DNA of 64,000 bases, from assembly GCF_017798205.1 (NCBI RefSeq), contig NZ_CP060010.1:2728001-2792000 (forward strand). Reading direction: 5' to 3'. The first letter of the stretch is position 1, and each line of letters opens with the position of its first letter. Below, piece after piece: positions 1 through 64,000 of the stretch. The notes under the pieces were generated by a model. The model saw only the letters and a program-made list of their open reading frames with translations. It ran no database searches and was not told the DNA's origin. This stretch comes from Cognatishimia activa. Lineage in GTDB: Bacteria; Pseudomonadota; Alphaproteobacteria; Rhodobacterales; Rhodobacteraceae. The position numbers and the translations under genes were made by a program.

Positions 1-530
1 CAAGCGAGGTGAATGATCCCAATGCCATCGCCCTGTCGACGGTTGATGCAAGCGGTATGCCCAACGCGCGTATGGTTTTGCTGAAAGACATCGAAGACGC
101 GGCCTTTGTGTTTTATACCAACTACGGGTCAGCAAAGGCGCAAGAGCTGGACAGCGCCGAGAAGGCCGCCTTCGTGATGCATTGGAAATCCCTGCGTCGG
201 CAAATCCGCGTACGTGGATATGTCACCAAGGAATCCGGGCCACAGGCGGATGACTATTTCGCGTCCCGTTCTCTCAAAAGTCGGATCGGAGCCTGGGCCA
301 GCAAACAATCTCAGCCGCTGGGTTCGCGGGCCGAGCTGCTCGCGGAATCCGCGAAATTGTCCTTGAAATTAGGGACAAACCCCAAGCGCCCCGAATTCTG
401 GGGCGGTTATCGCATCACACCGATTGAAATTGAATTCTGGGCGGATGGCGCGTTTCGATTGCATGATCGCTTCCGTTGGACTCGGGAAGATCCAGACTCT
501 CCTTGGAGCGTTGCCCGGTTGAACCCGTAA
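1..530 (+). CDS. pdxH: Pyridoxamine 5'-phosphate oxidase, 5'-truncated by the window edge
   Basis: FMN enzyme that oxidises pyridoxine or pyridoxamine 5'-phosphate to pyridoxal 5'-phosphate, the last step of vitamin B6 salvage and synthesis. The frame is open to the left edge, so the N-terminus is missing; about 175 codons remain of a usual 200 or so. Visible are the FMN-contacting stretch [10 protein letters not shown], then [19 protein letters not shown], and near the end [14 protein letters not shown], which matches the family signature whose Arg and His contact PLP. The GTG at 9 lies inside the conserved fold and is not the start. A short inverted repeat follows the stop at 542-558. Confidence 0.95.
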
Positions 531-541
531 TTTATGCGCTT

Positions 542-558
542 GTGGAAATTCTTTCCAC
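542..558 (+). terminator. Possible weak terminator after pdxH
   Basis: A perfect 7-bp inverted repeat, GTGGAAA and TTTCCAC with a 3-base loop, starts 11 bases after the pdxH stop. The downstream T-run is poor, so it may be only a stabilising 3' hairpin. Confidence 0.35.
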
Positions 559-652
559 GATTGCTTAAATCATACTTGATAGGTCTGACATTTAGCGTCA
601 TTGTATCACCGGCTCATGGGGGTGAGCTTGGAAAAACTATAGGGCTGATGTC

Positions 653-1171
653 ATGCAAGATTCTGCCGCCCGTCGCGTTACGGGGCAGGTAAAATGGTTC
701 GATCCGGTAAAAGGATTCGGATTCGTCGTCGCGGATGAGGGCGGGCCGGATATTCTCTTGCACGCAAACGTTCTCCGAAATTTCGGGCAAAGTTCGATTG
801 CTGAATCCGCCACTGTAGAGTTGGTTTTGCAAGAAACCGCGCGCGGTGTGCAGGCGACAGAGATCGTATCGATCACACCCCCAGCAGCTGCGCCTGCCAA
901 TACTTTGGCAGATTTCGAAGAGCTGTCTGATGAAGACATTGAAAAACACCCTTTGACACCCGCGCGAGTCAAATGGTTCGACAAAAGCAAGGGCTTTGGA
1001 TTTGCCAATATCTTTGGCAATTCCGACGACGTCTTTGTGCATGTCGAAGTGCTGCGCCGCTCCGGTCTAAGCGAATTGCAACCGGGCGAAGCGCTTGCCA
1101 TCCGTGTGATGGATGGTCAGCGCGGCAAAATGGCCATGCAGATCTGCGCATGGGAAGCGGTTCTGAAATAG
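653..1171 (+). CDS. Cold-shock protein with two cold-shock domains
   Basis: Protein of 172 residues made of two cold-shock (CSD/OB-fold) domains, about residues 9-75 and 103-170, joined by a Pro/Ala then acidic linker. Each domain keeps the single-strand nucleic-acid binding motifs: KGFGF at 20-24 with DILLHANVL at 33-41, and KGFGF at 113-117 with DVFVHVEVL at 126-134. Classical CspA proteins have one domain of about 70 residues; two-domain versions are common in alphaproteobacteria and are thought to act as RNA chaperones. ATG 653 is preceded by only a weak purine stretch. The DUF192 gene begins 3 bases after the stop, so the two are probably cotranscribed. Confidence 0.9.
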   Translation: MQDSAARRVTGQVKWFDPVKGFGFVVADEGGPDILLHANVLRNFGQSSIAESATVELVLQETARGVQATEIVSITPPAAAPANTLADFEELSDEDIEKHPLTPARVKWFDKSKGFGFANIFGNSDDVFVHVEVLRRSGLSELQPGEALAIRVMDGQRGKMAMQICAWEAVLK

Positions 1172-1174
1172 GCC

Positions 1175-1669
1175 ATGCCTGTTCGCCGGATCTCTCTTTT
1201 TGGCGGCTTTGTTCTCTCAATGGGGCTTTTTAGCGCGGTTTCGGCCGCAACCGATTGTCGTGTCGACACGGTCCAATTGCGCGGAGACTGGGGCGAGGTT
1301 CGCTTTAACGTCGAAGTGGCGGACGACGCGATCGAGCGCCAGCGGGGATTGATGCATCGCCTCGAGATGCCCATGAGTGCGGGCATGCTCTTTGTGTATC
1401 ACCAGACGCGGGTTGTGTCTTTCTGGATGAAGAACACGCTGATCCCTCTTGATATGATCTTTCTGGACGAGACAGGCCGCGTGGTCAAAATCCACGAACG
1501 GGCGATTCCGCGCGATCTGAGCTCGATCTCAAGCGATGTGCCTTCGCGCTATGTTTTGGAAATCAATGGAGGCCTGGCGCGCGCAATCGGAATTACGGTT
1601 GGCTCAGAGCTGCGCCATCCTTCGGTTCTGCAGCATCTTGCGGTTTGGCCCTGTCGCGATAGCGAATGA
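1175..1669 (+). CDS. Exported DUF192 family protein
   Basis: 164-residue protein with an N-terminal signal peptide (hydrophobic core about residues 7-20, plausible cleavage after VSA near residue 24) followed by a DUF192 domain at about 35-155. Recognisable family blocks are RQRGLMHR, GMLFVY, VSFWMKNTLIPLDMIF and YVLEINGG. DUF192 proteins are small beta-rich periplasmic proteins of unestablished biochemical function. It starts 3 bases downstream of the cold-shock gene, implying one transcript, although no functional link is known. The next feature is a tRNA gene 88 bases downstream. Confidence 0.85.
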   Translation: MPVRRISLFGGFVLSMGLFSAVSAATDCRVDTVQLRGDWGEVRFNVEVADDAIERQRGLMHRLEMPMSAGMLFVYHQTRVVSFWMKNTLIPLDMIFLDETGRVVKIHERAIPRDLSSISSDVPSRYVLEINGGLARAIGITVGSELRHPSVLQHLAVWPCRDSE

Positions 1670-1757
1670 AAATCAAAGCCGCACAAAAAAATCGTACTGA
1701 AATGCAGTTTTTCGCTTTTCATTCCCGAGAGCTACATTTAAAGACCACTCCACGGTC

Positions 1758-1834
1758 CGGGGCGTAGCGCAGTCTGGTAGCGCACCTGTTTTGGGTACAG
1801 GGGGTCGTGAGTTCGAATCTCGCCGCCCCGACCA
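1758..1834 (+). tRNA. tRNA-Pro (anticodon UGG)
   Basis: A 77-base cloverleaf: acceptor stem CGGGGCG pairing with CGCCCCG, D arm with GCGC/GCGC, anticodon stem CCTGT/ACAGG enclosing loop TTTGGGT (anticodon TGG, decoding CCA and other proline codons by wobble), T arm GTGAG-TTCGAAT-CTCGC, and an encoded 3' CCA at 1832-1834. It is followed by an intrinsic terminator, so it is probably a single-gene unit. Confidence 0.97.
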
Positions 1835-1858
1835 TTTCTCTCTCAGAGACAACGTTAA

Positions 1859-1886
1859 AAGCGCGGTTAATTTAACCGCGATTTTG
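1859..1886 (+). terminator. Intrinsic terminator of the tRNA-Pro gene
   Basis: Inverted repeat CGCGGTTAA (1862-1870) with TTAACCGCG (1872-1880), followed by ATTTTG, placed 25 bases after the tRNA CCA end. The position and T-rich tail fit an intrinsic terminator. Confidence 0.65.
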
Positions 1887-1994
1887 ACCTGTTTCGGGGG
1901 GCTGCTTTTTGGGCAAGCGCTCCTCAACGTATGAGATTTCCGTTCGCGCAAGGGTTGAATCTCGCGGTCTCGAAGAAATATCGCACATCTTGTG

Positions 1995-2010
1995 TTAATC
2001 ACACGTTAAC
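1995..2010 (+). promoter_or_regulatory. CtrA-type binding site
   Basis: TTAA (1995-1998), 7 bases, TTAAC (2006-2010) matches the alphaproteobacterial cell-cycle regulator CtrA consensus TTAA-N7-TTAAC. It lies about 430 bases upstream of nrdJ and abuts an NrdR-like half-site. Whether CtrA binds here is inference from the motif alone. Confidence 0.5.
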
Positions 2011-2025
2011 CCCTAGATATTGTGT
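2010..2025 (+). promoter_or_regulatory. NrdR-like box (distal)
   Basis: CCCCTAGATATTGTGT shares the TAGATATTGTG core with the proximal NrdR box at 2253 and fits the right half of the consensus ACACWATATATWGTGT. A degenerate partner ending in TTGTGT lies about 30 bases upstream. Weaker than the proximal pair. Confidence 0.4.
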
Positions 2026-2102
2026 TTTTTGTGCGTTGCTTTGGGGATATCTGCAATTTTTGTTATTTTTTAAGGGCTTCGGCGATGCGCTTGAATTGTG
2101 AG

Positions 2103-2111
2103 TTATCCACA
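2103..2111 (+). promoter_or_regulatory. Perfect DnaA box
   Basis: TTATCCACA is the canonical high-affinity DnaA box. DnaA is known to control nrd transcription in E. coli, and the box sits in the nrdJ control region between the distal and proximal NrdR-like sites. A 9-mer can occur by chance, so function is inferred from context. Confidence 0.45.
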
Positions 2112-2221
2112 GCCTGTCTTTACCCCGCAACAGAATCTAGCACACCGCCCAGAATCGGAATTTGGTCAACACAATTTTTGGCGTTTTTAATCAAATAAAA
2201 GCGTTGACCCCATAGGGCTCC

Positions 2222-2268
2222 ATACGCCAGATTGTGTGGGCGGATAAGGCGGACACTAGATATTGTGC
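2222..2268 (+). promoter_or_regulatory. Twin NrdR boxes upstream of nrdJ
   Basis: Two sites exactly 31 bases apart: a degenerate box at 2222-2237 ending AGATTGTGT and a strong one at 2253-2268, ACACTAGATATTGTGC. The NrdR consensus is ACACWATATATWGTGT, and paired boxes spaced about three helical turns are the known arrangement at ribonucleotide reductase promoters. They lie about 170-215 bases upstream of the nrdJ ATG. NrdR would repress nrdJ when dATP is abundant. Confidence 0.72.
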
Positions 2269-2437
2269 ACTCGGGGCCGCGGTAGACATAACATGATCAA
2301 GACTGGGCAGAAGCCCGGCATCGCTCGGCTAAGGCTTTGAGCGGACAGGGACGTTGTGACTTCGAGAAGACCCCGACACATATAGGTTTGCATCCGCTTT
2401 TGAGATTGGGCAGCAGGATCGGGACTAAGGGGCGACG

Positions 2438-5400
2438 ATGCAAATTCAAAGACGGTTCACCACAGCAGGACAAGACGCATATGCGGATCTGGAGTTTTTA
2501 ACCACCACATCCGAGATCCGAAATCCGGACGGATCCATCGTCTTCAAACTGGATGATGTCGAAGTGCCAACCAGCTGGAGCCAAGTGGCCTCCGACGTGA
2601 TTGCGCAGAAATACTTCCGCAAAGCGGGTGTGCCGTCGAAGCTTAAAAAGGTCAAAGAAAAGGACGTTCCAGAATTTCTGTGGCGCTCTGTTCCGGCAGA
2701 GGGTGCCGAAATGGGCGGCGAGACGTCCTCTAAGCAGGTATTCGACCGTCTGGCAGGCGCCTGGGCCTATTGGGGTTGGAAGGGTGGCTATTTCACCACC
2801 GAAGAAGACGCACGCGCCTATTTTGATGAGATGCGCCACATGCTGGCGACACAGCGCGCTGCGCCGAACTCTCCGCAGTGGTTTAACACCGGTCTGCATT
2901 GGGCCTATGGCATCGACGGTCCTGCACAGGGTCACCACTATGTGGACTACAAGACGGGCAAGCTGACCAAGTCCAAGTCCTCCTACGAGCATCCACAGCC
3001 GCATGCGTGTTTTATCCAGTCTGTGTCTGACGATCTGGTAAATGACGGCGGCATCATGGACCTCTGGGTCCGCGAAGCGCGTCTGTTCAAATATGGCTCC
3101 GGCACCGGCACCAACTTCTCTGGCCTGCGTGGCGAGGGTGAGGCACTGTCCGGGGGTGGTAAGTCCTCGGGCCTGATGGGCTTCCTGAAGATCGGTGACC
3201 GTGCAGCGGGCGCGATCAAATCGGGTGGTACGACCCGTCGCGCGGCCAAGATGGTGATCTGTGATGCGGACCACCCGGATGTTGAGGAATTCATCAACTG
3301 GAAAGTCAAAGAGGAACAGAAAGTCGCGTCCATCGTGGCCGGTTCCAAAATGCACGAAGCCAAGCTGAATGACATTTTCGCCGCGATCCGTGGCTGGGAC
3401 GGCAGCACCGAGGATGCGGTTGATCCAAAGAAAAACGATCAACTGAAATCCGCGATCCGTGGCGCGAAAAAAGTTGCGATCCCAGAGACTTATGTCAAGC
3501 GCGTGCTGGATTATGCCAAGCAGGGCTATGAGAGCATTGAGTTCCCGACCTATAACACCGACTGGGACTCTGAGGCCTATGCATCTGTCTCGGGCCAGAA
3601 CTCCAACAACTCGATCCGCGTCACCGACAGCTTCCTGAAAGCTGTGCGCGAAGACAAAGACTGGGAACTGATCCGCCGCACCGACGGCACGGTCGCGAAA
3701 ACGATCAAAGCACGCGATCTTTGGGAGCAAGTCGGCCACGCCGCATGGGCCTGTGCTGACCCGGGCATCCAGTTCCACGACACGGTAAACGCGTGGCACA
3801 CCTGCCCAGAAGACGGAGAGATCCGAGGCTCAAACCCTTGTTCTGAATATATGTTCCTGGATGACACGGCCTGTAACCTGGCGTCCATGAACCTGCTGAC
3901 CTTCCTTAAGGACGGCAAATTCCAGTCTGATGACTATGTGCATGCGACCCGCCTTTGGACCGTGACGCTGGAAATCTCAGTGATGATGGCGCAGTTCCCA
4001 TCCAAAGAGATCGCGCAACGGTCTTATGACTTCCGCACCTTGGGTCTGGGCTATGCAAACATCGGCGGCCTCTTGATGAACATGGGCTATGGCTATGACA
4101 GCGAGGAAGGCCGGGCCCTTGGCGCTGCGCTGACCGCGGTGATGACCGGCGTGTCCTATGCGACCTCGGCGGAAATGGCGAAAGAACTGGGGCCATTCCC
4201 GGGCCACGCCAAAAACGCAGACCACATGCTGCGCGTTATCCGCAACCACCGCAATGCGGCCTATGGCGCGACCGACGGGTATGAGGCGCTGGAAGTGAAA
4301 CCGGTTGCTCTGGATCTGGCGAACATCCCTGATGACACGCTGGGCCAACTGGCGATGGACAGCTGGGATCAGGCGCTGGCGCTGGGTGAGAAACACGGCT
4401 ACCGCAACGCGCAGGTCTCTGTGATCGCGCCCACCGGCACCATTGGTCTGGTGATGGATTGCGACACCACCGGCATCGAACCTGACTTCGCGCTGGTGAA
4501 GTTCAAGAAACTTGCCGGCGGTGGCTATTTCAAGATCATCAACCGCTCTGTGCCGAACGCGCTGGCGAAGCTGGGCTATAAGTCCTCCGAGATCGAAGAG
4601 ATCATCGCCTATGCGGTCGGTCACGGATCCCTTGGCAATGCGCCAGCGATCAACCCAACCACTCTGGCGGGCCATGGGTTTGGCGCAGAGGAGCTGGCGA
4701 AAATCGAAGGCTCGCTCGCGACCGCCTTTGATATTCGCTTTGTTTTCAACCACTTCACCCTTGGTGAGGAGTTCGTCACCAAGACGCTCGGGGTGCCTGC
4801 TGAAAAGCTGATGGACCCAGAATTCAACCTGCTGCGCCACCTTGGTTTCAGCAAAGCCGAGATCGACGCGGTCAACGACCACGTGTGCGGCACCATGACT
4901 TTGGAAGGCGCGCCGTTCCTCAAGGAAGAGCATCTGCACATCTTTGACTGCGCGAACCCATGCGGCAAGAAGGGCAAACGCTATTTGTCTGTGGACAGCC
5001 ACATCACCATGATGGCGGCGGCGCAAAGCTTCATTTCCGGCGCGATCTCTAAGACGATCAACATGCCGAATGACGCCACCATCGAGGATTGCCAGAAGGC
5101 TTATGAGCTGTCTTGGTCCTTGGGTGTCAAAGCCAACGCGCTTTATCGTGACGGCTCTAAACTCTCGCAACCTCTGGCAGCCGCGCTGATTGAGGATGAC
5201 GAAGAGGCCGAAGAGATCCTCGAATCCGGCACGCCACAGCAAAAAGCCGCAGTGATCGCTGAGAAGATCGTTGAAAAGGTCGTCATCAAAGAAGTCATGG
5301 CCAAGAGCCGCGAGAAGATGCCAGAACGCCGTAAGGGCTATACCCAAAAGGCGGTTGTTGGTGGACACAAGGTCTATCTGCGGACCGGCGAATACTCCGA

Positions 5401-6070
5401 CGGCTCTTTGGGCGAGATCTTTATCGACATGCACAAAGAGGGCGCGGGCTTCCGAGCGATGATGAACAACTTCGCCATCGCGGTCTCTGTCGGCCTGCAA
5501 TACGGTGTGCCTCTGGAAGAGTTCGTCGATGCCTTCACCTTCACCAAGTTTGAGCCGGCTGGCATGGTGCAGGGCAATGACTCCATCAAGAACGCGACCT
5601 CCATTCTGGACTATATCTTCCGCGAATTGGCCGTATCTTATCTGGACCGTACCGATCTGGCGCATGTGAAACCGCAAGGCCCAGCCTTTGACGATCTGGG
5701 TCGCGGCGAAGAGGAAGGTGTCAGCAATATCAAAGAGATGAGCGGCGAAGCTGCGAACCGCTCTTTGGAAGTGCTGAAGCAGATTTCCTCAACCGGTTAC
5801 CTACGCAAGCGTATGCCACAAGAGCTTTTGGTTCTGAATGGCGGTACGGAAGCGCTGGATGCCAGCGCCGCGCTGGAAACCCTCGTGCCAGAGGTTGGCG
5901 AAGCAACCACCACCGTTGCAGCGGCCACCCCAACGATGAGCGCGCGGGACAAGGCCAAGATGCAAGGCTATGAGGGCGATCCCTGTGGCGACTGCGGCAA
6001 CTACACGCTCGTGCGCAACGGCACCTGCATGAAATGCAATACCTGCGGCGCGACCTCAGGCTGTAGCTAA
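2438..6070 (+). CDS. nrdJ: Class II (adenosylcobalamin-dependent) ribonucleoside-diphosphate reductase
   Basis: Single-chain B12-dependent reductase that makes all four deoxyribonucleotides without oxygen or a separate radical subunit. Length (1210 aa) fits the long alphaproteobacterial NrdJ. Catalytic-barrel motifs include [37 protein letters not shown] with Cys at about residue 468, and [24 protein letters not shown]. The C-terminus carries a Cys-rich tail (Cys 1183, 1186, 1197, 1200, 1203, 1209) that probably relays reducing equivalents or binds zinc. ATG 2438 follows the ribosome-binding sequence AAGGGG. It stands alone downstream of a 600-bp control region and ends before an intrinsic terminator. 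No NrdAB is seen in this window. Confidence 0.97.
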
Positions 6071-6234
6071 GACTACCTCGGGGGACGGGCTTTCGGGCCC
6101 ATCCGACACCCTCGGCGGGGGGTATATCCCGCCACGATTTCTGGAGTGGATGCGTTCATTCCGAAGCGACGCTCAGGCCGCAGGCAGAAAATCAGAGCGG
6201 TACAAAGAGTGAGTCTGAGTGGCGAAACTTTTAA

Positions 6235-6262
6235 GGGGGGCTAAGGCCCCCCATTTTCTTTT
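6235..6262. terminator. Bidirectional terminator between nrdJ and the mttB-family gene
   Basis: GGGGGG (6235-6240) and CCCCCC (6247-6252) form a stem with a 6-base loop. On the plus strand it is followed by ATTTTCTTTTCT, and on the minus strand by TTAAAAGTTT, so it can serve both converging genes. Confidence 0.8.
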
Positions 6263-7804
6263 CTATTGCGGGGGCAGGTGGATCTTGAACGCGCTGCGCA
6301 GCTCTGCATCCAACTCCGGCGAAAACGCCGCCTTAGAGGGCTTCGCAAGGATCTCTTCCTTCCGCTCAATCGCCTTTTTGTTCAGATCTGGCTTGCCGAT
6401 TTCTGCCCATTCTTTGGGTGAGGTGCGATCGCCAAGCGACGGATAAACATAGTCTTTTTCCATCCGGCTGAGCGTTTCATCCGTGCCCAGATAATGACCA
6501 GGGCCGCCCAAACAGACCTCTGCCATTTGATCGAGCCCGAGCGTCGCGTCATCCACCTCGATCCCGCGCAAGACGCGCTGCGCATGGCCGATCATGTCAT
6601 CGCCAAGGATCAGGCTTTCATGGCAGAAACCCAGCAAGGATGCATGCATGCCGACCGATTCATAGACCATGTTCAGCCCCGCAATGCCCGCAAGGACGTT
6701 AGAGCACATCTGCTCCCAGCCTGCCTGCATGTCCGGCAGTTTCGCATCAGTCATACCCGCCGCAGCGCCACCGGGCAGGCCGTAGAAATTATGCATCTGC
6801 GCACAACCGGCGGTCAAAAGCGCCTGTTCACCAGATCCACCTGTCATCGCGCCCGTGCGCAGGTCCAGACCAAAGGGCCAGGTGCCGAAAATCGCTGGAT
6901 AGCCGGGTTTGATGGCGTTCACATAGACGAGACCGGCAAGACATTCCGCGACGGCCTGAACGATGGCACCGGCGACGGTGGAGGGCGCTGTCGCACCCGC
7001 CATGCCCGCGGACAAAAGCAGCACGGGCATGCCGCCTTCGATGCATTTCTCCATGACCTGACAGGCCTCAGTGGCGAATTTCATCGGCGGCACGACAAAG
7101 CAATTGGAGTTGCTCATAAAGGGTTTGGCGCGCCATGCCTCTTCGCCGCCCGCGATCATGTGCAACATCTTGAGCGCGTCATCGACAAAATCGGGTTCGG
7201 TAAAGGACGTGCCGATGTGTTTGGTCGTGCCAGAACAAGACGCGTAGATCGTGTTCAGATCCATCTCGCGGTTGTCAGGGATATCACGACAGACCATAGG
7301 GCGTTGAAGGAAATGGATATTTTCCAGTGTGTCGACGATTTTCGCCGCATCATGCAGGTCTTGGACGGTGGAGTCGCGATAGTTGCGGCCCTCGACATCC
7401 ACCATATTCACCGCAGCGCCTGCGGTGCCGAAATGCACGCGATTGCCCGAGAGTTTCAGGTCGTTCTCGCCATCACGGCTGTAAAGCGTGATCTCGCGGC
7501 AGGCGGTTTCAAGCGCCTTTTCAACCACGTGACGCGGAAAGCGGATGCGGCCATCGTCGCCCGCAATACAGCCGACTGAGGTCAAATAGGCGACGCCGCT
7601 TTCGGGCGCATCGCACAGGCCGATTTCCTCCAAAGCGCGCAGGGCGGCTTCGTGGATGCGCTCGACGTCCTGATCAGAGAGCGGTTTGTAAAAGCCGCCC
7701 TCCATACCCGGACGTACGGGGCGCAAAGATTTGTCTAAAGGCGCGGCCCGGCTGGCGCGGCGCGCAGCACGGCCTCCAGAGCGGCGAGGTGAGATATCGT
7801 TCAT
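6263..7804 (-). CDS. MttB-family (trimethylamine methyltransferase-like) corrinoid methyltransferase, non-pyrrolysine type
   Basis: 513-residue member of the MttB superfamily, which transfers a methyl group from quaternary or tertiary amines to a corrinoid protein. Family blocks include EEIGLCDAPE, FGTAGAAVNMVD, TTKHIGTSF, GSGEQALLTAG and CLGGPGHYLGTDETL. The frame runs unbroken with no in-frame TAG, so this is the pyrrolysine-free branch, members of which act on substrates such as glycine betaine or proline betaine; the substrate here is unknown. The N-terminus is Arg-rich (RRSGGRAARRASRAAP). No corrinoid protein or second methyltransferase gene is adjacent. A 29-codon ORF precedes it by 39 bases on the same strand. 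Confidence 0.87.
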   Translation of the reverse strand: MNDISPRRSGGRAARRASRAAPLDKSLRPVRPGMEGGFYKPLSDQDVERIHEAALRALEEIGLCDAPESGVAYLTSVGCIAGDDGRIRFPRHVVEKALETACREITLYSRDGENDLKLSGNRVHFGTAGAAVNMVDVEGRNYRDSTVQDLHDAAKIVDTLENIHFLQRPMVCRDIPDNREMDLNTIYASCSGTTKHIGTSFTEPDFVDDALKMLHMIAGGEEAWRAKPFMSNSNCFVVPPMKFATEACQVMEKCIEGGMPVLLLSAGMAGATAPSTVAGAIVQAVAECLAGLVYVNAIKPGYPAIFGTWPFGLDLRTGAMTGGSGEQALLTAGCAQMHNFYGLPGGAAAGMTDAKLPDMQAGWEQMCSNVLAGIAGLNMVYESVGMHASLLGFCHESLILGDDMIGHAQRVLRGIEVDDATLGLDQMAEVCLGGPGHYLGTDETLSRMEKDYVYPSLGDRTSPKEWAEIGKPDLNKKAIERKEEILAKPSKAAFSPELDAELRSAFKIHLPPQ

Positions 7805-7843
7805 GAGGTGTCCCTGTAATTGAATGGCTTAAGTCTGGCTCAT

Positions 7844-7933
7844 TCAAAGGGTAGGGCGACCTCGCGCAGCACGACCGCGGCGCCCACCAATGGTGCGCAC
7901 GACGATATTGATTTTCCACTGACGGTTTTTCAT
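7844..7933 (-). CDS. 29-codon peptide gene (possible leader) upstream of the mttB-family gene
   Basis: Not a recognised family. The ORF runs from ATG 7933 to a TGA at 7844-7846 and is preceded by a very strong ribosome-binding sequence, GAGGAGGAGCAC, with about 5 bases before the ATG. The peptide starts MKNRQWKINIVVRTIGG and ends in a basic run, RRGRAARGRP. It stops 39 bases before the mttB-family ATG. The basic tail resembles the Arg-rich N-terminus of that methyltransferase. It could be a regulatory leader or a small functional protein; its strength rests on the ribosome-binding site and position. Confidence 0.5.
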   Translation of the reverse strand: MKNRQWKINIVVRTIGGRRGRAARGRPTL

Positions 7934-8039
7934 GTGCTCCTCCTCAGGCATGAAAAACGCCAAAATCGGACCCGATCTTGGCCGAAAGCGACATGGGGTC
8001 ATCTTGGGCGTCGTTTTACGACAAATCAAGGAAAACTGT

Positions 8040-9209
8040 TTAAACGCGGGCCTTTGCAAAAGCCAAAAGCCGCACGATGGCGTCTTCGAGCCGGTCATCA
8101 TCGACCGTCAAAGCAATGCGCAGATGCCCCGCAGCCGCTTGGCCAAAGCTTTCCCCCGGCATAACGGCGATCAGCTCTTCGTCGAGCAATCCGCTGGCGA
8201 AGTCCTTGCCAGACATACCGGTCGCGCGAATATCCAGCATCACATACATCGCGCCCTGAGCAGGCACCAATTGCGCAACATTCTGGTTTTCAACAAGGTT
8301 TTGCACGATCCCGCGGCGGCGCAGGAAGGGTTCGGCCACGGCTTTTTCGACGCTATCGCCTTGGTTCAACGCAAATTGCGCGGCGTCCTGAACATAGCCA
8401 GTCACCCCATAGGTCGTATTGGTCACCAATTCCGTCAGTTCAGAAATCACCGCCTCAGGTGCCACAATCCAGCCGATGCGGCTGCCGGTCATGGCGTGGG
8501 ATTTGGACAGAGAGTTCACCACAATCGTGCGCTCTTCCATGCCGGGCAGGCTGCGCGGGCTGATATGGTCGCCGTCCCAGACTTGTGTTTCGTAGACTTC
8601 GTCCGAAATCAGCCAGAGGTCAAAATCCTGACAGGCTTTGGCGATGGCCGCGAGGGTCTCGGGGCTGTAGACCGCGCCGGTTGGGTTGTTGGGTGAGTTA
8701 ATCAACAACGACGTCGCGCCCTGAGCCTTGGCCGCGATATCCTCGTAGGTGGGCTGAAACCCATTCTCTGCGCGCGCTGGAACGGCCACAGGCTCGGCCC
8801 CGACAGCGCGCAAAGTGCGGGGGTAGGTGGCGTAGTAAGGGTCAATATGCAGCGCGCGGTCTCCGGGGTTTACGGCTGCAAAATGCGATGCAAACAAGCC
8901 CGATTGACCGCCGGGTACGATCAAAACGTTCTTTGACGTAGTGGGAACGCCGGTACGCGCCTCGACACGCTTCGCCACAGTTTCGCGCAACGCAGGTGTG
9001 CCGGGGATCGCGGCATAGCCGGTATGCCCGCCCAAAGCCGCCTCATGCATCGCCTCAAGGATCTCGCGCGACGTCCCGATGTCATGCTCGCCAATCGTCA
9101 GCATGGTCACTGGCTCTCCGGCCGCAATCATATCGCGTGCCTTCTCAAAGATCTCCCAGCCGTTGGAGCCACCACCGTTCAGAGTCGTAATGCGATTGGA
9201 AAGTTTCAT
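8040..9209 (-). CDS. Class I/II PLP-dependent aminotransferase
   Basis: 389-residue fold-type I aminotransferase of the aspartate aminotransferase superfamily (AAT_I). The PLP Schiff-base lysine is K237 in VNSLSKSHAMTGSRIGW; other cofactor residues are N175 in NSPNNPTG, D203 and Y206 in ISDEVYE, and R244. Substrate cannot be told from sequence. Same orientation as the mttB-family gene, with a 106-bp gap to the 29-codon ORF, so cotranscription is possible but not shown. The start MKLSNRITTL is in register with family N-termini. Confidence 0.9.
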   Translation of the reverse strand: MKLSNRITTLNGGGSNGWEIFEKARDMIAAGEPVTMLTIGEHDIGTSREILEAMHEAALGGHTGYAAIPGTPALRETVAKRVEARTGVPTTSKNVLIVPGGQSGLFASHFAAVNPGDRALHIDPYYATYPRTLRAVGAEPVAVPARAENGFQPTYEDIAAKAQGATSLLINSPNNPTGAVYSPETLAAIAKACQDFDLWLISDEVYETQVWDGDHISPRSLPGMEERTIVVNSLSKSHAMTGSRIGWIVAPEAVISELTELVTNTTYGVTGYVQDAAQFALNQGDSVEKAVAEPFLRRRGIVQNLVENQNVAQLVPAQGAMYVMLDIRATGMSGKDFASGLLDEELIAVMPGESFGQAAAGHLRIALTVDDDRLEDAIVRLLAFAKARV

Positions 9210-9285
9210 CTGAGCCCAGCCTTCTTCGGAATCAAACCTCTCGCCATGGGATCGAAATTTAACGAAAGGTCAACACATGGCGTGC

Positions 9286-9735
9286 TCAGTCCGGAGAATC
9301 CCCCATCAGATAACGCGGACCTGTGCCTTTGCGGCGGATGCCGTCGGCAGGGTTGTAAAGCGCGCAGGCCTTCATAGAGAGGCAGCCACACCCAATGCAG
9401 CCATCCAGCTTGTCACGCAGGGCTTCCATCTGGGCGATGCGTTGATCCAGATCGCGGCGAAACCGTTTCGAAATCCGCGCCCAATCGGCCTTTGAGGGCG
9501 TGCGCCCCTCGGGCAGGCCGCGCAAGACCTCTCGGATCTGCGCAATCGTGAATCCAAGGTTCTGGGCAATCATCACAAAGGACAAACGTCGAATATCCGA
9601 GCGATCAAACCTGCGCTGGCCCGCATCCGTGCGAAAGGGATGCACCAGCCCTTCCTCCTCGTAGTAGCGAATAGCCGAAGTCGCGAGCCCCGTGCGCTCG
9701 CCAATCTGACCAATTGTAAGTCCACGGTTTTTCAT
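9286..9735 (-). CDS. soxR: Redox-sensing MerR-family regulator SoxR
   Basis: MerR-family activator of about 149 residues with an N-terminal winged helix (LTIGQIGERTGLATSAIRYY), a dimerisation helix and the SoxR-specific [2Fe-2S] cluster ligands C113, C116, C118 and C124 (CIGCGCLSMKAC, C-x2-C-x-C-x5-C). Oxidation of the cluster, for example by redox-cycling compounds, switches on target promoters. ATG 9735 fits family N-termini, but TTG 9753, in the same frame, has a better ribosome-binding site (TAGGAA), so the protein may be 6 residues longer. It is divergent from a VOC gene, and a SoxR box lies in the shared region. Confidence 0.92.
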   Translation of the reverse strand: MKNRGLTIGQIGERTGLATSAIRYYEEEGLVHPFRTDAGQRRFDRSDIRRLSFVMIAQNLGFTIAQIREVLRGLPEGRTPSKADWARISKRFRRDLDQRIAQMEALRDKLDGCIGCGCLSMKACALYNPADGIRRKGTGPRYLMGDSPD

Positions 9736-9753
9736 CTTGCTGTAAATACTCAA
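9730..9753 (-). repeat. Dispersed Rhodobacterales-type intergenic repeat, copy 4 (TTGAGTATTT subtype)
   Basis: On the minus strand TTGAGTATTTACAGCAAGATGA, matching 20 of 24 positions of the copy at 47787-47810. It overlaps the soxR start region. Confidence 0.4.
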
Positions 9754-9764
9754 AAAATTTCCTA

Positions 9765-9795
9765 TTGCCTTAAAGTTTACTTGAGGAATTAGAGT
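9765..9795 (+). promoter_or_regulatory. SoxR box inside a promoter with 19-bp spacer, driving the VOC gene
   Basis: CCTTAAAGTTTACTTGAGG (9768-9786) closely resembles the E. coli soxS operator CCTCAAGTTAACTTGAGG but is one base longer between half-sites. It sits between TTGCCT (9765-9770, -35) and TAGAGT (9790-9795, -10), giving a 19-bp spacer, the overlong spacer typical of MerR-family targets. The direction fits the VOC gene; the box also lies just upstream of soxR. Confidence 0.75.
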
Positions 9796-9830
9796 GATTT
9801 CAACGATGATTCAGACAGAAAGGACATTTG

Positions 9831-10205
9831 ATGAAACTCGAACACGTCAACATCACGGTCAGCGACGCGAAGGCCTCGGCTGCAACCCTGATGGATATCT
9901 TTGACTGGCATATTCGTTGGGAAGGTGCCTCGATGGACGAAGGATACACAGTTCATGTTGGTGATCGCGAAAGTTATCTGGCTTTGTACAGCCCGGCAAA
10001 AGCGCTTGGACAGGCAAGCGAAAAATACACGGTCGAAGGCTCTATCAACCACGTTGGGGTGGTGGTGAATGATTTGAAGGCAGTGGAGGCCAAAGTTCTT
10101 GCCGCTGGGTTCAAACCCCATTCCCACTATGACTATGAACCGGGCGAGCGGTTCTATTTCAACGGACCCGACGGTGTTGAATATGAGGTCGTAAGCTACG
10201 CCTGA
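9831..10205 (+). CDS. VOC-superfamily (glyoxalase/bleomycin-resistance fold) protein
   Basis: 124-residue protein with two beta-alpha-beta-beta-beta modules of the vicinal oxygen chelate fold. Candidate metal ligands are H5 (LEHVNITV), H74 (INHVGVVV) and E119 (VEYEVV). Members are glyoxalases, dioxygenases, or resistance proteins that bind small molecules; the role here is not determinable, but control by SoxR suggests a part in handling redox-active compounds or their products. ATG 9831 follows AAAGGA; a TTG three bases earlier is less likely. The gene is followed by a GC-rich hairpin at 10217-10246. Confidence 0.85.
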   Translation: MKLEHVNITVSDAKASAATLMDIFDWHIRWEGASMDEGYTVHVGDRESYLALYSPAKALGQASEKYTVEGSINHVGVVVNDLKAVEAKVLAAGFKPHSHYDYEPGERFYFNGPDGVEYEVVSYA

Positions 10206-10216
10206 CACGGAAACGC

Positions 10217-10246
10217 GGGCGCGCATAACCGGTCTCTTGCGCGCCC
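10217..10246 (+). terminator. GC-rich hairpin after the VOC gene
   Basis: GGGCGCGC (10217-10224) and GCGCGCCC (10239-10246) form an 8-bp perfect stem 11 bases after the VOC stop. No T-run follows, so termination here would be inefficient or need another factor. Confidence 0.45.
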
Positions 10247-10314
10247 AAGTTGGTCACGCCCCGAATTACCCCTCAAGGCTTGACCCATTACGCGCGGCTG
10301 CTATGGTCGCGCGT

Positions 10315-10359
10315 ATGAAGACCCAAAGCATCATCATTATTTGCTGCATTACCTGCTAA
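10315..10359 (+). CDS. 14-aa Cys/Ile-rich leader peptide of cysS-cimA
   Basis: ATG 10315 to TAA 10357-10359 encodes MKTQSIIIICCITC: three Cys codons, two adjacent and one the last before the stop, and five Ile codons in 14. It ends 83 bases before cysS, the cysteinyl-tRNA synthetase gene, and cimA (isoleucine pathway) follows cysS. The immediately following RNA can fold onto the cysS ribosome-binding site (see 10361-10442). This is the expected layout of an amino-acid-sensing leader, in which a ribosome short of Cys-tRNA, or possibly Ile-tRNA, stalls and changes downstream folding. No classical ribosome-binding site is obvious. Function is inferred. Confidence 0.6.
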   Translation: MKTQSIIIICCITC

Positions 10360-10360
10360 C

Positions 10361-10442
10361 AGTGTTGGCGGGCCGTTCTTCTATTTCAAACCATTGATAA
10401 AGTTGATAAGCCCGCCACGCGAAAGACGTGTGTGAGGACACT
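10361..10442 (+). promoter_or_regulatory. Candidate attenuator structure before cysS
   Basis: AGTGT (10361-10365) followed by TGGCGGGC (10366-10373) can pair with GCCCGCCA (10410-10417) and, after an internal hairpin CACG/CGTG (10416-10430), with ACACT (10438-10442) directly before the cysS ATG. The fold would enclose the ribosome-binding sequence GAGGA (10434-10438). A ribosome paused at the last Cys codon (10354-10356) would cover AGTGTTGGC and free the start. No T-run is seen, so control would be translational. Confidence 0.5.
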
Positions 10443-11840
10443 ATGACCGAGATCAAGCTCTATAACTCTAAGACCCGCAAGAAAGAGGTCTTTGAGCCGA
10501 TTATTCAGGATCGGGTGAGCATCTATGTCTGTGGGCCCACCGTCTATGACCGCGCTCATCTGGGCAATGCGCGTCCCGTGGTGGTGTTTGATATTCTGAA
10601 CCGCCTGATGAACCACGTCTATGGCGACGAAAACGTCACCTATGTGCGCAATTTCACGGACGTGGACGATAAGATCAACGCGACGGCCTTGTCCCGCAAA
10701 GAGGCGGGCGCTGAAGGCACGTTGGAAGAGCTGATCGCCGAGCGCACAGAGGAAACCATTGGCTGGTATCTGGGCGATATGGCAGCCCTTGGGGCGCTCG
10801 AGCCCGATCACATGCCGCGCGCGACGCAATATATCGCGCAGATGATCGAGATGATCGAGAAACTGATCGCGGATGGCTATGCCTATGCCAAGGACGGGCA
10901 TGCTCTGTTTCGGGTGCGGGAGTTTGAAAATTACGGCAAGCTCTCGGGCCGCTCGGTGGATGATATGATCGCAGGCGCGCGCGTGGAAGTCGCGCCGTAT
11001 AAAGAAGACCCGATGGATTTCGTTTTGTGGAAGCCGTCTAGCGATGATCTGCCGGGCTGGGACAGCCCGTGGGGGCGGGGACGTCCGGGCTGGCATATCG
11101 AATGTTCGGCGATGTCCTATGAAATTCTGGGCGACAGTTTTGATATTCACGGCGGCGGCAATGACCTGCAGTTCCCGCATCATGAAAACGAGGTCGCCCA
11201 AAGCTGCTGCGCCCATCCCGAAGGCGAATTCGCGCGGGTCTGGATGCACAATGAAATGCTGCAGGTCGAAGGCAAAAAGATGTCCAAGTCCTTGGGCAAC
11301 TTCTTTACCGTGCGCGATCTGCTGGAACAGGGCGTGCCGGGGGAGGTTATCCGGTTTGTCTTCCTGAGCACGCATTATCGCAAGCCGATGGATTGGACGG
11401 CGAAGAAGGCCGAAGAAGCTGCGAATACCCTGCGCAAGTGGCGTGGGCTGACCGCAGGCATCGAGCCTGCCGCCAGCCCGTCCCCAGCGGTTTTGGCCGC
11501 TGTTGCGGATGATTTGAACACGGCGGGTGCTTTGGCTGAGATGCACAAGCTGGCGAATGCTGGGGACGCGGCGGGATTGCTGGCCTCGGGGCTGATGCTG
11601 GGTCTGTTGGGGGACAATCTGGGCGATTGGGCACAGGGGCCCGACGTGGATCTATCGGCTTTTGAAACGCAGCTGTTTGAGGCACGGGTGCAGGCGATGG
11701 AGAGTAAAGATTTCTCGGAAGTGGACCGCTTGAAATCTGCATTCGTGGACGCGGGTCTTGAGGTGCGCATGAGTAAAACAGGTGTTGAACTTGTCCCAGG
11801 TGCGGGTTTTGACGCAAAGAAACTGGAGGCCCTGCTATGA
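10443..11840 (+). CDS. cysS: Cysteinyl-tRNA synthetase
   Basis: Class I aminoacyl-tRNA synthetase, 465 residues, charging tRNA-Cys in the cytoplasm. Zinc/cysteine-binding site: C30 in CGPTVYD, Cys in WHIECSAM, and the His pair in [16 protein letters not shown]-binding motifs: HLGN at 39-42 (HIGH-like) and KMSKS at 279-283. An ATG at 10443 preceded by GAGGA is the family start ([10 protein letters not shown]); the upstream in-frame GTG is not needed. A Cys-rich 14-codon leader lies upstream. cimA follows after 127 bases containing a long GC-rich hairpin. Confidence 0.97.
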
Positions 11841-11856
11841 ACAGTAAAAAACAGCA

Positions 11857-11924
11857 GGTTCGCGCCCGGCCCGAGGGCAGGGGGCATTTCGCCCCCGCCC
11901 TGGGGGGCGGGTCGGGGGCGAACC
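11857..11924 (+). repeat. Long GC-rich imperfect hairpin between cysS and cimA
   Basis: The outer arms GGTTCGC...CC (11857-11867) and GGGGCGAACC (11915-11924) are complementary, and an inner stem GGGC-A-GGGGGC (11875-11885) pairs with GCCCCC-G-CCC (11891-11900). There is no T-run. It may be a REP-like intergenic element, an RNA-stability hairpin or a processing site. Confidence 0.5.
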
Positions 11925-11967
11925 GGGCCGCAAGCGACCCGGGGTGTAGTGGCTCGGAGGTTGTGTT

Positions 11968-13590
11968 ATGACCAAAGAACGTCTCTACCTCTACGACACC
12001 ACGCTTAGGGATGGTCAGCAAACCCAGGGCGTGCAGTTCTCGACCGACGAGAAAAAGCAGATCGCTTTGGCGCTTGATGAGCTGGGTGTGGACTTTATCG
12101 AAGGCGGCTGGCCGGGCGCAAACCCGACCGACAGCGCTTTTTTTGACGAACGGCCCGAGACGCGGGCGACCTTCACAGCCTTTGGCATGACCAAACGGGC
12201 GGGGATCTCGGCCGAAAACGACGACGTCTTGGCCGCCGTGTTGAATGCAGGCACGCCGTCGGTCTGTTTGGTCGGCAAAAGCCATGATTTTCACGTCGAA
12301 AAGGCCCTTGGGATCACATTGGCGGAAAACACAGAAAACATCGCGAAATCCATGGCGCATATCGTGGCGCAGGGGCGCGAAGCAATGTTTGACGCAGAGC
12401 ATTTCTTTGACGGCTATAAATCCAACCCGGACTACGCAATCGAGGCCGTGAAAGCCGCCTATGAGGCCGGCGCGCGTTGGGTTGTGCTCTGCGACACAAA
12501 TGGCGGCGCAATGCCTGCCGAAGTGCATGCGGCGACCAAGGCGGTGATCGAAGCGGGCATCCCGGGAACCCATCTGGGCATCCATACGCATAATGACTGC
12601 GAACAGGCGATCGCGAATTCTCTTGCAGCCATCGACGCGGGCGCGCGGCAGGTGCAAGGCACGCTGAATGGCCTTGGTGAACGCTGTGGCAACGCCAATC
12701 TGACCACGCTCATCCCTGTGCTGATGCTGAAAGAGCCCTATGCCTCGCTTTATGACACGCAGGTCACCAAGGAAGGCCTGAAAGGACTGACGCGGGTCAG
12801 CCGGATGCTGGATGACATCCTGAACCGCATCCCAGAAAAACAAGCGGCTTTTGTGGGGGCCTCGGCCTTTGCCCATAAGGCAGGTCTGCACGCCTCAGCC
12901 ATTCTCAAAGACCCCACGACCTATGAACATGTCGACCCGCAATCGGTCGGCAACGAGCGCATCATCCCGATGTCCAATCAGGCCGGTCAGTCCAATCTGA
13001 TCAAGCGATTGGCGGACGCTGGGATCTCGGTTGAAAAAGGCGATCCGGCTTTGGCGCGGATCCTCAATCGCATCAAAGAAAAAGAAGCGCAGGGCTATAG
13101 TTTTGACACTGCGCAGGCGAGCTTTGAGCTGCTGGCGCGCGAAAAACTTGGCAGCCTGCCGACATTCTTTGAGGTCAAACGCTACAAGGTCACGGTCGAG
13201 CGCCGCAAAAACAAATATAATCAGATGGTCAGCCTGTCTGAGGCGGTTGTGGTCGTGAAAATCGGCGGCGAAAAGAAGCTCTCTGTCAGTGAATCCATGG
13301 ACGAGGGCGGCTCGGATCGGGGGCCGGTCAACGCGCTGTCCAAGGCTTTGGGCAAGGATCTTGGCCCTTATCAGGCCGTGATTGATGATCTGAAACTCGT
13401 GGACTTTAAGGTGCGCATCACACAAGGCGGCACAGAGGCCGTCACGCGCGTCATCATTGACAGCGAAGACAGCAACGGTCGGCGTTGGTCTACGGTTGGC
13501 GTGTCCCCAAACATAGTGGATGCCTCCTTTGAAGCGCTCTTGGATGCGATCAACTGGAAGCTTGTCCACGACGGCGCGACGGCGGTGTGA
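11968..13590 (+). CDS. cimA: (R)-citramalate synthase
   Basis: Condenses pyruvate and acetyl-CoA to (R)-citramalate, the first step of the threonine-independent route to isoleucine. 540 residues: an isopropylmalate-synthase-like TIM barrel with DTTLRDGQQTQGV at 10-22, GIHTHNDCEQA (metal-binding His pair) and GTLNGLGERCGNANL, then a C-terminal LeuA-type regulatory domain that in the family binds the feedback inhibitor isoleucine. Length and the FIEGGWPGANPTD block favour CimA over LeuA or homocitrate synthase. Start ATG 11968 follows GGAGG. Its stop overlaps the GTG start of the next gene, so the two are translationally coupled. Confidence 0.92.
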   Translation: MTKERLYLYDTTLRDGQQTQGVQFSTDEKKQIALALDELGVDFIEGGWPGANPTDSAFFDERPETRATFTAFGMTKRAGISAENDDVLAAVLNAGTPSVCLVGKSHDFHVEKALGITLAENTENIAKSMAHIVAQGREAMFDAEHFFDGYKSNPDYAIEAVKAAYEAGARWVVLCDTNGGAMPAEVHAATKAVIEAGIPGTHLGIHTHNDCEQAIANSLAAIDAGARQVQGTLNGLGERCGNANLTTLIPVLMLKEPYASLYDTQVTKEGLKGLTRVSRMLDDILNRIPEKQAAFVGASAFAHKAGLHASAILKDPTTYEHVDPQSVGNERIIPMSNQAGQSNLIKRLADAGISVEKGDPALARILNRIKEKEAQGYSFDTAQASFELLAREKLGSLPTFFEVKRYKVTVERRKNKYNQMVSLSEAVVVVKIGGEKKLSVSESMDEGGSDRGPVNALSKALGKDLGPYQAVIDDLKLVDFKVRITQGGTEAVTRVIIDSEDSNGRRWSTVGVSPNIVDASFEALLDAINWKLVHDGATAV

Positions 13591-14360
13591 GTGATCTGAC
13601 GGCGGATATTAACGCCTGCGCCGGTCTGGTGCAGCGGGGCGATGCGGATCGCTTTATGGCGATCATGGCCGCGCCTGTGACCGCGCGGGCCAAGTTGTTT
13701 CCGCTCTTTGCCTTCAACATCGAAGTCAGCCGCGCGCCTTGGGTGACGCAGGAAAGCATGATTGCCGAGATGCGCCTGCAATGGTGGCGCGATGCGTTGG
13801 AAGAAATCCGAGAGGGCGGGCAGGCGCGGCGGCATGAGGTGGTGACCCCCTTGGCGGCGGTTTTGACGCCTGAGATGGCCGACAGTCTGGACGCTTTGGT
13901 CGAGGCGCGACGGTGGGATATCTATAAAGATCCGTTTGAGGACGAGGCAGCGTTTCGCGCATATCTGGATAAGACCACGGGCAATCTGCTTTTGGCGGGA
14001 TGTCAGATGCTTGGCGACGCTGATGAGTCTGCCGTGCGTGACATCGCCTTTGCCCATGCTCTGGTGCGCTGGTTTCAAGCCATTCCTGAATTGGAGAACC
14101 AAGGACGGCGTCCCTTGGTGGATGGGCGTGTAGAAGCAGTACAGGCACTGGCGCAAGAGGCTTTGGCGCGTCGACGGGCTGCAGATGCGTCGAAAAACAG
14201 CAAAACAGCGCGGGCGGCGCTCTATTGCACGTGGCAGGACGCGGCACTGCTTAAGCAAGTGACCCAAGATCCGATGCTCGTGGCCGATGGTGCGCTTGGG
14301 CTTAGTGAATTTCGTAGGAAATCCAGCCTCTTGGTGGTGTCGACCTTCAACCGCCTATGA
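13587..14360 (+). CDS. Squalene/phytoene synthase-family protein
   Basis: 257-residue trans-isoprenyl diphosphate synthase fold (COG1562 type). It starts at a GTG overlapping the cimA stop (GTGA). Family blocks: LFAFNIEVSRAPW, MIAEMRLQWWRDALEEI, RWDIYKDPFEDEAAFRAYLDKTTGNLL. The usual Asp-rich magnesium motifs of active squalene or phytoene synthases are not clearly kept; the WWRDALEEI block resembles the divergent branch related to NDUFAF6, linked in mitochondria to complex I assembly. A true carotenoid or hopanoid role is therefore uncertain. The 3' end overlaps the converging WYL regulator by 6 bases. Confidence 0.75.
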   Translation: MSDLTADINACAGLVQRGDADRFMAIMAAPVTARAKLFPLFAFNIEVSRAPWVTQESMIAEMRLQWWRDALEEIREGGQARRHEVVTPLAAVLTPEMADSLDALVEARRWDIYKDPFEDEAAFRAYLDKTTGNLLLAGCQMLGDADESAVRDIAFAHALVRWFQAIPELENQGRRPLVDGRVEAVQALAQEALARRRAADASKNSKTARAALYCTWQDAALLKQVTQDPMLVADGALGLSEFRRKSSLLVVSTFNRL

Positions 14361-15017
14361 CGCTCGGCGATCCAGATCCGCGAGGGTCTTGCCCGGTTCA
14401 TCTACAAAAAGCCCCGGCAGAATGCGCACGGTCTCGATCTGATCGACCCGAAAGGTACCAAAGTCGCTGAGGTCTTCGACCCATGCGGTGAGGCTCCAGA
14501 CGCGGCCCCAATAATCCAGTTTCAAAGGCCTAAGATCATGCGCTGCGCCAGACACCGTGGCGATGGCAATCCGTTGTTTGGCCCGGATCGCGCCGCGCAA
14601 ATTGGTGAGGTGCTGGAAGGCATAGGCTGATTCCGCAAAGGGGTAGGCCGCGAAATTCATCGCCTTGGGCGCGGCGCGATGGTCCTCTGGCAGAACCGCA
14701 TCAATCTTTTCGGCCAAAGAGATAGCTGCCGTGCGCAAAGCCTCATCCGATGACTGACCCGCAGCGGCCAATGTGACCAAGAGCACATCCAGTTCTTCTT
14801 CCGTCAGGTTCAACGGGGGCAGGGTGATCGCCGCCCGCGCGGAGTAGCCCCGACCGCGTTCGCCCTCGACCGGAATGCCGCTGGCTGCGAGCATGTCCAT
14901 ATCGCGATACATCGTGCGCAAAGACACCCCAAACCGCTCTGCCAAATCCTCGGCGCGGTGCAGCTCTCCGTCCTTGAGAATCTCTATCAGCGAATAGAGC
15001 CGTTCGGTCCGTTTCAT
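14355..15017 (-). CDS. YafY-type WYL-domain transcriptional regulator
   Basis: 220 residues: an N-terminal helix-turn-helix of the DeoR/HTH_11 type (RAEDLAERFGVSLRTMYRDMDMLAASGIPV, about 16-50) and a C-terminal WYL ligand-binding domain (about 130-205) with RPLKLDYWGRVWSLTAWVEDLSDFGTFRVDQI. WYL proteins respond to nucleic acids or small ligands; the ligand here is unknown. Repeated TGACA elements lie just upstream at 15050-15085 and may be its own operator. It is divergent from tatA, with about 200 bases between starts. Confidence 0.88.
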   Translation of the reverse strand: MKRTERLYSLIEILKDGELHRAEDLAERFGVSLRTMYRDMDMLAASGIPVEGERGRGYSARAAITLPPLNLTEEELDVLLVTLAAAGQSSDEALRTAAISLAEKIDAVLPEDHRAAPKAMNFAAYPFAESAYAFQHLTNLRGAIRAKQRIAIATVSGAAHDLRPLKLDYWGRVWSLTAWVEDLSDFGTFRVDQIETVRILPGLFVDEPGKTLADLDRRAS

Positions 15018-15049
15018 TGGCGATTCCTGCTACGTCTTTCGAACACATA

Positions 15050-15085
15050 CTGACAAAAACCTGTCAATTGACAACCTATTGACAA
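15050..15085. promoter_or_regulatory. Repeated TGACA operator-like sites upstream of the WYL regulator
   Basis: A perfect 12-bp palindrome TGTCAATTGACA (15062-15073) is flanked by two direct TGACAAAA copies (near 15050 and 15080). The cluster sits about 35-65 bases upstream of the regulator ATG, a usual place for autoregulation; it could also affect tatA. Confidence 0.45.
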
Positions 15086-15217
15086 AACCCATCGCAATTT
15101 TCCGCCAAAACCCATGAAAATTGGTGTTTTCGGGCTTTTAACCTTCGAGAACACTGCCTAACTATTGGCCCAGAAAGTTGAAACGAGGCACCAAGGCCTC
15201 TTCACAGGAGAAATACA

Positions 15218-15430
15218 ATGTCCCTAGGTCCATGGCAGGTTCTGCTCATCGCCGTCGTCGTTCTGGTTCTTTTTGGCCGCGGCAAAATCTCGTCCTTGAT
15301 GGGCGAAGTCGGCAAAGGCATCACCTCCTTCCGTCGCGGTGTCAAAGAGGGCACAGAAGAGCTGAACGCGGAACTCGAAGACGCCAAAGACGTGACCCCA
15401 GAGTCTGAAAAGACCAAAGACGACGCCTAA
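15218..15430 (+). CDS. tatA: Twin-arginine translocase subunit TatA
   Basis: 70-residue pore-forming subunit of the Tat system, which moves folded proteins across the inner membrane. It has one N-terminal membrane helix (about residues 6-19), the FGRGKI hinge, an amphipathic helix (LMGEVGKGITSFRRGV) and an acidic tail. Start ATG 15218 is preceded by CAGGAG. tatB starts 24 bases after the stop and tatC follows directly, so this is the head of a tatABC operon. Confidence 0.95.
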   Translation: MSLGPWQVLLIAVVVLVLFGRGKISSLMGEVGKGITSFRRGVKEGTEELNAELEDAKDVTPESEKTKDDA

Positions 15431-15454
15431 CTTTGGCGCGAAAAGGAGCGCCGG

Positions 15455-15943
15455 ATGTTTGACTTCGGAATGGGCGAACTGCTGATTATCGGCCTTGTTG
15501 CGCTGATTGTGGTTGGCCCAAAGGATCTTCCAGTTCTGTTTCGCCGGGTGGGGAATTTCGTCGGCAAGGCTCGCGCTATGGGGCGCGAGTTTAGCTCGGC
15601 GATGAACCAGGCAGCCGATAACAGCGGTATGGGAGACATCACCAATACGCTGAAAGCGGCCGCAAACCCTGTGAAGGGCGCGGCGGATGCTTTGGCGGAA
15701 CATGCCAAGGCGGCGGCGAATTTCGACCCCGAAAGCGAGACCGGCAAACTGGCCGCCAAACGCGCCGAGGATGCGAAAAAGATCCACGACGCGACGGCCA
15801 AACGTCAGGCGGAAAACCGGGCGAAAGCCGCAGCCGAAGCCGCCGAGAAAGCACAGGCCGAGGCCAAAGCAGCCCAAGAGGCGCTTGAAGCGGTTCAGGC
15901 CAAGCAGGCCCAAGAGGCCGCAAAGACCGATAAGGACGCATAG
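15455..15943 (+). CDS. tatB: Twin-arginine translocase subunit TatB
   Basis: 162 residues. The N-terminus [22 protein letters not shown] with Glu in the membrane helix and [11 protein letters not shown] is typical of TatB, which pairs with TatC as the twin-arginine signal receptor. After residue 80 the protein becomes a long Ala/Lys/Glu-rich, probably helical tail, common and poorly conserved in the family. It begins 24 bases after tatA, preceded by AAAGGAG, and its TAG is immediately followed by the tatC ATG. Confidence 0.95.
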
Positions 15944-16840
15944 ATGACTGCGACAGACGACATGGAGGACAGCTCCGCCCCGTTGATCGAGCATCTGGCC
16001 GAACTTCGGACGCGTCTGATCCGCTCGGTGATTGCCTTTGTGGTGGGCTTCATCATTTGCTTTATCTTTGGCAAATACCTGCTGGATTTCCTGCTGATCC
16101 CGATTGAGCAGACCATGCGGAACTTGGGCGACCCGAACCCGGTGATGCAGTATACCGCGCCGCAGGAATACTTCTTTACGCTTGTTCGCGTGGCGATGGT
16201 TGCGGGGCTGGGATTGTCTTTCCCAGTTATTGCACATCAGCTCTGGCGTTTTGTGGCACCTGGCCTTTATCGCAATGAAAAATCAGCGTTTTTGCCGTTT
16301 TTGATTGCCTCACCTGTGTTGTTCATTTCCGGCGCAGCCTTTGCCCATTTCATCGTAACGCCCTTGGCGATGCAGTTCTTCTTGGGCTTTGCTGACGCGT
16401 CTTCTCTGGTCTCTGCCTTATTCGTCGAAGGCGCGCCGATCGATGCGCCCATCAAAGACGACGGCATCGCGATTGTCTTCCAGGGTAAAGTCAATGAGAC
16501 GCTGGATATCACGTTGAAACTGATCGTGGCCTTTGGCCTCTGCTTCCAGTTGCCGGTATTGCTGACCCTTATGGGGCAGGCAGGACTGGTGTCGGCAGAA
16601 GGCCTTGGCAACGTGCGGAAATACGCGGTTGTCGGCATTCTGGCGCTGGCCGCCGTGGTGACGCCGCCGGATGTGATCTCTCAGGTGATCCTCTTTGTGG
16701 TGGTCTATGGCCTTTATGAAGTGTCGATCATCCTCGTCAGCCGCGTTGAAAAACGCCGCGAAGCCAAGCTGCGCGAAGAAGGCTATTATGACGATGAAGA
16801 AGAAGCCGACATCGAGCTCGACGCAGAAAATGACAAATGA
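15944..16840 (+). CDS. tatC: Twin-arginine translocase subunit TatC
   Basis: 298-residue polytopic inner-membrane protein, the primary receptor for twin-arginine signal peptides. Family blocks: APLIEHLAELRTRLIRS near the N-terminus, YTAPQEYFFTLVRVA, and FVAPGLYRNEKSAFLPFL; six membrane helices can be counted. The segment between residues 145 and 180 (SLVSALFVEGAPIDAPIKDDG) is a longer loop, as seen in alphaproteobacterial TatC. The C-terminal tail is acidic. It overlaps the next gene by 11 bases, so the downstream ATPase is probably translated from the same mRNA. Confidence 0.96.
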   Translation: MTATDDMEDSSAPLIEHLAELRTRLIRSVIAFVVGFIICFIFGKYLLDFLLIPIEQTMRNLGDPNPVMQYTAPQEYFFTLVRVAMVAGLGLSFPVIAHQLWRFVAPGLYRNEKSAFLPFLIASPVLFISGAAFAHFIVTPLAMQFFLGFADASSLVSALFVEGAPIDAPIKDDGIAIVFQGKVNETLDITLKLIVAFGLCFQLPVLLTLMGQAGLVSAEGLGNVRKYAVVGILALAAVVTPPDVISQVILFVVVYGLYEVSIILVSRVEKRREAKLREEGYYDDEEEADIELDAENDK

Positions 16841-17669
16841 TCCTTTAGAACGGATTGCAGCGGCGCTGGAGAGGATCTCTCCGGCGCCGCTTGCGTCTCC
16901 GGATTTTGACGCGGCGGACGCCTTTGTCTGGCATGTGGATCCAGAACGGCTGGAGCCTGTGGCCGATGTGTCTCGGGTAGATCTTTCGCTGTTGGTTGGT
17001 ATCAACCGCTCGCGTGATACCTTGCTGGAAAATACCCTGCGCTTTGCCAAAGGCTTCCCGGCCAACAACGCGCTTTTGTGGGGCGCGCGGGGGATGGGGA
17101 AATCCTCGCTGGTGAAGGCGGTGCATGCCGAGGTGAATGCGCAAGGCCATGCGCTGAAAATCGTGGAACTGCAACGCGAAGACCTGCCCAGCGTGGCGCG
17201 TCTGTTGCAACATCTGCGCGGTTCAAAGGCACGGTTCCTGCTGTTTTGCGATGACCTGTCGTTTTCCCACGATGACCAGCACTACAAGAGCCTTAAGGCG
17301 GTTCTGGACGGTGGTATAGAAGGGCGGCCTGATAATGTGGTGTTCTATGCGACGTCGAACCGGCGTCACCTCATGCCACGCGATATGATCGAGAACGAAC
17401 GTGGCTCTGCGATCAACCCATCCGAGGCGGTTGAGGAAAAGGTCTCACTGTCAGATCGCTTTGGCCTGTGGTTGGGCTTCCATCCGTGTGATCAAGACGA
17501 ATTCCTCGCGATGATCAAAGGCTATGTGGACGCCTATGGAGTCGTGATCGATGACGATACCTTAAGGGCTGAAGCTATTGAGTGGCAGGCCACACGTGGT
17601 GGACGTTCAGGCCGTGTCGCTTGGCAGTATTTCACGGATCTGGCGGGCCGAAAGGGTGTTCAGATCTAG
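16830..17669 (+). CDS. DUF815-type AAA ATP-binding protein
   Basis: 279-residue P-loop ATPase starting at ATG 16830, inside the end of tatC (11-base overlap). The larger upstream frame is tatC shadow. Walker A is GARGMGKSS (85-93), Walker B RFLLFCDDLSF (135-145), and YATSNRRHL (173-181) fits the sensor region typical of DUF815/COG2607. Its biological job is not established; it regularly sits next to tat or surE genes in this bacterial group. It is the last gene of the tat operon before a hydrolase gene with its own weaker ribosome-binding site 17 bases on. Confidence 0.85.
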   Translation: MTNDPLERIAAALERISPAPLASPDFDAADAFVWHVDPERLEPVADVSRVDLSLLVGINRSRDTLLENTLRFAKGFPANNALLWGARGMGKSSLVKAVHAEVNAQGHALKIVELQREDLPSVARLLQHLRGSKARFLLFCDDLSFSHDDQHYKSLKAVLDGGIEGRPDNVVFYATSNRRHLMPRDMIENERGSAINPSEAVEEKVSLSDRFGLWLGFHPCDQDEFLAMIKGYVDAYGVVIDDDTLRAEAIEWQATRGGRSGRVAWQYFTDLAGRKGVQI

Positions 17670-17686
17670 GACGCTTGGGGATTGCG

Positions 17687-18547
17687 ATGTTCGAAGGATT
17701 TCGTGAAATCAAAGCCGACGTTGGCAACGCCATCATTCATGCCCGAGTAGGAGGCGATGGTGCCCCGGTGCTGTTGCTGCACGGTTATCCGCAAACCCAT
17801 GTGATGTGGCATCCCATCGCTGAGAGTTTGGCCGAGACCTACCAAGTCGTTGCCGCTGATCTGCGCGGATATGGGGACTCCGTTGCTAAAGACGGAGATT
17901 TTTCATTCCGGGCGATGGCTCTGGACATGGTCAAACTGATGGCCAGCCTTGGACATTCCAGCTTCCACGTCGTCTCCCACGATCGCGGCGCGCGTACCGC
18001 ACATCGGATGGCTTTGGATCATCCCGAGGTCGTCAAATCAATCGTACTTTTGGATATCATCCCGACGCTCGATGTTTGGCGAACGATGGATGACTGGCTT
18101 GCAAAGCGCTATTATCATTGGACATTTCTCGCGCAACCCGGAGGCATGCCCGAGCGCCTTATCAACAGTGATCCGGTCATGTTTATGCGGTCTGCGCTGA
18201 TCGGACTATCGGGGTCTGATGTGTTCACCGCAGAGGCAATGGCGGAATACGAGCGGGCCGCGGGCAATCCCAGCGTGATCGCGGCTTGGTGTGGCGACTA
18301 CGCGTCTGGGGCAAGTGTTGATCTAGAGCATGATCGCGCGAGCCTCGGTGAGACCCGAGACATGCCCTGCCTTATCCTCTGGGGCAGCAAAGGCGCAGTC
18401 GACCATCATTTGAACCCGGTTGAGGCTTGGACATCATGGTTTCCGCACGCAACCGGGCAGGTAATAGACGCGGGCCACTTCCTTGTCGAAGAGCGCCCCA
18501 ATGAAGTTTTAAAGGCCGTTCAAGACCATCTGAGAACTTTGGCGTGA
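17687..18547 (+). CDS. Alpha/beta hydrolase, fluoroacetate/haloacetate dehalogenase type
   Basis: 286-residue alpha/beta hydrolase. Residues known to be needed in fluoroacetate dehalogenases are all present: nucleophile D99 in SHDRGART, carboxylate-binding R100 and R103, acid D123 in LLDIIP, halide-binding H144-W145 in YYHWTFL and Y205 in CGDYASG, and base H264 in DAGHFLVEERP. The oxyanion stretch is HGYPQTHVMW at 32-41. It would hydrolyse C-F or C-Cl bonds of haloacetates to glycolate; substrate preference needs assay. Start ATG 17687 follows TTGGGGATTGCG. Codon use looks slightly more AT-rich than tat genes. A terminator follows. Confidence 0.85.
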   Translation: MFEGFREIKADVGNAIIHARVGGDGAPVLLLHGYPQTHVMWHPIAESLAETYQVVAADLRGYGDSVAKDGDFSFRAMALDMVKLMASLGHSSFHVVSHDRGARTAHRMALDHPEVVKSIVLLDIIPTLDVWRTMDDWLAKRYYHWTFLAQPGGMPERLINSDPVMFMRSALIGLSGSDVFTAEAMAEYERAAGNPSVIAAWCGDYASGASVDLEHDRASLGETRDMPCLILWGSKGAVDHHLNPVEAWTSWFPHATGQVIDAGHFLVEERPNEVLKAVQDHLRTLA

Positions 18548-18572
18548 TCGGGCCCATGGCTAGGCCCGATTT
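18547..18572. terminator. Bidirectional terminator between the hydrolase and the NlpD-like gene
   Basis: ATCGGGCC (18547-18554) and GGCCCGAT (18563-18570) form a perfect 8-bp stem with an 8-base loop, followed by TTTC, between two converging genes. Confidence 0.6.
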
Positions 18573-18580
18573 CAACTGAG

Positions 18581-19771
18581 CTATTCCAGGAACGGCATCG
18601 GGTCGACGATGTCGAACCCTTTTCGCACTTCGAAATGCACGAAGTTCTTCTCGCTCGGAACCTTCGCAATGCTTTGATTGCGCGACACTTTTGCGCCTTT
18701 AGACACCGAAACATCAGCGACGTTGTAGTAGACCGTCATCACATTATCTGCATGGCGGATAACCACGATAGTCACGTCATCTGCATCGGTCGTGATCGCA
18801 GCAACGCTGCCGCTGGCGGCGGCTTTCACCGGGCTGCCGGCGTCCGCCGAAATGTCGATCCCATTGTTCTTGCCCTTTTTAAAGGTTCGAATGATGCGCC
18901 CATCGACCGGATAGCTCATCTGGGCTGAACTGGTCGTGGTTTGCTGAAGCTTAGGCGCTGCCGGTTTGCTGACTTGCTGGGACGAGGTGTCCTTTGGTAG
19001 CGGCTTGGACGCGCTTGGAGGTGTCGGCGTGCTTGATCCCTGACCGGGTTGCGACACCGTCTCATCGCGCGGCTGAGGGCGTGTGCTGGTTGCTGGCGCG
19101 CCGGGCTGGGCCGGTGGGATCAAAAGGATCTGACGCTCTCGGATGGTGAAGTCATTGCTAAGGCCGTTCCATTCGGACAGCGCACGCACCGAGACATTGT
19201 AGAGCCGCGCTATCGAAAACGCGGTCTCGCCGCGTTTTACCGTGTGGCGGATCGGTTCATAGCCGATTTGCACGTCAGAGGGGCGTGTCGGGGTCGGCGC
19301 GGCCTCAAGTTCTTCGGTCTGGATACCGGCGTTGTTGATCGCATTGCCCGCAAGCGAAGAGATATCGACGTTCGAGGGCGGGAGCACCTGTCCGGTGCCT
19401 CCGGTCTGCGAAGAAGGCTCGGCCACACGATCCGGCAGCAAAAGAACCTCACCCGGGCGCAGGCGGTCGTGTGTGGCCAGCGAGTTGTGATCGGCCAGTT
19501 CTTCGGCCGGAATGCCCACACGGTTGGCCACATCGCGCACTGTGTCGCCGCGGCGGGCCACAGCCACCTGATAGTTCGGATAGGAGATGATGCCGCGGTT
19601 GTCTGTATCCGGGCGATCTGCCGTGACACCAAGCGCCGCCGACGTGGTATCAAGACCAGATCCCAAGCTGCCGCGCAGGTCGAAATCCAGACCGTCCTCA
19701 CAGCCCGCCAAAAGCGCCGTCACAGAGACAGCCATCAAAATCGAAGAAACTCGCCGTCTTGCCACAGCCAT
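18581..19771 (-). CDS. NlpD-like lipoprotein: two LysM domains and a degenerate LytM (M23) domain
   Basis: 396 residues with a lipoprotein signal and lipobox LLAGC (Cys 24). LysM peptidoglycan-binding domains lie at about 67-114 and 174-219; a Pro/Ser/Gln-rich linker leads to an M23 fold at about 295-393. The M23 zinc ligands look lost: the usual HxGxD is NGIDIS, and the terminal HxH is FVHFE. This matches NlpD/EnvC-type proteins that activate periplasmic amidases rather than cut peptidoglycan. It follows surE and pcm on the minus strand, the common surE-pcm-nlpD order. Location: outer-membrane inner face, inferred from lipidation. Confidence 0.88.
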   Translation of the reverse strand: MAVARRRVSSILMAVSVTALLAGCEDGLDFDLRGSLGSGLDTTSAALGVTADRPDTDNRGIISYPNYQVAVARRGDTVRDVANRVGIPAEELADHNSLATHDRLRPGEVLLLPDRVAEPSSQTGGTGQVLPPSNVDISSLAGNAINNAGIQTEELEAAPTPTRPSDVQIGYEPIRHTVKRGETAFSIARLYNVSVRALSEWNGLSNDFTIRERQILLIPPAQPGAPATSTRPQPRDETVSQPGQGSSTPTPPSASKPLPKDTSSQQVSKPAAPKLQQTTTSSAQMSYPVDGRIIRTFKKGKNNGIDISADAGSPVKAAASGSVAAITTDADDVTIVVIRHADNVMTVYYNVADVSVSKGAKVSRNQSIAKVPSEKNFVHFEVRKGFDIVDPMPFLE

Positions 19772-19901
19772 CTCGAAATCCTCATGAAAGTTCCGATTGC
19801 CATCTGGGCACCGGATTATGTTTTGCCACCTTGTACCACGTCTACTGTGGTTAGAGCAGGGCTACAGGGGGAAAAATCAGGGGATTTCGGCGATTTTATG
19901 C

Positions 19902-20552
19902 TTAATTGTCACGCGCTACGCCTTCCAAGAGCGGCACAAAGCGCACGGGGCGCAGCTCTTGGTAGTCAAATCCCGTCTCAGAACGTGTGACTTTGATCAT
20001 GCTTTGCACGGTATCCGACTGCCCGACAGGCAGCACCATAATGCCGCCGACCTTCAGTTGTCCTAGAAGCGGGCCTGGGGTGTCCTCTGCGGCGGCGGTG
20101 ACGATGATACGATCAAACGGGGCCTGATCGGGCAGGCCAAAGCTGCCGTCTGCCGTGAAAGCAGTGATATTGCCCAGATCCATAGATTCAAAGATCGACT
20201 TGGCCTCGGCCACAAGGCGGCGGTGACGATCCACCGTATAGACGCGTCGCGCAAGCTGGCTGAGGATCGCAGCCTGATAGCCAGAGCCCGTGCCGACTTC
20301 GAGAACCTTATCGCGCGGGCTCACGTCGAGCGCTTGTGTCATCAGGCCCACGACTGAAGGCTGGCTGATGGTTTGACCGCAGGCAATCGGCAGCGGCATG
20401 TCCTCATAGGCGCGGTCTGTGAAGATTCCCTTCACGAAAGGACCCCGGTCGATGGTTTCCATCGCGGTTAGAACACGCGCATCCGTGACGCCCTTGCTGC
20501 GCAGGGCGAACATAAACCGCATCTTTTGTTCAGCGAGGTCGTCCTGACTCAT
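19902..20552 (-). CDS. pcm: Protein-L-isoaspartate O-methyltransferase
   Basis: 216-residue SAM methyltransferase that starts repair of isoaspartyl residues in aged proteins. Motif I is [18 protein letters not shown] (84-100), and the substrate-binding block [14 protein letters not shown] is at 52-65; [28 protein letters not shown] carries later motifs. Its ATG overlaps the surE stop (ATGA), showing translational coupling. The 130 bases to the NlpD-like start show no feature of note. Confidence 0.95.
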
Positions 20553-21331
20553 TCGATCCCCCGGAAGGTGTCGAGCATATCATGCGCGGTGTAATCCGCG
20601 CGCATCGGGGTGACGGAAATGTAACCTTCTAGGTTCACAGCCACATCCGTTTCCGGATGCGAGGGCGCGCGTTGATCGCCACCGGTGACCCAGAGGTATT
20701 TGCGTCGGTTGGGGCGTTCTTGCAGCTCGACGCCGAAGTTTGTGCCCGCGCGACGACCCTGTGGCACGACTTTGGTGCCCTTGACCGAAACGGCGGGAAC
20801 TGGCGGGAAGTTTACGTTGAAGAAAAGCTTGTAAGGGTTTGAAGACTCAGCATTTGTTGCAAGGATCTTGCGGATGATGTCCGCCCCATGCTGGGCCGAA
20901 GCCTCAAAGGGATTGTCCAGAAACGCATTGTCTGGTCCGTAGAACTGAGACAAACCAATCGCGGGGATACCCTGCAAAGCACCTTCTAGTGCCGCGCCCA
21001 ATGTGCCTGAATAGGCCGCGTTCTCACCCGAGTTATTGCCCTTGTTCACGCCAGACAAGATCAGATCCGGCGCGCCGTCTTTCATGACCTCATAGATCCC
21101 CGCAAGGACGCAATCGGCGGGGCTGCCTTCAACGGCAAAGCGGCGTTCGCCAAATTGCGTGATCATGGTGGGATGGGCGTAGCTGATGCAATGGGCGACG
21201 CCGGATTGCTCAAAGGCTGGCGCGACGGTCCAGACCTCTCCGTCGGGGCCTGCGAGCTCTTTGGCGATGTCTTCCATCACCGACAGACCCTCGGCCTGAA
21301 TCCCGTCGTCATTGGTGATGAGAATGCGCAT
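20549..21331 (-). CDS. surE: 5'/3'-nucleotidase SurE
   Basis: 260-residue metal-dependent phosphatase acting on nucleoside monophosphates and short polyphosphates, linked to stationary-phase survival. The N-terminus [15 protein letters not shown] carries the metal-binding Asp pair; [24 protein letters not shown] is the second hallmark. Start at 21331 is chosen because [10 protein letters not shown] is the family N-terminus and GGGGCGGAG precedes it; an in-frame ATG four codons upstream is possible. It is coupled to pcm by an ATGA overlap. Confidence 0.95.
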
Positions 21332-21414
21332 GCTCCGCCCCATGTCTTAGATGTTAACCCTGTCTAGAACGCAGGGCGCATGCGGGCAACCACCCTTGGC
21401 GGTGACGCGGCGAT

Positions 21415-22062
21415 TTAGAGCAAACCTGCCGCAGTCAAAAGTCGCGTTGCCTCATCCCTCGGCGCAGTCAGAGCGCCGCGATCTTCGCCGGGGTAGAACC
21501 GCGCCCGAGTGCTGGTTGGCATGGGGTTCGGCGTCAGGATCGAGACTTTGGTATCCGTGCTTGTGCATTCCGCCTGCCAGCTTTTGACAAGGGCGATCTG
21601 AGCGGCCTTGGTTGCGCCGTAGGCGCCAAAGAACTTTTCGCCGGCGCTTACGTCATCAAAAAACACGGCCTGTGAGCCCGCGCCCAAAAGCGGCGAGATA
21701 TAGGGGATCAACGTGCCCATTGCGGTCACATTGGTCGCAACGGATTTCGCCCAGTCTTTCTGGTCCATATGGCTGGCAGGCGCCAGCGGGGCCGCGTGCA
21801 CCGCCGTATGGATCCACAGATCCAGCTTGCCCCAACGGTCATGGATCGAGCGACACAACTGCGCCATAGCGTCAGCTTCGTTCACATCCATAGGCGCGAG
21901 CGTCGCCGCGCCGCCTTTGGCTTTGATCGCGTCGTCCAGATCTTCAAGACCGCCCACGGTGCGCCCGACCGCAACCACGTGATATGCTGGCGAAAGAGCC
22001 TCGGCGCAAGCGAAACCAAGGCCGCGGGATGCGCCGGTGATGAGAGCAATTTTATCGTTCAT
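21415..22062 (-). CDS. Short-chain dehydrogenase/reductase family protein
   Basis: 215-residue Rossmann-fold oxidoreductase of the SDR superfamily. NAD(P)-binding TGASRGLGFACAEAL is at 9-23; the catalytic YxxxK appears as YGATK, with Ser in FFDDVSAGEKFF upstream. The protein is shorter than classical 250-residue SDRs, mainly at the C-terminus. Substrate unknown. It starts 33 bases after purF on the same strand, an arrangement that suggests cotranscription, but no purine-related activity can be deduced. Confidence 0.85.
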   Translation of the reverse strand: MNDKIALITGASRGLGFACAEALSPAYHVVAVGRTVGGLEDLDDAIKAKGGAATLAPMDVNEADAMAQLCRSIHDRWGKLDLWIHTAVHAAPLAPASHMDQKDWAKSVATNVTAMGTLIPYISPLLGAGSQAVFFDDVSAGEKFFGAYGATKAAQIALVKSWQAECTSTDTKVSILTPNPMPTSTRARFYPGEDRGALTAPRDEATRLLTAAGLL

Positions 22063-22095
22063 CGGATCTGTGTCTTTTCTAATGATATAAAGGCC

Positions 22096-23613
22096 TTAAG
22101 AGGCCATTGTTGCCGCGTTCCAAGACGCGCCCTGCGCGGGCATATCCTTGATCTTGGCACTCACCCGGCCGCTTTGTTCCAGCTGGTTCAGATAGTCCTC
22201 GCCAACGCCGGTGACATAGTTGCCGTCAAAGCAAGAGCAATCGAAGGTTTCAATGTCCTTGTTGCCCTCATGGGCCGCCCAGATCAGGTCTTCGAGCTTT
22301 TGATAGATCAAACCATCTGCACCGATCTCTGCACAGATTTCCTCAGTGGTTTTGTCATGGGCGATCAGCTCGTGGCGGGTTGGCATGTCGATGCCATAGA
22401 CATTCGGGAATTTCACCGGAGGTGAGGCAGAAGCCACATAGACTTTCTTCGCGCCTGCTTCGCGACACATTTCCACGATTTTGTGCAAGGTGTTCCCACG
22501 CACGATGGAGTCATCGATCAGAAGAACATTGTGGCCCTCAAATTCCAGAGGTACTGCATTGAGTTTGCGGCGCACGGATTTCTTACGCTCTGCCTGACCG
22601 GGCATGATGAACGTCCGGCCCACATAGCGGTTTTTCACCAGACCTTCGCGGTATGGGATGCCCATAGATTTCGCGACCTCAAGCGCCACCGGACGGGCGC
22701 TGTCAGGCACTGGAATGATGCGGTCGATGTCAAAACCGGCTTCTTTGATCTGTTCCGCCAGCGTTTGACCCATCCGCATCTGGGTTTTGTACACGGAAAT
22801 GCCGTCCAACAAGGAATCTGGCCGCGCGAGATAAACATATTCAAAGATGCAGGGCGTCAGATTGCCCTCGGCACACTGAGACGTATGCATCTTGCCATCC
22901 AGATCGACCAGAATGGCTTCACCTGCCGCCACGTCGCGGATTTTCTCAAAGCCGTTGATGCCAAAGGCCACGTCCTCAGACGCAAAGCAGAATTCTTCGA
23001 CGCCATTGGCGTTCACACGCTTGCCGACCGACAGGGGCCGAATGCCGCGCGGATCGCGGAAGGCCATGAGGCCCACGCCTGCAATCATGGTGATGACGGA
23101 ATAAGCGCCCTGAACGCGCTCCATCGTCATGCGCACGCCTGCAAAGATGTTGCGGACAGGATCGGAATTGCCGTTCACCTTGATGCAGTCAAAGATCTTA
23201 TCCGCCAGAACGTTCAGCAGGATCTCGGAATCCGAGGTTGTCCGCAGATGGCGGCTGTATTTCGCGGTGACTTTCTCACCTTGTTCGGCCGTATTGGTGA
23301 TATTGCCATTGTGAACCAAATAGATCCCGTAAGGCGCGTTCACAAAGAAAGGCTGGGCCTCAGAGGCACTCAGAGAGCCCGCCGTCGGATAGCGAACATG
23401 GCCAATACCAACGCGGCCCGTCAGGACCTCGGCATCGCCTGCGCCAAAGACGTCTTTCACCAGACCATTGGCTTTGCGTTCGCGAAAGAATTCTCCGTTA
23501 TAGGTCACCATGCCCGAGGCATCTTGACCGCGATGCTGCAACATCAGCAGACCGTCATAGATCTCGGCGAAGACGTCATCGCTTTGGTTGGAAATGCCAA
23601 GAATGCCGCACAT
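22096..23613 (-). CDS. purF: Amidophosphoribosyltransferase
   Basis: First committed enzyme of purine synthesis: PRPP plus glutamine gives phosphoribosylamine. 505 residues. The N-terminal glutaminase starts MCGILGIS with nucleophile Cys2 and contains RGQDASGM, GHVRYPTAGS and HNGNITN; no propeptide is present. The phosphoribosyltransferase half contains the PRPP loop NVLLIDDSIVRGNT and the block IPVPDSARPVALEVA. Upstream, 264 bases separate it from a divergent acetyltransferase; I could not identify a purine operator there. Confidence 0.97.
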   Translation of the reverse strand: MCGILGISNQSDDVFAEIYDGLLMLQHRGQDASGMVTYNGEFFRERKANGLVKDVFGAGDAEVLTGRVGIGHVRYPTAGSLSASEAQPFFVNAPYGIYLVHNGNITNTAEQGEKVTAKYSRHLRTTSDSEILLNVLADKIFDCIKVNGNSDPVRNIFAGVRMTMERVQGAYSVITMIAGVGLMAFRDPRGIRPLSVGKRVNANGVEEFCFASEDVAFGINGFEKIRDVAAGEAILVDLDGKMHTSQCAEGNLTPCIFEYVYLARPDSLLDGISVYKTQMRMGQTLAEQIKEAGFDIDRIIPVPDSARPVALEVAKSMGIPYREGLVKNRYVGRTFIMPGQAERKKSVRRKLNAVPLEFEGHNVLLIDDSIVRGNTLHKIVEMCREAGAKKVYVASASPPVKFPNVYGIDMPTRHELIAHDKTTEEICAEIGADGLIYQKLEDLIWAAHEGNKDIETFDCSCFDGNYVTGVGEDYLNQLEQSGRVSAKIKDMPAQGASWNAATMAS

Positions 23614-23877
23614 GAGCAGTCTCCGTTCAGAGTCGGGACGCGAGGTGATGAACCAAGCGCGCGTGTTTGGGGAGCGGATGGACGGAGTCTGTCAGGGGCC
23701 GAATGCACGCGTCTTTAGAAGGGCGGGGCAGGTGGCAGGACAAGCTGGGCTCCGAATCCAAGGGGTTCTTGCGCATCCTATAGTTGCTTCGGTCGAGTAT
23801 GTCACGAAAGTAACAATGGACAATTTGTCTATGGGTGTAAAAACTTTGGCCACAGATCAGAAAGCGAGAGGCGTGAC

Positions 23878-24357
23878 ATGACGCAAGCCAAGATCCGTCA
23901 GCTTACGGCAGAAGAGCTGCCAGAGATGCGCGCGCTGAATGCGCTCTTTGCGCGCTGCTTTGATGATCCTGCGAGTTATGCGGAAAAGAAGCCCGATGAT
24001 GCCTATCTGCGCGCGCTTTTGGCAAAGCCCCATGTTCTGGTGATGACCGCGCATATGAATGGGGTGCTTTGTGGTGGCTTGGTGGCCTATGAGCTTGAGA
24101 AATTCGAGCAGTCGCGCAGCGAGATCTATATTTACGATCTGGCAGTGGATGCAGGGTTTCGCCGCCAGGGCGTCGCCTCGGCTTTGATCGCAAAGATCAG
24201 TGACGTTGCTGTGGCGCGCGGAGCATGGGTGAGCTTTGTGCAGGCAGACTATGAGGACGCCCCAGCACTCGCGCTCTATGAAAAACTCGGCATACGCGAA
24301 GAGGTTCTGCACTTTGATATCCCGCCGATGGGCAAGCCGGCGGGACAGGGGTCTTAG
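23878..24357 (+). CDS. GNAT acetyltransferase closely resembling AAC(3)-I aminoglycoside acetyltransferases
   Basis: 159-residue GCN5-related acetyltransferase. The core KFEQSRSEIYIYDLAV, then RRQGVASALI (acetyl-CoA loop), FVQADYEDAPALALYEKLGIR and EEVLHFDI align almost without gaps to AAC(3)-I (aacC1-type) enzymes as I remember them, including the N-terminal spacing. AAC(3)-I acetylates the 3-amino group of gentamicin-class aminoglycosides. Here it sits in a chromosomal context with no integron or transposon, so it may be a native enzyme whose physiological substrate differs. It converges with cvpA, with a 9-base gap. Confidence 0.85.
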   Translation: MTQAKIRQLTAEELPEMRALNALFARCFDDPASYAEKKPDDAYLRALLAKPHVLVMTAHMNGVLCGGLVAYELEKFEQSRSEIYIYDLAVDAGFRRQGVASALIAKISDVAVARGAWVSFVQADYEDAPALALYEKLGIREEVLHFDIPPMGKPAGQGS

Positions 24358-24366
24358 ACCGAAGGT

Positions 24367-24918
24367 TTAGTTACAGGAGCCAACCAGCTGCTCGTATTGG
24401 GTGGTGATCCAGCCCAGAGCCTGCTGAGGGTCACGGTCTTCGATCTGCTGTGTCATGCGGCTAAAGACTTGCGCCGAGCGGCTTTGGTCCACCATGTCGA
24501 TGCTTTGGTTGACCATGACGGTCTCGTAGACAAAGAAGGCGATCGCGACCAAAAGGATGCCGCGCAGGACGCCGAAAATGAACCCAAGCGCCTGATCTAT
24601 GCCGCCAAGGGCTGATTGCTGCACCATCGAGGCAAAAAGCGGCGTGAAGAGTGACACAACCACAAGCGCCACCGCGAAAACGGCGGCGAAGGCAGCGATC
24701 ACGGCCAGTTCGCAACTGTCAGCAAGGTAATCGCCCAGAACCGGGATCTCTTTGACCAGAGGCTCCACCTGCGGAGCAAAGACAAAGGCGAGCACTGCGG
24801 CGAGAACCCAGCCCAAAATCGCCATGCCCTCGCGCACGAACCCGCGCGAATAGGCCAAAAGGGCCGAGAGGATGATGACGCCTGCGACAACGCCGTCGAT
24901 AATTGTAAAGCCGTCCAT
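24367..24918 (-). CDS. cvpA: CvpA family membrane protein
   Basis: 183-residue inner-membrane protein with four predicted hydrophobic helices (about 8-22, 30-48, 68-92, 103-125) and the family blocks AYSRGFVREGMAILGW and GGIDQALGFIFGVLRGIL. CvpA is named for colicin V production in E. coli; its molecular function is still unclear, with links to envelope homeostasis and purF in other bacteria. It follows radA by 33 bases on the same strand, probably as the last gene of that operon. Confidence 0.9.
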   Translation of the reverse strand: MDGFTIIDGVVAGVIILSALLAYSRGFVREGMAILGWVLAAVLAFVFAPQVEPLVKEIPVLGDYLADSCELAVIAAFAAVFAVALVVVSLFTPLFASMVQQSALGGIDQALGFIFGVLRGILLVAIAFFVYETVMVNQSIDMVDQSRSAQVFSRMTQQIEDRDPQQALGWITTQYEQLVGSCN

Positions 24919-24951
24919 TCTGCTTCCTGGTCTACCTGCTTCTTGAGGCGG

Positions 24952-26319
24952 TTACCCGGCCCCGAATATATCCCCAACGAATTGCGCCAGATCACTGAAT
25001 TGATTTTGGGCCATGCCCTCAACCTTTGCAGCTTTCCCACCAACTGGCGCTATTGCAGATGTGAAACCAAGTTTTGACGCTTCTTTCAACCTATTTTCGG
25101 TCTGGGATACCGGACGCAGGGCTCCGGACAGTGAAATTTCGCCGAAAACGGCGGTTTTTGCCGGAATCGCACTGTCTTCGCGCGCAGAAATCAGGGCCGC
25201 GGCCACGGCGAGGTCGGCAGCAGGCTCGCTGATTTTCATCCCACCGGCGACGTTAAGGTAAACATCAAGGCCCGTGAAAGGGATGCCGCAGCGCGCTTCG
25301 AGCACGGCGAGGATCATCGCAAGGCGGCTGCTGTCCCAGCCGACAACGGCGCGTCTGGGCTGGGCATGAGGGCTGGGGGCAACGAGCGCTTGCAGCTCGA
25401 CCAGCACGGGGCGGGTGCCTTCGATGCCCGCGAAAACGACAGATCCCGGCGCGGGTTCGCCGCGTTCGGCCAGAAAGAGCGCTGAGGGGTTAGTGACCTG
25501 GCTAAGGCCACGGCCGGTCATTTCAAAGACGCCGATTTCGTCGGCAGCCCCGAAACGGTTTTTGACGGCACGCAGCACGCGGAACTGATGGCCGCGCTCG
25601 CCTTCGAAGTAAAGCACGGTGTCGACCATGTGCTCGACGACGCGGGGGCCTGCGATTTGGCCCTCTTTGGTCACATGGCCCACGATCACAATCGCCATGT
25701 TTTTGCGTTTGGCAAATGACGTGAGTTCATGGGCTGCGGCGCGGACCTGACTGACGGACCCGGGGGCGGACCCGACGGTGTCGCTCCACATGGTTTGGAT
25801 TGAGTCGATGATGGCGAGCTGGGGCTTTTCCTGATCAAGCGTCGTGAGGATATCGCGCAGGTTGGTCTCGGCGGCGAGTTGAACAGGCGCGTCTGTCAGT
25901 TGCAAACGTTGCGCGCGCATGCGGACTTGGGCTGAGGCCTCTTCGCCGGAAACATATATGGTTTTCAAACCTTTGCGGGCGAATTCTGCAGCGGCTTGAA
26001 GGAGAAGCGTGGATTTGCCGATCCCGGGGTCTCCGCCCACAAGGATGGCTGAGGCGGGCACAAGACCGCCACCCAACACACGGTCTAGCTCGTTGACGCC
26101 GGAAAGCGTGCGAGGTGGGGGCGTCTCTTCATGTCGCAGGTCAGTCAGCGTAATCGACTTGCCTTTGGAACTGCCAAGCGTCGCGCTTGACGGGCCGGAT
26201 GAGATCGGCGTGTCCTCGACGATGGTGTTCCATTCGCCGCAGCCATCGCATTTGCCGGACCATTTGGTGAAAACTGACCCGCAGGCGGTGCAGGAGAAGG
26301 TGGTTTTGCTCTTTGCCAT
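24952..26319 (-). CDS. radA: DNA repair protein RadA
   Basis: 455-residue RecA-related ATPase that drives branch migration in recombinational repair. It has an N-terminal zinc finger with Cys 10, 13, 24 and 27 (CTACG...CDGCGEW), Walker A GGDPGIGKST at 95-104, the RadA-specific KNRFG motif (AVKNRFGAADEIG) and a C-terminal Lon-like domain (GLDVYLNVAGGMKI...LAVAAALISAR). Start ATG 26319 gives the standard N-terminus MAKSKTTFSC. Upstream 86 bases to the preceding gene include a dispersed repeat copy. Confidence 0.96.
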   Translation of the reverse strand: MAKSKTTFSCTACGSVFTKWSGKCDGCGEWNTIVEDTPISSGPSSATLGSSKGKSITLTDLRHEETPPPRTLSGVNELDRVLGGGLVPASAILVGGDPGIGKSTLLLQAAAEFARKGLKTIYVSGEEASAQVRMRAQRLQLTDAPVQLAAETNLRDILTTLDQEKPQLAIIDSIQTMWSDTVGSAPGSVSQVRAAAHELTSFAKRKNMAIVIVGHVTKEGQIAGPRVVEHMVDTVLYFEGERGHQFRVLRAVKNRFGAADEIGVFEMTGRGLSQVTNPSALFLAERGEPAPGSVVFAGIEGTRPVLVELQALVAPSPHAQPRRAVVGWDSSRLAMILAVLEARCGIPFTGLDVYLNVAGGMKISEPAADLAVAAALISAREDSAIPAKTAVFGEISLSGALRPVSQTENRLKEASKLGFTSAIAPVGGKAAKVEGMAQNQFSDLAQFVGDIFGAG

Positions 26320-26373
26320 GTTCTCGTTTTACCCCAATTTTGAGTTTGGTCAATTGGGGAAACGTCGGGATGT

Positions 26374-26404
26374 CTCCGGCGGGGATATTTTGGGCGAGAG
26401 AAAG
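26374..26404. repeat. Dispersed intergenic repeat, copy 1 (CTCCGGC subtype)
   Basis: A 31-base block, CTCCGGCGGGGATATTT then TGGGCGAGAGAAAG, differs from the copy at 33270-33300 at only two positions. It lies directly after the stop of the 103-aa membrane protein gene, between that gene and radA. Confidence 0.6.
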
Positions 26405-26405
26405 G

Positions 26406-26717
26406 TTAGGCGGTCAGCACGGCAGTGGCTGCGGCATAGAGCAGGACGAGTGCGTCGTACCAGCGCAGTCCGGCAAGGCGCACGACGCGGGCTGCAAAGA
26501 AAAGCGTGAGGATCACGCAGGCGGCGTTTGTGAGCAGGAGGAGCGGGCTGGCGGTGTCTCCGCCACGGGTGACGAAGATATGCGCGCTGACGGCGCAGCA
26601 GGCGAAGATCAGCGAAAGGGTCGAGAGACGCCCGGCTTGCTCGCTTTGCCTTCCGCGCGGGTAAGCGGCGAGGGCGACGATCAGGGGGAAGAATGTGATG
26701 AGCAGGTCTGTGGACAT
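26406..26717 (-). CDS. Hypothetical small membrane protein in the mla-like operon
   Basis: 103 residues; I do not recognise a family. Three or four hydrophobic stretches (about 3-18, 33-48, 58-75, 86-102) mark it as an integral membrane protein with very short loops. It begins 11 bases after the PqiA-like gene and shares its orientation with the MlaE/MlaF genes, so it may belong to the same lipid-transport unit. Its stop abuts a dispersed repeat copy. Confidence 0.7.
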   Translation of the reverse strand: MSTDLLITFFPLIVALAAYPRGRQSEQAGRLSTLSLIFACCAVSAHIFVTRGGDTASPLLLLTNAACVILTLFFAARVVRLAGLRWYDALVLLYAAATAVLTA

Positions 26718-26728
26718 GGGCGCTTTGT

Positions 26729-27160
26729 TCAGGGTTTTGCGCGCGCTGTCAAATGGCTGATGGCGAGGGACGCGAGGACGCAGGCGGTGAAGAGGTAGAG
26801 GCCCCAGGCGGTTTCCACGGTGGCGAGGCCGACGCCTTTGACGACGGTAATATAGAGCGCGATCAGGAAGATATCGGCCATAGCGAGTTTGCCGAGGAAA
26901 GTGAGGGCGGGCAGGGTCTTACGATCCAGAAGGTCGAAATGGATCAGGGCGAGGCCGAGGGTTTTGGCGATGGGAGCGAAGAGTGCGAAGAGGAGTACGA
27001 TGAGCGCCAGCACGACGTCGGCTTGAAAAAGGCTCGCGAGGCCCGAGATGATGGAAATTTCCGAGAGGCCGAAGATCGGGAGGAGGCCTGCGCGCATCAG
27101 TGGGGCGAACCAGCTGATGGGGAAGAGGATGAGGAGGGAGAGGTTGAGGAGCCGGAGCAT
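26729..27160 (-). CDS. PqiA-like (paraquat-inducible protein A family) membrane protein
   Basis: 143 residues with four hydrophobic helices and the PqiA-domain feel of LLNLSLLILFPISWFAPLM, LFALFAPIAKTLGLAL and LGKLAMADIFLIALYITVVKG. E. coli PqiA has two such modules and no paired Cys are seen here, so this is a single-module homolog. PqiA works with an MCE protein (PqiB) in envelope lipid transport. It starts 3 bases after mlaF, strongly suggesting that it serves the same transporter, but no MCE protein gene is in this cluster. Confidence 0.78.
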   Translation of the reverse strand: MLRLLNLSLLILFPISWFAPLMRAGLLPIFGLSEISIISGLASLFQADVVLALIVLLFALFAPIAKTLGLALIHFDLLDRKTLPALTFLGKLAMADIFLIALYITVVKGVGLATVETAWGLYLFTACVLASLAISHLTARAKP

Positions 27161-27163
27161 GCG

Positions 27164-27922
27164 TTATCGCACCGCTTCAATCGGCCCCTCCGCGGACCCT
27201 GTGATGAACTGTTCCAAATAGGGATCACCGCTGGCATCCATATCCGCAACTGGTCCGGTCCATTGGATGACCCCATCGTGCAGCATCGCGACCTTGTCGG
27301 CAATCGCGCGCACGGATGTCATGTCATGCGTAATCGTCATGGCCGTCGCGCCCATTTCGACAACGATTTCCCGGATCAGATCGTTGATGACGCCGGACAT
27401 GATTGGATCTAGCCCCGTGGTCGGCTCGTCAAAGAAGATGATCTCGGGCTCCGCCGCAATCGCGCGCGCCAGACCGACTCGTTTTTGCATGCCGCCTGAG
27501 AGCTCTGACGGAAAGAGATCGGCCACATCAGGGGTCAGGCCTACGCGGCGGAGTTTTTCAATCGCGATCTCGCGCGCCTCTGCTTTGGGGCGCTTGAGCG
27601 CGCCTCGCAGAAGACGGAAGGCGACGTTTTGCCAGACGGTCAGGCTGTCAAAGAGGGCACCGCCCTGAAACAGCATGCCAAAGCGCGCCAGAAAGGCGTC
27701 GCGGTCAGCACCAATGCCTGCGTGGGTGACGTCTTCGCCGTCGACGATCACCTTGCCCTGATCCGGGGTCACAAGGCCTAGGATGCTTTTGATGGTGATG
27801 GACTTCCCGGTGCCCGAGCCTCCGATGATCACCATGCTTTCGCCTTTGGGGACATGCAGATCAACGCCCCGCAGGACGTGTTTGGGACCAAAGGATTTAT
27901 GGACGTTATCAAGCGTGATCAT
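27164..27922 (-). CDS. mlaF: MlaF-type ABC transporter ATPase
   Basis: 252-residue ABC ATPase of the phospholipid-transport (MlaF/Ttg2A) family. Walker A GGSGTGKS at 34-41, signature LSGGMQKR at 141-148, Walker B IIFFDEPTTG at 161-170 and the switch His in THDM. LSGGMQKR, rather than LSGGQ, is characteristic of the MCE-linked subfamily. It powers retrograde or anterograde lipid movement between membranes with the MlaE permease, whose stop overlaps this start by 4 bases. Confidence 0.92.
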   Translation of the reverse strand: MITLDNVHKSFGPKHVLRGVDLHVPKGESMVIIGGSGTGKSITIKSILGLVTPDQGKVIVDGEDVTHAGIGADRDAFLARFGMLFQGGALFDSLTVWQNVAFRLLRGALKRPKAEAREIAIEKLRRVGLTPDVADLFPSELSGGMQKRVGLARAIAAEPEIIFFDEPTTGLDPIMSGVINDLIREIVVEMGATAMTITHDMTSVRAIADKVAMLHDGVIQWTGPVADMDASGDPYLEQFITGSAEGPIEAVR

Positions 27923-28701
27923 TGGCTGAAAAACACCGATGTGAGAATGAAGTTGGCGGCGAGGATCAAAACGGCAGCGGCTTGGACCGAGGACTTGGTG
28001 GCCTCGCCCACGCCCTGCGCGCCGCGGCCCGAGTTCATACCGAAGTAGCAGCCCATCGTGGCCGCGATGCCTCCGAAGGCGCAGCCCTTGATGAGCGAGC
28101 TGATTATGTCTGATATTTCAAGGAAGTTGACGGTGTTCTTAATGTAGCTTGCAGGGTTGAAACCAAGCTGGCCGGTGCCGACGACGAAACCGCCATAGAT
28201 GCCGATGATGTCTCCGATGCCCACAAGGATCGGCACGACGATGAAAGCGGCCAGAACCCGTGGTGCCGTCAGGTATTTCATCGGATGGGTCGAGAGCGTC
28301 ACCAAAGCGTCGATCTGTTCTGTGACCTTCATGGTGGCAATTTCAGCGGCAATCGAGCTGGTCACGCGAGCGGCGATCATGAGGCCCACAAGAACAGGGC
28401 CAAGTTCGCGCACCATGCCGATGGCGACGATCTGCGGCACCACTGCTTCGGCCGAGAAGCGCGCGCCGCCGGCGTAGATCTGGAGCGCCAAAGCGCCTCC
28501 TGTAAAGAAGGCGGTGAGGCCGACGACAGGCAAGGACAGCCAGCCGATCTGCAAGAGCGCGGTCAGGAACTCGCGGAAATAGAAGGGTGGGCGGAAAATA
28601 TGGCTGATGCCTTGGGCGGCAAAGATGGCGACCTGTCCGATGGTGGCCAAAACCGCCATCGTCAATTGCCCCAGATAGCGCAGTGGCGCGAGGAGGATCA
28701 T
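27919..28701 (-). CDS. mlaE: MlaE-type ABC transporter permease
   Basis: 260-residue inner-membrane permease of the MlaE/YrbE family, with about five or six helices and blocks [38 protein letters not shown] and [21 protein letters not shown]. The ELGPVL and EQIDAL segments are the family hallmarks contacting the ATPase. It overlaps alr at its start and mlaF at its end (ATGA both times), giving a tightly coupled alr-mlaE-mlaF run. No mlaD or mlaC homolog lies nearby. Confidence 0.92.
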
Positions 28702-29732
28702 GAAGAATACCGCCGTTGATAGCGTGCACCTAAGGACGTCAAGATCTCATACCCGATAGTGCCAGCCGCATCGGCGAGGTGGTCGACCGTTTGGTCCTCG
28801 GTGAGAATGTCCAACTCGCGCGGGTCTTCGCCCAGATGGGTGATGTCGACGCCGATCATGTCCATCGAAATGCGTCCCACGATGGGGCAGGCGGTAGAGC
28901 CGTGAAAGAGGTTCATCTTGGGCCCCATGGCGCGGATCAGACCGTCAGCATAGCCCGCCGCAACCGTTGCAATGCGGCTGTCGCGTTCGGCGATCCAGGT
29001 GTTGCCATAGCCAACGCTCTCGTTTTGCGCCACATCGCGCACCTGAATGACGGGGATCGAGACATGGGCGACCGGTTCCGCCTTTTCAAATGGCAAGCCG
29101 CCGTAAAGCCCCACGCCCGGGCGCGTCATGTCGAAGTGATAGTCTTTGCCCAAGAGGATGCCGCCTGTGGCCGAAAGGCTCTTAGGTGTGCTCATGCCCT
29201 CGGTCATGGCCAGAAAGCTCTCCAACTGATGGGCGTTCATTGGGTGATCCGGTTCATCCGCGCAGGCCAGATGAGACATGACCAATGTCGGGTTCTGAGG
29301 TTCCGCCAACTCGCGCAGCGCGGCCCATTCTCCGGGCTCCATGCCAAGGCGGTTCATACCGGTATCAAGCTGAATGCCGAACGGATGGTCAGGCAGGGCT
29401 TCGACATGGCGCAGCATCTGGTCGATGGAGTTCAGCATCGGCGTCAGATGCAGATCGCTGATCATGTCGGTGTCGCCCGCCATATGGCCCGAAAAGATAT
29501 TGATCACAGGCCCGGGGCCAAGCGCTTGGCGTAAGGACGCGGCTTCCTCTGTCGCGGCCACAAAGAAGGTGCGCGCGCCCGCATTTGCGAGGCTGCGCGC
29601 CACGCGATCCGCGCCCAGGCCATATCCGTCTGCCTTCACAACGGCGGCAGTTTCGCAGCCTGTCATGGCGTCCAAAGCGCGCCAGTTGTTGGTCAGCGCC
29701 GTGAGGTCGATGGTAAGCGTTGCTGTGGCCAT
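28698..29732 (-). CDS. alr: Alanine racemase
   Basis: PLP enzyme making D-alanine for peptidoglycan. 344 residues, slightly short for the family. Lys33 in [12 protein letters not shown] binds PLP; the racemase blocks [32 protein letters not shown] and [15 protein letters not shown] follow in the usual order, the last containing the substrate-site region. It overlaps mlaE by 4 bases. Upstream, 95 bases separate it from the sulfotransferase-like gene; nested inverted repeats (29772-29815) in that gap have no T-run. Confidence 0.94.
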
Positions 29733-29827
29733 ATCGTGGGTCTACTCGGGCTTTGTGTCATTCTTGTTGAGGACCATAGGGCCCCTCAGGACTTCCTGCC
29801 AGAGTCCATGGTCTCCGACAACAAATT

Positions 29828-30787
29828 TTAGACGGAAAGCTGATCAATCGCGAGGTCAATCGCGTGTTTGGCCTGTTCCGTGCGGATCGCGGTTTCCAAA
29901 GAGGTTGGCAGTTCATAGGCCGCGTCGTCCTCTAGGTCTTTTTCGTCAAATAGCTGTTCTATATCAGGGCAGTAGGTGGCGCGGATGTTTTCGTTAAATT
30001 TGGCATGATGGGCCATGATCTCGCGCCGCAGTGCTAGCGACAGGCAGTCACCCGACCGGATCGCGCCCTGAGGTTTAATGGCAATGATTTTACGGATGAT
30101 ATCGCGGGTATTGATATCAGTACCCGCGCGGCGCATGTCGCCCAGCTGTTCAGAAACCTCTCGGCTGAGCGTGGCATTGCTGGACGGCAGGTCATAGCCC
30201 TCGGCCAATTCGCGTGACAGGCCGAGAATATGGGCGAAATCCTGTTGCACGTCGCCATTTGGGAAATTTCGCCGCTCAAAGGGGCGGACGATAATGTTTT
30301 CCTGCCCAAACACCTGAGAGAACTGGCGTAGAACGCGGCCATAGTAGAGGTCGATCTGTTCGCGGGCGAAATCCTCGGGATCGCCTTGATAGCGGCCGTT
30401 TTTAACGCGCTGTTTGTACATCGCCTCGGCATATTTGTCCTGCCGACGGATGTAGGCGATGACCTTGGTCTGGCGTTTGATCCGGCGCGGGAAATGGGTG
30501 TCAAACCATGGCGCGAGCCCACGGCGAAAGAACATTTCGGACGAGATCACATGGGTGACATCCGGCGCAGCTTTGATTTCAGCCACCATAGCCTTGGCAA
30601 CCTTCTTGCCGCCGTTCTGATTGATCGCCTGCAAGACCGAATTATGCGCGATATTGGTGCGGCCTGCCGAGACATAGTTCACGCCCTCGGCCGCCAGTGC
30701 GTCGGCTTTGTTCTTCAGAAAGCCCTGAATAGAGGTGGTCCCGGTCTTTTGCGACCCAATATGCAGGATCAGCCGGGGTTTCTCCAT
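29828..30787 (-). CDS. Sulfotransferase-like P-loop protein
   Basis: 319 residues starting MEKPRLILHIGSQKTGTTSI: the PKTGTT-like 5'-phosphosulfate binding loop of PAPS-dependent sulfotransferases is at 9-19. A 3'-phosphate-binding Arg/Ser region may be VIAYIRRQDKYAEAMY. The rest is not clearly assigned, so the acceptor is unknown; such proteins often modify surface glycans or lipids. The ATG overlaps the dnaB stop (TAATG), making it translationally coupled to the replicative helicase, an odd partner. An upstream in-frame start inside dnaB is less likely. Confidence 0.72.
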   Translation of the reverse strand: MEKPRLILHIGSQKTGTTSIQGFLKNKADALAAEGVNYVSAGRTNIAHNSVLQAINQNGGKKVAKAMVAEIKAAPDVTHVISSEMFFRRGLAPWFDTHFPRRIKRQTKVIAYIRRQDKYAEAMYKQRVKNGRYQGDPEDFAREQIDLYYGRVLRQFSQVFGQENIIVRPFERRNFPNGDVQQDFAHILGLSRELAEGYDLPSSNATLSREVSEQLGDMRRAGTDINTRDIIRKIIAIKPQGAIRSGDCLSLALRREIMAHHAKFNENIRATYCPDIEQLFDEKDLEDDAAYELPTSLETAIRTEQAKHAIDLAIDQLSV

Positions 30788-32268
30788 TAGAACTGCTGGT
30801 CCTGTTGCCACTGTTTGACGAGGTTGCCAAAGCGGGTGAATTTGGACTCAAAGCTCAGATCCACCGTGCCAATCGGGCCGTGACGCTGCTTGCCGATGAT
30901 GACTTCTGCGCGACCGTGCAGGCGTTCCATTTCCTCTTGCCACATGGACATTTTCTCGAGGTCATGTTCGCCGGGGCGCTCGCGTTCTTTGTAGTATTCT
31001 TCGCGGAACACGAACATCACCACGTCGGCGTCCTGTTCGATCGAACCGGATTCCCGCAGGTCTGAAAGCTGCGGTCGTTTGTCGTCGCGGCTTTCCACGG
31101 TACGAGACAACTGGGAGAGGGCGATCACCGGGATATTCAGTTCCTTGGCAATCGCTTTCATCCCCATCGAGATCTCACCGATCTCTTGCACCCGGTTTTC
31201 TGCCGTGCCGCGGCAGAGCTGCAGATAGTCGATGATCAAGAGATCCAGACCATGGGTCCGTTTCAGTCGGCGCGCGCGGGCGGCAAGCTGGGCAATCGGC
31301 AGCGCGGGTGTGTCGTCGATGAACAGGGGGCAGGCTTCCAGCGCCTTTGCGGCATCAACAAAGCGACGGAATTCCTGTTCGGTCATGTCGCCTTTACGGA
31401 TTTGCTCGGAAGGAACTTCGGCGGCTTCAGACAGGATCCGTGCGGCCAGCTGTTCGGAACTCATTTCCAGCGAGTAAAACCCAACGACGCCACCTTCGAT
31501 TGTTCCTTCGGTGCCATCTGGGCGGATGCCTTTCTTATAGGCCTTCGCAACGTTAAAGGCGATGTTGGTCGCCAGTGAGGTTTTCCCCATCGACGGACGA
31601 CCCGCGAGGATCAGAAGGTCCGAGGGATGCAGCCCCCCGAGTTTCTTGTCCAGATCGATCAACCCAGTGCTGACGCCGGCAAGGCCGCCATCGCGCTGAT
31701 AAGCGGCGTTGGCGGTGTTGACGGCCTCGGTGACCGCTTTGAGGAAAGAGACAAAGCCGCTGTCGGTTTTGCCTTGCTCGGACAGTTTATAGAGCGCTTG
31801 CTCCGCCTGAACGATCTGCTCTTTGGGCTCTTCAGTCACGTCCATCTTGGTCGCGCGGGTGGAGATCGACTGACCGAGCCCAATCAGCTCGCGCCGGATC
31901 GCCATGTCGTAGATCATCTGCGCATAATCTTTGGCTGCATAGGCCGAGATCGCAGCGCCTGCGAGGCGGGCGAGGTAGGCAGGGCCGCCGAGTTCCTTGA
32001 GCCCTTCGTCATCCTCAAGAAAGGCCTTCAGCGTTACCGGAGAGGCGAGGTTGTTCTTGGCAATCCGTGCGGCGGCGACCTCATAGATGCGGGAATGGAC
32101 CGGATCATAGAAGTGGCTCGCGTCAATCACCGAGGCCACACGGTCGAAAATATCGTTGTTCGTCAGGATCGCACCGAGAAGCTGTTGTTCAGCCTCGATC
32201 GAATGCGGCATAGGATCGCCGTCTTGAGCCTCAGGGACACCCGGATTTATCGTCGTTAGCTCGTTCAT
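30787..32268 (-). CDS. dnaB: Replicative DNA helicase DnaB
   Basis: 493-residue hexameric RecA-type helicase of the replisome. N-terminal primase-interacting domain (about 20-125), then Walker A GRPSMGKTS at 223-231, Walker B LLIIDYLQL, and motif ALSQLSRTVESRDDKRPQLSDLRESGSIEQDAD with the arginine finger. Length and absence of an intein are normal. Two weak DnaA-box-like sequences lie at 32511-32530, beyond the start of this gene. It is followed directly by a sulfotransferase-like gene. Confidence 0.97.
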   Translation of the reverse strand: MNELTTINPGVPEAQDGDPMPHSIEAEQQLLGAILTNNDIFDRVASVIDASHFYDPVHSRIYEVAAARIAKNNLASPVTLKAFLEDDEGLKELGGPAYLARLAGAAISAYAAKDYAQMIYDMAIRRELIGLGQSISTRATKMDVTEEPKEQIVQAEQALYKLSEQGKTDSGFVSFLKAVTEAVNTANAAYQRDGGLAGVSTGLIDLDKKLGGLHPSDLLILAGRPSMGKTSLATNIAFNVAKAYKKGIRPDGTEGTIEGGVVGFYSLEMSSEQLAARILSEAAEVPSEQIRKGDMTEQEFRRFVDAAKALEACPLFIDDTPALPIAQLAARARRLKRTHGLDLLIIDYLQLCRGTAENRVQEIGEISMGMKAIAKELNIPVIALSQLSRTVESRDDKRPQLSDLRESGSIEQDADVVMFVFREEYYKERERPGEHDLEKMSMWQEEMERLHGRAEVIIGKQRHGPIGTVDLSFESKFTRFGNLVKQWQQDQQF

Positions 32269-32543
32269 GCTGCTCCCCCGGTCATTCGCGGGTCTTGTTT
32301 TTATCCGCGTGCCCCTGAGCAGAGGTGATAGCGGTTTTGGGTGGCTCGTCCTATCAGGAAATCTCTGTTGATAAGAGGCCCTGAAGGATGTGGGTAAATT
32401 TCAGCGATTGCGCCGCCGGTCAGGGTTGCGCCTAGATATAGTGGCACACCCTGCGGGATCTGCCAAATATATCTTTGTTTGGGCCTGTCGAATCGGCGAT
32501 TCCCTGTGAGTCGTCCACAGGCCATCCACAGGCGTTGCTGAAA

Positions 32544-33224
32544 TTAGTCGCGCTTGTTGGCCTCTTGCCAGGCGCGTGGGTCGTTGAGGAATTTCTCGAC
32601 CTCGGCCAGCGTTTCTTCTGGGAAGGTGCCCTGCGCGCGGGCCTCAGCCAGCACGTCCCACCAAGTGCACAGATAGTGCAGTTCCACGCCATGATCGCCG
32701 AGGGTTTTCACGGTCTCGGGGAAGATGTCGTAGTAGAAAATCACCGCTGTGTGGCCGCAGGACGCGCCAGTTTCGCGGATTGCGTCCACGAAAGACAGTT
32801 TGGAGCCGCCGTCGGTGGTGAGGTCTTCGACCAGAAGGACTTTATCATCCTCGGTCATGACGCCTTCGATGCGGGCGTTGCGGCCATAGCCTTTGGGTTT
32901 CTTGCGCACATAGGTCATGGGCAGGGCGAGGCGCTCTGCCACAAAGGCCGAAAATGGGATGCCAGCGGTTTCGCCACCTGCGATATTGGTGAAGGCCTCA
33001 AAACCTGCGTTGCGCATGACGGTGACGGACATGAAATCCATCAATGTGCTGCGGATGCGCGGGTAAGAGATGAGCTTGCGGCAGTCGATATAGCTTGGGG
33101 ACGGCAGGCCGGATGCGAGGATATAGGGCTCGTCGGTGTTGAAATTCACGGCCTTGATCTCAAGCAGCATGCGCGCGGTGAGGCGGGCGATTTCCTTTTG
33201 ATCGGGGAAGCTGGTTGGGATCAT
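32544..33224 (-). CDS. pyrE: Orotate phosphoribosyltransferase
   Basis: 226-residue enzyme converting orotate and PRPP to OMP in pyrimidine synthesis. PRPP loop [13 protein letters not shown]; substrate region [19 protein letters not shown]; the dimer-loop lysines lie in [17 protein letters not shown]. The C-terminal [18 protein letters not shown] is an extension common in alphaproteobacteria. It lies 76 bases downstream of pyrC on the same strand; that gap contains a dispersed repeat copy. Confidence 0.95.
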
Positions 33225-33269
33225 GGTGTTCTGTCCTTTAGCGAAGCGTTAGTGGCAGGCGCCGGGAGC

Positions 33270-33300
33270 CTCCGGCGGGGATATTTAGGGCAAGAGAAAG
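33270..33300. repeat. Dispersed intergenic repeat, copy 2 (CTCCGGC subtype)
   Basis: CTCCGGCGGGGATATTT then AGGGCAAGAGAAAG, 29 of 31 identical to the copy at 26374-26404. On the minus strand it begins at the first base after the pyrC stop. The adjacent CGCCGG (33260-33265) and CCGGCG (33272-33277) add a small hairpin. Confidence 0.6.
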
Positions 33301-34341
33301 TCAGGCGACGTCCCAGTAAACTGGGAAGCCCGGGTCAAAGACGGTGACGGGGCCGTCGCCGCCGTGGATCTTGTCGGGGAATTGAGTGGCGCTGTCTGAC
33401 TTGGTCAGGGTGAGTGTGTCGCTGTTGACGGGCAGGCCGTAGAAGGCGGGGCCGTTCAGCGAGGCAAAGCCTTCGAGCTTGTCGAGTGCGCCGTCTTCTT
33501 CAAACACATGGGCGAGGAGCGCCATGGTGTTGGTCGCTGTGAAACAACCCGCGCAGCCGCAGCCGGTTTCTTTGGCGGCATCCACGTGGGGGGCTGAATC
33601 TGTGCCAAGGAAGAAGCGTTTGTCGCCGGAGGTGGCGGCGGCGCGCAGGGCGATGCGGTGCTCTTCGCGTTTGGCGACGGGCAGGCAGTAGTAATGCGGC
33701 TTGATCCCGCCCACGAGGATGTGGTTACGGTTGATGATCAGATGGTGCGTGGTGATCGTCGCGCCGAGGTTCTTGTCGTTGGATTTGACATAGTCGGCTG
33801 CCGTGGAGGTGGTGATATGTTCCATCACAACCTTGAGGTCGGGGTTTTCGCGACGAATTGGATCTAGCACTTCGTCGATGAAGACGGCTTCGCGGTCAAA
33901 GATATCGACGTGGTTGTGCGTGACTTCGCCATGGGTACAAAGCGGTAGGCCGATCTCGGCCATTTTTGCGAGCACAGGTTTGACTTTGTCAAAGTTCGTG
34001 ACGCCTGAGGCCGAGTTGGTGGTCGCGCCTGCGGGATAGAGTTTAACCGCTTTGACAAGGCCGGATGCATGGGCGGCGGCGACGTCCTCGGGATCTGTGT
34101 TTTCGGTCAGATAGAGCGTCATCAGAGGCTCAAAGGACATATCCTCGGGCAGGGCGGCCAGAATGCGGTCGCGGTAGGCGGCGGCCTGGTCTCCGCGCAC
34201 CACGGGCGGCACGAGGTTGGGCATGATGATCGCGCGGGCGAAATGGCGGGCGGTTTCAGGAAGAACAGCTTCCAGCATTGCGCCGTCGCGCAGGTGCAGG
34301 TGCCAGTCGTCTGGGCGGGCAATCGTCAGGCTTTGGGTCAT
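33301..34341 (-). CDS. pyrC: Dihydroorotase
   Basis: 346-residue zinc amidohydrolase that closes carbamoyl-aspartate to dihydroorotate. Metal-binding [10 protein letters not shown] (His 14 and 16) is near the start, the carbamylated Lys lies in [13 protein letters not shown], and later ligands are in HGEVTH and EHITT, with catalytic Asp in FLGTDSAPH. This is the E. coli PyrC type, not the longer type I. Start 34341 ([12 protein letters not shown]) follows CAAGG; the ORF can be extended 6 codons upstream without support. Confidence 0.96.
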
Positions 34342-34427
34342 GCCTTGGCAATTACACAAAAGGCGCCCGAGCGGAAAGAGGGTTTGGCGAGAAAAGCGCG
34401 CCTAAATTGGCGGCGCGCTTTCTTGGG

Positions 34428-34808
34428 TCAGAAAATGCCCTGACAGACGATCATGATTGCGCCGGAAATCACCACATAGCCCCCATCGATCAGGATCGCA
34501 GCGTTCGATTTTTGTGAGAACGCATCCTGCGCCATAACCATGCCCGCAGCGGCGAGGATGGCGACGATGGCAGTCGTGAGCGCTTCGATCTGGGCGGTCG
34601 TGCCGATCACCAGAGCCAAGAGGAAAAGGCCGATGACTTGTAGCCCCATGGCCATCCACGGCATTTGCTCGGGCGGCTCGGGCGAGATGCGTGAGCCGAT
34701 GGCCCAGGTCTTGCCGAACATGAAAGGGCTAAAGGTCGCCCAGCCTGCGAAAAAGGCGGCGATGGTTCCGACGAGGATGGCCGTCCAGTTGAGAGCTTCG
34801 GTTTCCAT
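34428..34808 (-). CDS. DUF1761-like membrane protein
   Basis: 126 residues with four hydrophobic helices (about 8-24, 52-70, 76-95, 105-122). The N-terminal GWATFSPFMFGKTWAI resembles the DUF1761 motif, in which a short aromatic-rich loop follows the first helix. No biochemical role is known. It lies 9 bases downstream of the SRPBCC gene on the same strand, so it is likely the third gene of the ArsR-SRPBCC unit. Confidence 0.65.
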   Translation of the reverse strand: METEALNWTAILVGTIAAFFAGWATFSPFMFGKTWAIGSRISPEPPEQMPWMAMGLQVIGLFLLALVIGTTAQIEALTTAIVAILAAAGMVMAQDAFSQKSNAAILIDGGYVVISGAIMIVCQGIF

Positions 34809-34817
34809 GATGCTCTC

Positions 34818-35258
34818 CTATGCCGCCATATCGTCCAGAGCAGCGAGGATCGCGCCCCAGCCCGCTTGGTGATTGTCGCGCTTTTCTTCGTCATAGAAGG
34901 TCTGGTGTGTCAGGGTCACGCGTGTGCCTTCGGCGACAGGCTCAAAGTCCAGCGTGACTTCGCTTTCGGCAGGGGACCAGGCGCTTTCCCATGAAAAGAT
35001 GATCTGAGAATGCGGGTCGATCTTTTTGTAAACGCCGCCATGAGGCATGTCGTCGGTGGCGTCTCGCATGATCAGGTCAAAGCGCCCCCCTTCGCGGGCA
35101 TCAACCTTGGCAGAGGGCAGGGACATATCTGGCCCTGGCAACATGAATTTCTTGAGCATTTCCGGATCAAGCCAGGCGTTAAAAAGTTTCTCGGCAGGGG
35201 CTTTGATCACCCGATCAATGGACAGGCTTAGGTCCGTGCGTATCTCAGTCGTCGTCAT
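34818..35258 (-). CDS. SRPBCC (AHSA1/START-like) domain protein
   Basis: 146 residues with a helix-grip lipid- or ligand-binding fold: SIDRVIKAPAEKLFNAWLDPEMLKKFMLP at the start, GGRFDLIMRD, and VTLTHQTFYDEEKRDNHQAGWGAILAALDDM at the end are typical AHSA1-type blocks. Start ATG 35258 (MTTTEIRTDL) follows GAGGAG and overlaps the ArsR-family gene by 14 bases. ArsR-SRPBCC pairs are common; the regulator presumably controls the pair, and the ligand is unknown. Confidence 0.85.
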   Translation of the reverse strand: MTTTEIRTDLSLSIDRVIKAPAEKLFNAWLDPEMLKKFMLPGPDMSLPSAKVDAREGGRFDLIMRDATDDMPHGGVYKKIDPHSQIIFSWESAWSPAESEVTLDFEPVAEGTRVTLTHQTFYDEEKRDNHQAGWGAILAALDDMAA

Positions 35259-35610
35259 TGGCAGTCTCCTCGTTAAATATATCCTCAAGCGCCTCTAACC
35301 TGAGGGCCCAGATGGATCGCAACTCGGCAAACCAAAGGTCGATCTGGCGCAGGGGCGCCATGTTCAGCTCGATAATATGTTCTCGCCATTCGGTGCGGCG
35401 CGTCACAAGGCCCGCGCGTTCCAGCACTTTGATGTGCTTGGAGACCGCGTTGAGGCTCATGTCGAAGTGCTTGGCCAAGGCGGTCACGCGTCCGGCCCCA
35501 TTCTGAGCGAGCAGCGTCAGGATGGCGCGACGGGTGGGGTCGCTTGCGGCTTTCAGAACCTCTGAGAGCTGGGGATCGTCCTTTCGTTCAACCATATGGG
35601 TGAATAACAT
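35245..35610 (-). CDS. ArsR-family winged-helix regulator
   Basis: 121 residues. The DNA-binding domain is at about 14-85 with SDPTRRAILTLLAQNGAGRVTALAKHFDMSLNAVSKHIKVLERAGLV. No Cys metal-binding motif is present, so it is not a metal sensor of the classic ArsR type; it belongs to the branch paired with SRPBCC genes. An alternative ATG five codons in gives a similar protein. It is the first gene of the ArsR-SRPBCC-DUF1761 unit. Confidence 0.9.
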   Translation of the reverse strand: MLFTHMVERKDDPQLSEVLKAASDPTRRAILTLLAQNGAGRVTALAKHFDMSLNAVSKHIKVLERAGLVTRRTEWREHIIELNMAPLRQIDLWFAELRSIWALRLEALEDIFNEETANDDD

Positions 35611-35675
35611 TGCGAAAGGCGTCAGTCAACCGTTAGGTGGAATGATGTTTGATACGTATATGGAGAGGGGGAAAT

Positions 35676-36089
35676 ATGAGGGATTACAGGATGATCGGAG
35701 AGATTTGGGCGAGCTTTATGCGGTTGCCGATGTGGGTGAAGCTCTGGATGGTGCTTTGGCTGGTGCCGGTGAATTTGGTGTCTTTGGGGTTCTGGGGGCA
35801 GGTGGAGCCGGTGTCTGGCATCACTGTCGCGCTTTTGGCCAATCTGGGCATGGCGTTTAATCTGCCTATCATGATGCGCGACAGGGGCATGGGCAAAGCG
35901 ATGGCCTTGCCGCATTTGGTGTTCTGGACGCCTTTGGTGATTTTGATTGGTGTTGGGCTTGCGTCAGACGGAGGCGCTTCGGGCTATCGCAGCTATCTCG
36001 CGGTTCTTTTGATGACGAACCTTGTTTCTCTGGGTTTTGACTACAAAGACGCATGGGCCTGGTGGCGCGGAGATCGCGGCATCGCATAA
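35676..36089 (+). CDS. Hypothetical membrane protein
   Basis: 137 residues, starting MRDYRMIGEIWASFMRLPMW, four hydrophobic segments (about 17-32, 44-58, 79-94, 106-120). I do not recognise the family with certainty. ATG 35676 is chosen over the upstream start because GGAGAGGGGG precedes it. It converges on infC, with the infC terminator in between. Confidence 0.65.
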   Translation: MRDYRMIGEIWASFMRLPMWVKLWMVLWLVPVNLVSLGFWGQVEPVSGITVALLANLGMAFNLPIMMRDRGMGKAMALPHLVFWTPLVILIGVGLASDGGASGYRSYLAVLLMTNLVSLGFDYKDAWAWWRGDRGIA

Positions 36090-36114
36090 AAAAACCCGGC
36101 GCGAGGGCCGGGTT
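36086..36114 (-). terminator. Terminator of infC
   Basis: AACCCGGC (36093-36100) and GCCGGGTT (36107-36114) form an 8-bp stem with a 6-base loop. Read on the minus strand, the stem is followed by a run of T (36088-36094), placing a strong intrinsic terminator 24 bases after the infC stop; it can also end the converging plus-strand gene, more weakly. Confidence 0.85.
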
Positions 36115-36137
36115 CTTCGTATTCTATTTAAAGCCGT

Positions 36138-36683
36138 TTACTTCGGCAGAGGGCCAACCATCATGGTCATCTGACGGCCTTCCATCTTGGGCATGTTTTC
36201 GACTTTGCCCAATTCCTTGATGTCCTCGGCCACGCGTTCCAGCAGTTCACGACCAAGGTTCTGGTGGGCCATCTCGCGGCCACGGAAACGAAGCGTCACT
36301 TTGACTTTGTCGCCTTTTTCCAGGAACTTCACCACGTTGCGCATTTTGACGTCATAGTCATGCGTGTCGGTGTTCGGGCGGAATTTAACTTCTTTGACCT
36401 GAATGACGGTCTGCTTTTTCCGCGCCTCGGATTCACGCTTTTGCTGTTCGTATTTGAACTTACCATAGTCCATGATCTTGCAGACCGGCGGATTGGCGTT
36501 GGGCGAGATTTCAACGAGGTCGAGCTCGGCGTCAGCGGCCATTTGCATGGCTTTGGCAGGGTGGACCACCCCAACATTGTCACCATCTGCGCCAATCAGG
36601 CGGATTTCAGGGGCTCGGATTGCGTCGTTGACTCTTGGGCCAGTGTCGCGCTGTGGAGGCGCATTGTGTGGTCTGCGGGCTAT
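36138..36683 (-). CDS. infC: Translation initiation factor IF-3, with a non-standard ATA start
   Basis: IF-3 of 181 residues, which blocks premature subunit joining and checks the start codon. N-terminal domain includes [23 protein letters not shown] then [24 protein letters not shown]; the C-terminal domain ends [15 protein letters not shown]. Any ATG/GTG/TTG start would lose the first 38 conserved residues (the first is GTG at 36569). An in-frame TGA lies 5 codons before ATA 36683, which is preceded by AAGGA with 8 bases spacing. E. coli infC uses ATT for autoregulation; ATA, or possibly ATC three codons earlier, is the only fit here. Confidence 0.93.
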
Positions 36684-36877
36684 GGTTTTGATCCTTCAAT
36701 GGTTAACCGATTTGAGGCCGTAAGCTATATGCGCAGGCAGGGTGTTTCAAGCGCCTAAATCGCAGTTGATGCGGTAAATTTCCAGAGTTTCCCCCTATTT
36801 CTTTGGCCCCAATGCGCGTCTTTTGAGAGCAATCCAAGCGCTGCTTGCGCGCGGTGCGAAATAGGAAAGGATGTCTT

Positions 36878-37204
36878 ATGAAATATATTGTTGGAATTGG
36901 GGTCGCGGCTTTGGTCGTTGTTGCGGGCTATCTTGCTCTTTCTACGCAGGAAGAGGCAGAGGAAACCATTACCATGCCAGTGACCACAACGGTTGAAGAA
37001 GCAGAGCCGGTGGTGACCGAAGAGGTTCAAGAGGTCGTAGAGACCGTGACCGAGCAAGCACAAAGCGCTGTTGAAACCGTTCAAGAGCAAGTGGAAACCG
37101 TGGTTGAGCAAGCCACGCAAGCCGCCAATGAAGCGGCAGAATCTGCGGAAGGCGCGGTAGAAAATGCTGTCGGCAATGTGGTGAATAGCCTTTCCGGCAA
37201 CTGA
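36878..37204 (+). CDS. Membrane-anchored acidic Val/Glu/Ala-rich protein of unknown function
   Basis: 108 residues: an N-terminal hydrophobic helix (MKYIVGIGVAALVVVAGYL, about 3-21) and then a low-complexity, strongly acidic tail with repeated VEEVQEVVETVTEQAQ-like heptads and Ala-rich AANEAAESAEGAVENAVG, likely one long amphipathic helix. It has no clear lipobox and could be a signal anchor facing the periplasm. ATG 36878 follows GGAAAGGA. Not a recognised family; apolipoprotein- or TolA-like repeats are a fold resemblance only. A strong terminator follows at 37223. Confidence 0.75.
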   Translation: MKYIVGIGVAALVVVAGYLALSTQEEAEETITMPVTTTVEEAEPVVTEEVQEVVETVTEQAQSAVETVQEQVETVVEQATQAANEAAESAEGAVENAVGNVVNSLSGN

Positions 37205-37222
37205 CCCGAGGTGCCTCAAACG

Positions 37223-37256
37223 AAAAAGGCCGCCCAGATTGAGGCGGCCTTTTTTG
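37223..37256. terminator. Bidirectional terminator
   Basis: GGCCGCC (37228-37234) and GGCGGCC (37243-37249), preceded by AAAAA and followed by TTTTTT, give a stem usable in both directions between the 108-aa gene and fpr. Confidence 0.9.
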
Positions 37257-37272
37257 TAACGATCATAATCGC

Positions 37273-38136
37273 TTAGTCGAGGAAGGCTTTTTCCACAACG
37301 TAATGCGCTGGCTTAGAATTCGCGCCTTCTTCAAGGCCATAGGTGTTCTCAAACAGATCCTTGAGTTCCAAGTTGAACGCGAGGTTGCCGCAGATCATGG
37401 CGCGGTCGGTTTCTGGGTTCAGAGGTTCTACACCCAGATCCGCGAAGGCTTCACCCGATTTCATCAGGTCGGTGATGCGGCCCATTTTGGCGCTCTCTTC
37501 GCGGGTGGTGGTTGGGTAGTATTTGATTTTCTTCCAGAAACCCTCGCCAATCACTTCGTTCAGAAGCTCGTCGTCTTTGAGGCTTTCGATCAGTTCGCGG
37601 CCATAGGTCAGCTCGCCTGCTTCGCGGCAGGTATGCGTGATGATGACTTCGTCGAATTTCTCGTATGTTTCAGGCTCGCGCAGCAGGGATGCGAAAGGCG
37701 CGAAGCCTGTGCCGGTGGCAAAGAACCAGATGCGTTTGCCCGGGATCAGCGCGTCATGCACGAGGGTGCCCACAGGCTTTGGACGCAGGATGATGTCATC
37801 GCCCGGCTGAATATGCTGCAGCTTGCTGGTCAGAGGACCGTCCTGAACCTTGATCGAATAGAACTCCATCTCTTCGCCCCAGCTTGGGGAGGCGATGGAA
37901 TAGGCGCGCAACAGTGGTTTCTGCTTGCCGGTCTCAGGATGCGGGTCGCCCATGAGGCCGATCATCACGAACTCACCAGAGCGAAAGCGCAGGCTGGCCG
38001 GGCGCTCGACCTTGAAGGAAAACAGACGGTCGGTCCAATGTTTCACCTCAAGCACTTTCTGTGCGTCGGGCAGAACAGGTTTCTTTGGGGCCTCGGTGGC
38101 GGTGTCTTGGGTCACTGCGGTTTGCTCGTTCATCAT
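37273..38136 (-). CDS. fpr: Ferredoxin-NADP+ reductase
   Basis: 287-residue FAD enzyme moving electrons between NADPH and ferredoxin or flavodoxin. FAD motif LLRAYSIASP (Arg-x-Tyr-Ser), NADP-binding FFATGTGFAPFASLLR, and C-terminal aromatic tail HYVVEKAFLD of the bacterial subclass. It likely feeds the sulfite reductase that lies upstream in the cluster. Between DUF934 and fpr, 104 bases hold two hairpins, the second ending only 5 bases before the ATG, with no free ribosome-binding site visible, so expression may be controlled there. Confidence 0.93.
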   Translation of the reverse strand: MMNEQTAVTQDTATEAPKKPVLPDAQKVLEVKHWTDRLFSFKVERPASLRFRSGEFVMIGLMGDPHPETGKQKPLLRAYSIASPSWGEEMEFYSIKVQDGPLTSKLQHIQPGDDIILRPKPVGTLVHDALIPGKRIWFFATGTGFAPFASLLREPETYEKFDEVIITHTCREAGELTYGRELIESLKDDELLNEVIGEGFWKKIKYYPTTTREESAKMGRITDLMKSGEAFADLGVEPLNPETDRAMICGNLAFNLELKDLFENTYGLEEGANSKPAHYVVEKAFLD

Positions 38137-38141
38137 AAAAT

Positions 38142-38234
38142 AAGGGCGGTCTCGTCGCCCTTCCTCTATCAGGTCTGTGCGGTATGTGCAGCGGGAAAAG
38201 CGTCATAGCTGCTATGCAGAACGCTCGTCCCGCT
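38142..38234 (-). promoter_or_regulatory. Two hairpins between DUF934 and fpr
   Basis: First, in the sense of transcription, an extended hairpin: AGCGGG (38190-38195) with CCCGCT (38229-38234), AGCGT (38199-38203) with ACGCT (38221-38225), and tip CATAGC-T-GCTATG (38204-38216). Second, AAGGGCG (38142-38148) with CGCCCTT (38156-38162), followed on the minus strand by ATTTT and the fpr ATG. It may be an attenuator, a processing site or a block on fpr translation. Confidence 0.5.
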
Positions 38235-38240
38235 ACGTTA

Positions 38241-38657
38241 TCAGTCAGCGGCTTTGGCGCGCAGACGGTTTTGGTAGTCGTGCTCTTGCCAATTGGCGCG
38301 GAAGAGCCACTGGTCTTCGGGCTGGCGTTGGGCGAGCTCGTTGGAAATTTCGACTTCGTCAAAGCCTGAACGACGGGCCATGGCATATTGATCTGCGATC
38401 ACATGGCCACGGGCGCGTAGGCGGCCCTGAAAGCCCTTCAGGCGCAGCTGGCGTGCGATGGTAAAGCCACGGCCATCTGCGGCGGCGGGGAAATCCACGC
38501 GGATCACATCGGCGTTCAGATGTGCGTCCAGATCGGACAGTTCAGCGTCCGAAGGCACGTCCAAAGCTGCCACGGAATTGGCTGCCTCGCCCAAAGCCAC
38601 GAAGGCCACGTTCAGGTCATCGGCCGCAAAGCCTTTGTCAGTAATTACAACACTCAT
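38241..38657 (-). CDS. DUF934 family protein of sulfate assimilation
   Basis: 138 residues. The start MSVVITDKGFAADDL at 38657 overlaps the cysH stop (ATGA); the ORF's upstream extension is shadow. The blocks VIRVDFPAAADGRGFTIARQLRLKGFQGRLRARGHVIADQYAMARRSGFDEVEI are DUF934 hallmarks. The family occurs next to cysH/cysI in proteobacteria and is annotated as an oxidoreductase-linked protein without proven activity. Its place in the operon suggests a role in sulfite reduction or electron transfer. Confidence 0.9.
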   Translation of the reverse strand: MSVVITDKGFAADDLNVAFVALGEAANSVAALDVPSDAELSDLDAHLNADVIRVDFPAAADGRGFTIARQLRLKGFQGRLRARGHVIADQYAMARRSGFDEVEISNELAQRQPEDQWLFRANWQEHDYQNRLRAKAAD

Positions 38658-39436
38658 GCGTCTACTCCTGTGCGCACCATGGAGCCGTCTTGGCCAACAT
38701 GGATGCCGCATTCGGTTTTAGCTTGCCCGCGCCAACGGCCCGAACGGGGATCTTCGCCTTCTTTGACTGGGCTTGTGCAGGGCGCACAGCCAATAGACGG
38801 ATATCCCCGCGCAATCATCGGGTGTTTGGGCAGGCGGTTTTCTTCCATATAGGCGCGCACGTCCTCAGGCGCCCAGTGAGCCAGCGGATTGACTTTGATC
38901 CGACCGGTAAATTCTTCGACCTCAAAGAACTCCAGCGCGGCGCGGGTGCCGGCCTGAAAGCGTTTGCGGCCTGTGATCCAGCCATCATAGTCGCGCAACG
39001 CCTTCTGCAGCGGGCGCGTTTTGCGCAGCGCGCAACAGGCGTCCGTGTCGCGCTGATGCAGCGTGCGATAGGGGTCCTCGGCTGCCAGCGTCTTGTCACT
39101 TGCGGTGATGATCTTAAGGTTCGTCAGATGCAGACGCTCGGCCAGTTCCTGTTGATAAACAAGCGTTTCGGTGAAGAGAAACTGCGTGTCCACAAAGAGC
39201 ACAGGCACATTGCGATCCACCATGGCCACAAGGTGCAAAAGCGCGACGCTTTCTGCCCCAAACGAGCTGACCATCGCTACATCGCCAGCCACCTTGTCGC
39301 GCAACGCCGCCTCAAGCACCGCGGTTGCGGAATGGTGCTTGTAGCGCGCATTCAGCGCGTCGACCTTTTCCTGCAAAGGATCAGGCCCAGCCGCCGCGCC
39401 GAAACGCAGCGGGGTGATGTCGGAAGTCTGGTCCAT
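38654..39436 (-). CDS. cysH: Adenylyl-sulfate (APS) reductase
   Basis: 260-residue thioredoxin-dependent reductase turning APS (or PAPS) into sulfite. The two Cys pairs C134-C135 (DACCALRK) and C217-C220 (IGCAPC) mark the [4Fe-4S] APS-type enzyme; catalytic Cys is C243 in ECGIH. The P-loop-like nucleotide site is SSFGAESVALLHL at 57-69. It lies 2 bases downstream of cysI and is coupled to DUF934. Confidence 0.95.
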   Translation of the reverse strand: MDQTSDITPLRFGAAAGPDPLQEKVDALNARYKHHSATAVLEAALRDKVAGDVAMVSSFGAESVALLHLVAMVDRNVPVLFVDTQFLFTETLVYQQELAERLHLTNLKIITASDKTLAAEDPYRTLHQRDTDACCALRKTRPLQKALRDYDGWITGRKRFQAGTRAALEFFEVEEFTGRIKVNPLAHWAPEDVRAYMEENRLPKHPMIARGYPSIGCAPCTSPVKEGEDPRSGRWRGQAKTECGIHVGQDGSMVRTGVDA

Positions 39437-39438
39437 TC

Positions 39439-41106
39439 TTACGCCGCAGCTTGCGCCTCTGGATAGATATACGGTTTGAACACCGCCAGACCGAGGCGAC
39501 GATAGGTTTGAAGGAAGGTCTCTTCCGGACCTTCGCGCAGCTCAAGATAGGCCATCACGATGCGCTCGACCGCAGGTACGATCTCGTCATAGGCAAAGCC
39601 CGGGCCCACGCGGCCACCGACTTCAGCGGTGTTTGTGGCATCTCCACCCAGCGTGATCTGGTAGTTCTCCACGCCCGCGCGGTCCAGACCAAGGATGCCG
39701 ATGTGGCCCACGTGGTGGTGACCACAGGCGTTGATGCAGCCCGAGATCTTGATTTGCAGGTGACCGATGTCATGCTCGAGTTTCAGCTCCTCAAAGCGCG
39801 AGGAAATACCCTGCGCCACAGGAATCGAGCGCGCGGTTGCCAGCGCACAATAGTCCATGCCGGGGCAGGCGATGATGTCAGAGATCAGGCCGATGTTTGC
39901 GGTATGCAGATCATGCGCCTTCAGTTCTTCGTAAACCGCTGGCAGATCGGCTTTATGCACGTTTGGCAGGATCACGTTCTGCTCATGGGAAATGCGCAGC
40001 TCGTCATGGCCGTATTTGCGGGCGATATCCGCCATTGCACGCATCTGAGCAGCCGTCGCGTCGCCCGGGGTCTCGCCGTGTTTCTTCAGCGAGATCGTCA
40101 CGATCGCGTAATCCGCTTGCTTGTGCGCGGTCAGGTTGGTGTCTGCCCAGCTGCGGAACATCGCGTCGTCACCATAGGCCGCGTCATAGGCATCCGTTGG
40201 CACGTTGCGATAGGCCGGTGCTGCGAAATGGGTTTTGATCTCGTTAAAGAGGTCAACGTCAAAGCCTTGGAACGTCGGGCGGATCGCTTTGTAGCGTTCT
40301 TCCACGCGTTCGCGGATCTCTTCGATGCCATGCTCATGCACGGTAATCTTGATACGCGCTTTGTATTTGTTGTCGCGGCGACCCAAGAGGTTCCACACAG
40401 AGACAGTCGCCTCAAGATAGGACAAGAGGTCCTCTTGACTGACCCAGTCTTTCAGAACTTTGCCGATCATCGGCGTCCGGCCAAGACCACCGCCCACGAT
40501 GATCTGATAGCCCAGCTCGCCTGCGTCATTGTTCACAAGGTAAACACCGATGTCATGCGCCTTAACCACCGCACGGTCGTTTTCACGCGCGCCAGAGACG
40601 GCGATTTTGAACTTGCGGGGCAGGGCCTGGAATTCAGGGTGATCGGTGGACCACTGACGGATCAGCTCGGCCACGGGACGAGGATCTGCGATCTCATCTG
40701 CTGCCGCGCCTGCGAAATGGTCAGCGGTCACGTTGCGGATCGTATTGCCCGAGGTTTGGATCGCATGCATGCTGACTTCGCCCAGAGCGTCCAGCATATC
40801 AGGGACATCTTTCAGCTTTGGCCAGTTGTATTGGATGTTCTGACGAGTGGTGAAGTGGCCGTAACCCTTGTCCCACTTTTCCGCCAGCAGCGCCAAAGTA
40901 TCCATCTGCGCGCCGTTCAGCGTGCCATATGGGATCGCAACGCGCAGCATGTAAGCGTGCAGCTGCAGATAGAGGCCGTTCATCAAACGCAGCGGACGGA
41001 ATTCCTCTTCGGTCAGAGAGCCATCGATGCGGCGTTCTACCTGCGCGCGGAACTGTTTGTTGCGCTCGGCCAGGAAGGCTTTGTCAAAGTCGTTATACTG
41101 ATACAT
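39439..41106 (-). CDS. cysI: Siroheme [4Fe-4S] sulfite reductase (nitrite/sulfite reductase family)
   Basis: 555 residues. Cluster and siroheme ligands are C414, C420, C457 and C461 (ACPGMDYC and GCINACGHH). Two ferredoxin-like half-domains repeat, and HFTTRQNIQYNWPKL near residue 85 is the substrate/siroheme Arg region. It is a ferredoxin-type rather than CysJ flavoprotein-coupled enzyme, as no cysJ is here and fpr lies in the cluster. Within a cys operon it most likely reduces sulfite, though family members include nitrite reductases. It starts 3 bases after the DUF2849 stop. Confidence 0.92.
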   Translation of the reverse strand: MYQYNDFDKAFLAERNKQFRAQVERRIDGSLTEEEFRPLRLMNGLYLQLHAYMLRVAIPYGTLNGAQMDTLALLAEKWDKGYGHFTTRQNIQYNWPKLKDVPDMLDALGEVSMHAIQTSGNTIRNVTADHFAGAAADEIADPRPVAELIRQWSTDHPEFQALPRKFKIAVSGARENDRAVVKAHDIGVYLVNNDAGELGYQIIVGGGLGRTPMIGKVLKDWVSQEDLLSYLEATVSVWNLLGRRDNKYKARIKITVHEHGIEEIRERVEERYKAIRPTFQGFDVDLFNEIKTHFAAPAYRNVPTDAYDAAYGDDAMFRSWADTNLTAHKQADYAIVTISLKKHGETPGDATAAQMRAMADIARKYGHDELRISHEQNVILPNVHKADLPAVYEELKAHDLHTANIGLISDIIACPGMDYCALATARSIPVAQGISSRFEELKLEHDIGHLQIKISGCINACGHHHVGHIGILGLDRAGVENYQITLGGDATNTAEVGGRVGPGFAYDEIVPAVERIVMAYLELREGPEETFLQTYRRLGLAVFKPYIYPEAQAAA

Positions 41107-41109
41107 CTC

Positions 41110-41412
41110 TTACGCCTCTGCCTGCTTGCCATGGAAATAGTTCGACGGGCCGGTGCGGCGGAACTCTTCACGGAAATGGGTGGGTTCAGGACGACCGTCT
41201 GTGCCCGCTTTGGCATCGGCCAGATAGGCGCCAACGGTGACGTCTTTTTGCTGTTGCGCTTCGATCAGGCGCAGATCGGCATCTGCTTCGTCCGTCAACA
41301 AAGCGGCCTCGGCCAGATTGCGCGTCCAAGCGCCGGCGTCTGTCATATAGATGACATCGCCTTCGAGCAGGTGGTTGGCCGTGATGACCTTTGGGGTAAA
41401 GGCGCGTGGCAT
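41110..41412 (-). CDS. DUF2849 family protein
   Basis: 100 residues, MPRAFTPKVITANHLLEGDVIYMTDAGAW..., a short soluble family found just before cysI in alphaproteobacterial sulfate-assimilation operons. Function unknown; YLADAKAGTDGRPEPTHFREEFRRTGPSNYFHGKQ near the C-terminus is the conserved part. Preceded by CAGGAG at a good distance. It is the first gene of the cluster, 222 bases from the divergent Lrp-type regulator. The siroheme synthase gene often found at this place is absent. Confidence 0.85.
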   Translation of the reverse strand: MPRAFTPKVITANHLLEGDVIYMTDAGAWTRNLAEAALLTDEADADLRLIEAQQQKDVTVGAYLADAKAGTDGRPEPTHFREEFRRTGPSNYFHGKQAEA

Positions 41413-41634
41413 GGTGAGCGAGCTCCTGAGTACTTTTGATCGAGGCGGCGCGGTATTCCGATTTATTTCCCCTCTCAGAAGGGCATTTGGAACGGTCGTC
41501 TCTTTTCATGTTTACTTTGGAGCTAATATAGGAAATATTCCCGTCCGGTCGCTAGATGGCGATGCAAATAGAAATGTTCGTTCCGTTTAGCGAGGGGTTG
41601 GCGAACAGCGTTCCGGTTTGAAGGGGAAAATAGA

Positions 41635-42096
41635 ATGGCGTCTGGTATAGACGATATGGATCGGAAAATCCTTGATACCTTGCAAGAGGATGCCTCGCAG
41701 TCTTTGGACGAAATTGCACGGCGTGTGGGGTCCTCTAAGACCCCGGTCTGGAACCGAATTCGCAAGCTGCGTGAGTCGGGGATCATCAAGCAAAACACGG
41801 TGATTCTGGATGCAGAGGCGCTTGGGTTTGAGGCTTGTTTCTTTGTTCTGATTCGCACGTCAGAGCACGAGGCCGCTTGGCAGGCAAAATTCCTGCAAGC
41901 GCTGCAGGACCGTCCCGAAGTTCAGGAAGCGCACCGTCTGGCGGGGGATATCGATTATATCCTGAAAGTCCGCGTCGCGAATGCGCGTGCCTATGACACC
42001 TTCTATCAGGCGCTGATTTCCGAGGTGCGGGTGCACAATGTGACCGCGCTTTTGTCGATGGAAGAGATCAAGTCGACCGCCCGCCTGCCGCTGTAA
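41635..42096 (+). CDS. Lrp/AsnC-family transcriptional regulator
   Basis: 153 residues: winged helix-turn-helix at 5-60 (DRKILDTLQEDASQSLDEIARRVGSSKTPVWNRIRKLRESGII) and a RAM/AsnC ligand-binding domain at about 68-145. Divergent from the sulfate-assimilation operon, so it is a good candidate for its regulator, with Cys or a sulfur metabolite as effector; this is inference by position. The shared 222 bases contain GGAA/TTCC inverted elements (for example near 41532 and 41585) that might be operator parts. Confidence 0.9.
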   Translation: MASGIDDMDRKILDTLQEDASQSLDEIARRVGSSKTPVWNRIRKLRESGIIKQNTVILDAEALGFEACFFVLIRTSEHEAAWQAKFLQALQDRPEVQEAHRLAGDIDYILKVRVANARAYDTFYQALISEVRVHNVTALLSMEEIKSTARLPL

Positions 42097-42117
42097 CTCT
42101 TTAGTCCCTGCGGTCCT

Positions 42118-43299
42118 TCATCGTGTCACCATGAGCTCTTGCAGCCCATGGAAGTGATATACGTTGGCGTATTGTGGCTGTTGCGTCAGCGCGAGGTTTG
42201 GGCAGCGTTCAAAAAGGACCGGTAAGGCGATCTTTAGCTCAAGCCGAGCCAAAGGGGCACCGACGCAGAAATGCAGCCCCGCGCCAAAGGCCGTATTGGT
42301 TTTGATCGGACGGGATGGGTCGAATGTTTCGGGGTTTTCCCAGACGGCTGGATCTCTGTTGGCTGCTCCCAGCAGCAACGCGATCTGGTCGCCGCGGTTG
42401 AAGGTCTGACCTGCGACCTCGATGTCCTCATAGGCATAGCGCGTGAACATATGCAGCGGCGGATCAAAGCGGATGAGTTCCTCGACGGTGGCGTCGATTT
42501 TGTCCTCTGCAAGGAAGCCGTGATCGGTGTCATGTTCCAGCAAGCACTTGATCGCATTGCCAAATGTATGAACCGTCGCCTCATGCCCTGCGTTCAACAG
42601 CAGGATACAGGTTGTGATGAGTTCGTCGGTCGACAGCTTTTCGCCGTCTTCTTCGGCGGCGATCAGTTCCGTCAGCAGATCATCCCCGGGCGTTGCGCGT
42701 TTTTCGTCCACATAGGAGCGGATGAACTCAGCAAACTCGGTTGAGGCTTGTGCGGCGGCCAATTCGGTTTCATGCGTGCGGCTGGCCATATACATAGACA
42801 CCATCGCGTTGGACCATTTCAGCAACTGATCCGCCATGGATTCAGGCACGCCCAGCAGGCGGCAGATGATCACCACGGGAATACGGGTTGCGAAAGCGGG
42901 CAAGAGATCAAACTCACCCTCGGGAAACTGATCGATCAGCTGATGCGTCAGCTCCGTGATGTCAGGTGCCAACGTCTTGATACGCCGAGAGGTAAAGGCG
43001 CGCATCACCAGACCCCGCAGGCGTGTGTGGCGCGGAGGCTCCAGTTCCAGCATCGAATGGGATTCGATTTTGTAAAACGGCACCGTATGAGGAGCGGGTT
43101 CTGTCGCCAGTTCTGCAGGGACTTCGCGGCCGAACCTGCGGTCCTTAAGAACCGCACTCACCTCTGCATGAGAAAACGCCGCCAGCATGTCGTATTCATT
43201 CCAGAAATGTAGCGGCGCTTTCGCGCGTTTATCTGCATAAAATCCGTAGGGGTTCTGGACGAACTTCGGCTCTGTCGGAGACTGGCTGACGGCGGTCAT
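42118..43299 (-). CDS. Cytochrome P450
   Basis: 393-residue soluble bacterial P450 (class I). Oxygen-binding I-helix motif AGHEAT, ExxR motif EELIRFDPPLHMFTR, and heme-binding FGAGLHFCVGAPLARLE with Cys345 as thiolate ligand. Substrate unknown. It lies 5 bases downstream of tpiA on the same strand and is probably cotranscribed with it, with no ferredoxin or ferredoxin reductase partner next to it. The Fpr in this window could be the reductase, but this is only a guess. Confidence 0.94.
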   Translation of the reverse strand: MTAVSQSPTEPKFVQNPYGFYADKRAKAPLHFWNEYDMLAAFSHAEVSAVLKDRRFGREVPAELATEPAPHTVPFYKIESHSMLELEPPRHTRLRGLVMRAFTSRRIKTLAPDITELTHQLIDQFPEGEFDLLPAFATRIPVVIICRLLGVPESMADQLLKWSNAMVSMYMASRTHETELAAAQASTEFAEFIRSYVDEKRATPGDDLLTELIAAEEDGEKLSTDELITTCILLLNAGHEATVHTFGNAIKCLLEHDTDHGFLAEDKIDATVEELIRFDPPLHMFTRYAYEDIEVAGQTFNRGDQIALLLGAANRDPAVWENPETFDPSRPIKTNTAFGAGLHFCVGAPLARLELKIALPVLFERCPNLALTQQPQYANVYHFHGLQELMVTR

Positions 43300-43304
43300 A
43301 GGAT

Positions 43305-44042
43305 TCAGGCTGCGTCCAAAGCCGCGATGATTGCGGTGAAATCGCTGGCCTTAAGGCTTGCGCCGCCTACGAGGGCACCGTCGACATTTGAGGTCGCAAA
43401 GATCTCTGCCGCGTTGCTGGGTTTGACCGAGCCACCGTAGAGCACGCGCATGCCGCTGCCTTCAGCGCCAAAGCGTGTTTCCAGCTCAGCGCGGATGAAA
43501 TCATGGACCTCCGCGATTTGCTCGAGCGTTGGGATTTTGCCCGTGCCGATGGCCCAGATCGGCTCATACGCGATGACCGTATTGGCCGCTGTCGCCCCAT
43601 CAGGCAAAGAGCCAGCGAGTTGGGTTTTGATCACGTCCAGAGTCGTGCCGCCTTCGCGTTCCTCAAGACTTTCGCCAAGGCAGACCACCGCGACCAGATG
43701 AGCACCCCAAGCCGCTTCGGTCTTGGCCGCCACATCCGCGTCGCTTTCGCCATGATCTGCCCGGCGTTCGGAGTGTCCCAAGATCACATGGCTCGCGCCT
43801 GCATCCTTGAGCATTTCGGCCGAGACATCACCTGTGTGCGCGCCAGAAGTGTTCGCATGGCAATCCTGACCGCCAATCGCAACAGAGCCAGCCTCAGGAA
43901 CTGCGCGCGTGATCAACGTCGCAGGCGGGCAGATCAAAACGTCGGTCTGAGTGGTCGCCGCAGCAGCAATACCGCCCAATTCGGGCAGGCTCACGCCCAG
44001 ACCATTCATTTTCCAATTCCCGGCGGCCAGTTTGCGACGCAT
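43305..44042 (-). CDS. tpiA: Triosephosphate isomerase
   Basis: 245-residue TIM barrel interconverting dihydroxyacetone phosphate and glyceraldehyde 3-phosphate. Catalytic residues: Lys11 in GNWKMNG, His90 in ILGHSERR and Glu160 in [11 protein letters not shown]; phosphate loop [13 protein letters not shown]450 follows 5 bases after the stop. Upstream, 102 bases separate it from the IscA-like gene; an imperfect inverted repeat (CAACCCT...AGGGTTG, 44078-44107) lies there without a T-run. Confidence 0.97.
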
Positions 44043-44144
44043 CTGCAGATCTCCTCAAATATCGTTGCGCGTGTTTTCAACCCTAGACCGGTGAGGGTCA
44101 AGGGTTGGCGCTAACGTATTTTGCTGGAACGGCAGAGAAGGGGG

Positions 44145-44495
44145 CTACATGCCCTCAAACTTGATCGATTCACCACAGCCGCAGGCCTCGGTGACATTCG
44201 GGTTGTTGAATTTAAAGCTCGCTTCCAAAAGCGAGACCTCATAGTCGATCTGCGTGCCAAAGAGAAACATCTGCGCCATCGGCGCGATCATCACGCGGGC
44301 ACCGTCCTGTTCAACGACCTCATCCAATGGATCCTGCGTGTCCACATAATCCATCGTGTATTCCATACCCGCGCAGCCGCCTTTCTTGACGCCAATGCGC
44401 AGCCCCTGATGCCCCTCGCGGTCCATCAGTTTCACGATCTGCTTTGCTGCGGCCGGGGTGAGTGTCACCGCCTGTTTGCCTGGAATGCCGAACAT
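44145..44495 (-). CDS. A-type iron-sulfur carrier (IscA/HesB/ErpA family)
   Basis: 116 residues with the three conserved Cys: C41 in GGCAGMEY, C105 and C107 in EACGCGESI. A-type carriers deliver [4Fe-4S] or [2Fe-2S] clusters to apoproteins. It cannot be assigned to IscA, SufA or ErpA from sequence alone. It begins 22 bases after the DUF3307 gene on the same strand, so it may be read from the satD promoter as well as its own. Confidence 0.93.
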   Translation of the reverse strand: MFGIPGKQAVTLTPAAAKQIVKLMDREGHQGLRIGVKKGGCAGMEYTMDYVDTQDPLDEVVEQDGARVMIAPMAQMFLFGTQIDYEVSLLEASFKFNNPNVTEACGCGESIKFEGM

Positions 44496-44517
44496 GATGT
44501 TCTCCTTTGCCCCTTAT

Positions 44518-45249
44518 TTAGGGTGCCCCGAGCAGGAAGCCAAGGGGTGGAAGCTGTAATAGAATAACATGAATTGCGAGGGTCACAAGAATGGCCCAGC
44601 CAAAGGATGCAAGCGTGCCGATGATGACATATTCCGAGCGTCGGCGGTTGGTGATCTCATCGCCATCGCGCGTGGCTTCAAAGCGCAGGACAGACTTTGC
44701 CGCCACCAGAAACCCGATGCCGATAGGATTGCCCGAAAGGATCAAGATATAGATCAATCCACGTTCTAGGAGGCCGATCATCTGGCCGCCGCCAGGCAGG
44801 GAATCCTTTGAAAATTCAGAGCCATAGGGAGCCATGAGAATTCCTATCGCAAAGCCTCCAGCTCGCGTGACGTAGATCGCGCCGCTGAGGAGCAGAAGAA
44901 AATGAGAGACCCAGTTCGGGGCAGAGCTCCAGAGGCCATCTGCCCAGAGGGTTGGGGCGAGGCCTGCGACGGTTGTCAGAGTGATGAGATGGGCGAGCTG
45001 GTCTGTGAGGTGGCTCGTGATTGTGGTTTTAGTACGTGCTTTGATCGCATCCGTTGTGATGTGGAGCGTCGCAAGAATGAAGATCGGGGCGGCGATGGAT
45101 CCGGTGAAAAGGACCGCAAGGGCTAGGACAACAGCGCCATGGTAGGCGAGATGGGCAAATTCGTGTTTGTTCTCGGCGGTGCGTTTGGATTGAAACACGT
45201 AGTCGGCAAAGACATGGGCCGCGAGGAGAGCGGTGAGGGTTTCAATCAT
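44518..45249 (-). CDS. DUF3307 family membrane protein
   Basis: 243 residues, mostly hydrophobic, about six helices (for example 2-15, 32-52, 85-105, 115-135, 210-235), with short charged loops. The start MIETLTALLAAHVFADYVFQSKRTAENKHE contains the HxxADYxxQ block typical of DUF3307. ATG 45249 lies 8 bases inside satD. Function is unknown; it is a frequent partner of SatD-family genes. It could be the effector or membrane arm of that pair. Confidence 0.85.
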   Translation of the reverse strand: MIETLTALLAAHVFADYVFQSKRTAENKHEFAHLAYHGAVVLALAVLFTGSIAAPIFILATLHITTDAIKARTKTTITSHLTDQLAHLITLTTVAGLAPTLWADGLWSSAPNWVSHFLLLLSGAIYVTRAGGFAIGILMAPYGSEFSKDSLPGGGQMIGLLERGLIYILILSGNPIGIGFLVAAKSVLRFEATRDGDEITNRRRSEYVIIGTLASFGWAILVTLAIHVILLQLPPLGFLLGAP

Positions 45250-45880
45250 GGTCGTTCTCGAGGCTGTCAAGTGCGGTCTCTACATAGAAAAATCCGGCGC
45301 TTTCAAGAGATTTAGAAACGGCCTGGCGCGAAATGCCTAGTTCGTCTCCGACTTGGGAGTATGTCGTGTTCTCATTCATTAAGAAATGATAGACGGCGCT
45401 AGCTTGTGCTTTGGTCCATCTATTTACAATCTGATCAGCGAGGCTAGAAATTGCGATGGTTTGATCATCGTTGAAAATTGCCATCCGTCGTCCGTGTTTT
45501 GCCTCTCGTTTAATCAATTCCAAAAAACGACCAGAGTAAGTGAAAACTGGTTCAGTGTATGTATTGAGATCTTGCTGCTCTGTGAACTCTACATCGCCGT
45601 CAAGAAGCGACATGTAGGTATCGAATTCGCCAGCGATAGCCTTCAATCCCGCCCGAAACACCAAAGCACTCCGCAACGCAAACTTCGGCTCTCGTAGAAC
45701 AACCTGCCAGCCATCCCCACGGTGCCGCGTAAAGAGCAGGCTCCCGCCGTGCCAAGCCTCCAGATCCTTCGCGACCTCTTGCAGGCGCTCAAAGGCGATC
45801 TCCACCTTTTCAGCGCCCAGCGCGGTGGAGTTGACCAGATCTCCGGTCAGTACCGTAACTATTTGTGTGTTTTCAGTCAT
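45242..45880 (-). CDS. SatD-family protein with C-terminal helix-turn-helix
   Basis: 212 residues from ATG 45880. The N-terminal part (TGDLVNSTAL ... FERLQEV ... RHRGDGWQVVL) is laid out like a class III nucleotide-cyclase fold, though I do not see the full catalytic set; the C-terminal part NTTYSQVGDELGISRQAVSKSLES is a clear helix-turn-helix. So it may bind DNA in response to a nucleotide ligand. Upstream ORF extension is the operator array translated. The gene overlaps DUF3307. Base use is more AT-rich than its neighbours, hinting at acquisition. Confidence 0.8.
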   Translation of the reverse strand: MTENTQIVTVLTGDLVNSTALGAEKVEIAFERLQEVAKDLEAWHGGSLLFTRHRGDGWQVVLREPKFALRSALVFRAGLKAIAGEFDTYMSLLDGDVEFTEQQDLNTYTEPVFTYSGRFLELIKREAKHGRRMAIFNDDQTIAISSLADQIVNRWTKAQASAVYHFLMNENTTYSQVGDELGISRQAVSKSLESAGFFYVETALDSLENDHD

Positions 45881-45883
45881 TGC

Positions 45884-45961
45884 GCATCCAAAATAGGTTG
45901 CGAAATACAAAATGCAACCAAAAAAGGTTGCAACATGTAGTTCGCAACCTAAAAAGGTTGC
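45884..45961 (-). promoter_or_regulatory. Triple 30-bp-periodic palindrome array upstream of satD
   Basis: Three 18-bp palindromes at 45884-45901 (GCATCCAAAATAGGTTGC), 45914-45931 (GCAACCAAAAAAGGTTGC) and 45944-45961 (GCAACCTAAAAAGGTTGC). All have GCAACC and GGTTGC arms around an A-rich 6-base centre, and they start exactly 30 bases apart, keeping the same face of the helix. The nearest begins 4 bases upstream of the satD ATG. Probable autoregulatory operators of the SatD helix-turn-helix; the dimer fits the palindrome. Confidence 0.8.
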
Positions 45962-45965
45962 ATGC

Positions 45966-45993
45966 AAAACGGCCCAGCGTTTCCACTGGGCCG
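45966..45993 (-). terminator. Terminator of the glycerophosphodiesterase gene
   Basis: CGGCCCAG (45970-45977) and CTGGGCCG (45986-45993) form an 8-bp stem with an 8-base loop. Read on the minus strand, TTTTG follows, 24 bases after the gene's stop. It insulates satD from read-through. Confidence 0.75.
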
Positions 45994-46016
45994 CGTTACG
46001 TTGTACTTTGTGAAAA

Positions 46017-47219
46017 TTACTTACCCATGCAGTTCGCGTAATAGGTCACCGTCGCTGGCCAGTCAGAGAAGATGCCTTCGATACCAACGTCTTGCGCCAA
46101 GACATCCAGCAGTTCCATATACATCGCGTCGTTGTTGGTGACCTCTTTGATGGTCTGGAAGTACCAGCCGCCACCGTTCGCCAGAGGGCCTGAACGCTCA
46201 AGCGTCCAAGTGATCAGCTTGAGGCCTGCCGCTTTGGCTTCTTTGGTGTAGACGGAAGGCACGATCTTGCCGTCTTCGACCGCGACCAGCATCCACATTG
46301 GAGGCGCGATGTAGTTCACGCCTTCTGCGTGCAGCTCTGCGAAATCATGAGGGAAGGTTGAGGCATCATTCAGGTTGAACCCTTCTATGTTGTAGGACGC
46401 ATCCAGAAAGACAGCCTGTTTGCCGAATTCTGGCTCTGCTTTGATCCAGTAGAGCACGTCATCGAGGTTAAAGGACTGTGCCCAGACGTCAGAGGCCGGG
46501 ATTCCGGCGGCTTTGTATTCGTCGATCAGCGCTTGGGCGTAGTCTTCTTGGCTGTAGCCGTCAAAGGGCATCTCAACGGATGGGGACTTCAGTTCTGGGG
46601 TAAATTTCGCGCCAAGGTCTTTGAAGAGCTGGATGGACTCAGCGTGGGTCATCAGGGTGCCGGTGGTGGCGTAAAGATCGGTGCGCCAGTTCGCGGTGCC
46701 GTCCATATATTCGGCAACCGTTTCACCCATTTTGTTGGCCGCATCCATCTTGCCGTTCAGAGTTTGATACTCGGCCAGCGTGATATCAGAGGTGCGGCAT
46801 TCCGCTTTGGCCGCTTCGCCATTCTTCGCGCCTTCAAATGGCGTGGTGCATTTGGATGCCAGATCGGTCGCAAGGATATTGGTGGTGGTGTGTAGGTCGT
46901 TTTGCGCGTGGCGGCAGACCAGTTTCTTGTCCTTGGTGAAGGTCACGTCGCATTCCAGAATGCCTGCGCCCATACGCGCGGCGGCGACGTTGGATTCAAT
47001 GGTATGTTCTGGGAACAGCAAAGGCGCGCCGCGGTGGCCGATTGAGAAGTCGGATTTTTTAAATTCCATTGACGCGCAGCTTTGTAGCTTTGTTTTCAAT
47101 GGGCTATCGGCCATGCGGTCGATCAGGAAATAGGGGCGCGGGCCCAGTTCGACATCAGCAGCTGTCGCGGAAACGGGCAGGGCAACGCCTGCCGCAAGGA
47201 TAAGAGAACGCAGCATCAA
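46017..47219 (-). CDS. Periplasmic glycerophosphodiester phosphodiesterase
   Basis: 400 residues with an N-terminal signal peptide ([21 protein letters not shown]). Metal and catalytic motif [14 protein letters not shown] and [23 protein letters not shown] of the GDPD family, which split glycerophosphodiesters to glycerol 3-phosphate and an alcohol. Extra segments compared with E. coli GlpQ make it longer by about 40 residues. The first Met is used, though the second would do equally. A hairpin terminator follows. No glpT-type transporter lies near. Confidence 0.87.
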
Positions 47220-47333
47220 GTAACTCCAAAATTGTGCTGCGATCTGGATCTCAGCGGCGTGTGACCGCCGCGTGAGAAATTTGTTAAATCTTCATTTAGG
47301 ATTTATGGCAATGAGGCGTCACCGAGGTAACAC

Positions 47334-47696
47334 CTACATGAAGCCGAGCTCGAGCCGCGCTTCGTCGCTCATCATATCCATGCCCCAAGGCGGCTCCCAG
47401 ACGAGGTCAACGTCGACCGTGCGGATGCCGTTGACGCCCATGATGGCCTCTTGCACCCAGCCCGGCATTTCGCCCGCCACTGGACAGCCCGGGGCGGTCA
47501 GGGTCATGACGACTTTGGCGTCGTTTTCGGCGTTCAAGTCGATCGTATAGATCAGGCCGAGGTCATAGATATTGACTGGAATTTCCGGGTCAAACACGCT
47601 GCGGCAAGCCTCGACACAGAGGTCGTGCAGCGGGTGATCGACGCTGGACGGTTGGATCAGGGGCACGCCTTCCATAGGATGAGACGGATCGCTCAT
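47334..47696 (-). CDS. sufT: SufT-like DUF59 protein
   Basis: 120-residue MIP18/DUF59 domain protein, EACRSVFDPEIPVNIYDLGLIYTIDL then TLTAPGCPVAGEMPGWV, with the conserved Cys71. SufT helps mature iron-sulfur proteins, usually encoded at the end of a suf operon; here it stands alone, flanked by a phosphodiesterase and tgt, so it is named by sequence, not context. The GC-rich 175 bases to tgt hold one dispersed repeat copy. Confidence 0.87.
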   Translation of the reverse strand: MSDPSHPMEGVPLIQPSSVDHPLHDLCVEACRSVFDPEIPVNIYDLGLIYTIDLNAENDAKVVMTLTAPGCPVAGEMPGWVQEAIMGVNGIRTVDVDLVWEPPWGMDMMSDEARLELGFM

Positions 47697-47786
47697 GGGA
47701 TGTCCTTCATAATTCTTGACTGTTGATATAGGGAAAGAGGATCGGGGCGTCCAGAGGGGTCGATGCTTTGTCGCAGCCCGAGGGAC

Positions 47787-47810
47787 TTGAGTATTTTTGG
47801 CAAGATGAAG
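47787..47810. repeat. Dispersed intergenic repeat, copy 3 (TTGAGTATTT subtype)
   Basis: TTGAGTATTTTTGGCAAG then ATGAAG (24 bases), sharing 16 of 24 positions with the CTCCGGC subtype and 20 of 24 with the soxR copy. It sits 62 bases before the tgt ATG. Confidence 0.45.
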
Positions 47811-47871
47811 CGGGCTTTGGTTGCAAAGCGTGCGTTTTCGAGCCTAAGAGGCGCAAAAAAGGGTAAATGAG

Positions 47872-49002
47872 ATGACCGCGCGTTTTGAATTTGAACTGAA
47901 GGCGACAGATGGCAAGGCTCGGACCGGGGTGATTTCGACGCCCCGTGGCGAGATCCGCACACCTGCCTTTATGCCGGTTGGAACGGCGGCGACGGTCAAG
48001 GCGATGATGCCTGAGTCGGTGCGCGCGACCGGCGCGGATATTCTACTGGGCAATACATATCATTTGATGTTGCGCCCCACGGCGGAACGGATTGATCGTC
48101 TGGGCGGTTTGCACAAGTTCATGAACTGGGACCGCCCGATCCTGACGGATTCCGGTGGGTTTCAGGTGATGAGCCTTGCGGGGTTGCGCAAACTCACTGA
48201 GGAGGGCGTGACCTTTAAGAGCCATATTGATGGGTCCAAGCATAAGTTGACACCTGAACGGTCGATGGAGATTCAGCGGCTGTTGGGCTCGGATATTGTC
48301 ATGTGTTTTGATGAATGCCCTGCGCTGCCGGCGGATCGGGACCGGATTGCTGAGTCCATGCGCCTGTCGATGCGGTGGGCGGAACGCAGCAAGGTGGCTT
48401 TTGGGAATCGTCCGGGGCATGCGCTCTTTGGGATTATGCAGGGCGGGCTGGAACAGGATTTCCGTGAGGAAAGTGCCAAGGCGCTGCGCGAGATTGGCTT
48501 TGACGGCTATGCGATTGGCGGTCTGGCTGTGGGCGAGGGGCAAGAAGCGATGTTTGACTGCCTGGACTATGCACCAGACATGCTGCCCGTGGACAAGCCG
48601 CGCTATTTGATGGGTGTGGGCAAGCCCGATGACATCGTGGGCGCTGTGAAGCGTGGCGTGGATATGATGGATTGCGTCTTGCCAAGCCGCTCGGGACGCA
48701 CGGGGCAAGCGTTTACGCGCCGGGGTGTCGTGAATATCAAAAACGCGCGTCATGCAGATGATCCGCGACCGCTCGATGAGAGCTGCAGCTGTCCCGCCTG
48801 CAGCAATTATTCCCGCGCCTATCTGCATCATGTGTTCCGCAGCAATGAAATGATATCTGGCATGCTGCTGACATGGCACAATCTGCAGTATTTTCAGGAC
48901 ATCATGGGCGAAATGCGGGTTGCGATTGCAGAGGGTCGGTTTGAGGCCTGGGAAGACCAGTTTCACGCGATGCGGGCGATGGGGGATATTGATCCGCTTT
49001 AA
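47872..49002 (+). CDS. tgt: Queuine tRNA-ribosyltransferase
   Basis: 376-residue TIM-barrel enzyme swapping guanine for a queuine precursor at tRNA position 34. Active-site [17 protein letters not shown] and [13 protein letters not shown] region; zinc site [17 protein letters not shown] (three Cys and a His) near residue 305. ATG 47872 has a weak purine-rich leader (GGGTAAATGAG). It stands as its own unit, 218 bases ahead of lon. No other queuosine genes are seen here. Confidence 0.96.
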
Positions 49003-49220
49003 CCAGCCCTTAAGCAAAAATGCACGCAAGCTTAAATCTGGGTAAAATAGCGCGGATCTGCTCTTGTGGTCCCCGAGCCATGACGGCATTCTGATGCAAA
49101 TCGCGGCATATGTGGGTTGAAACCTCGTCCCAGCCGCACCACGTTGTTAATCCGTTGAGGAGATGACAAGTGCTGCCGCCAAGCGGGGCCAGGTCATCTT
49201 GCCAAGAACAAGGAACGATT

Positions 49221-51626
49221 ATGCAAGAGCCACTCAATTCCTCCTATCCGGTCCTGCCGCTGCGCGACATCGTTGTGTTTCCACATATGATCGTGCCGCT
49301 GTTTGTTGGCCGTGATAAGTCGGTCCGCGCGCTTGAAGAAGTGATGCAGGACGACAAGCAAATTCTGCTCTCAAGCCAGATTGATCCAGCCGATGATGAT
49401 CCAAATACCGATGGCATCTATCGCACCGGCGTGCTGGCGAATGTGCTGCAGCTGCTCAAGCTGCCTGATGGCACAGTGAAAGTGCTGGTCGAGGGCCAAG
49501 CCCGCGTCACCATCACCGATTTCATTGAAAACGATGTGTTTTTTGAGGCCTCTGCCGAGTATCTACACGAAGAAGACGGCGATCTGGCCACGATCGAGGC
49601 GCTGCTGCGCTCGGTTGGCGACGAATTCGAACGGTACGCCAAAGTTAAGAAAAACATCCCCGAAGAAGCGCTGAGCGCGGTTGCCGAGGCGCATGAACCT
49701 GCGCGTCTGGCGGATCTTGTGTCTGGCCATTTGGGTGTTGAAGTCGACCAGAAGCAGGACCTTCTGGAAACCCTGTCTGTCTCTGAGCGGCTGGAAAAGG
49801 TCTTTGGCCTGATGCAGGGCGAAATGTCCGTGCTGCAGGTGGAGAAAAAGATCAAAACCCGCGTGAAGTCTCAGATGGAGAAGACCCAGCGCGAGTATTA
49901 TCTGAATGAGCAGATGAAAGCCATTCAGAAGGAACTCGGCGACGGCGAAGAGGGCGCGTCCGAGATCCAGGAACTCGAAGAAAAGATCGCGGGCGTTAAG
50001 CTTTCTAAAGAGGCCAAGGAAAAGGCGGATGCCGAGCTGAAGAAGCTCAAGAACATGTCGCCCATGTCTGCCGAGGCCACTGTGGTGCGCAATTATCTGG
50101 ATTGGATGCTGTCCATTCCATGGGGCACTAAGTCGCGCGTTAAGAAAGATCTGAATCGTGCCCAGAACGTGCTGGATGACGATCACTTTGGTCTGGAGAA
50201 GGTCAAAGAGCGGATCGTGGAATATCTGGCGGTTCAGCAGCGCTCGAAGAAACTGAAAGGCCCGATCCTGTGTTTGGTTGGCCCTCCGGGTGTTGGTAAG
50301 ACCTCGCTGGGTAAATCCGTTGCGAAAGCAACCGGGCGCGAATTTATCCGGATTTCTCTGGGTGGAGTGCGCGATGAAAGCGAAATTCGCGGTCACCGTC
50401 GGACCTATATCGGCTCGATGCCCGGCAAGATCATTCAGGCGCTGAAAAAGGCGAAAACCACGAACCCGCTGATCCTTTTGGACGAGATCGACAAGATGGG
50501 TCAGGACTTCCGTGGCGACCCTGCATCAGCGATGCTTGAGGTGCTGGATCCTGAACAAAACTCTACTTTTGTGGATCACTATCTGGAGGTCGAATATGAC
50601 CTCTCAAACGTGATGTTCCTGACCACCTCGAACAGCTACAACATGCCTGGTCCACTGCTGGATCGGATGGAGATCATCCCTCTGGCAGGCTATACCGAGG
50701 ACGAAAAGGCAGAGATCGCGCATCGTCACCTGATCCCGAAACAGGTGAAAAATCATGGGCTTAAAGAGGGTGAGTTCACTCTGGAGCCTGAGGCCCTGCA
50801 AGAGATCATCCGCACCTACACCCGCGAGGCGGGCGTGCGGAGCCTTGAGCGCGAGATCGGTAAACTGGCGCGGAAAGCTGTGACCAAGATCGTGCGCAAG
50901 GCTGAGGATTCTGTCACCGTGACTGCCGACAACCTTGATGACTTCTTGGGTGTGAAAAAATTCCGCTATGGCTTGGCGGAACAGCACGACCAAGTCGGTG
51001 TTGTCACCGGTCTCGCGTGGACCTCGGTGGGCGGCGACCTGCTCCATATCGAAGCGCTGAAACTACCCGGTAAGGGTCGTATGAAGACCACCGGTAAGCT
51101 TGGCGATGTGATGAAAGAGTCCATCGACGCGGCGTCCTCTTATGTGCGCTCGATTGCGCCTGAGATCGGTGTGAAACCACCTCAGTTCGAGAAATGGGAC
51201 ATTCACGTGCACGTGCCCGATGGCGCGACGCCAAAAGACGGCCCGTCCGCAGGTCTGGCGATGGTGACGTCGATTGTGTCGGTGTTGACCGGTATTCCGG
51301 TGCGCAAGGACATTGCGATGACCGGCGAGGTGTCTTTGCGCGGGAATGCGATGCCAATCGGCGGTCTCAAAGAGAAACTTCTCGCAGCACTGCGGGGCGG
51401 CATCAAAACCGTGCTGATCCCGCAGGAAAACGAAAAGGATCTCGCAGATATTCCGGATAACGTTAAGGAAGGTCTTAACATCATTCCGGTAACGCATGTG
51501 TCTGAGGTGCTGAAACAGGCGCTCGTTGAGGTGCCTGAGTCCATCGAATGGGATGAGGCCGCCGAAGAAGCCGCTGCTGCGGCGCTTAAGACGGCGGAGC
51601 CAGGTTCGGGCGCTGTCGCGCACTAA
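49221..51626 (+). CDS. lon: ATP-dependent protease Lon
   Basis: 801-residue AAA+ serine protease that removes misfolded and regulatory proteins. N-terminal substrate domain YPVLPLRDIVVFPHMIVPL; Walker A GPPGVGKTS at 354-362; Walker B PLILLDEIDKM; proteolytic dyad Ser676 in KDGPSAGLAM and Lys near 719 in GGLKEKLL. Start ATG 49221 (MQEPLNSSYP) follows AAGGA; the ORF extends further upstream without family support. The upstream region contains TTGAAA at 49115-49120, a possible heat-shock -35, but no convincing -10. A strong terminator follows. Confidence 0.97.
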   Translation: MQEPLNSSYPVLPLRDIVVFPHMIVPLFVGRDKSVRALEEVMQDDKQILLSSQIDPADDDPNTDGIYRTGVLANVLQLLKLPDGTVKVLVEGQARVTITDFIENDVFFEASAEYLHEEDGDLATIEALLRSVGDEFERYAKVKKNIPEEALSAVAEAHEPARLADLVSGHLGVEVDQKQDLLETLSVSERLEKVFGLMQGEMSVLQVEKKIKTRVKSQMEKTQREYYLNEQMKAIQKELGDGEEGASEIQELEEKIAGVKLSKEAKEKADAELKKLKNMSPMSAEATVVRNYLDWMLSIPWGTKSRVKKDLNRAQNVLDDDHFGLEKVKERIVEYLAVQQRSKKLKGPILCLVGPPGVGKTSLGKSVAKATGREFIRISLGGVRDESEIRGHRRTYIGSMPGKIIQALKKAKTTNPLILLDEIDKMGQDFRGDPASAMLEVLDPEQNSTFVDHYLEVEYDLSNVMFLTTSNSYNMPGPLLDRMEIIPLAGYTEDEKAEIAHRHLIPKQVKNHGLKEGEFTLEPEALQEIIRTYTREAGVRSLEREIGKLARKAVTKIVRKAEDSVTVTADNLDDFLGVKKFRYGLAEQHDQVGVVTGLAWTSVGGDLLHIEALKLPGKGRMKTTGKLGDVMKESIDAASSYVRSIAPEIGVKPPQFEKWDIHVHVPDGATPKDGPSAGLAMVTSIVSVLTGIPVRKDIAMTGEVSLRGNAMPIGGLKEKLLAALRGGIKTVLIPQENEKDLADIPDNVKEGLNIIPVTHVSEVLKQALVEVPESIEWDEAAEEAAAAALKTAEPGSGAVAH

Positions 51627-51642
51627 TCGGATCTAAGAAATG

Positions 51643-51674
51643 AAAAAGGCGCGTCCGGTTGGGCGCGCCTTTTT
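51643..51674. terminator. Bidirectional terminator after lon
   Basis: AAAAAGGCGCG (51643-51653) and CGCGCCTTTTT (51664-51674) form an 11-bp perfect stem including A and T runs; it serves lon and the converging 69-aa gene. Confidence 0.9.
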
Positions 51675-51690
51675 CTTTGAAGTACAAAAC

Positions 51691-51900
51691 TTAAAGCGGT
51701 AGCGGTGCGGTTGTCCCATTTCCACCTAGTGCAGCGCCGATCACCGACAGTATGAAGATCAGGACAAGGATGCCTTCGCCAGCAGAGCTTGCAGCGGCAG
51801 CGTTGGCGATTTCAGAAGAGCTGACTCCGCCATTTTGGGCCCACGCAGGCAGCGCCGAAAACGCAACGATCATCGCAGTTGTTATTGTTAGTTTTTTCAT
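51691..51900 (-). CDS. Small exported or membrane peptide (69 aa)
   Basis: Start MKKLTITTAMIVAFSALPAWAQ is a clean signal peptide with likely cleavage after AWA; ATG 51900 follows GGGGAGGAACC. The mature part GGVSSSEIANAAAASSAGEG leads into a second hydrophobic helix (ILVLIFILSVIGAALGG) and a short GNGTTAPLPL tail. The family is unknown to me. A TTAA-N7-TTAAC site lies 14 bases upstream of the ATG. The longer upstream frame has no support. It would place a tiny single-helix protein in the inner membrane or periplasm. Confidence 0.75.
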   Translation of the reverse strand: MKKLTITTAMIVAFSALPAWAQNGGVSSSEIANAAAASSAGEGILVLIFILSVIGAALGGNGTTAPLPL

Positions 51901-51914
51901 GGTTCCTCCCCAGG

Positions 51915-51930
51915 TTAACCGGCCATTAAC
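51915..51930 (-). promoter_or_regulatory. CtrA-type site upstream of the 69-aa peptide gene
   Basis: TTAA (51915-51918), 7 bases, TTAAC (51926-51930). On the minus strand it reads GTTAATGGCCGGTTAACC, matching TTAA-N7-TTAAC in both directions. A TTGACA (minus strand) lies about 20 bases further upstream, so the site would overlap the -10/start region, a usual place for repression, or for activation if the promoter lies elsewhere. Confidence 0.5.
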
Positions 51931-52073
51931 CTCGCAATGGAACATACGGACTGTCAAGTTATAGGAAAAATTGAATATATTAGTGTGACATTGTTTTTTT
52001 TTGCCACGCAGTTTCAACGAGATACTAGGGCTTTCGCATTGACCCCACCTCGTTAAAGCCGCAGGTTTGTCTC

Positions 52074-54875
52074 ATGAGTTTTTCTAGTAAGATTACGCGC
52101 CTCCCGCGCGCTTTCTCTCCGGACATAGCGCAAGAGATCGAAACTCTGGCACCTTTCGCCAAAGGAGAGACCCGCGAGCTGTTGGAAGGTGCAATTGGCA
52201 GCAGCCCGTATTTGCATGCTTTGGTGGCGAAAGAAGCTGAATGGCTAGAGGGGGCGCTTGAGACCCCCGAGTCCTCGTTGGATGCGCTCTATGCGGCCTT
52301 ACCAACCCAAGACACAAAAGCGCTACCTGATGCGTTGCGCCAAGCCAAACGCCGCGTGGCTCTGTTGACGGCACTTGCGGATCTTGGCGGGGTTTGGCCC
52401 TTGTTGACTGTCACGCAGGCGCTCAGTGATTTCGCGGATCTTGCATCAGATGTGGCCGTTAAGGCGATGATTTCGCAGGAAATACAGCGCGGCAAGCTGC
52501 CAGGTGCAACAGAGGATGACGTCGCCAGCGCTGCAGGGCTTGTCTGTCTGGCCATGGGCAAAATGGGCGCCGGAGAGCTGAACTACAGCTCAGACATCGA
52601 CCTGATCTGCCTTTTTGACGAAACCCGATACGACCGAGACGACTATCTGACCGCGCGCAGCGCATTGGTGCGGGCGACCCGCAAAGCGATGGCCATGCTG
52701 AGCGATCTGACCGGTGAGGGCTATGTGTTTCGCACGGATCTCAGGCTTAGACCTGATCCGGCAGTCACGCCTGTGTGCCTCTCGATGGAGGCTGCAGAGC
52801 GCTATTACGAAAGCCTCGGACGGACTTGGGAGCGGGCGGCCTATATCAAGGCACGACCGGCCGCCGGAGATATCGCGGCAGGGCAAAAGTTTCTTGATAC
52901 CTTAACCCCCTTTGTCTGGCGCAAGCATCTCGACTTTGCCGCCATTCAAGACGCCCATGACATGCGCCTCAGGATCCGTGAGCACAAAGGGTTCGGCCGC
53001 CATTGGGAGCCCGAGGGTCACAACATCAAATTGGGGCGCGGGGGGATCCGCGAGATCGAATTCTTTACCCAAACTCGGCAATTGATTGCTGGCGGTCGGG
53101 ATCCAAGTTTGCGTCTGCGCGGGACCTTGCCAGCTTTGGCAGCTTTGGCCGACCGCGACTGGATCCCCAGGGACGTCGCTGAACGCCTGAGCGACCACTA
53201 TGTCGCGCACCGAGACCTCGAACATCGTATTCAGATGGTGCATGACGCGCAAACTCATGACATCCCGCGTACCGAAGAGGGGCTGGCGCGTGTGGCCTGT
53301 CTTTTGGGGATTTCCGTGGATGCGTTGAAAGCCGATGTGAAGCAGCGCGTAGAAGAAGTACACACGCTTACGGAAGGCTTCTTTGCGCCTGACGCGTCCT
53401 CGGTGGTGCCCGATGCGCAGAAAGACCGTTTTGACCCCGCAATTATAGCCCGTTGGCGCAGCTATCCAGCCTTTCGAACCGAACGAGCTGCGGCGATCTT
53501 TGAACGTTTAAAACCAGAGCTTCTAAGCCGCTTGGATCGTGCCGCGAAGCCTGACGAAGCGCTCGTGTCTTTGGACGGGTTTCTCGAGGGTCTCCCAGCA
53601 GGTGTGCAGCTCTTTTCCCTGTTTGATAGCAACCCGCAACTCCTTGATCTTTTGTCAGATATTGTTGGAACAGCGCCTGCACTCGCTCGGTATTTATCAC
53701 GCAACGCGTCGGTTTTTGATGCAGTTATTGGTGGTGCGTTTTTCGCAGACTGGCCCGGGGCGACCGCTTTGACCAAAGAGGTGTCAGACCAGCTTGCGCG
53801 CGAGGATGACTACGAACGCAAACTGGATACTGCGCGGCGTTGGACGAAGGAATGGCATTTTCGAATTGGCGTGCACCACCTAAGGGGGCTGGTTTCGGCT
53901 GAAACAGCGGGTAAGCAATATGCGGATTTGGCCAGCGCCGTGTTGCGCGGGATCTGGCCAGAGGTCACGGCCAAGTTTGCGGAAAAACACGGGCCCCAGC
54001 CCGGGCGCGGAGCGATGATCCTGGGCATGGGCTCGCTTGGGGCGGGACGGTTGCATGCGACGTCGGATCTGGATCTGATCGCGATTTACGACGCAGACGG
54101 TGTGGACTATTCCGAGGGCCGCAAGCCCTTGGCCGCGCGTACATACTACGCACGTCTGACGCAGGCTCTTGTGACCGCTTTGACTGCGCCAATGTCTGAG
54201 GGGCGTCTTTATGAGGTGGATATGCGCCTCAGGCCCTCGGGCACGCAAGGGCCGGTCGCCACGTCAGTTCAGTCGTTCAAATCTTACCAGCAAGAGCAGG
54301 CCTGGACGTGGGAGCATCTGGCTTTGACACGGGCAAGGCCGGTTGCAGGCAATCCGGATATACAACAAGAGATCGAGGATTTTCGCATAGACCTGTTGGC
54401 GCGACCCTCTGACGCTCATGCGGTCAAATCCGATGTGGCCGATATGCGTGCGCGGATTGCAGAGGCGAAATCACCGGCAGGGCTCTATGACGCCAAAATC
54501 GGGGCCGGGCGGTTGCAGGATATCGAGCTGACGGCTCAGACGGCAGCGCTTCTTGCGGGCAGTCCCGATCGCACTGTGGCGACTGCTTTGAACGCAGGTG
54601 TCGCGATTGGCTGGCTGGATGCCGCTGAATGTGCAGCGCTGACAGAGGCTTATGATGTCTGTTGGCGAATACAAACCGCTGGCAAGCTTCTAAGTGAAAA
54701 GCCGCTTGATCCAGATGCAATTGGGGCTGGCGGTCGTAGTTTTCTGGCTCGGGAGATGGGATGCGATGACATCACCTCGGTGGAAAACCTCCTTTCGCGC
54801 AGCACATCTGGCGCGGCTGAGGTCATCGAAACGCTCCTTGGGGCGCATGAAAGGAAGGCAAATGATGGTGGATGA
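52074..54875 (+). CDS. glnE: Bifunctional glutamine synthetase adenylyltransferase/deadenylyltransferase
   Basis: 933-residue enzyme that adds or removes AMP on glutamine synthetase according to PII signal. Two nucleotidyltransferase domains: N-terminal GKMGAGELNYSSDIDLICLFDE, which removes AMP in characterised GlnE, and C-terminal GMGSLGAGRLHATSDLDLIAIYDA (adenylylation); each has G-S/G-x9-D-x-D and a later metal Asp (RLRPDPA, MRLRPSG). Start ATG 52074 is 173 bases from the divergent peptide gene. The last 14 bases overlap an 87-aa ORF. Confidence 0.95.
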   Translation: MSFSSKITRLPRAFSPDIAQEIETLAPFAKGETRELLEGAIGSSPYLHALVAKEAEWLEGALETPESSLDALYAALPTQDTKALPDALRQAKRRVALLTALADLGGVWPLLTVTQALSDFADLASDVAVKAMISQEIQRGKLPGATEDDVASAAGLVCLAMGKMGAGELNYSSDIDLICLFDETRYDRDDYLTARSALVRATRKAMAMLSDLTGEGYVFRTDLRLRPDPAVTPVCLSMEAAERYYESLGRTWERAAYIKARPAAGDIAAGQKFLDTLTPFVWRKHLDFAAIQDAHDMRLRIREHKGFGRHWEPEGHNIKLGRGGIREIEFFTQTRQLIAGGRDPSLRLRGTLPALAALADRDWIPRDVAERLSDHYVAHRDLEHRIQMVHDAQTHDIPRTEEGLARVACLLGISVDALKADVKQRVEEVHTLTEGFFAPDASSVVPDAQKDRFDPAIIARWRSYPAFRTERAAAIFERLKPELLSRLDRAAKPDEALVSLDGFLEGLPAGVQLFSLFDSNPQLLDLLSDIVGTAPALARYLSRNASVFDAVIGGAFFADWPGATALTKEVSDQLAREDDYERKLDTARRWTKEWHFRIGVHHLRGLVSAETAGKQYADLASAVLRGIWPEVTAKFAEKHGPQPGRGAMILGMGSLGAGRLHATSDLDLIAIYDADGVDYSEGRKPLAARTYYARLTQALVTALTAPMSEGRLYEVDMRLRPSGTQGPVATSVQSFKSYQQEQAWTWEHLALTRARPVAGNPDIQQEIEDFRIDLLARPSDAHAVKSDVADMRARIAEAKSPAGLYDAKIGAGRLQDIELTAQTAALLAGSPDRTVATALNAGVAIGWLDAAECAALTEAYDVCWRIQTAGKLLSEKPLDPDAIGAGGRSFLAREMGCDDITSVENLLSRSTSGAAEVIETLLGAHERKANDGG

Positions 54876-55125
54876 TCCGCGCGGGCTGATCCTTGAGTCC
54901 TATCGTATTGAAGGCATCACAGAGGGCCAATGCCGTTCGATCTTTCTGGATTGGGCGCTTGGGATCCAATTGGGCGAGGATATGGTCGCCAAAATCCGGT
55001 CTTTGCTGGATCACTATGGGCCGGACAATCCTGACCATCCGATGACCGCTGTTTTGCGTGAAGGGCTGGCCAAGGGCCAAGAGCCCAAGCGCCGGGGTGG
55101 GCGTTCGGCGCGCGTGCCAAGCTAA
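54862..55125 (+). CDS. Hypothetical 87-aa protein coupled to glnE
   Basis: ATG 54862 lies within glnE's final codons and is preceded by AAGGAAG at a good spacing, so it is translationally coupled. MMVDDPRGLILESYRIEGITEGQCRSIFLDWALGIQ, then IRSLLDHYGPDNPDHPMTAVLREGL and a basic tail (KRRGGRSARVPS). No recognised family. Soluble, helical in appearance. It may be linked to nitrogen control by context only. The rlmI-like gene follows 41 bases on. Confidence 0.7.
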   Translation: MMVDDPRGLILESYRIEGITEGQCRSIFLDWALGIQLGEDMVAKIRSLLDHYGPDNPDHPMTAVLREGLAKGQEPKRRGGRSARVPS

Positions 55126-55166
55126 AGCGGCTTTTCACGGACCAAGTGCTGGGGTAGGAGGGCGAC

Positions 55167-56357
55167 ATGACTGATCTGCCTATCCTACGCCTGAAACCAA
55201 AAGCCAATGCCCGCGCGCTGCGCCACGGCTTTCCCTGGGTCTATGCCAACGAAGCTGTTACAGACCGCCGCACCAAGAACCTTACACCGGGGTCTCTGGC
55301 GGTGCTCGAGGATGGTGAGCGGCGTGTTTTGGGGCTGGCGACTGTTAATCCCAACAGCAAGATCATAGGACGCGTGCTGGATCGTGATCCTGAGGCTGTG
55401 ATCGACAAGGCGTGGTTTGCAGCGCGGATTTCCAAGGCATTGGACATGCGAGACCGGCTTTATGATGCGCCGTTTTACCGGTTGGTCCATGCAGAGGCAG
55501 ACGGCTTTCCGGGGTTGGTGATTGATCGCTTTGGCGACGCTTGCGTTGTGCAACCCAATGCGGCCTGGCTTGAAAGCCGCTTGGATATCTTGGCGGAAGT
55601 TCTGGCTGAGGTCGTTGGAGTTTCCAACGTCTTGAAGAACGCCTCCGGACGCGCGCGGTCTTTGGAAGGCTTGGATGACGTAAACGCGGTTCTGATAGGC
55701 GCGGCCCCAGATGCGCCTGTACCGGTACTGATGAACGGCGCGACCTATATGGCGGATCTGACGGGCGGGCAGAAAACCGGCCTGTTCTTTGACCAACGTC
55801 CCAACCACGCCTTTGCTGCGTCCTTGTCCAAGGACGCGCGGGTTTTGGATGTGTTTTCCCATGTCGGAGGCTTTGCGCTCGCGGCTCTGGCTGGCGGAGC
55901 AGCGCATGCGACGTCGGTGGATGGTTCTGCTGCGGCGCTTGCGCTGGCCTCAGACGGGGCCGCCCAGACCGGGGTTGCGGATCGGTTCACGACCCGTCAG
56001 GGCGATGCCTTTGAGCAACTCGAAGCCTTGTCCGCCGAGGGTGCGCAATTTGATGTGGTGATCTGTGATCCGCCGGCCTTTGCGCCGTCTAAACCTGCTC
56101 TGGAAAAAGGGCTGCGTGCCTATGAACGTGTTGCGCGGCTGGCAGCACCTCTGGTTGCCGAGGGCGGCTATTTGGGGCTGTGTTCCTGTTCGCATGCGGC
56201 GGAGCTGTCACTCTTCCGAAATGCCTCCGCGCGGGGCATCGGACGAGCAGGGCGTCGTGGCCAGATCATTCACACAGGCTTTGCTGGCCCCGACCATCCG
56301 CTCATGCCGCAATTGGCGGAAAGCGGATATCTCAAGTCCGTGTTCTTCCGCCTATGA
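55167..56357 (+). CDS. RlmI-like class I SAM-dependent rRNA methyltransferase
   Basis: 396 residues: PUA domain at about 5-75 (LRLKPKANARALRHGFPWVYANEA), then the RlmI/RlmK core with RDRLYDAPFYRLVHAEADGFPGLVIDRFGD, GGQKTGLFFDQRPN, SAM-binding VLDVFSHVGGFALAALAGGA, CDPPAFAPSK and catalytic Cys region LGLCSCSHAAE. E. coli RlmI methylates C1962 of 23S rRNA. The target here is not proven; the C-terminal end is RRGQIIHTGFAGPDHP. The stop overlaps the PIN gene start (ATGA). Confidence 0.9.
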   Translation: MTDLPILRLKPKANARALRHGFPWVYANEAVTDRRTKNLTPGSLAVLEDGERRVLGLATVNPNSKIIGRVLDRDPEAVIDKAWFAARISKALDMRDRLYDAPFYRLVHAEADGFPGLVIDRFGDACVVQPNAAWLESRLDILAEVLAEVVGVSNVLKNASGRARSLEGLDDVNAVLIGAAPDAPVPVLMNGATYMADLTGGQKTGLFFDQRPNHAFAASLSKDARVLDVFSHVGGFALAALAGGAAHATSVDGSAAALALASDGAAQTGVADRFTTRQGDAFEQLEALSAEGAQFDVVICDPPAFAPSKPALEKGLRAYERVARLAAPLVAEGGYLGLCSCSHAAELSLFRNASARGIGRAGRRGQIIHTGFAGPDHPLMPQLAESGYLKSVFFRL

Positions 56358-56893
56358 AGCTCTTGCTCGACACCTGCGTGATCTACCCGACGGTGATGCG
56401 GGAGATGCTCTTGGGTGTCGCGAAAACAGGTGCTTTCACGCCGCTTTGGTCTGCGCGCATCCTAGAAGAATGGGCGCGGGCGGCGCGCAAGATCGGGCCT
56501 AACGGAGAAACGCAGGCGCGGGCGGAAATCGCCTTGGCGAAGGCCGCCTGGCCGAGGGCCGAGGTCACCTGGAGGCCCTCGCTTGAGGCGCGTTTGTATC
56601 TACCCGATGCGGCGGATATTCATGTATTGGCCGCGGCGATTGATGGATCAGCTGACGCCATTATCACGCTGAATGCAAAAGATTTTCCGAGGAATATTCT
56701 TGGGGAAGAAGGGCTTGAACGTCGCGATCCTGATAGCCTCTTGCATGAGATTTGGACGCAATCGCCAGAGGCGGTTTCCGAGGTTGCTGATCGTGTCCTT
56801 GCCGAGGCTAACCGCCTGTCTGGGGAAAGCTGGACGATCCGTCCGCTGTTGAAAAAAGCACGCCTGCCAAGGCTCGCCAAAGCGCTCGCCTAG
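56354..56893 (+). CDS. PIN-domain protein
   Basis: 179 residues, starting MKLLLDTCVIYPTVMREMLLGV; Asp6 and later acidic residues (EEWARA, DAADIHVLAAAIDGSADAIITLNAKDFP) form the likely PIN nuclease site. There is no antitoxin-like gene next to it; the start overlaps the RlmI-like stop, so it is cotranscribed with that gene instead of being a toxin module. It may act on RNA, but its target is unknown. The 3' end overlaps the converging M48 gene by 4 bases. Confidence 0.82.
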   Translation: MKLLLDTCVIYPTVMREMLLGVAKTGAFTPLWSARILEEWARAARKIGPNGETQARAEIALAKAAWPRAEVTWRPSLEARLYLPDAADIHVLAAAIDGSADAIITLNAKDFPRNILGEEGLERRDPDSLLHEIWTQSPEAVSEVADRVLAEANRLSGESWTIRPLLKKARLPRLAKALA

Positions 56894-57576
56894 GCAACGC
56901 CCCACTTCTGCTCAAGCTTCTCAATCGCAGCAATCCGCTCGACCGTTTTCGGGTGGCTCAACAACCACGCCGGTGCAGCCCCAGCGCGTGCTCCTGTGAT
57001 TTTTTCCAGCTTGTGAAAGAGGGATTTTTGCGGCTCGGTTCCAATGCCTGCCTTAGTTAGCAAAGCGGCCGCGTATTCGTCTGCTTCGTACTCGTCATTG
57101 CGCGACAAGCGCGCTGCCAGAGCAGTCGTCAGCATATTCGCGATCCACGCGCCGACCCAGGGGATAAAGCGGCTTAACACCATCGCCAACGCCGTGCGCA
57201 AAGCATTCTGACCCGAGAAATCAATCATCCGACGCCGTGAATGGCCCAGCGCAACATGGCCCAGCTCATGGGCGATCACAGAGGCCAGCTCTTCGCGCGT
57301 GACATCGCCATCGAGGTAGCGTTTGTAAAAGCCGCGCGTGATAAAGATGCGCCCATCTGGGGCCGCCAATCCGTTGATTGGTTCGATCTCATAGATATGC
57401 ACTTTGATGCGCGGCAAATCCAAGGCCGAGGCCATCTTGTCGATCAGCTGTTTCAGCTGAGGATCAACCAGTTCCGTAGATTTCTCGTCCAACTCACGCG
57501 AGGTGCGCCAGGCCGAGAAGCGAAACATTGCAAAGCCATAGACCAGCGCCAGTAGGATCGGGGCAAATTTCAACAT
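56890..57576 (-). CDS. M48-family membrane-anchored metalloprotease
   Basis: 228 residues. An N-terminal hydrophobic helix (about 5-20), then the zinc motif HELGH at 103-107 (IAHELGHVALGHSRR) and the third-ligand region EYEAD at 162-166. A second hydrophobic stretch (FIPWVGAWIANMLTTALAARL) follows the active site. Shorter than HtpX, more like small HtpX/BepA-type proteases, with a role in membrane protein quality control by family only. It starts 26 bases downstream of the dedA stop on the same strand. Confidence 0.9.
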   Translation of the reverse strand: MLKFAPILLALVYGFAMFRFSAWRTSRELDEKSTELVDPQLKQLIDKMASALDLPRIKVHIYEIEPINGLAAPDGRIFITRGFYKRYLDGDVTREELASVIAHELGHVALGHSRRRMIDFSGQNALRTALAMVLSRFIPWVGAWIANMLTTALAARLSRNDEYEADEYAAALLTKAGIGTEPQKSLFHKLEKITGARAGAAPAWLLSHPKTVERIAAIEKLEQKWGVA

Positions 57577-57602
57577 GCCTCAGATATGGGCGCGGAAAGG
57601 CT

Positions 57603-58208
57603 TTATGACAAGACAGCGCGGCGGCGTTTTGCGATGTTCAGGATCACGACCGTCGCGGCAATCATCACCATAAAGGCACCCAAGGTCCGCAGGCTTTCCT
57701 GCGCATAGGCTGTGGCGAGGGGCAGATTGTCGGCAAAGACAAAGCCAAGGCCCACATAGAAAGTCACCCAGATGATTTCACCCATCACGCCCGAGGCCGT
57801 AAAAAACGCCCAGCGCATCGAGGCCGCGCCTGCTGCGAAATTCACGTATGGGCCTAGGGGCGACACGAGCCAGCGGCTAAAGAACACGCCGGTGATCCCC
57901 CATTTATCCAGATGGGTCTGTGCCTTGCGCCAGAGTTGATAGCGTTTGTAAGTGGCGTTGGCGTAGGCCTCTAAGCGGCCCTTGCCGCGACGACCCAGAA
58001 AATAGCCCGCCTGATCACCCAATAGCGCGCCAAGCAGGGTCAGAGCCCAAACCAGGGTAAAAGACAAATCGCCGGTGGCCGCCAGCGCACCGCCGGTCAA
58101 CATCACCAAAGACATCGGAATAGGGATCGCAAGGCAGCTTAGGAAGGCCGTGATAAACATCAACGCCGCGCCATAGGTCACGAGAGCTTGAAGCAACGTA
58201 TCAGTCAT
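57603..58208 (-). CDS. DedA/SNARE-associated family membrane protein
   Basis: 201 residues from ATG 58208, preceded by AGAGGTG; the ORF's longer N-terminus is unsupported. Blocks: AIPIPMSLVMLTGGALAA, LLGALLGDQAGYFLGRRGKGRLE, KAQTHLDKWGITGVFFSRWLVSPLGPYVNFAAGAASMRW. DedA proteins, some of which move polyprenyl phosphate or phospholipid, are needed for envelope integrity. The GDQAGY...R and FFSRW...GP pair is the family signature. Confidence 0.9.
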   Translation of the reverse strand: MTDTLLQALVTYGAALMFITAFLSCLAIPIPMSLVMLTGGALAATGDLSFTLVWALTLLGALLGDQAGYFLGRRGKGRLEAYANATYKRYQLWRKAQTHLDKWGITGVFFSRWLVSPLGPYVNFAAGAASMRWAFFTASGVMGEIIWVTFYVGLGFVFADNLPLATAYAQESLRTLGAFMVMIAATVVILNIAKRRRAVLS

Positions 58209-58346
58209 AAAACACCTCTTAACACAAAGCCCTAAGGGGCCATTCCGAGGCATCAATATGGCGCATGTCCTTAAAATATCATAATTTCGCCCCAATTTTG
58301 TTGGTCGAACGGGGACAGTCCAGCGATTGCGCAAAGATTGTTGGGG

Positions 58347-59534
58347 TTAACCCCGCGTGAGCTCTTTCATGCCCTTTTCCAGACCCGCCAAGGTCATCGG
58401 GACCATTTGATCCTCAAAGATCTCTTGGATCATTTTGATGGAATGGGTGTAAGGCCAGTAGTTTTCTGGCACAGGATTGATCCAGAGGTTGGACGACCAC
58501 TGATCGCGCGCGCGCTCTAGCCAGACCTGACCTGCCTCTTTGTTCCAATGTTCATTGGCGCCGCCGGGGTAGGCGATTTCATAGGGGCTCATCGAGGCAT
58601 CGCCAACGAAAATGCACTTATAGTCCGGCCCATAGGTGCGCAGGATTTCATGTGTGGGGGTCTGATCGTTCCAGCGGCGTTTGTTGTCGCGCCAGACGCC
58701 CTCATAGAGGCAGTTGTGGAAGTAGAAATATTCCAGATGCTTGAATTCCGCGCGAGCGGCGGAAAACAGTTCTTCGACCACTTTGATATGCGGATCCATC
58801 GAGCCGCCGACATCCAGAAACAGAAGAACCTTTACGGCATTGCGCCGCTCGGGGCGGGTTTTCACATCCAAATAGCCGTTTTCAGCTGTTGCGCGGATTG
58901 TGCCGTTCAGATCCAGCTCTTCTGTTGCCCCATCACGCGCCCATCGCCGCAAGCGTTTCAGCGCGACTTTGATGTTCCGCGTGCCCAGTTCGACCGAGTC
59001 ATCAAGGTTCTTGAACTCGCGCTTGTCCCAGACTTTGACCGCTCGCTGATGGCGGCTTTCTTTCTGACCGATGCGCACGCCTTCGGGATTATAGCCATAG
59101 GCACCAAAGGGGCTGGTGCCAGCCGTGCCGATCCATTTGTTGCCGCCCTGGTGACGGCCTTCCTGATCCTTAAGACGCTCTTTCAGAGTCTCCATCAGTT
59201 TTTCAAAGCCACCCAGGGCCTCGATCTCAGCCTTTTCTTCTGGGCTGAGGTGCTTTTCCGCCATTTTGCGCAGCCATTCCTCGGGAATGTCCACGGCGTC
59301 TAGCACGTCCTCGGCAGAGATCTCGGACAGGCCTTCAAACGTGGCCGCAAAGGCGCGGTCGAATTTGTCGAGGTTGCGCTCGTCCTTCACCATGGCCGTG
59401 CGGGCGAGGTAGTAGAACGCCTCTGTGTCGTAAGTCGCGATCCCCGTGCGCAGCGCTGCCAGAAAACTGATGTATTCGCGCAGAGACACCGGAATGCCTG
59501 CGGACCGTAGGTTTTCAAACAGCGGCTGGAACAT
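58347..59534 (-). CDS. VWA-domain (CoxE-like) protein, partner of the MoxR ATPase
   Basis: 395 residues. An N-terminal helical region (1-200), then a von Willebrand A domain with the metal site DVGGSM at 241-246 (a DxGxS variant of DxSxS), VFVGDASMSPYEI-type second loop and WINPVPENYWPY near the end. CoxE-like VWA proteins work with MoxR AAA ATPases to mature enzymes. The gene is 3 bases downstream of the 55-aa membrane peptide, in an operon with DUF2927 and MoxR. Confidence 0.9.
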   Translation of the reverse strand: MFQPLFENLRSAGIPVSLREYISFLAALRTGIATYDTEAFYYLARTAMVKDERNLDKFDRAFAATFEGLSEISAEDVLDAVDIPEEWLRKMAEKHLSPEEKAEIEALGGFEKLMETLKERLKDQEGRHQGGNKWIGTAGTSPFGAYGYNPEGVRIGQKESRHQRAVKVWDKREFKNLDDSVELGTRNIKVALKRLRRWARDGATEELDLNGTIRATAENGYLDVKTRPERRNAVKVLLFLDVGGSMDPHIKVVEELFSAARAEFKHLEYFYFHNCLYEGVWRDNKRRWNDQTPTHEILRTYGPDYKCIFVGDASMSPYEIAYPGGANEHWNKEAGQVWLERARDQWSSNLWINPVPENYWPYTHSIKMIQEIFEDQMVPMTLAGLEKGMKELTRG

Positions 59535-59537
59535 GGC

Positions 59538-59705
59538 TTAGGTGATCGAGCGTTCGATGACGATGGTGATGATCACACCAAGTATGGTGAAGGCGATGCC
59601 GTAGCCAGCGGTATATTGCAGCTTGTCCAGACGGTTGCCTCCGCGTTTGGAGGCGGTGCGAAAACCAAGCAAGAGGCCGATGACGGCAAGAACGATGACG
59701 ATCAT
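59538..59705 (-). CDS. 55-aa two-helix membrane peptide in the MoxR-VWA operon
   Basis: From ATG 59705 to a TAA at 59538-59540. Starts MIVIVLAVIGLLLGFRTA, then a basic hydrophilic bridge (SKRGGNRLDKLQ) and a second hydrophobic helix (YGIAFTILGVIITIVI) ending ERSIT. Likely spans the membrane twice. It begins 6 bases after the DUF2927 stop and ends 3 bases before the VWA start, so it is tightly packed in the operon. Not a family I recognise; coding status is supported by spacing and amphiphilic pattern. Confidence 0.7.
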   Translation of the reverse strand: MIVIVLAVIGLLLGFRTASKRGGNRLDKLQYTAGYGIAFTILGVIITIVIERSIT

Positions 59706-59711
59706 GGGGCG

Positions 59712-61076
59712 TTAAAGCCTTTCATTCTGAGGGTTTAGGGCAGCGATCTCACGCAAGCGCGCCTGTACCGCCCAATCCGGGCCAAAGCCGTACCGTGCCC
59801 AACCCAGACTGTCCAGCCGCGCGCGGCGGGCGTCTTGGGTGCGGCCGGTCATGGCAAGCGCCTCGGATTGCAGCATTAGGACAGAGGCCAGTTGCGCTGC
59901 GTTTTGGGCGCGGGTCGCGGCAGTTTTCGCCGCACTTAAACGCGCGAGCGCTTTGTCGGGATTGCCGTCGGAAATATCATAGGCAGCCAGCTGGATCAGC
60001 ATATGGCTTTCCTGTGGGCCACCTTTGGCCACGCCAGCATAAAGCCGCGCGGCTTGTTCAAAATGCACTTTGGCCTGATCCAGATCATCGGCACGCAACT
60101 GACGGGCCAGCGCATAGTGGCTGAAGGCCAGGCGATGATCACGCCAGCCTTGCGCTTGTGCAAAGGCAACCGCTCGGTTCGCTGCATTAAGGCGCTGGTT
60201 GCTTCCGGGGGCTCCCAAAGCCGTCGTGATCAGACTTTTCCAGGTGTTTGGCGTAGTCGGCAAGGGATTACTTGCCCGACGTTCTCCTGACGGGTTCAGC
60301 CGTGCCAGAACACCCCGAATGCGCGCAGAGGCTTCGGCCCGTGTCATGCCGTTCTTGATCGCGGGATCGTAATAGGCCCGCAGCATTAGCATATCAAAGC
60401 CGGTCAGCACCGAATGGAAATTGTCGTCGTTAAAGACGCTGTCATGCAGACGGAAGAGATCGTTCAGAGGCCCAAGCGCTTGGGCGAGTTCTTCGTGCAG
60501 GCAATCGCGGATGTCCTGCGGGCTGGTGTCATAGGACAGAAAGATCGCAATGCGCTCGCGGTTCTGAAGCGCGGACCAATCGGTGCGATTGCTGGCCCGC
60601 GCACCGCGATAATCCACAAGATCCGTGACATTGGGCACCACGAAGCAGGCCGCATTGGGCAGAGCCCGGCGAATGTTCCGTCGCGTCACAGCATGGATCG
60701 TGATGTTCGCATCGCCCGAAGTGACCTGCGAAATGTCCAATCTTGCCTCACGACGCAAGCGCGACAAGAGCGCAGTCAGGTCCTGTTGCATCGTCTGAGT
60801 CGCGCGCCCTTCGATGCGTACGGTGATCGGCCCTTCGAACTTTGTCAGTCGGGGCAGGGCGCGGCCGCTCTCGAGCTGAAAACTCAGGTCCAGAAAGTCG
60901 CGCGCCATATCGGCGTTAGAGCGCGTGGGCGCAAAACCCGCGGTCGAGGTGAAACGCTTGATCGGCGGCAGCGTGGTTTCGGCCACAACCGCGCGCGTGG
61001 GCAGCGGCGTGTCCGTTGGCACGCTACAGGCGGTCAGAGCGAGCCCTGCCAAAAGGATGAAAGAGCGCAGCACCAT
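59712..61076 (-). CDS. DUF2927 family lipoprotein
   Basis: 454 residues, signal and lipobox MVLRSFILLAGLALTACS (Cys 17). DUF2927 lies about 60-270, with ITVRIEG, RIAIFLSYDTSPQDIRDCLHEELAQALGPLNDLFRLHDSVFNDDN, which includes an HEELAQ stretch like a metalloprotease motif but without the second His. The C-terminal 280-430 is Ala-rich helical and resembles TPR-like repeats. It lies 6 bases downstream of the MoxR gene. Envelope function is inferred from lipidation. Confidence 0.83.
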   Translation of the reverse strand: MVLRSFILLAGLALTACSVPTDTPLPTRAVVAETTLPPIKRFTSTAGFAPTRSNADMARDFLDLSFQLESGRALPRLTKFEGPITVRIEGRATQTMQQDLTALLSRLRREARLDISQVTSGDANITIHAVTRRNIRRALPNAACFVVPNVTDLVDYRGARASNRTDWSALQNRERIAIFLSYDTSPQDIRDCLHEELAQALGPLNDLFRLHDSVFNDDNFHSVLTGFDMLMLRAYYDPAIKNGMTRAEASARIRGVLARLNPSGERRASNPLPTTPNTWKSLITTALGAPGSNQRLNAANRAVAFAQAQGWRDHRLAFSHYALARQLRADDLDQAKVHFEQAARLYAGVAKGGPQESHMLIQLAAYDISDGNPDKALARLSAAKTAATRAQNAAQLASVLMLQSEALAMTGRTQDARRARLDSLGWARYGFGPDWAVQARLREIAALNPQNERL

Positions 61077-61082
61077 CCGAGC

Positions 61083-61922
61083 CTATCGACCCGCGCGCGC
61101 CATGAAGGCGAGGCGTTCAAACAGATGCACGTCTTGCTCGTTCTTCAAGAGCGCGCCATGCAGTTTTGGCAGGGCATTTACGCCGTCACGTTTCAGGTCT
61201 TCGGGGCTGAGGTCTTCGGCCAAAAGGAGTTTCAGCCAGTCGATGACTTCCGACGTCGAAGGTTTCTTTTTCAAACCCTGCGTGTCGCGGATTTCATAGA
61301 ATTGCGTCAGAGCCTCGGTCAAAAGAATGTCTTTGATATCAGGGTGATGCACCTTGATGATCTCACGCATCGTGTCGGCATCGGGGAAGCGGATATAGTG
61401 GAAAAAGCAGCGGCGCAGAAAGGCATCTGGCAGCTCTTTTTCATTGTTCGAGGTGATGATGATGATCGGACGATGCTTGGCCTTTATGGTCTCGCCGGTC
61501 TCATAGACATGGAACTCCATCTTATCGAGTTCCTGCAGCAGGTCGTTAGGAAACTCGATGTCGGCCTTGTCGATTTCATCGATCAAAAGCACGACTTTTT
61601 CGTCCGCCTCAAAGGATTCCCAGAGCTTGCCTTGCTTGATGTAATTCTTCACATCATGCACGCGTTCTTCGCCCAATTGGCTGTCGCGCAACCGGCTGAC
61701 GGCGTCATATTCATAGAGGCCTTGCTGCGCTTTCGTGGTGGATTTGATGTTCCACTCAATCATCCGCGCGCCCAGCGATTGGGCCACCTGCAGCGCCAAT
61801 TCCGTCTTGCCAGTGCCGGGTTCCCCCTTGACCAAAAGCGGGCGTTCCAGCGTCACAGACGCGTTGACGGCGACCTTTAGATCTTCGGTCGCGATGTAAG
61901 AGCTTGTGCCTTCAAATTTCAT
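61083..61922 (-). CDS. MoxR-family AAA ATPase
   Basis: 279 residues. Walker A GEPGTGKTE at 33-41, Walker B KVVLLIDEIDKADIEFPNDLLQEL, sensor IIITSNNEKELPDAFLRRCFFHYI. MoxR-type chaperones team up with VWA proteins to activate or assemble metalloenzymes or envelope complexes. It heads the operon with DUF2927, a 55-aa membrane peptide and a CoxE-like VWA protein. Upstream, 181 bases separate it from dksA in the other direction, with CAGGT-TTT-ACCTG at 61970-61982. Confidence 0.93.
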   Translation of the reverse strand: MKFEGTSSYIATEDLKVAVNASVTLERPLLVKGEPGTGKTELALQVAQSLGARMIEWNIKSTTKAQQGLYEYDAVSRLRDSQLGEERVHDVKNYIKQGKLWESFEADEKVVLLIDEIDKADIEFPNDLLQELDKMEFHVYETGETIKAKHRPIIIITSNNEKELPDAFLRRCFFHYIRFPDADTMREIIKVHHPDIKDILLTEALTQFYEIRDTQGLKKKPSTSEVIDWLKLLLAEDLSPEDLKRDGVNALPKLHGALLKNEQDVHLFERLAFMARAGR

Positions 61923-62103
61923 CTAACTGCCTGTTTGCAATGCGGTCTTGGCGGGCACACTACTGTGAACAGGTTTTACCTGCAATCGGGGTTCAAGAGG
62001 TAGTGACAATCTGAGTGCCATGAGTTACACGCCAAGCCAGTGAGAGGGGTCGGGCGCAATTTGTAATCAGTAATTTGGCGTCCGCCACGTTATGGGAGCT
62101 AAA

Positions 62104-62526
62104 ATGAAAGCAGAAGTTTTCCTGCCGGAAGATTACTATCCAGCAGAAGATGAGCCCTTCATGAATGATCGGCAGATCGAATATTTCCGTCGCAAGCTAA
62201 ATGCCTGGAAACAAGAGCTTTTGGCTGAAAGCCGTGACACAATCGAAGGTCTTCAGGACAACACACGCAACATCCCTGATATTGCGGACCGTGCCAGCGA
62301 AGAAACCGACCGCGCGCTTGAACTGCGCACACGGGATCGCCAGCGCAAATTAGTCGCCAAGATCGACTCAGCGCTGCGCCGGATTGACGAAGGTGAATAC
62401 GGATACTGCGAAAAGACAGGTGATCCGATTTCCTTGAAACGTCTGGATGCGCGTCCGATTGCGACCATGACGCTTGAGGCTCAGGAACGTCACGAGCGTC
62501 GCGAAAAGGTTCACCGCGACGATTGA
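62104..62526 (+). CDS. dksA: RNA polymerase-binding transcription factor DksA, without zinc-ligand Cys
   Basis: 140 residues. DksA binds the RNA polymerase secondary channel and works with ppGpp. Coiled-coil tip DIADRA (residues 59-64) holds the two functional Asp. The C-terminal zinc finger (C-x2-C...C-x2-C in E. coli) has only Cys102; the other three positions are Thr105, Thr123 and Ala126. Such Cys-poor DksA is known in related alphaproteobacteria and is not zinc-dependent. Start at 62104 follows GGGAGC; an in-frame ATG four codons upstream is possible. A terminator follows at 62553. Confidence 0.94.
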   Translation: MKAEVFLPEDYYPAEDEPFMNDRQIEYFRRKLNAWKQELLAESRDTIEGLQDNTRNIPDIADRASEETDRALELRTRDRQRKLVAKIDSALRRIDEGEYGYCEKTGDPISLKRLDARPIATMTLEAQERHERREKVHRDD

Positions 62527-62552
62527 TCCCTAGGGATAACGACATCAACAAA

Positions 62553-62580
62553 GCGCCGGGGGTTTTACCTCGGCGTTTTT
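62553..62580 (+). terminator. Intrinsic terminator of dksA
   Basis: GCGCCGGGGG and CCTCGGCG (62553-62575, with one mismatch and a T/A-rich loop) followed by TTTTT. The following monooxygenase start lies 18 bases after it. Confidence 0.75.
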
Positions 62581-62597
62581 CGTTTCAGAAAGGGCGT

Positions 62598-63770
62598 ATG
62601 AGTCTTTTGGGTCTGAATATTTGCGTGATTGGCGGTGGCATCGGCGGATTAACCGCCGCGATCGCCCTGGCGCAGCGTGGCGCGCAGGTCGAGGTGCTGG
62701 AACAGGCACCCGAGATGACCGAGGTCGGGGCAGGTATTCAGATCTCTCCGAATGGGATGTGCGTTCTGCGGGCCTTGGGGCTGGGTGACGAGATCCAAAA
62801 CATCGGTCGCCGCGCGCAAGCGGTGGAGTTGCGCGACTATCGCGCGTCACGTTTGGTCACGCGGTTGAACCTTGATCGGTTGGGCGCGGATCAACAGTAC
62901 CTCTTTTTGCATCGTGCTGATTTGATTGATGTATTGGGGGCCGCGGCCCGCGCTGCGGGTGTTCAAATATCCTTGGGCCAGAAAGTCGAAGCCGTCAGCG
63001 ATGGTCGACCCGCCGTTGTAAGCACTACGACTGGTTCGCAACGAAAAGCCGACTTGATCGTTGCGGCAGACGGTCTCCATTCTGTCGCGCGCAAAACCTT
63101 AAACGGCACCTTGGCCCCATTCTTCACGCGGCAGGTGGCGTGGCGGACGATTGTGCCAAATACCATCGGTCATCCCGACGTGGCCCGTGTTCATATGGGG
63201 CCCAAGCAACATGTGGTCAGCTATCCTCTGCGGGGCGGCGACATGGTCAATCTCGTGGCCGTCGAAGAACGCGGCGAGTGGAGCGAAGAAAGCTGGGTCG
63301 CACAGGATGATCCCGAGAATTTACTGTCAGTGTTTGGTGGTTTTTCTGAGGACGTGAAAAGCTTGATGTGCGGCGCGCAAGCTGTTGGTAAATGGGGGCT
63401 TTTTAGGCATCCGGTTGCATCGCGTTGGCACGGAGGCCGGCTAGCATTGCTGGGTGACGCCGCCCATCCAACGCTCCCATTCATGGCGCAGGGTGCGGTT
63501 ATGGCCATTGAAGACGCTTGGGTCTTGGCCGCCTCGCTTGCAGAAACAGATAGCATAGAGGCAGGCCTCTCGGCCTATCAGGCGAAACGCCACGAGCGAG
63601 TGTCAAAAATCGTCGAGACCGCCAGCAAGAACGCCTGGCGCTATCACCTCAGTTTCCCGCCTTTGCGCTTTGCGGCCCATAGCGTCATGCGGCTTGGCGG
63701 GGCAATGGCTCCGGGGAAAATGATGTCTCAGTTTGATTGGATCTATCGTCACGATGTGACGCAAGACTAG
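62598..63770 (+). CDS. FAD-dependent monooxygenase (salicylate hydroxylase-like group)
   Basis: 390-residue class A flavin monooxygenase. FAD-binding GGGIGG (12-17), DLIVAADGLHSVAR and GRLALLGDAAHPTLPFMAQGA (FAD pyrophosphate-binding GD motif). It hydroxylates an aromatic substrate using NAD(P)H and oxygen; which one cannot be told. ATG 62598 (MSLLGLNICVIGG) fits the FAD site and follows AAAGGGCG; the ORF's 25 extra N-terminal codons overlap the dksA terminator. It overlaps the converging exonuclease gene by 4 bases. Confidence 0.9.
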   Translation: MSLLGLNICVIGGGIGGLTAAIALAQRGAQVEVLEQAPEMTEVGAGIQISPNGMCVLRALGLGDEIQNIGRRAQAVELRDYRASRLVTRLNLDRLGADQQYLFLHRADLIDVLGAAARAAGVQISLGQKVEAVSDGRPAVVSTTTGSQRKADLIVAADGLHSVARKTLNGTLAPFFTRQVAWRTIVPNTIGHPDVARVHMGPKQHVVSYPLRGGDMVNLVAVEERGEWSEESWVAQDDPENLLSVFGGFSEDVKSLMCGAQAVGKWGLFRHPVASRWHGGRLALLGDAAHPTLPFMAQGAVMAIEDAWVLAASLAETDSIEAGLSAYQAKRHERVSKIVETASKNAWRYHLSFPPLRFAAHSVMRLGGAMAPGKMMSQFDWIYRHDVTQD

Positions 63771-64000
63771 GCCGCCAGTTCTACCCAGACCGGCACGTGA
63801 TCAGAGGGCTTTTCACGCCCGCGCACCTCTTTGTCGATCTGGCAATCGAGCAAAAGATCCGCGCATTGCGGGCTGAGCAGGAAGTGGTCGATGCGAATGC
63901 CGTCATCGCGGTTCCATGCGCCTGCCTGATAATCCCAGAAGGAATAATGCTCTGGCCCTAAGGTGCGCGCGCGGAAGGCTTCGGTGAACCCGAGGTTCAA
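63767..64000 (-). CDS. xth: Exodeoxyribonuclease III, N-terminal part cut off by the window edge
   Basis: C-terminal 77 residues of an EEP-superfamily AP endonuclease: YSFWDYQAGAWNRDDGIRIDHFLLSPQCADLL followed by GREKPSDHVPVWVEL, where the Asp and His in IDHF and SDHVPVW are metal and catalytic residues. The remainder lies beyond position 64000, so the right edge carries no start codon. Convergent with the monooxygenase gene, stop overlapping by 4 bases. Confidence 0.94.
   Translation of the reverse strand: MNLGFTEAFRARTLGPEHYSFWDYQAGAWNRDDGIRIDHFLLSPQCADLLLDCQIDKEVRGREKPSDHVPVWVELAA

Follow-up and report, generated by a model that had tools for sequence, protein, structure and literature searches.

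The locus raises the question of why a short reading frame in front of a cysteine--tRNA ligase gene should be rich in isoleucine as well as cysteine codons. In the window, the whole 64,000-nt stretch of Cognatishimia activa DNA that was analyzed, ORF translation and conservation identified a leader upstream open reading frame (uORF) encoding MKTQSIIIICCITC on the forward strand at 10315 to 10359, which is probably translated from a leaderless RNA. The uORF runs for 14 codons from an ATG at 10315 to a TAA stop at 10357-10359. The three Cys and five Ile codons of MKTQSIIIICCITC, with Cys as the final sense codon, were confirmed in the window sequence, as the original prediction had stated. Downstream on the same strand lie cysS, for cysteine--tRNA ligase (10443 to 11840; NCBIfam TIGR00435, 418 bits against a cut-off of 340), the ATG of which (10443) is 83 nt from the leader stop, and cimA, for citramalate synthase, the entry to isoleucine synthesis (11968 to 13590; NCBIfam TIGR00977, 592 bits against a cut-off of 450). 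The regulatory codons match the operon products, Cys with cysS and Ile with cimA.

The distribution of this leader was surveyed at 219 cysS loci, one per genome and mostly one per genus, within the GTDB family of the window. Here, a uORF was called a dual leader if it contained one or more Cys and two or more Ile codons and ended 35-165 nt before cysS, and a strong leader if it reached two Cys and three Ile codons; one of the 219 loci had too little upstream sequence to be scored. Among Rhodobacteraceae loci, 174 of the 196 in which cimA adjoins cysS, the two starts being no more than 2053 nt apart, have a dual leader. It is absent from all 12 in which these genes are clearly not adjacent and present at all 10 in which contig ends preclude a judgment of linkage. 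Comparison of 174/196 with 0/12 gave a Fisher p of 5.5e-11, a value that ignores relatedness. Given that a Cys and Ile uORF was found in 49 of 2180 dinucleotide-shuffled upstream regions, and that the strong form occurs at 142 of the 196 linked loci but in none of the 2180 shuffles, the uORF is not a product of chance. The leader ORF is real and conserved. Conservation across relatives was the check named in the original prediction, and the claim of a Cys/Ile leader ahead of cysS-cimA is strengthened by it. Against the dual-attenuator reading, 22 of the 196 linked loci are without a dual leader, although three of these still hold a Cys- or Ile-rich uORF in that place (MDARATLFCCRIV, MTRLTITLCCCMCR and MNAPNRIIGIIIGG).

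Several features of the sample bear on the strength of this association. Six of the 10 loci at which linkage could not be assigned lie in fragmented genomes (G128, G140, G175, G196, G209 and G307), in which cimA was not found at E 1e-90. In five of these six, all except G128, no more than 210 nt separates the cysS match from the contig break, and the missing sequence may contain cimA. In G128 (L182), the 658 nt between cysS and the contig end is a tandem repeat with no cimA, and a dual leader stands in front of cysS; this locus is a possible exception to the linkage rule. If all six lacked cimA, the split would be 174/196 versus 6/18 (p 4e-7). On the CysS tree, linkage changes 10 times, and in a tree-aware test the leader tracked linkage in 5.3 of 6 supported independent pairs and never did the reverse (median sign-test p 0.0625), which is consistent with the association but not decisive alone. 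A pattern scan of one genome per species (84,980 species) placed 114 matches before cysS among the 120 matches listed; of the others listed, four lie before cysS by eye at fragment ends and two are unrelated sequence. Outside the family, 16 of the 24 genomes that represent the rest of the class were inspected by eye (L034 and L036-L050, of which L047 has almost no upstream sequence), and none showed such a leader.

The 12 unlinked loci exclude two second cysS copies, L214 (G111) and L241 (G086), which have neither a dual leader nor an adjacent cimA. Also uncounted were L031-L033 and L035 (replaced by the longer L242-L245), the duplicates L172, L173 and L185, the fragment L215, the partial locus of G199 (L253) and L019, which has no upstream sequence. 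No usable cysS match was obtained for G174, G321, G396, G098, G240 and G027.

Loss or movement of cimA provides a series of natural experiments. Of the 12 non-adjacent loci, nine belong to genomes without cimA, G075 and G101 carry cimA elsewhere, and in G185 (L229) it lies 1.8 kb further on; in seven of the 12, the next gene after cysS is a relative (34-54% identity) of the one that comes after cimA in the window. The genus g124 is represented by three species (G131, G430 and G429), which lack cimA and in which the gene that follows cimA in the window directly follows cysS (by comparison in G131, by eye in G430 and G429). Their leaders, in the same place, read MDWICCLCRA, MDWICCLCRA and MEWICCPC, respectively, each with three Cys codons and one Ile codon. 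Conversely, cimA is linked where the leader is Cys-poor (MNAPNRIIGIIIGG and MDAPNRLIGIIICG; G022 and G393, with Ile-rich leaders that contain no or one Cys). Weak remnants of a leader are present in G358 (MTKQPASAQSFCSRR) and, by eye, in G075 (MIWRC). No Cys/Ile uORF was seen before cimA where this gene is not next to cysS (G101, G075 and G185), and in G240, for which no cysS was found, cimA is preceded by an open frame with no Cys/Ile uORF. The cysS of G101 (L213 and L246) is only 42% identical to that of the window and lies on another contig; its usual cimA remains, without a leader, beside a gene that we take to be MmcQ/YjbR-like.

Codon statistics were compiled for 137 of the 140 leaders found in the first 154 loci, L118 (the leader of G131), L139 and L149 being dropped as doubtful. 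Ile is the commonest residue of these 137 leaders (30.4%), followed by Cys at 22.3%, with Leu at 2.1% and Val at 0.5%; Val and Leu seldom replace Ile, and the peptide is variable outside its Cys and Ile positions. The 527 Ile codons comprise 310 ATT, 215 ATC and 2 ATA. Counted back from the stop, codon -5 is Cys in 102 of the 137 leaders and codon -4 is Cys in 91, and codon -3 is ATT in 120 of its 128 occurrences of Ile. The near-fixed ATT at this last position hints at a constraint at the nucleotide level as well. Of 184 leaders, 173 have both Cys and Ile among codons -5 to -3, 10 have only Ile and one only Cys, these leaders having been chosen by Cys/Ile content and not by position. The final codon, proposed originally as the site of the stall, does not behave as a conserved sensor: just 71 of 137 leaders have Cys there and the others mostly CGC or GGC, as would be expected if the codon were held by a hairpin that needs CCNGC.

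The cysteine part of this element has been described. In the excerpts available of Brewer et al. (2021, RNA Biol; PMC8632094), the motif uORFC-8-2 comprises 145 examples, all upstream of cysS in Rhodobacterales, with an AUG-started uORF that has two tandem Cys codons, usually at positions 14-15. Two stems are described there, the first holding the Cys codons, together with a proposed intrinsic terminator with a U run, and the motif is read as a cysteine attenuator of cysS. Judged against those excerpts, the window leader is a uORFC-8-2 element: it lies upstream of cysS in a member of the Rhodobacterales and has tandem Cys codons (TGC TGC). These are codons 10-11 here and 14-15 in the excerpts, so the counts or the choice of start differ. 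A terminator-like hairpin is present and co-evolving, with only a moderate U tract, and the Cys-codon region showed no co-evolution with the G-rich arm that follows the uORF, a comparison separate from the stem model of the paper. The excerpted description of uORFC-8-2 is confined to cysteine; it says nothing of Ile codons, of linkage to cimA, of leaderless geometry or of any promoter further downstream. No other open-licence paper was found under the motif name, nor any that contained both “citramalate synthase” and “cysteinyl-tRNA synthetase.” Within the open-licence literature searched, what seems to be added here to an already published cysteine element is its isoleucine/cimA side, its probably leaderless start and the promoter downstream of it. 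A scan of window positions 9000-14500 against Rfam 15 gave no covariance-model match to the leader at E values up to 5.

Analysis of the region 5′ of the uORF revealed a candidate promoter, P1, on the forward strand (TTGACC-16-TATGGT, 10280 to 10307), which ends 7 nt before the leader ATG. A strict -35/-10 pair with a 6- or 7-nt gap precedes 121 of 184 leader ATGs, which were chosen without use of the promoter score, compared with 25 of 4886 among the remaining ATGs up to 600 nt from cysS starts. The base immediately 5′ of the leader ATG is C in 84% of 140 leaders, for which the ATG was partly chosen by promoter score. From a -10 box at 6-7 nt, transcription should start at or within one base of the A. 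Because the uORF begins 6-7 nt after a conserved -10 box, the leader transcript is probably leaderless, with its 5′ end at or within a base of the AUG. A second candidate promoter, P2, was located by motif score inside the leader on the same strand (TTTCAA-17-TAAGCC with an upstream TG as in an extended -10, 10384 to 10412) and may give basal cysS expression. The P2 motif (TTYCNA-16/17-TGnTAR, score 7-8 of 8) lies a short distance 5′ of cysS at 115 of the 184 loci that have a leader and at 13 of the 34 that do not, and occurs in 16 of 654 shuffles; the excess over shuffles arises partly by construction since the motif was written after inspection of the same loci.

Between the uORF and P2, folding and co-evolution point to a terminator-like hairpin, T, on the forward strand at 10352 to 10372 (CCTGCTAAC-AGT-GTTGGCGGG, then CCGTTCTTCT), with a predicted energy in the window of -11.4 kcal/mol. 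Its 5′ arm consists of the last two uORF codons and the stop (CCNGC-UGA or -UAA), and its partner is the next G-rich segment. A GCGG arm is present at 170 of the 184 loci, and among these the lower five base pairs form at 146, 169, 137, 152 and 167. The arms of a locus pair better with each other than with swapped arms in 102 of 137 cases (p 8e-13), and three control pairings were null. The identity of the stop codon is reflected in the opposite arm: the 169 leaders that stop with UGA have UC there in 94 and UUR in 6, and the 12 that stop with UAA have UUR in seven and UC in none, five of these seven UAA/UUR loci belonging to one genus. One of the three UAG leaders has UUR, and 76 of the 184 leaders fit neither class. 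The predicted hairpin T is thus conserved and co-evolves with the end of the uORF. The tract after T begins after CCG and has T at 36-84% per position, being U-rich with no clean run; P2 overlaps this tract. The mean folding z of T was -1.86. The region from the stop to +84 was unremarkable (mean z -0.55), nor does the fold of the whole 161-nt stretch in the window stand out (z -1.61, equalled by 12 of 200 shuffles).

Taken as a whole, the comparative evidence indicates that the leader is probably a ribosome-mediated transcription attenuator of cysS-cimA that reads the charging of both tRNA-Cys and tRNA-Ile and contains a further promoter for basal expression. We also lean towards the view that a single leaderless uORF integrates two metabolically unrelated tRNA charges and controls both cysS and cimA, its codons changing when cimA leaves. 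The RNA from P1 would start at or within a base of the uORF AUG, as the promoter geometry implies. With both tRNAs charged, ribosomes would finish the uORF and leave, T would fold with GTTGGCGGG, and transcription would end. A stalled ribosome covers ∼13 nt past the start of the A-site codon, so the base of T would be out of reach during a stall at -5, -4 or -3. These codons (Cys Cys Ile in the window, 10342 to 10350 on the forward strand) form the proposed stall zone; a ribosome awaiting Cys-tRNA or Ile-tRNA there (Cys, Cys/Ile and Ile at -5, -4 and -3) would cover the T base, and polymerase would then continue into cysS-cimA. Only Ile at -4 or -3 fits this scheme directly, since T would stay uncovered by a ribosome that waits at the earlier Ile codons (-9 to -6), which may act through slowing or timing. 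The freed G-rich arm could pair downstream with GCCCGC, and P2 would supply basal expression of cysS. Pairing of the Cys-codon region, or of the early leader, with the G-rich arm was considered as an antiterminator and rejected, as no co-evolution was observed.

The published alternative is a cysteine-only attenuator of cysS, with Ile codons that are there incidentally or for the sake of RNA structure or codon timing. It matches the excerpted model for uORFC-8-2 (PMC8632094) and accommodates both the frequency of Cys at -5 and -4 beside an almost invariable ATT at -3 and the locus of G128, which may hold a leader without linked cimA. We regard it as unlikely, given that Ile is more frequent than Cys and stays encoded by ATC or ATT, with ATA or Val seldom in its place, that the cimA-less genus g124 is cut to one Ile with Cys kept, and that the dual leader is absent from the 12 loci with cimA clearly not next to cysS though cysS stays. 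Release of the ribosome from the same leader might instead expose the pyrimidine-rich stretch after T to Rho. The weak U tract and this pyrimidine-rich region are in keeping with such termination, and Rho is proposed for mycobacterial Cys leaders in the accessible part of PMC1262725, but a conserved and co-evolving hairpin T makes it a very improbable substitute for the intrinsic terminator. Action in trans, whether by a membrane or metal-binding micropeptide or by an attenuator RNA acting elsewhere, has a precedent in Sinorhizobium peTrpL, which according to the text available of PMC7298713 works in trans besides being an attenuator product. For the present leader it is extremely unlikely: exchanges of Ile for Val or Leu are rare, positions other than Cys and Ile vary, the peptide end is shaped by the hairpin, and occurrence tracks cysS-cimA linkage.

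The original prediction favored translational control, with a foldback after the leader, AGTGT pairing with ACACT, hiding the cysS ribosome-binding site. Its core, GGCGGGC with GCCCGCC, does appear in the predicted fold of the window as stem L, with a 5′ arm at 10367 to 10373 and a 3′ arm at 10410 to 10416 (both on the forward strand), but the extension pairs GUGU with ACGC (10417-10420) and not with the ACACT by the cysS start. Stem L overlaps T, with which it shares 10367-10372, the 5′ arm of T lying inside the uORF end; its 3′ arm overlaps the end of the P2 -10 element. Covariation, proposed as a check on the stem, showed the arms of a locus to pair slightly better with each other than with those of other loci (82 of 137, p 0.003), weaker support than for T (82/137 versus 102/137), and revealed no conserved reach to the ribosome-binding site. 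When the post-leader segment was compared with the last 14 nt before cysS, a complement of at least 5 nt was found at 20 of 184 loci, as against 28 of 184 with a random partner. The Shine-Dalgarno sequence GAGGA (10434 to 10438, forward strand) is mostly open in the window (predicted P(unpaired) 0.78). Its pairing with the post-leader segment exceeds 0.3 at 31 of 184 loci and has a mean of 0.135. GCCCGC also occurs at some leader-less loci, where it fits a promoter discriminator. Occlusion through AGTGT/ACACT was rejected, its extension not exceeding random partners, and translational control by a post-leader stem is very improbable. The hairpin from the uORF end (10352-10372) is a better candidate for the switch than a fold that covers the ribosome-binding site. 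The initial observation at this locus is thus confirmed, and comparison supports its dual-codon reading but not its occlusion model.

Cys charging and Ile synthesis, the pair at the present locus, have no direct pathway in common, whereas for the threonine operon of Escherichia coli isoleucine derives from threonine. The leader of that operon, thrL, with Thr and Ile codons, is reportedly one leader that responds to two amino acids (Lynn et al. 1987, as cited in PMC7041290). In the portions available of PMC7298713 and PMC10117765, trpL of Sinorhizobium meliloti is leaderless, encodes a 14-aa peptide and gives an RNA that begins at the AUG. Like the present leader, for which promoter geometry fits an RNA start at the AUG, it is alphaproteobacterial; it differs in having Trp codons for one amino acid and in being shown experimentally, and no shared sequence is claimed. 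Cys-rich uORFs also precede cysA2 and cys operons in mycobacteria (PMC4633059 and PMC1262725, in part), with runs of Cys codons near the uORF end before sulfur-metabolism genes. They belong to another phylum and are described in those parts as Cys-rich only, and the part of PMC1262725 that was available reports no conserved terminator hairpin. If the dual-attenuator reading is correct, the published cysteine element becomes a two-amino-acid sensor that ties cysteine charging to isoleucine synthesis throughout a large bacterial family. The natural experiments, in which cimA and Ile codons are lost and Cys codons kept, would make codon specificity directly testable and would suggest that leader-peptide codons follow the genes under their control.

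Some minor features of these loci were also observed. At six loci (L025, L052, L053, L060, L071 and L130), an extra GC-rich hairpin of the GGTCGG...CCGACC type was seen by eye between the uORF and the G-rich arm, and in five of the six the uORF has lost its TGC-like codon before the stop; these loci are possibly remodelled attenuators. The cysS-cimA spacer (11841-11967 in the window) is very G+C-rich and of variable length among relatives, and gave a sub-threshold match to 6C RNA on the minus strand (Rfam 15, E 4.7). By eye, a short CGCG-type hairpin often seems to lie just 5′ of the cysS Shine-Dalgarno sequence in relatives and in the window (10417-10433), near the predicted 5′ end of the P2 transcript.
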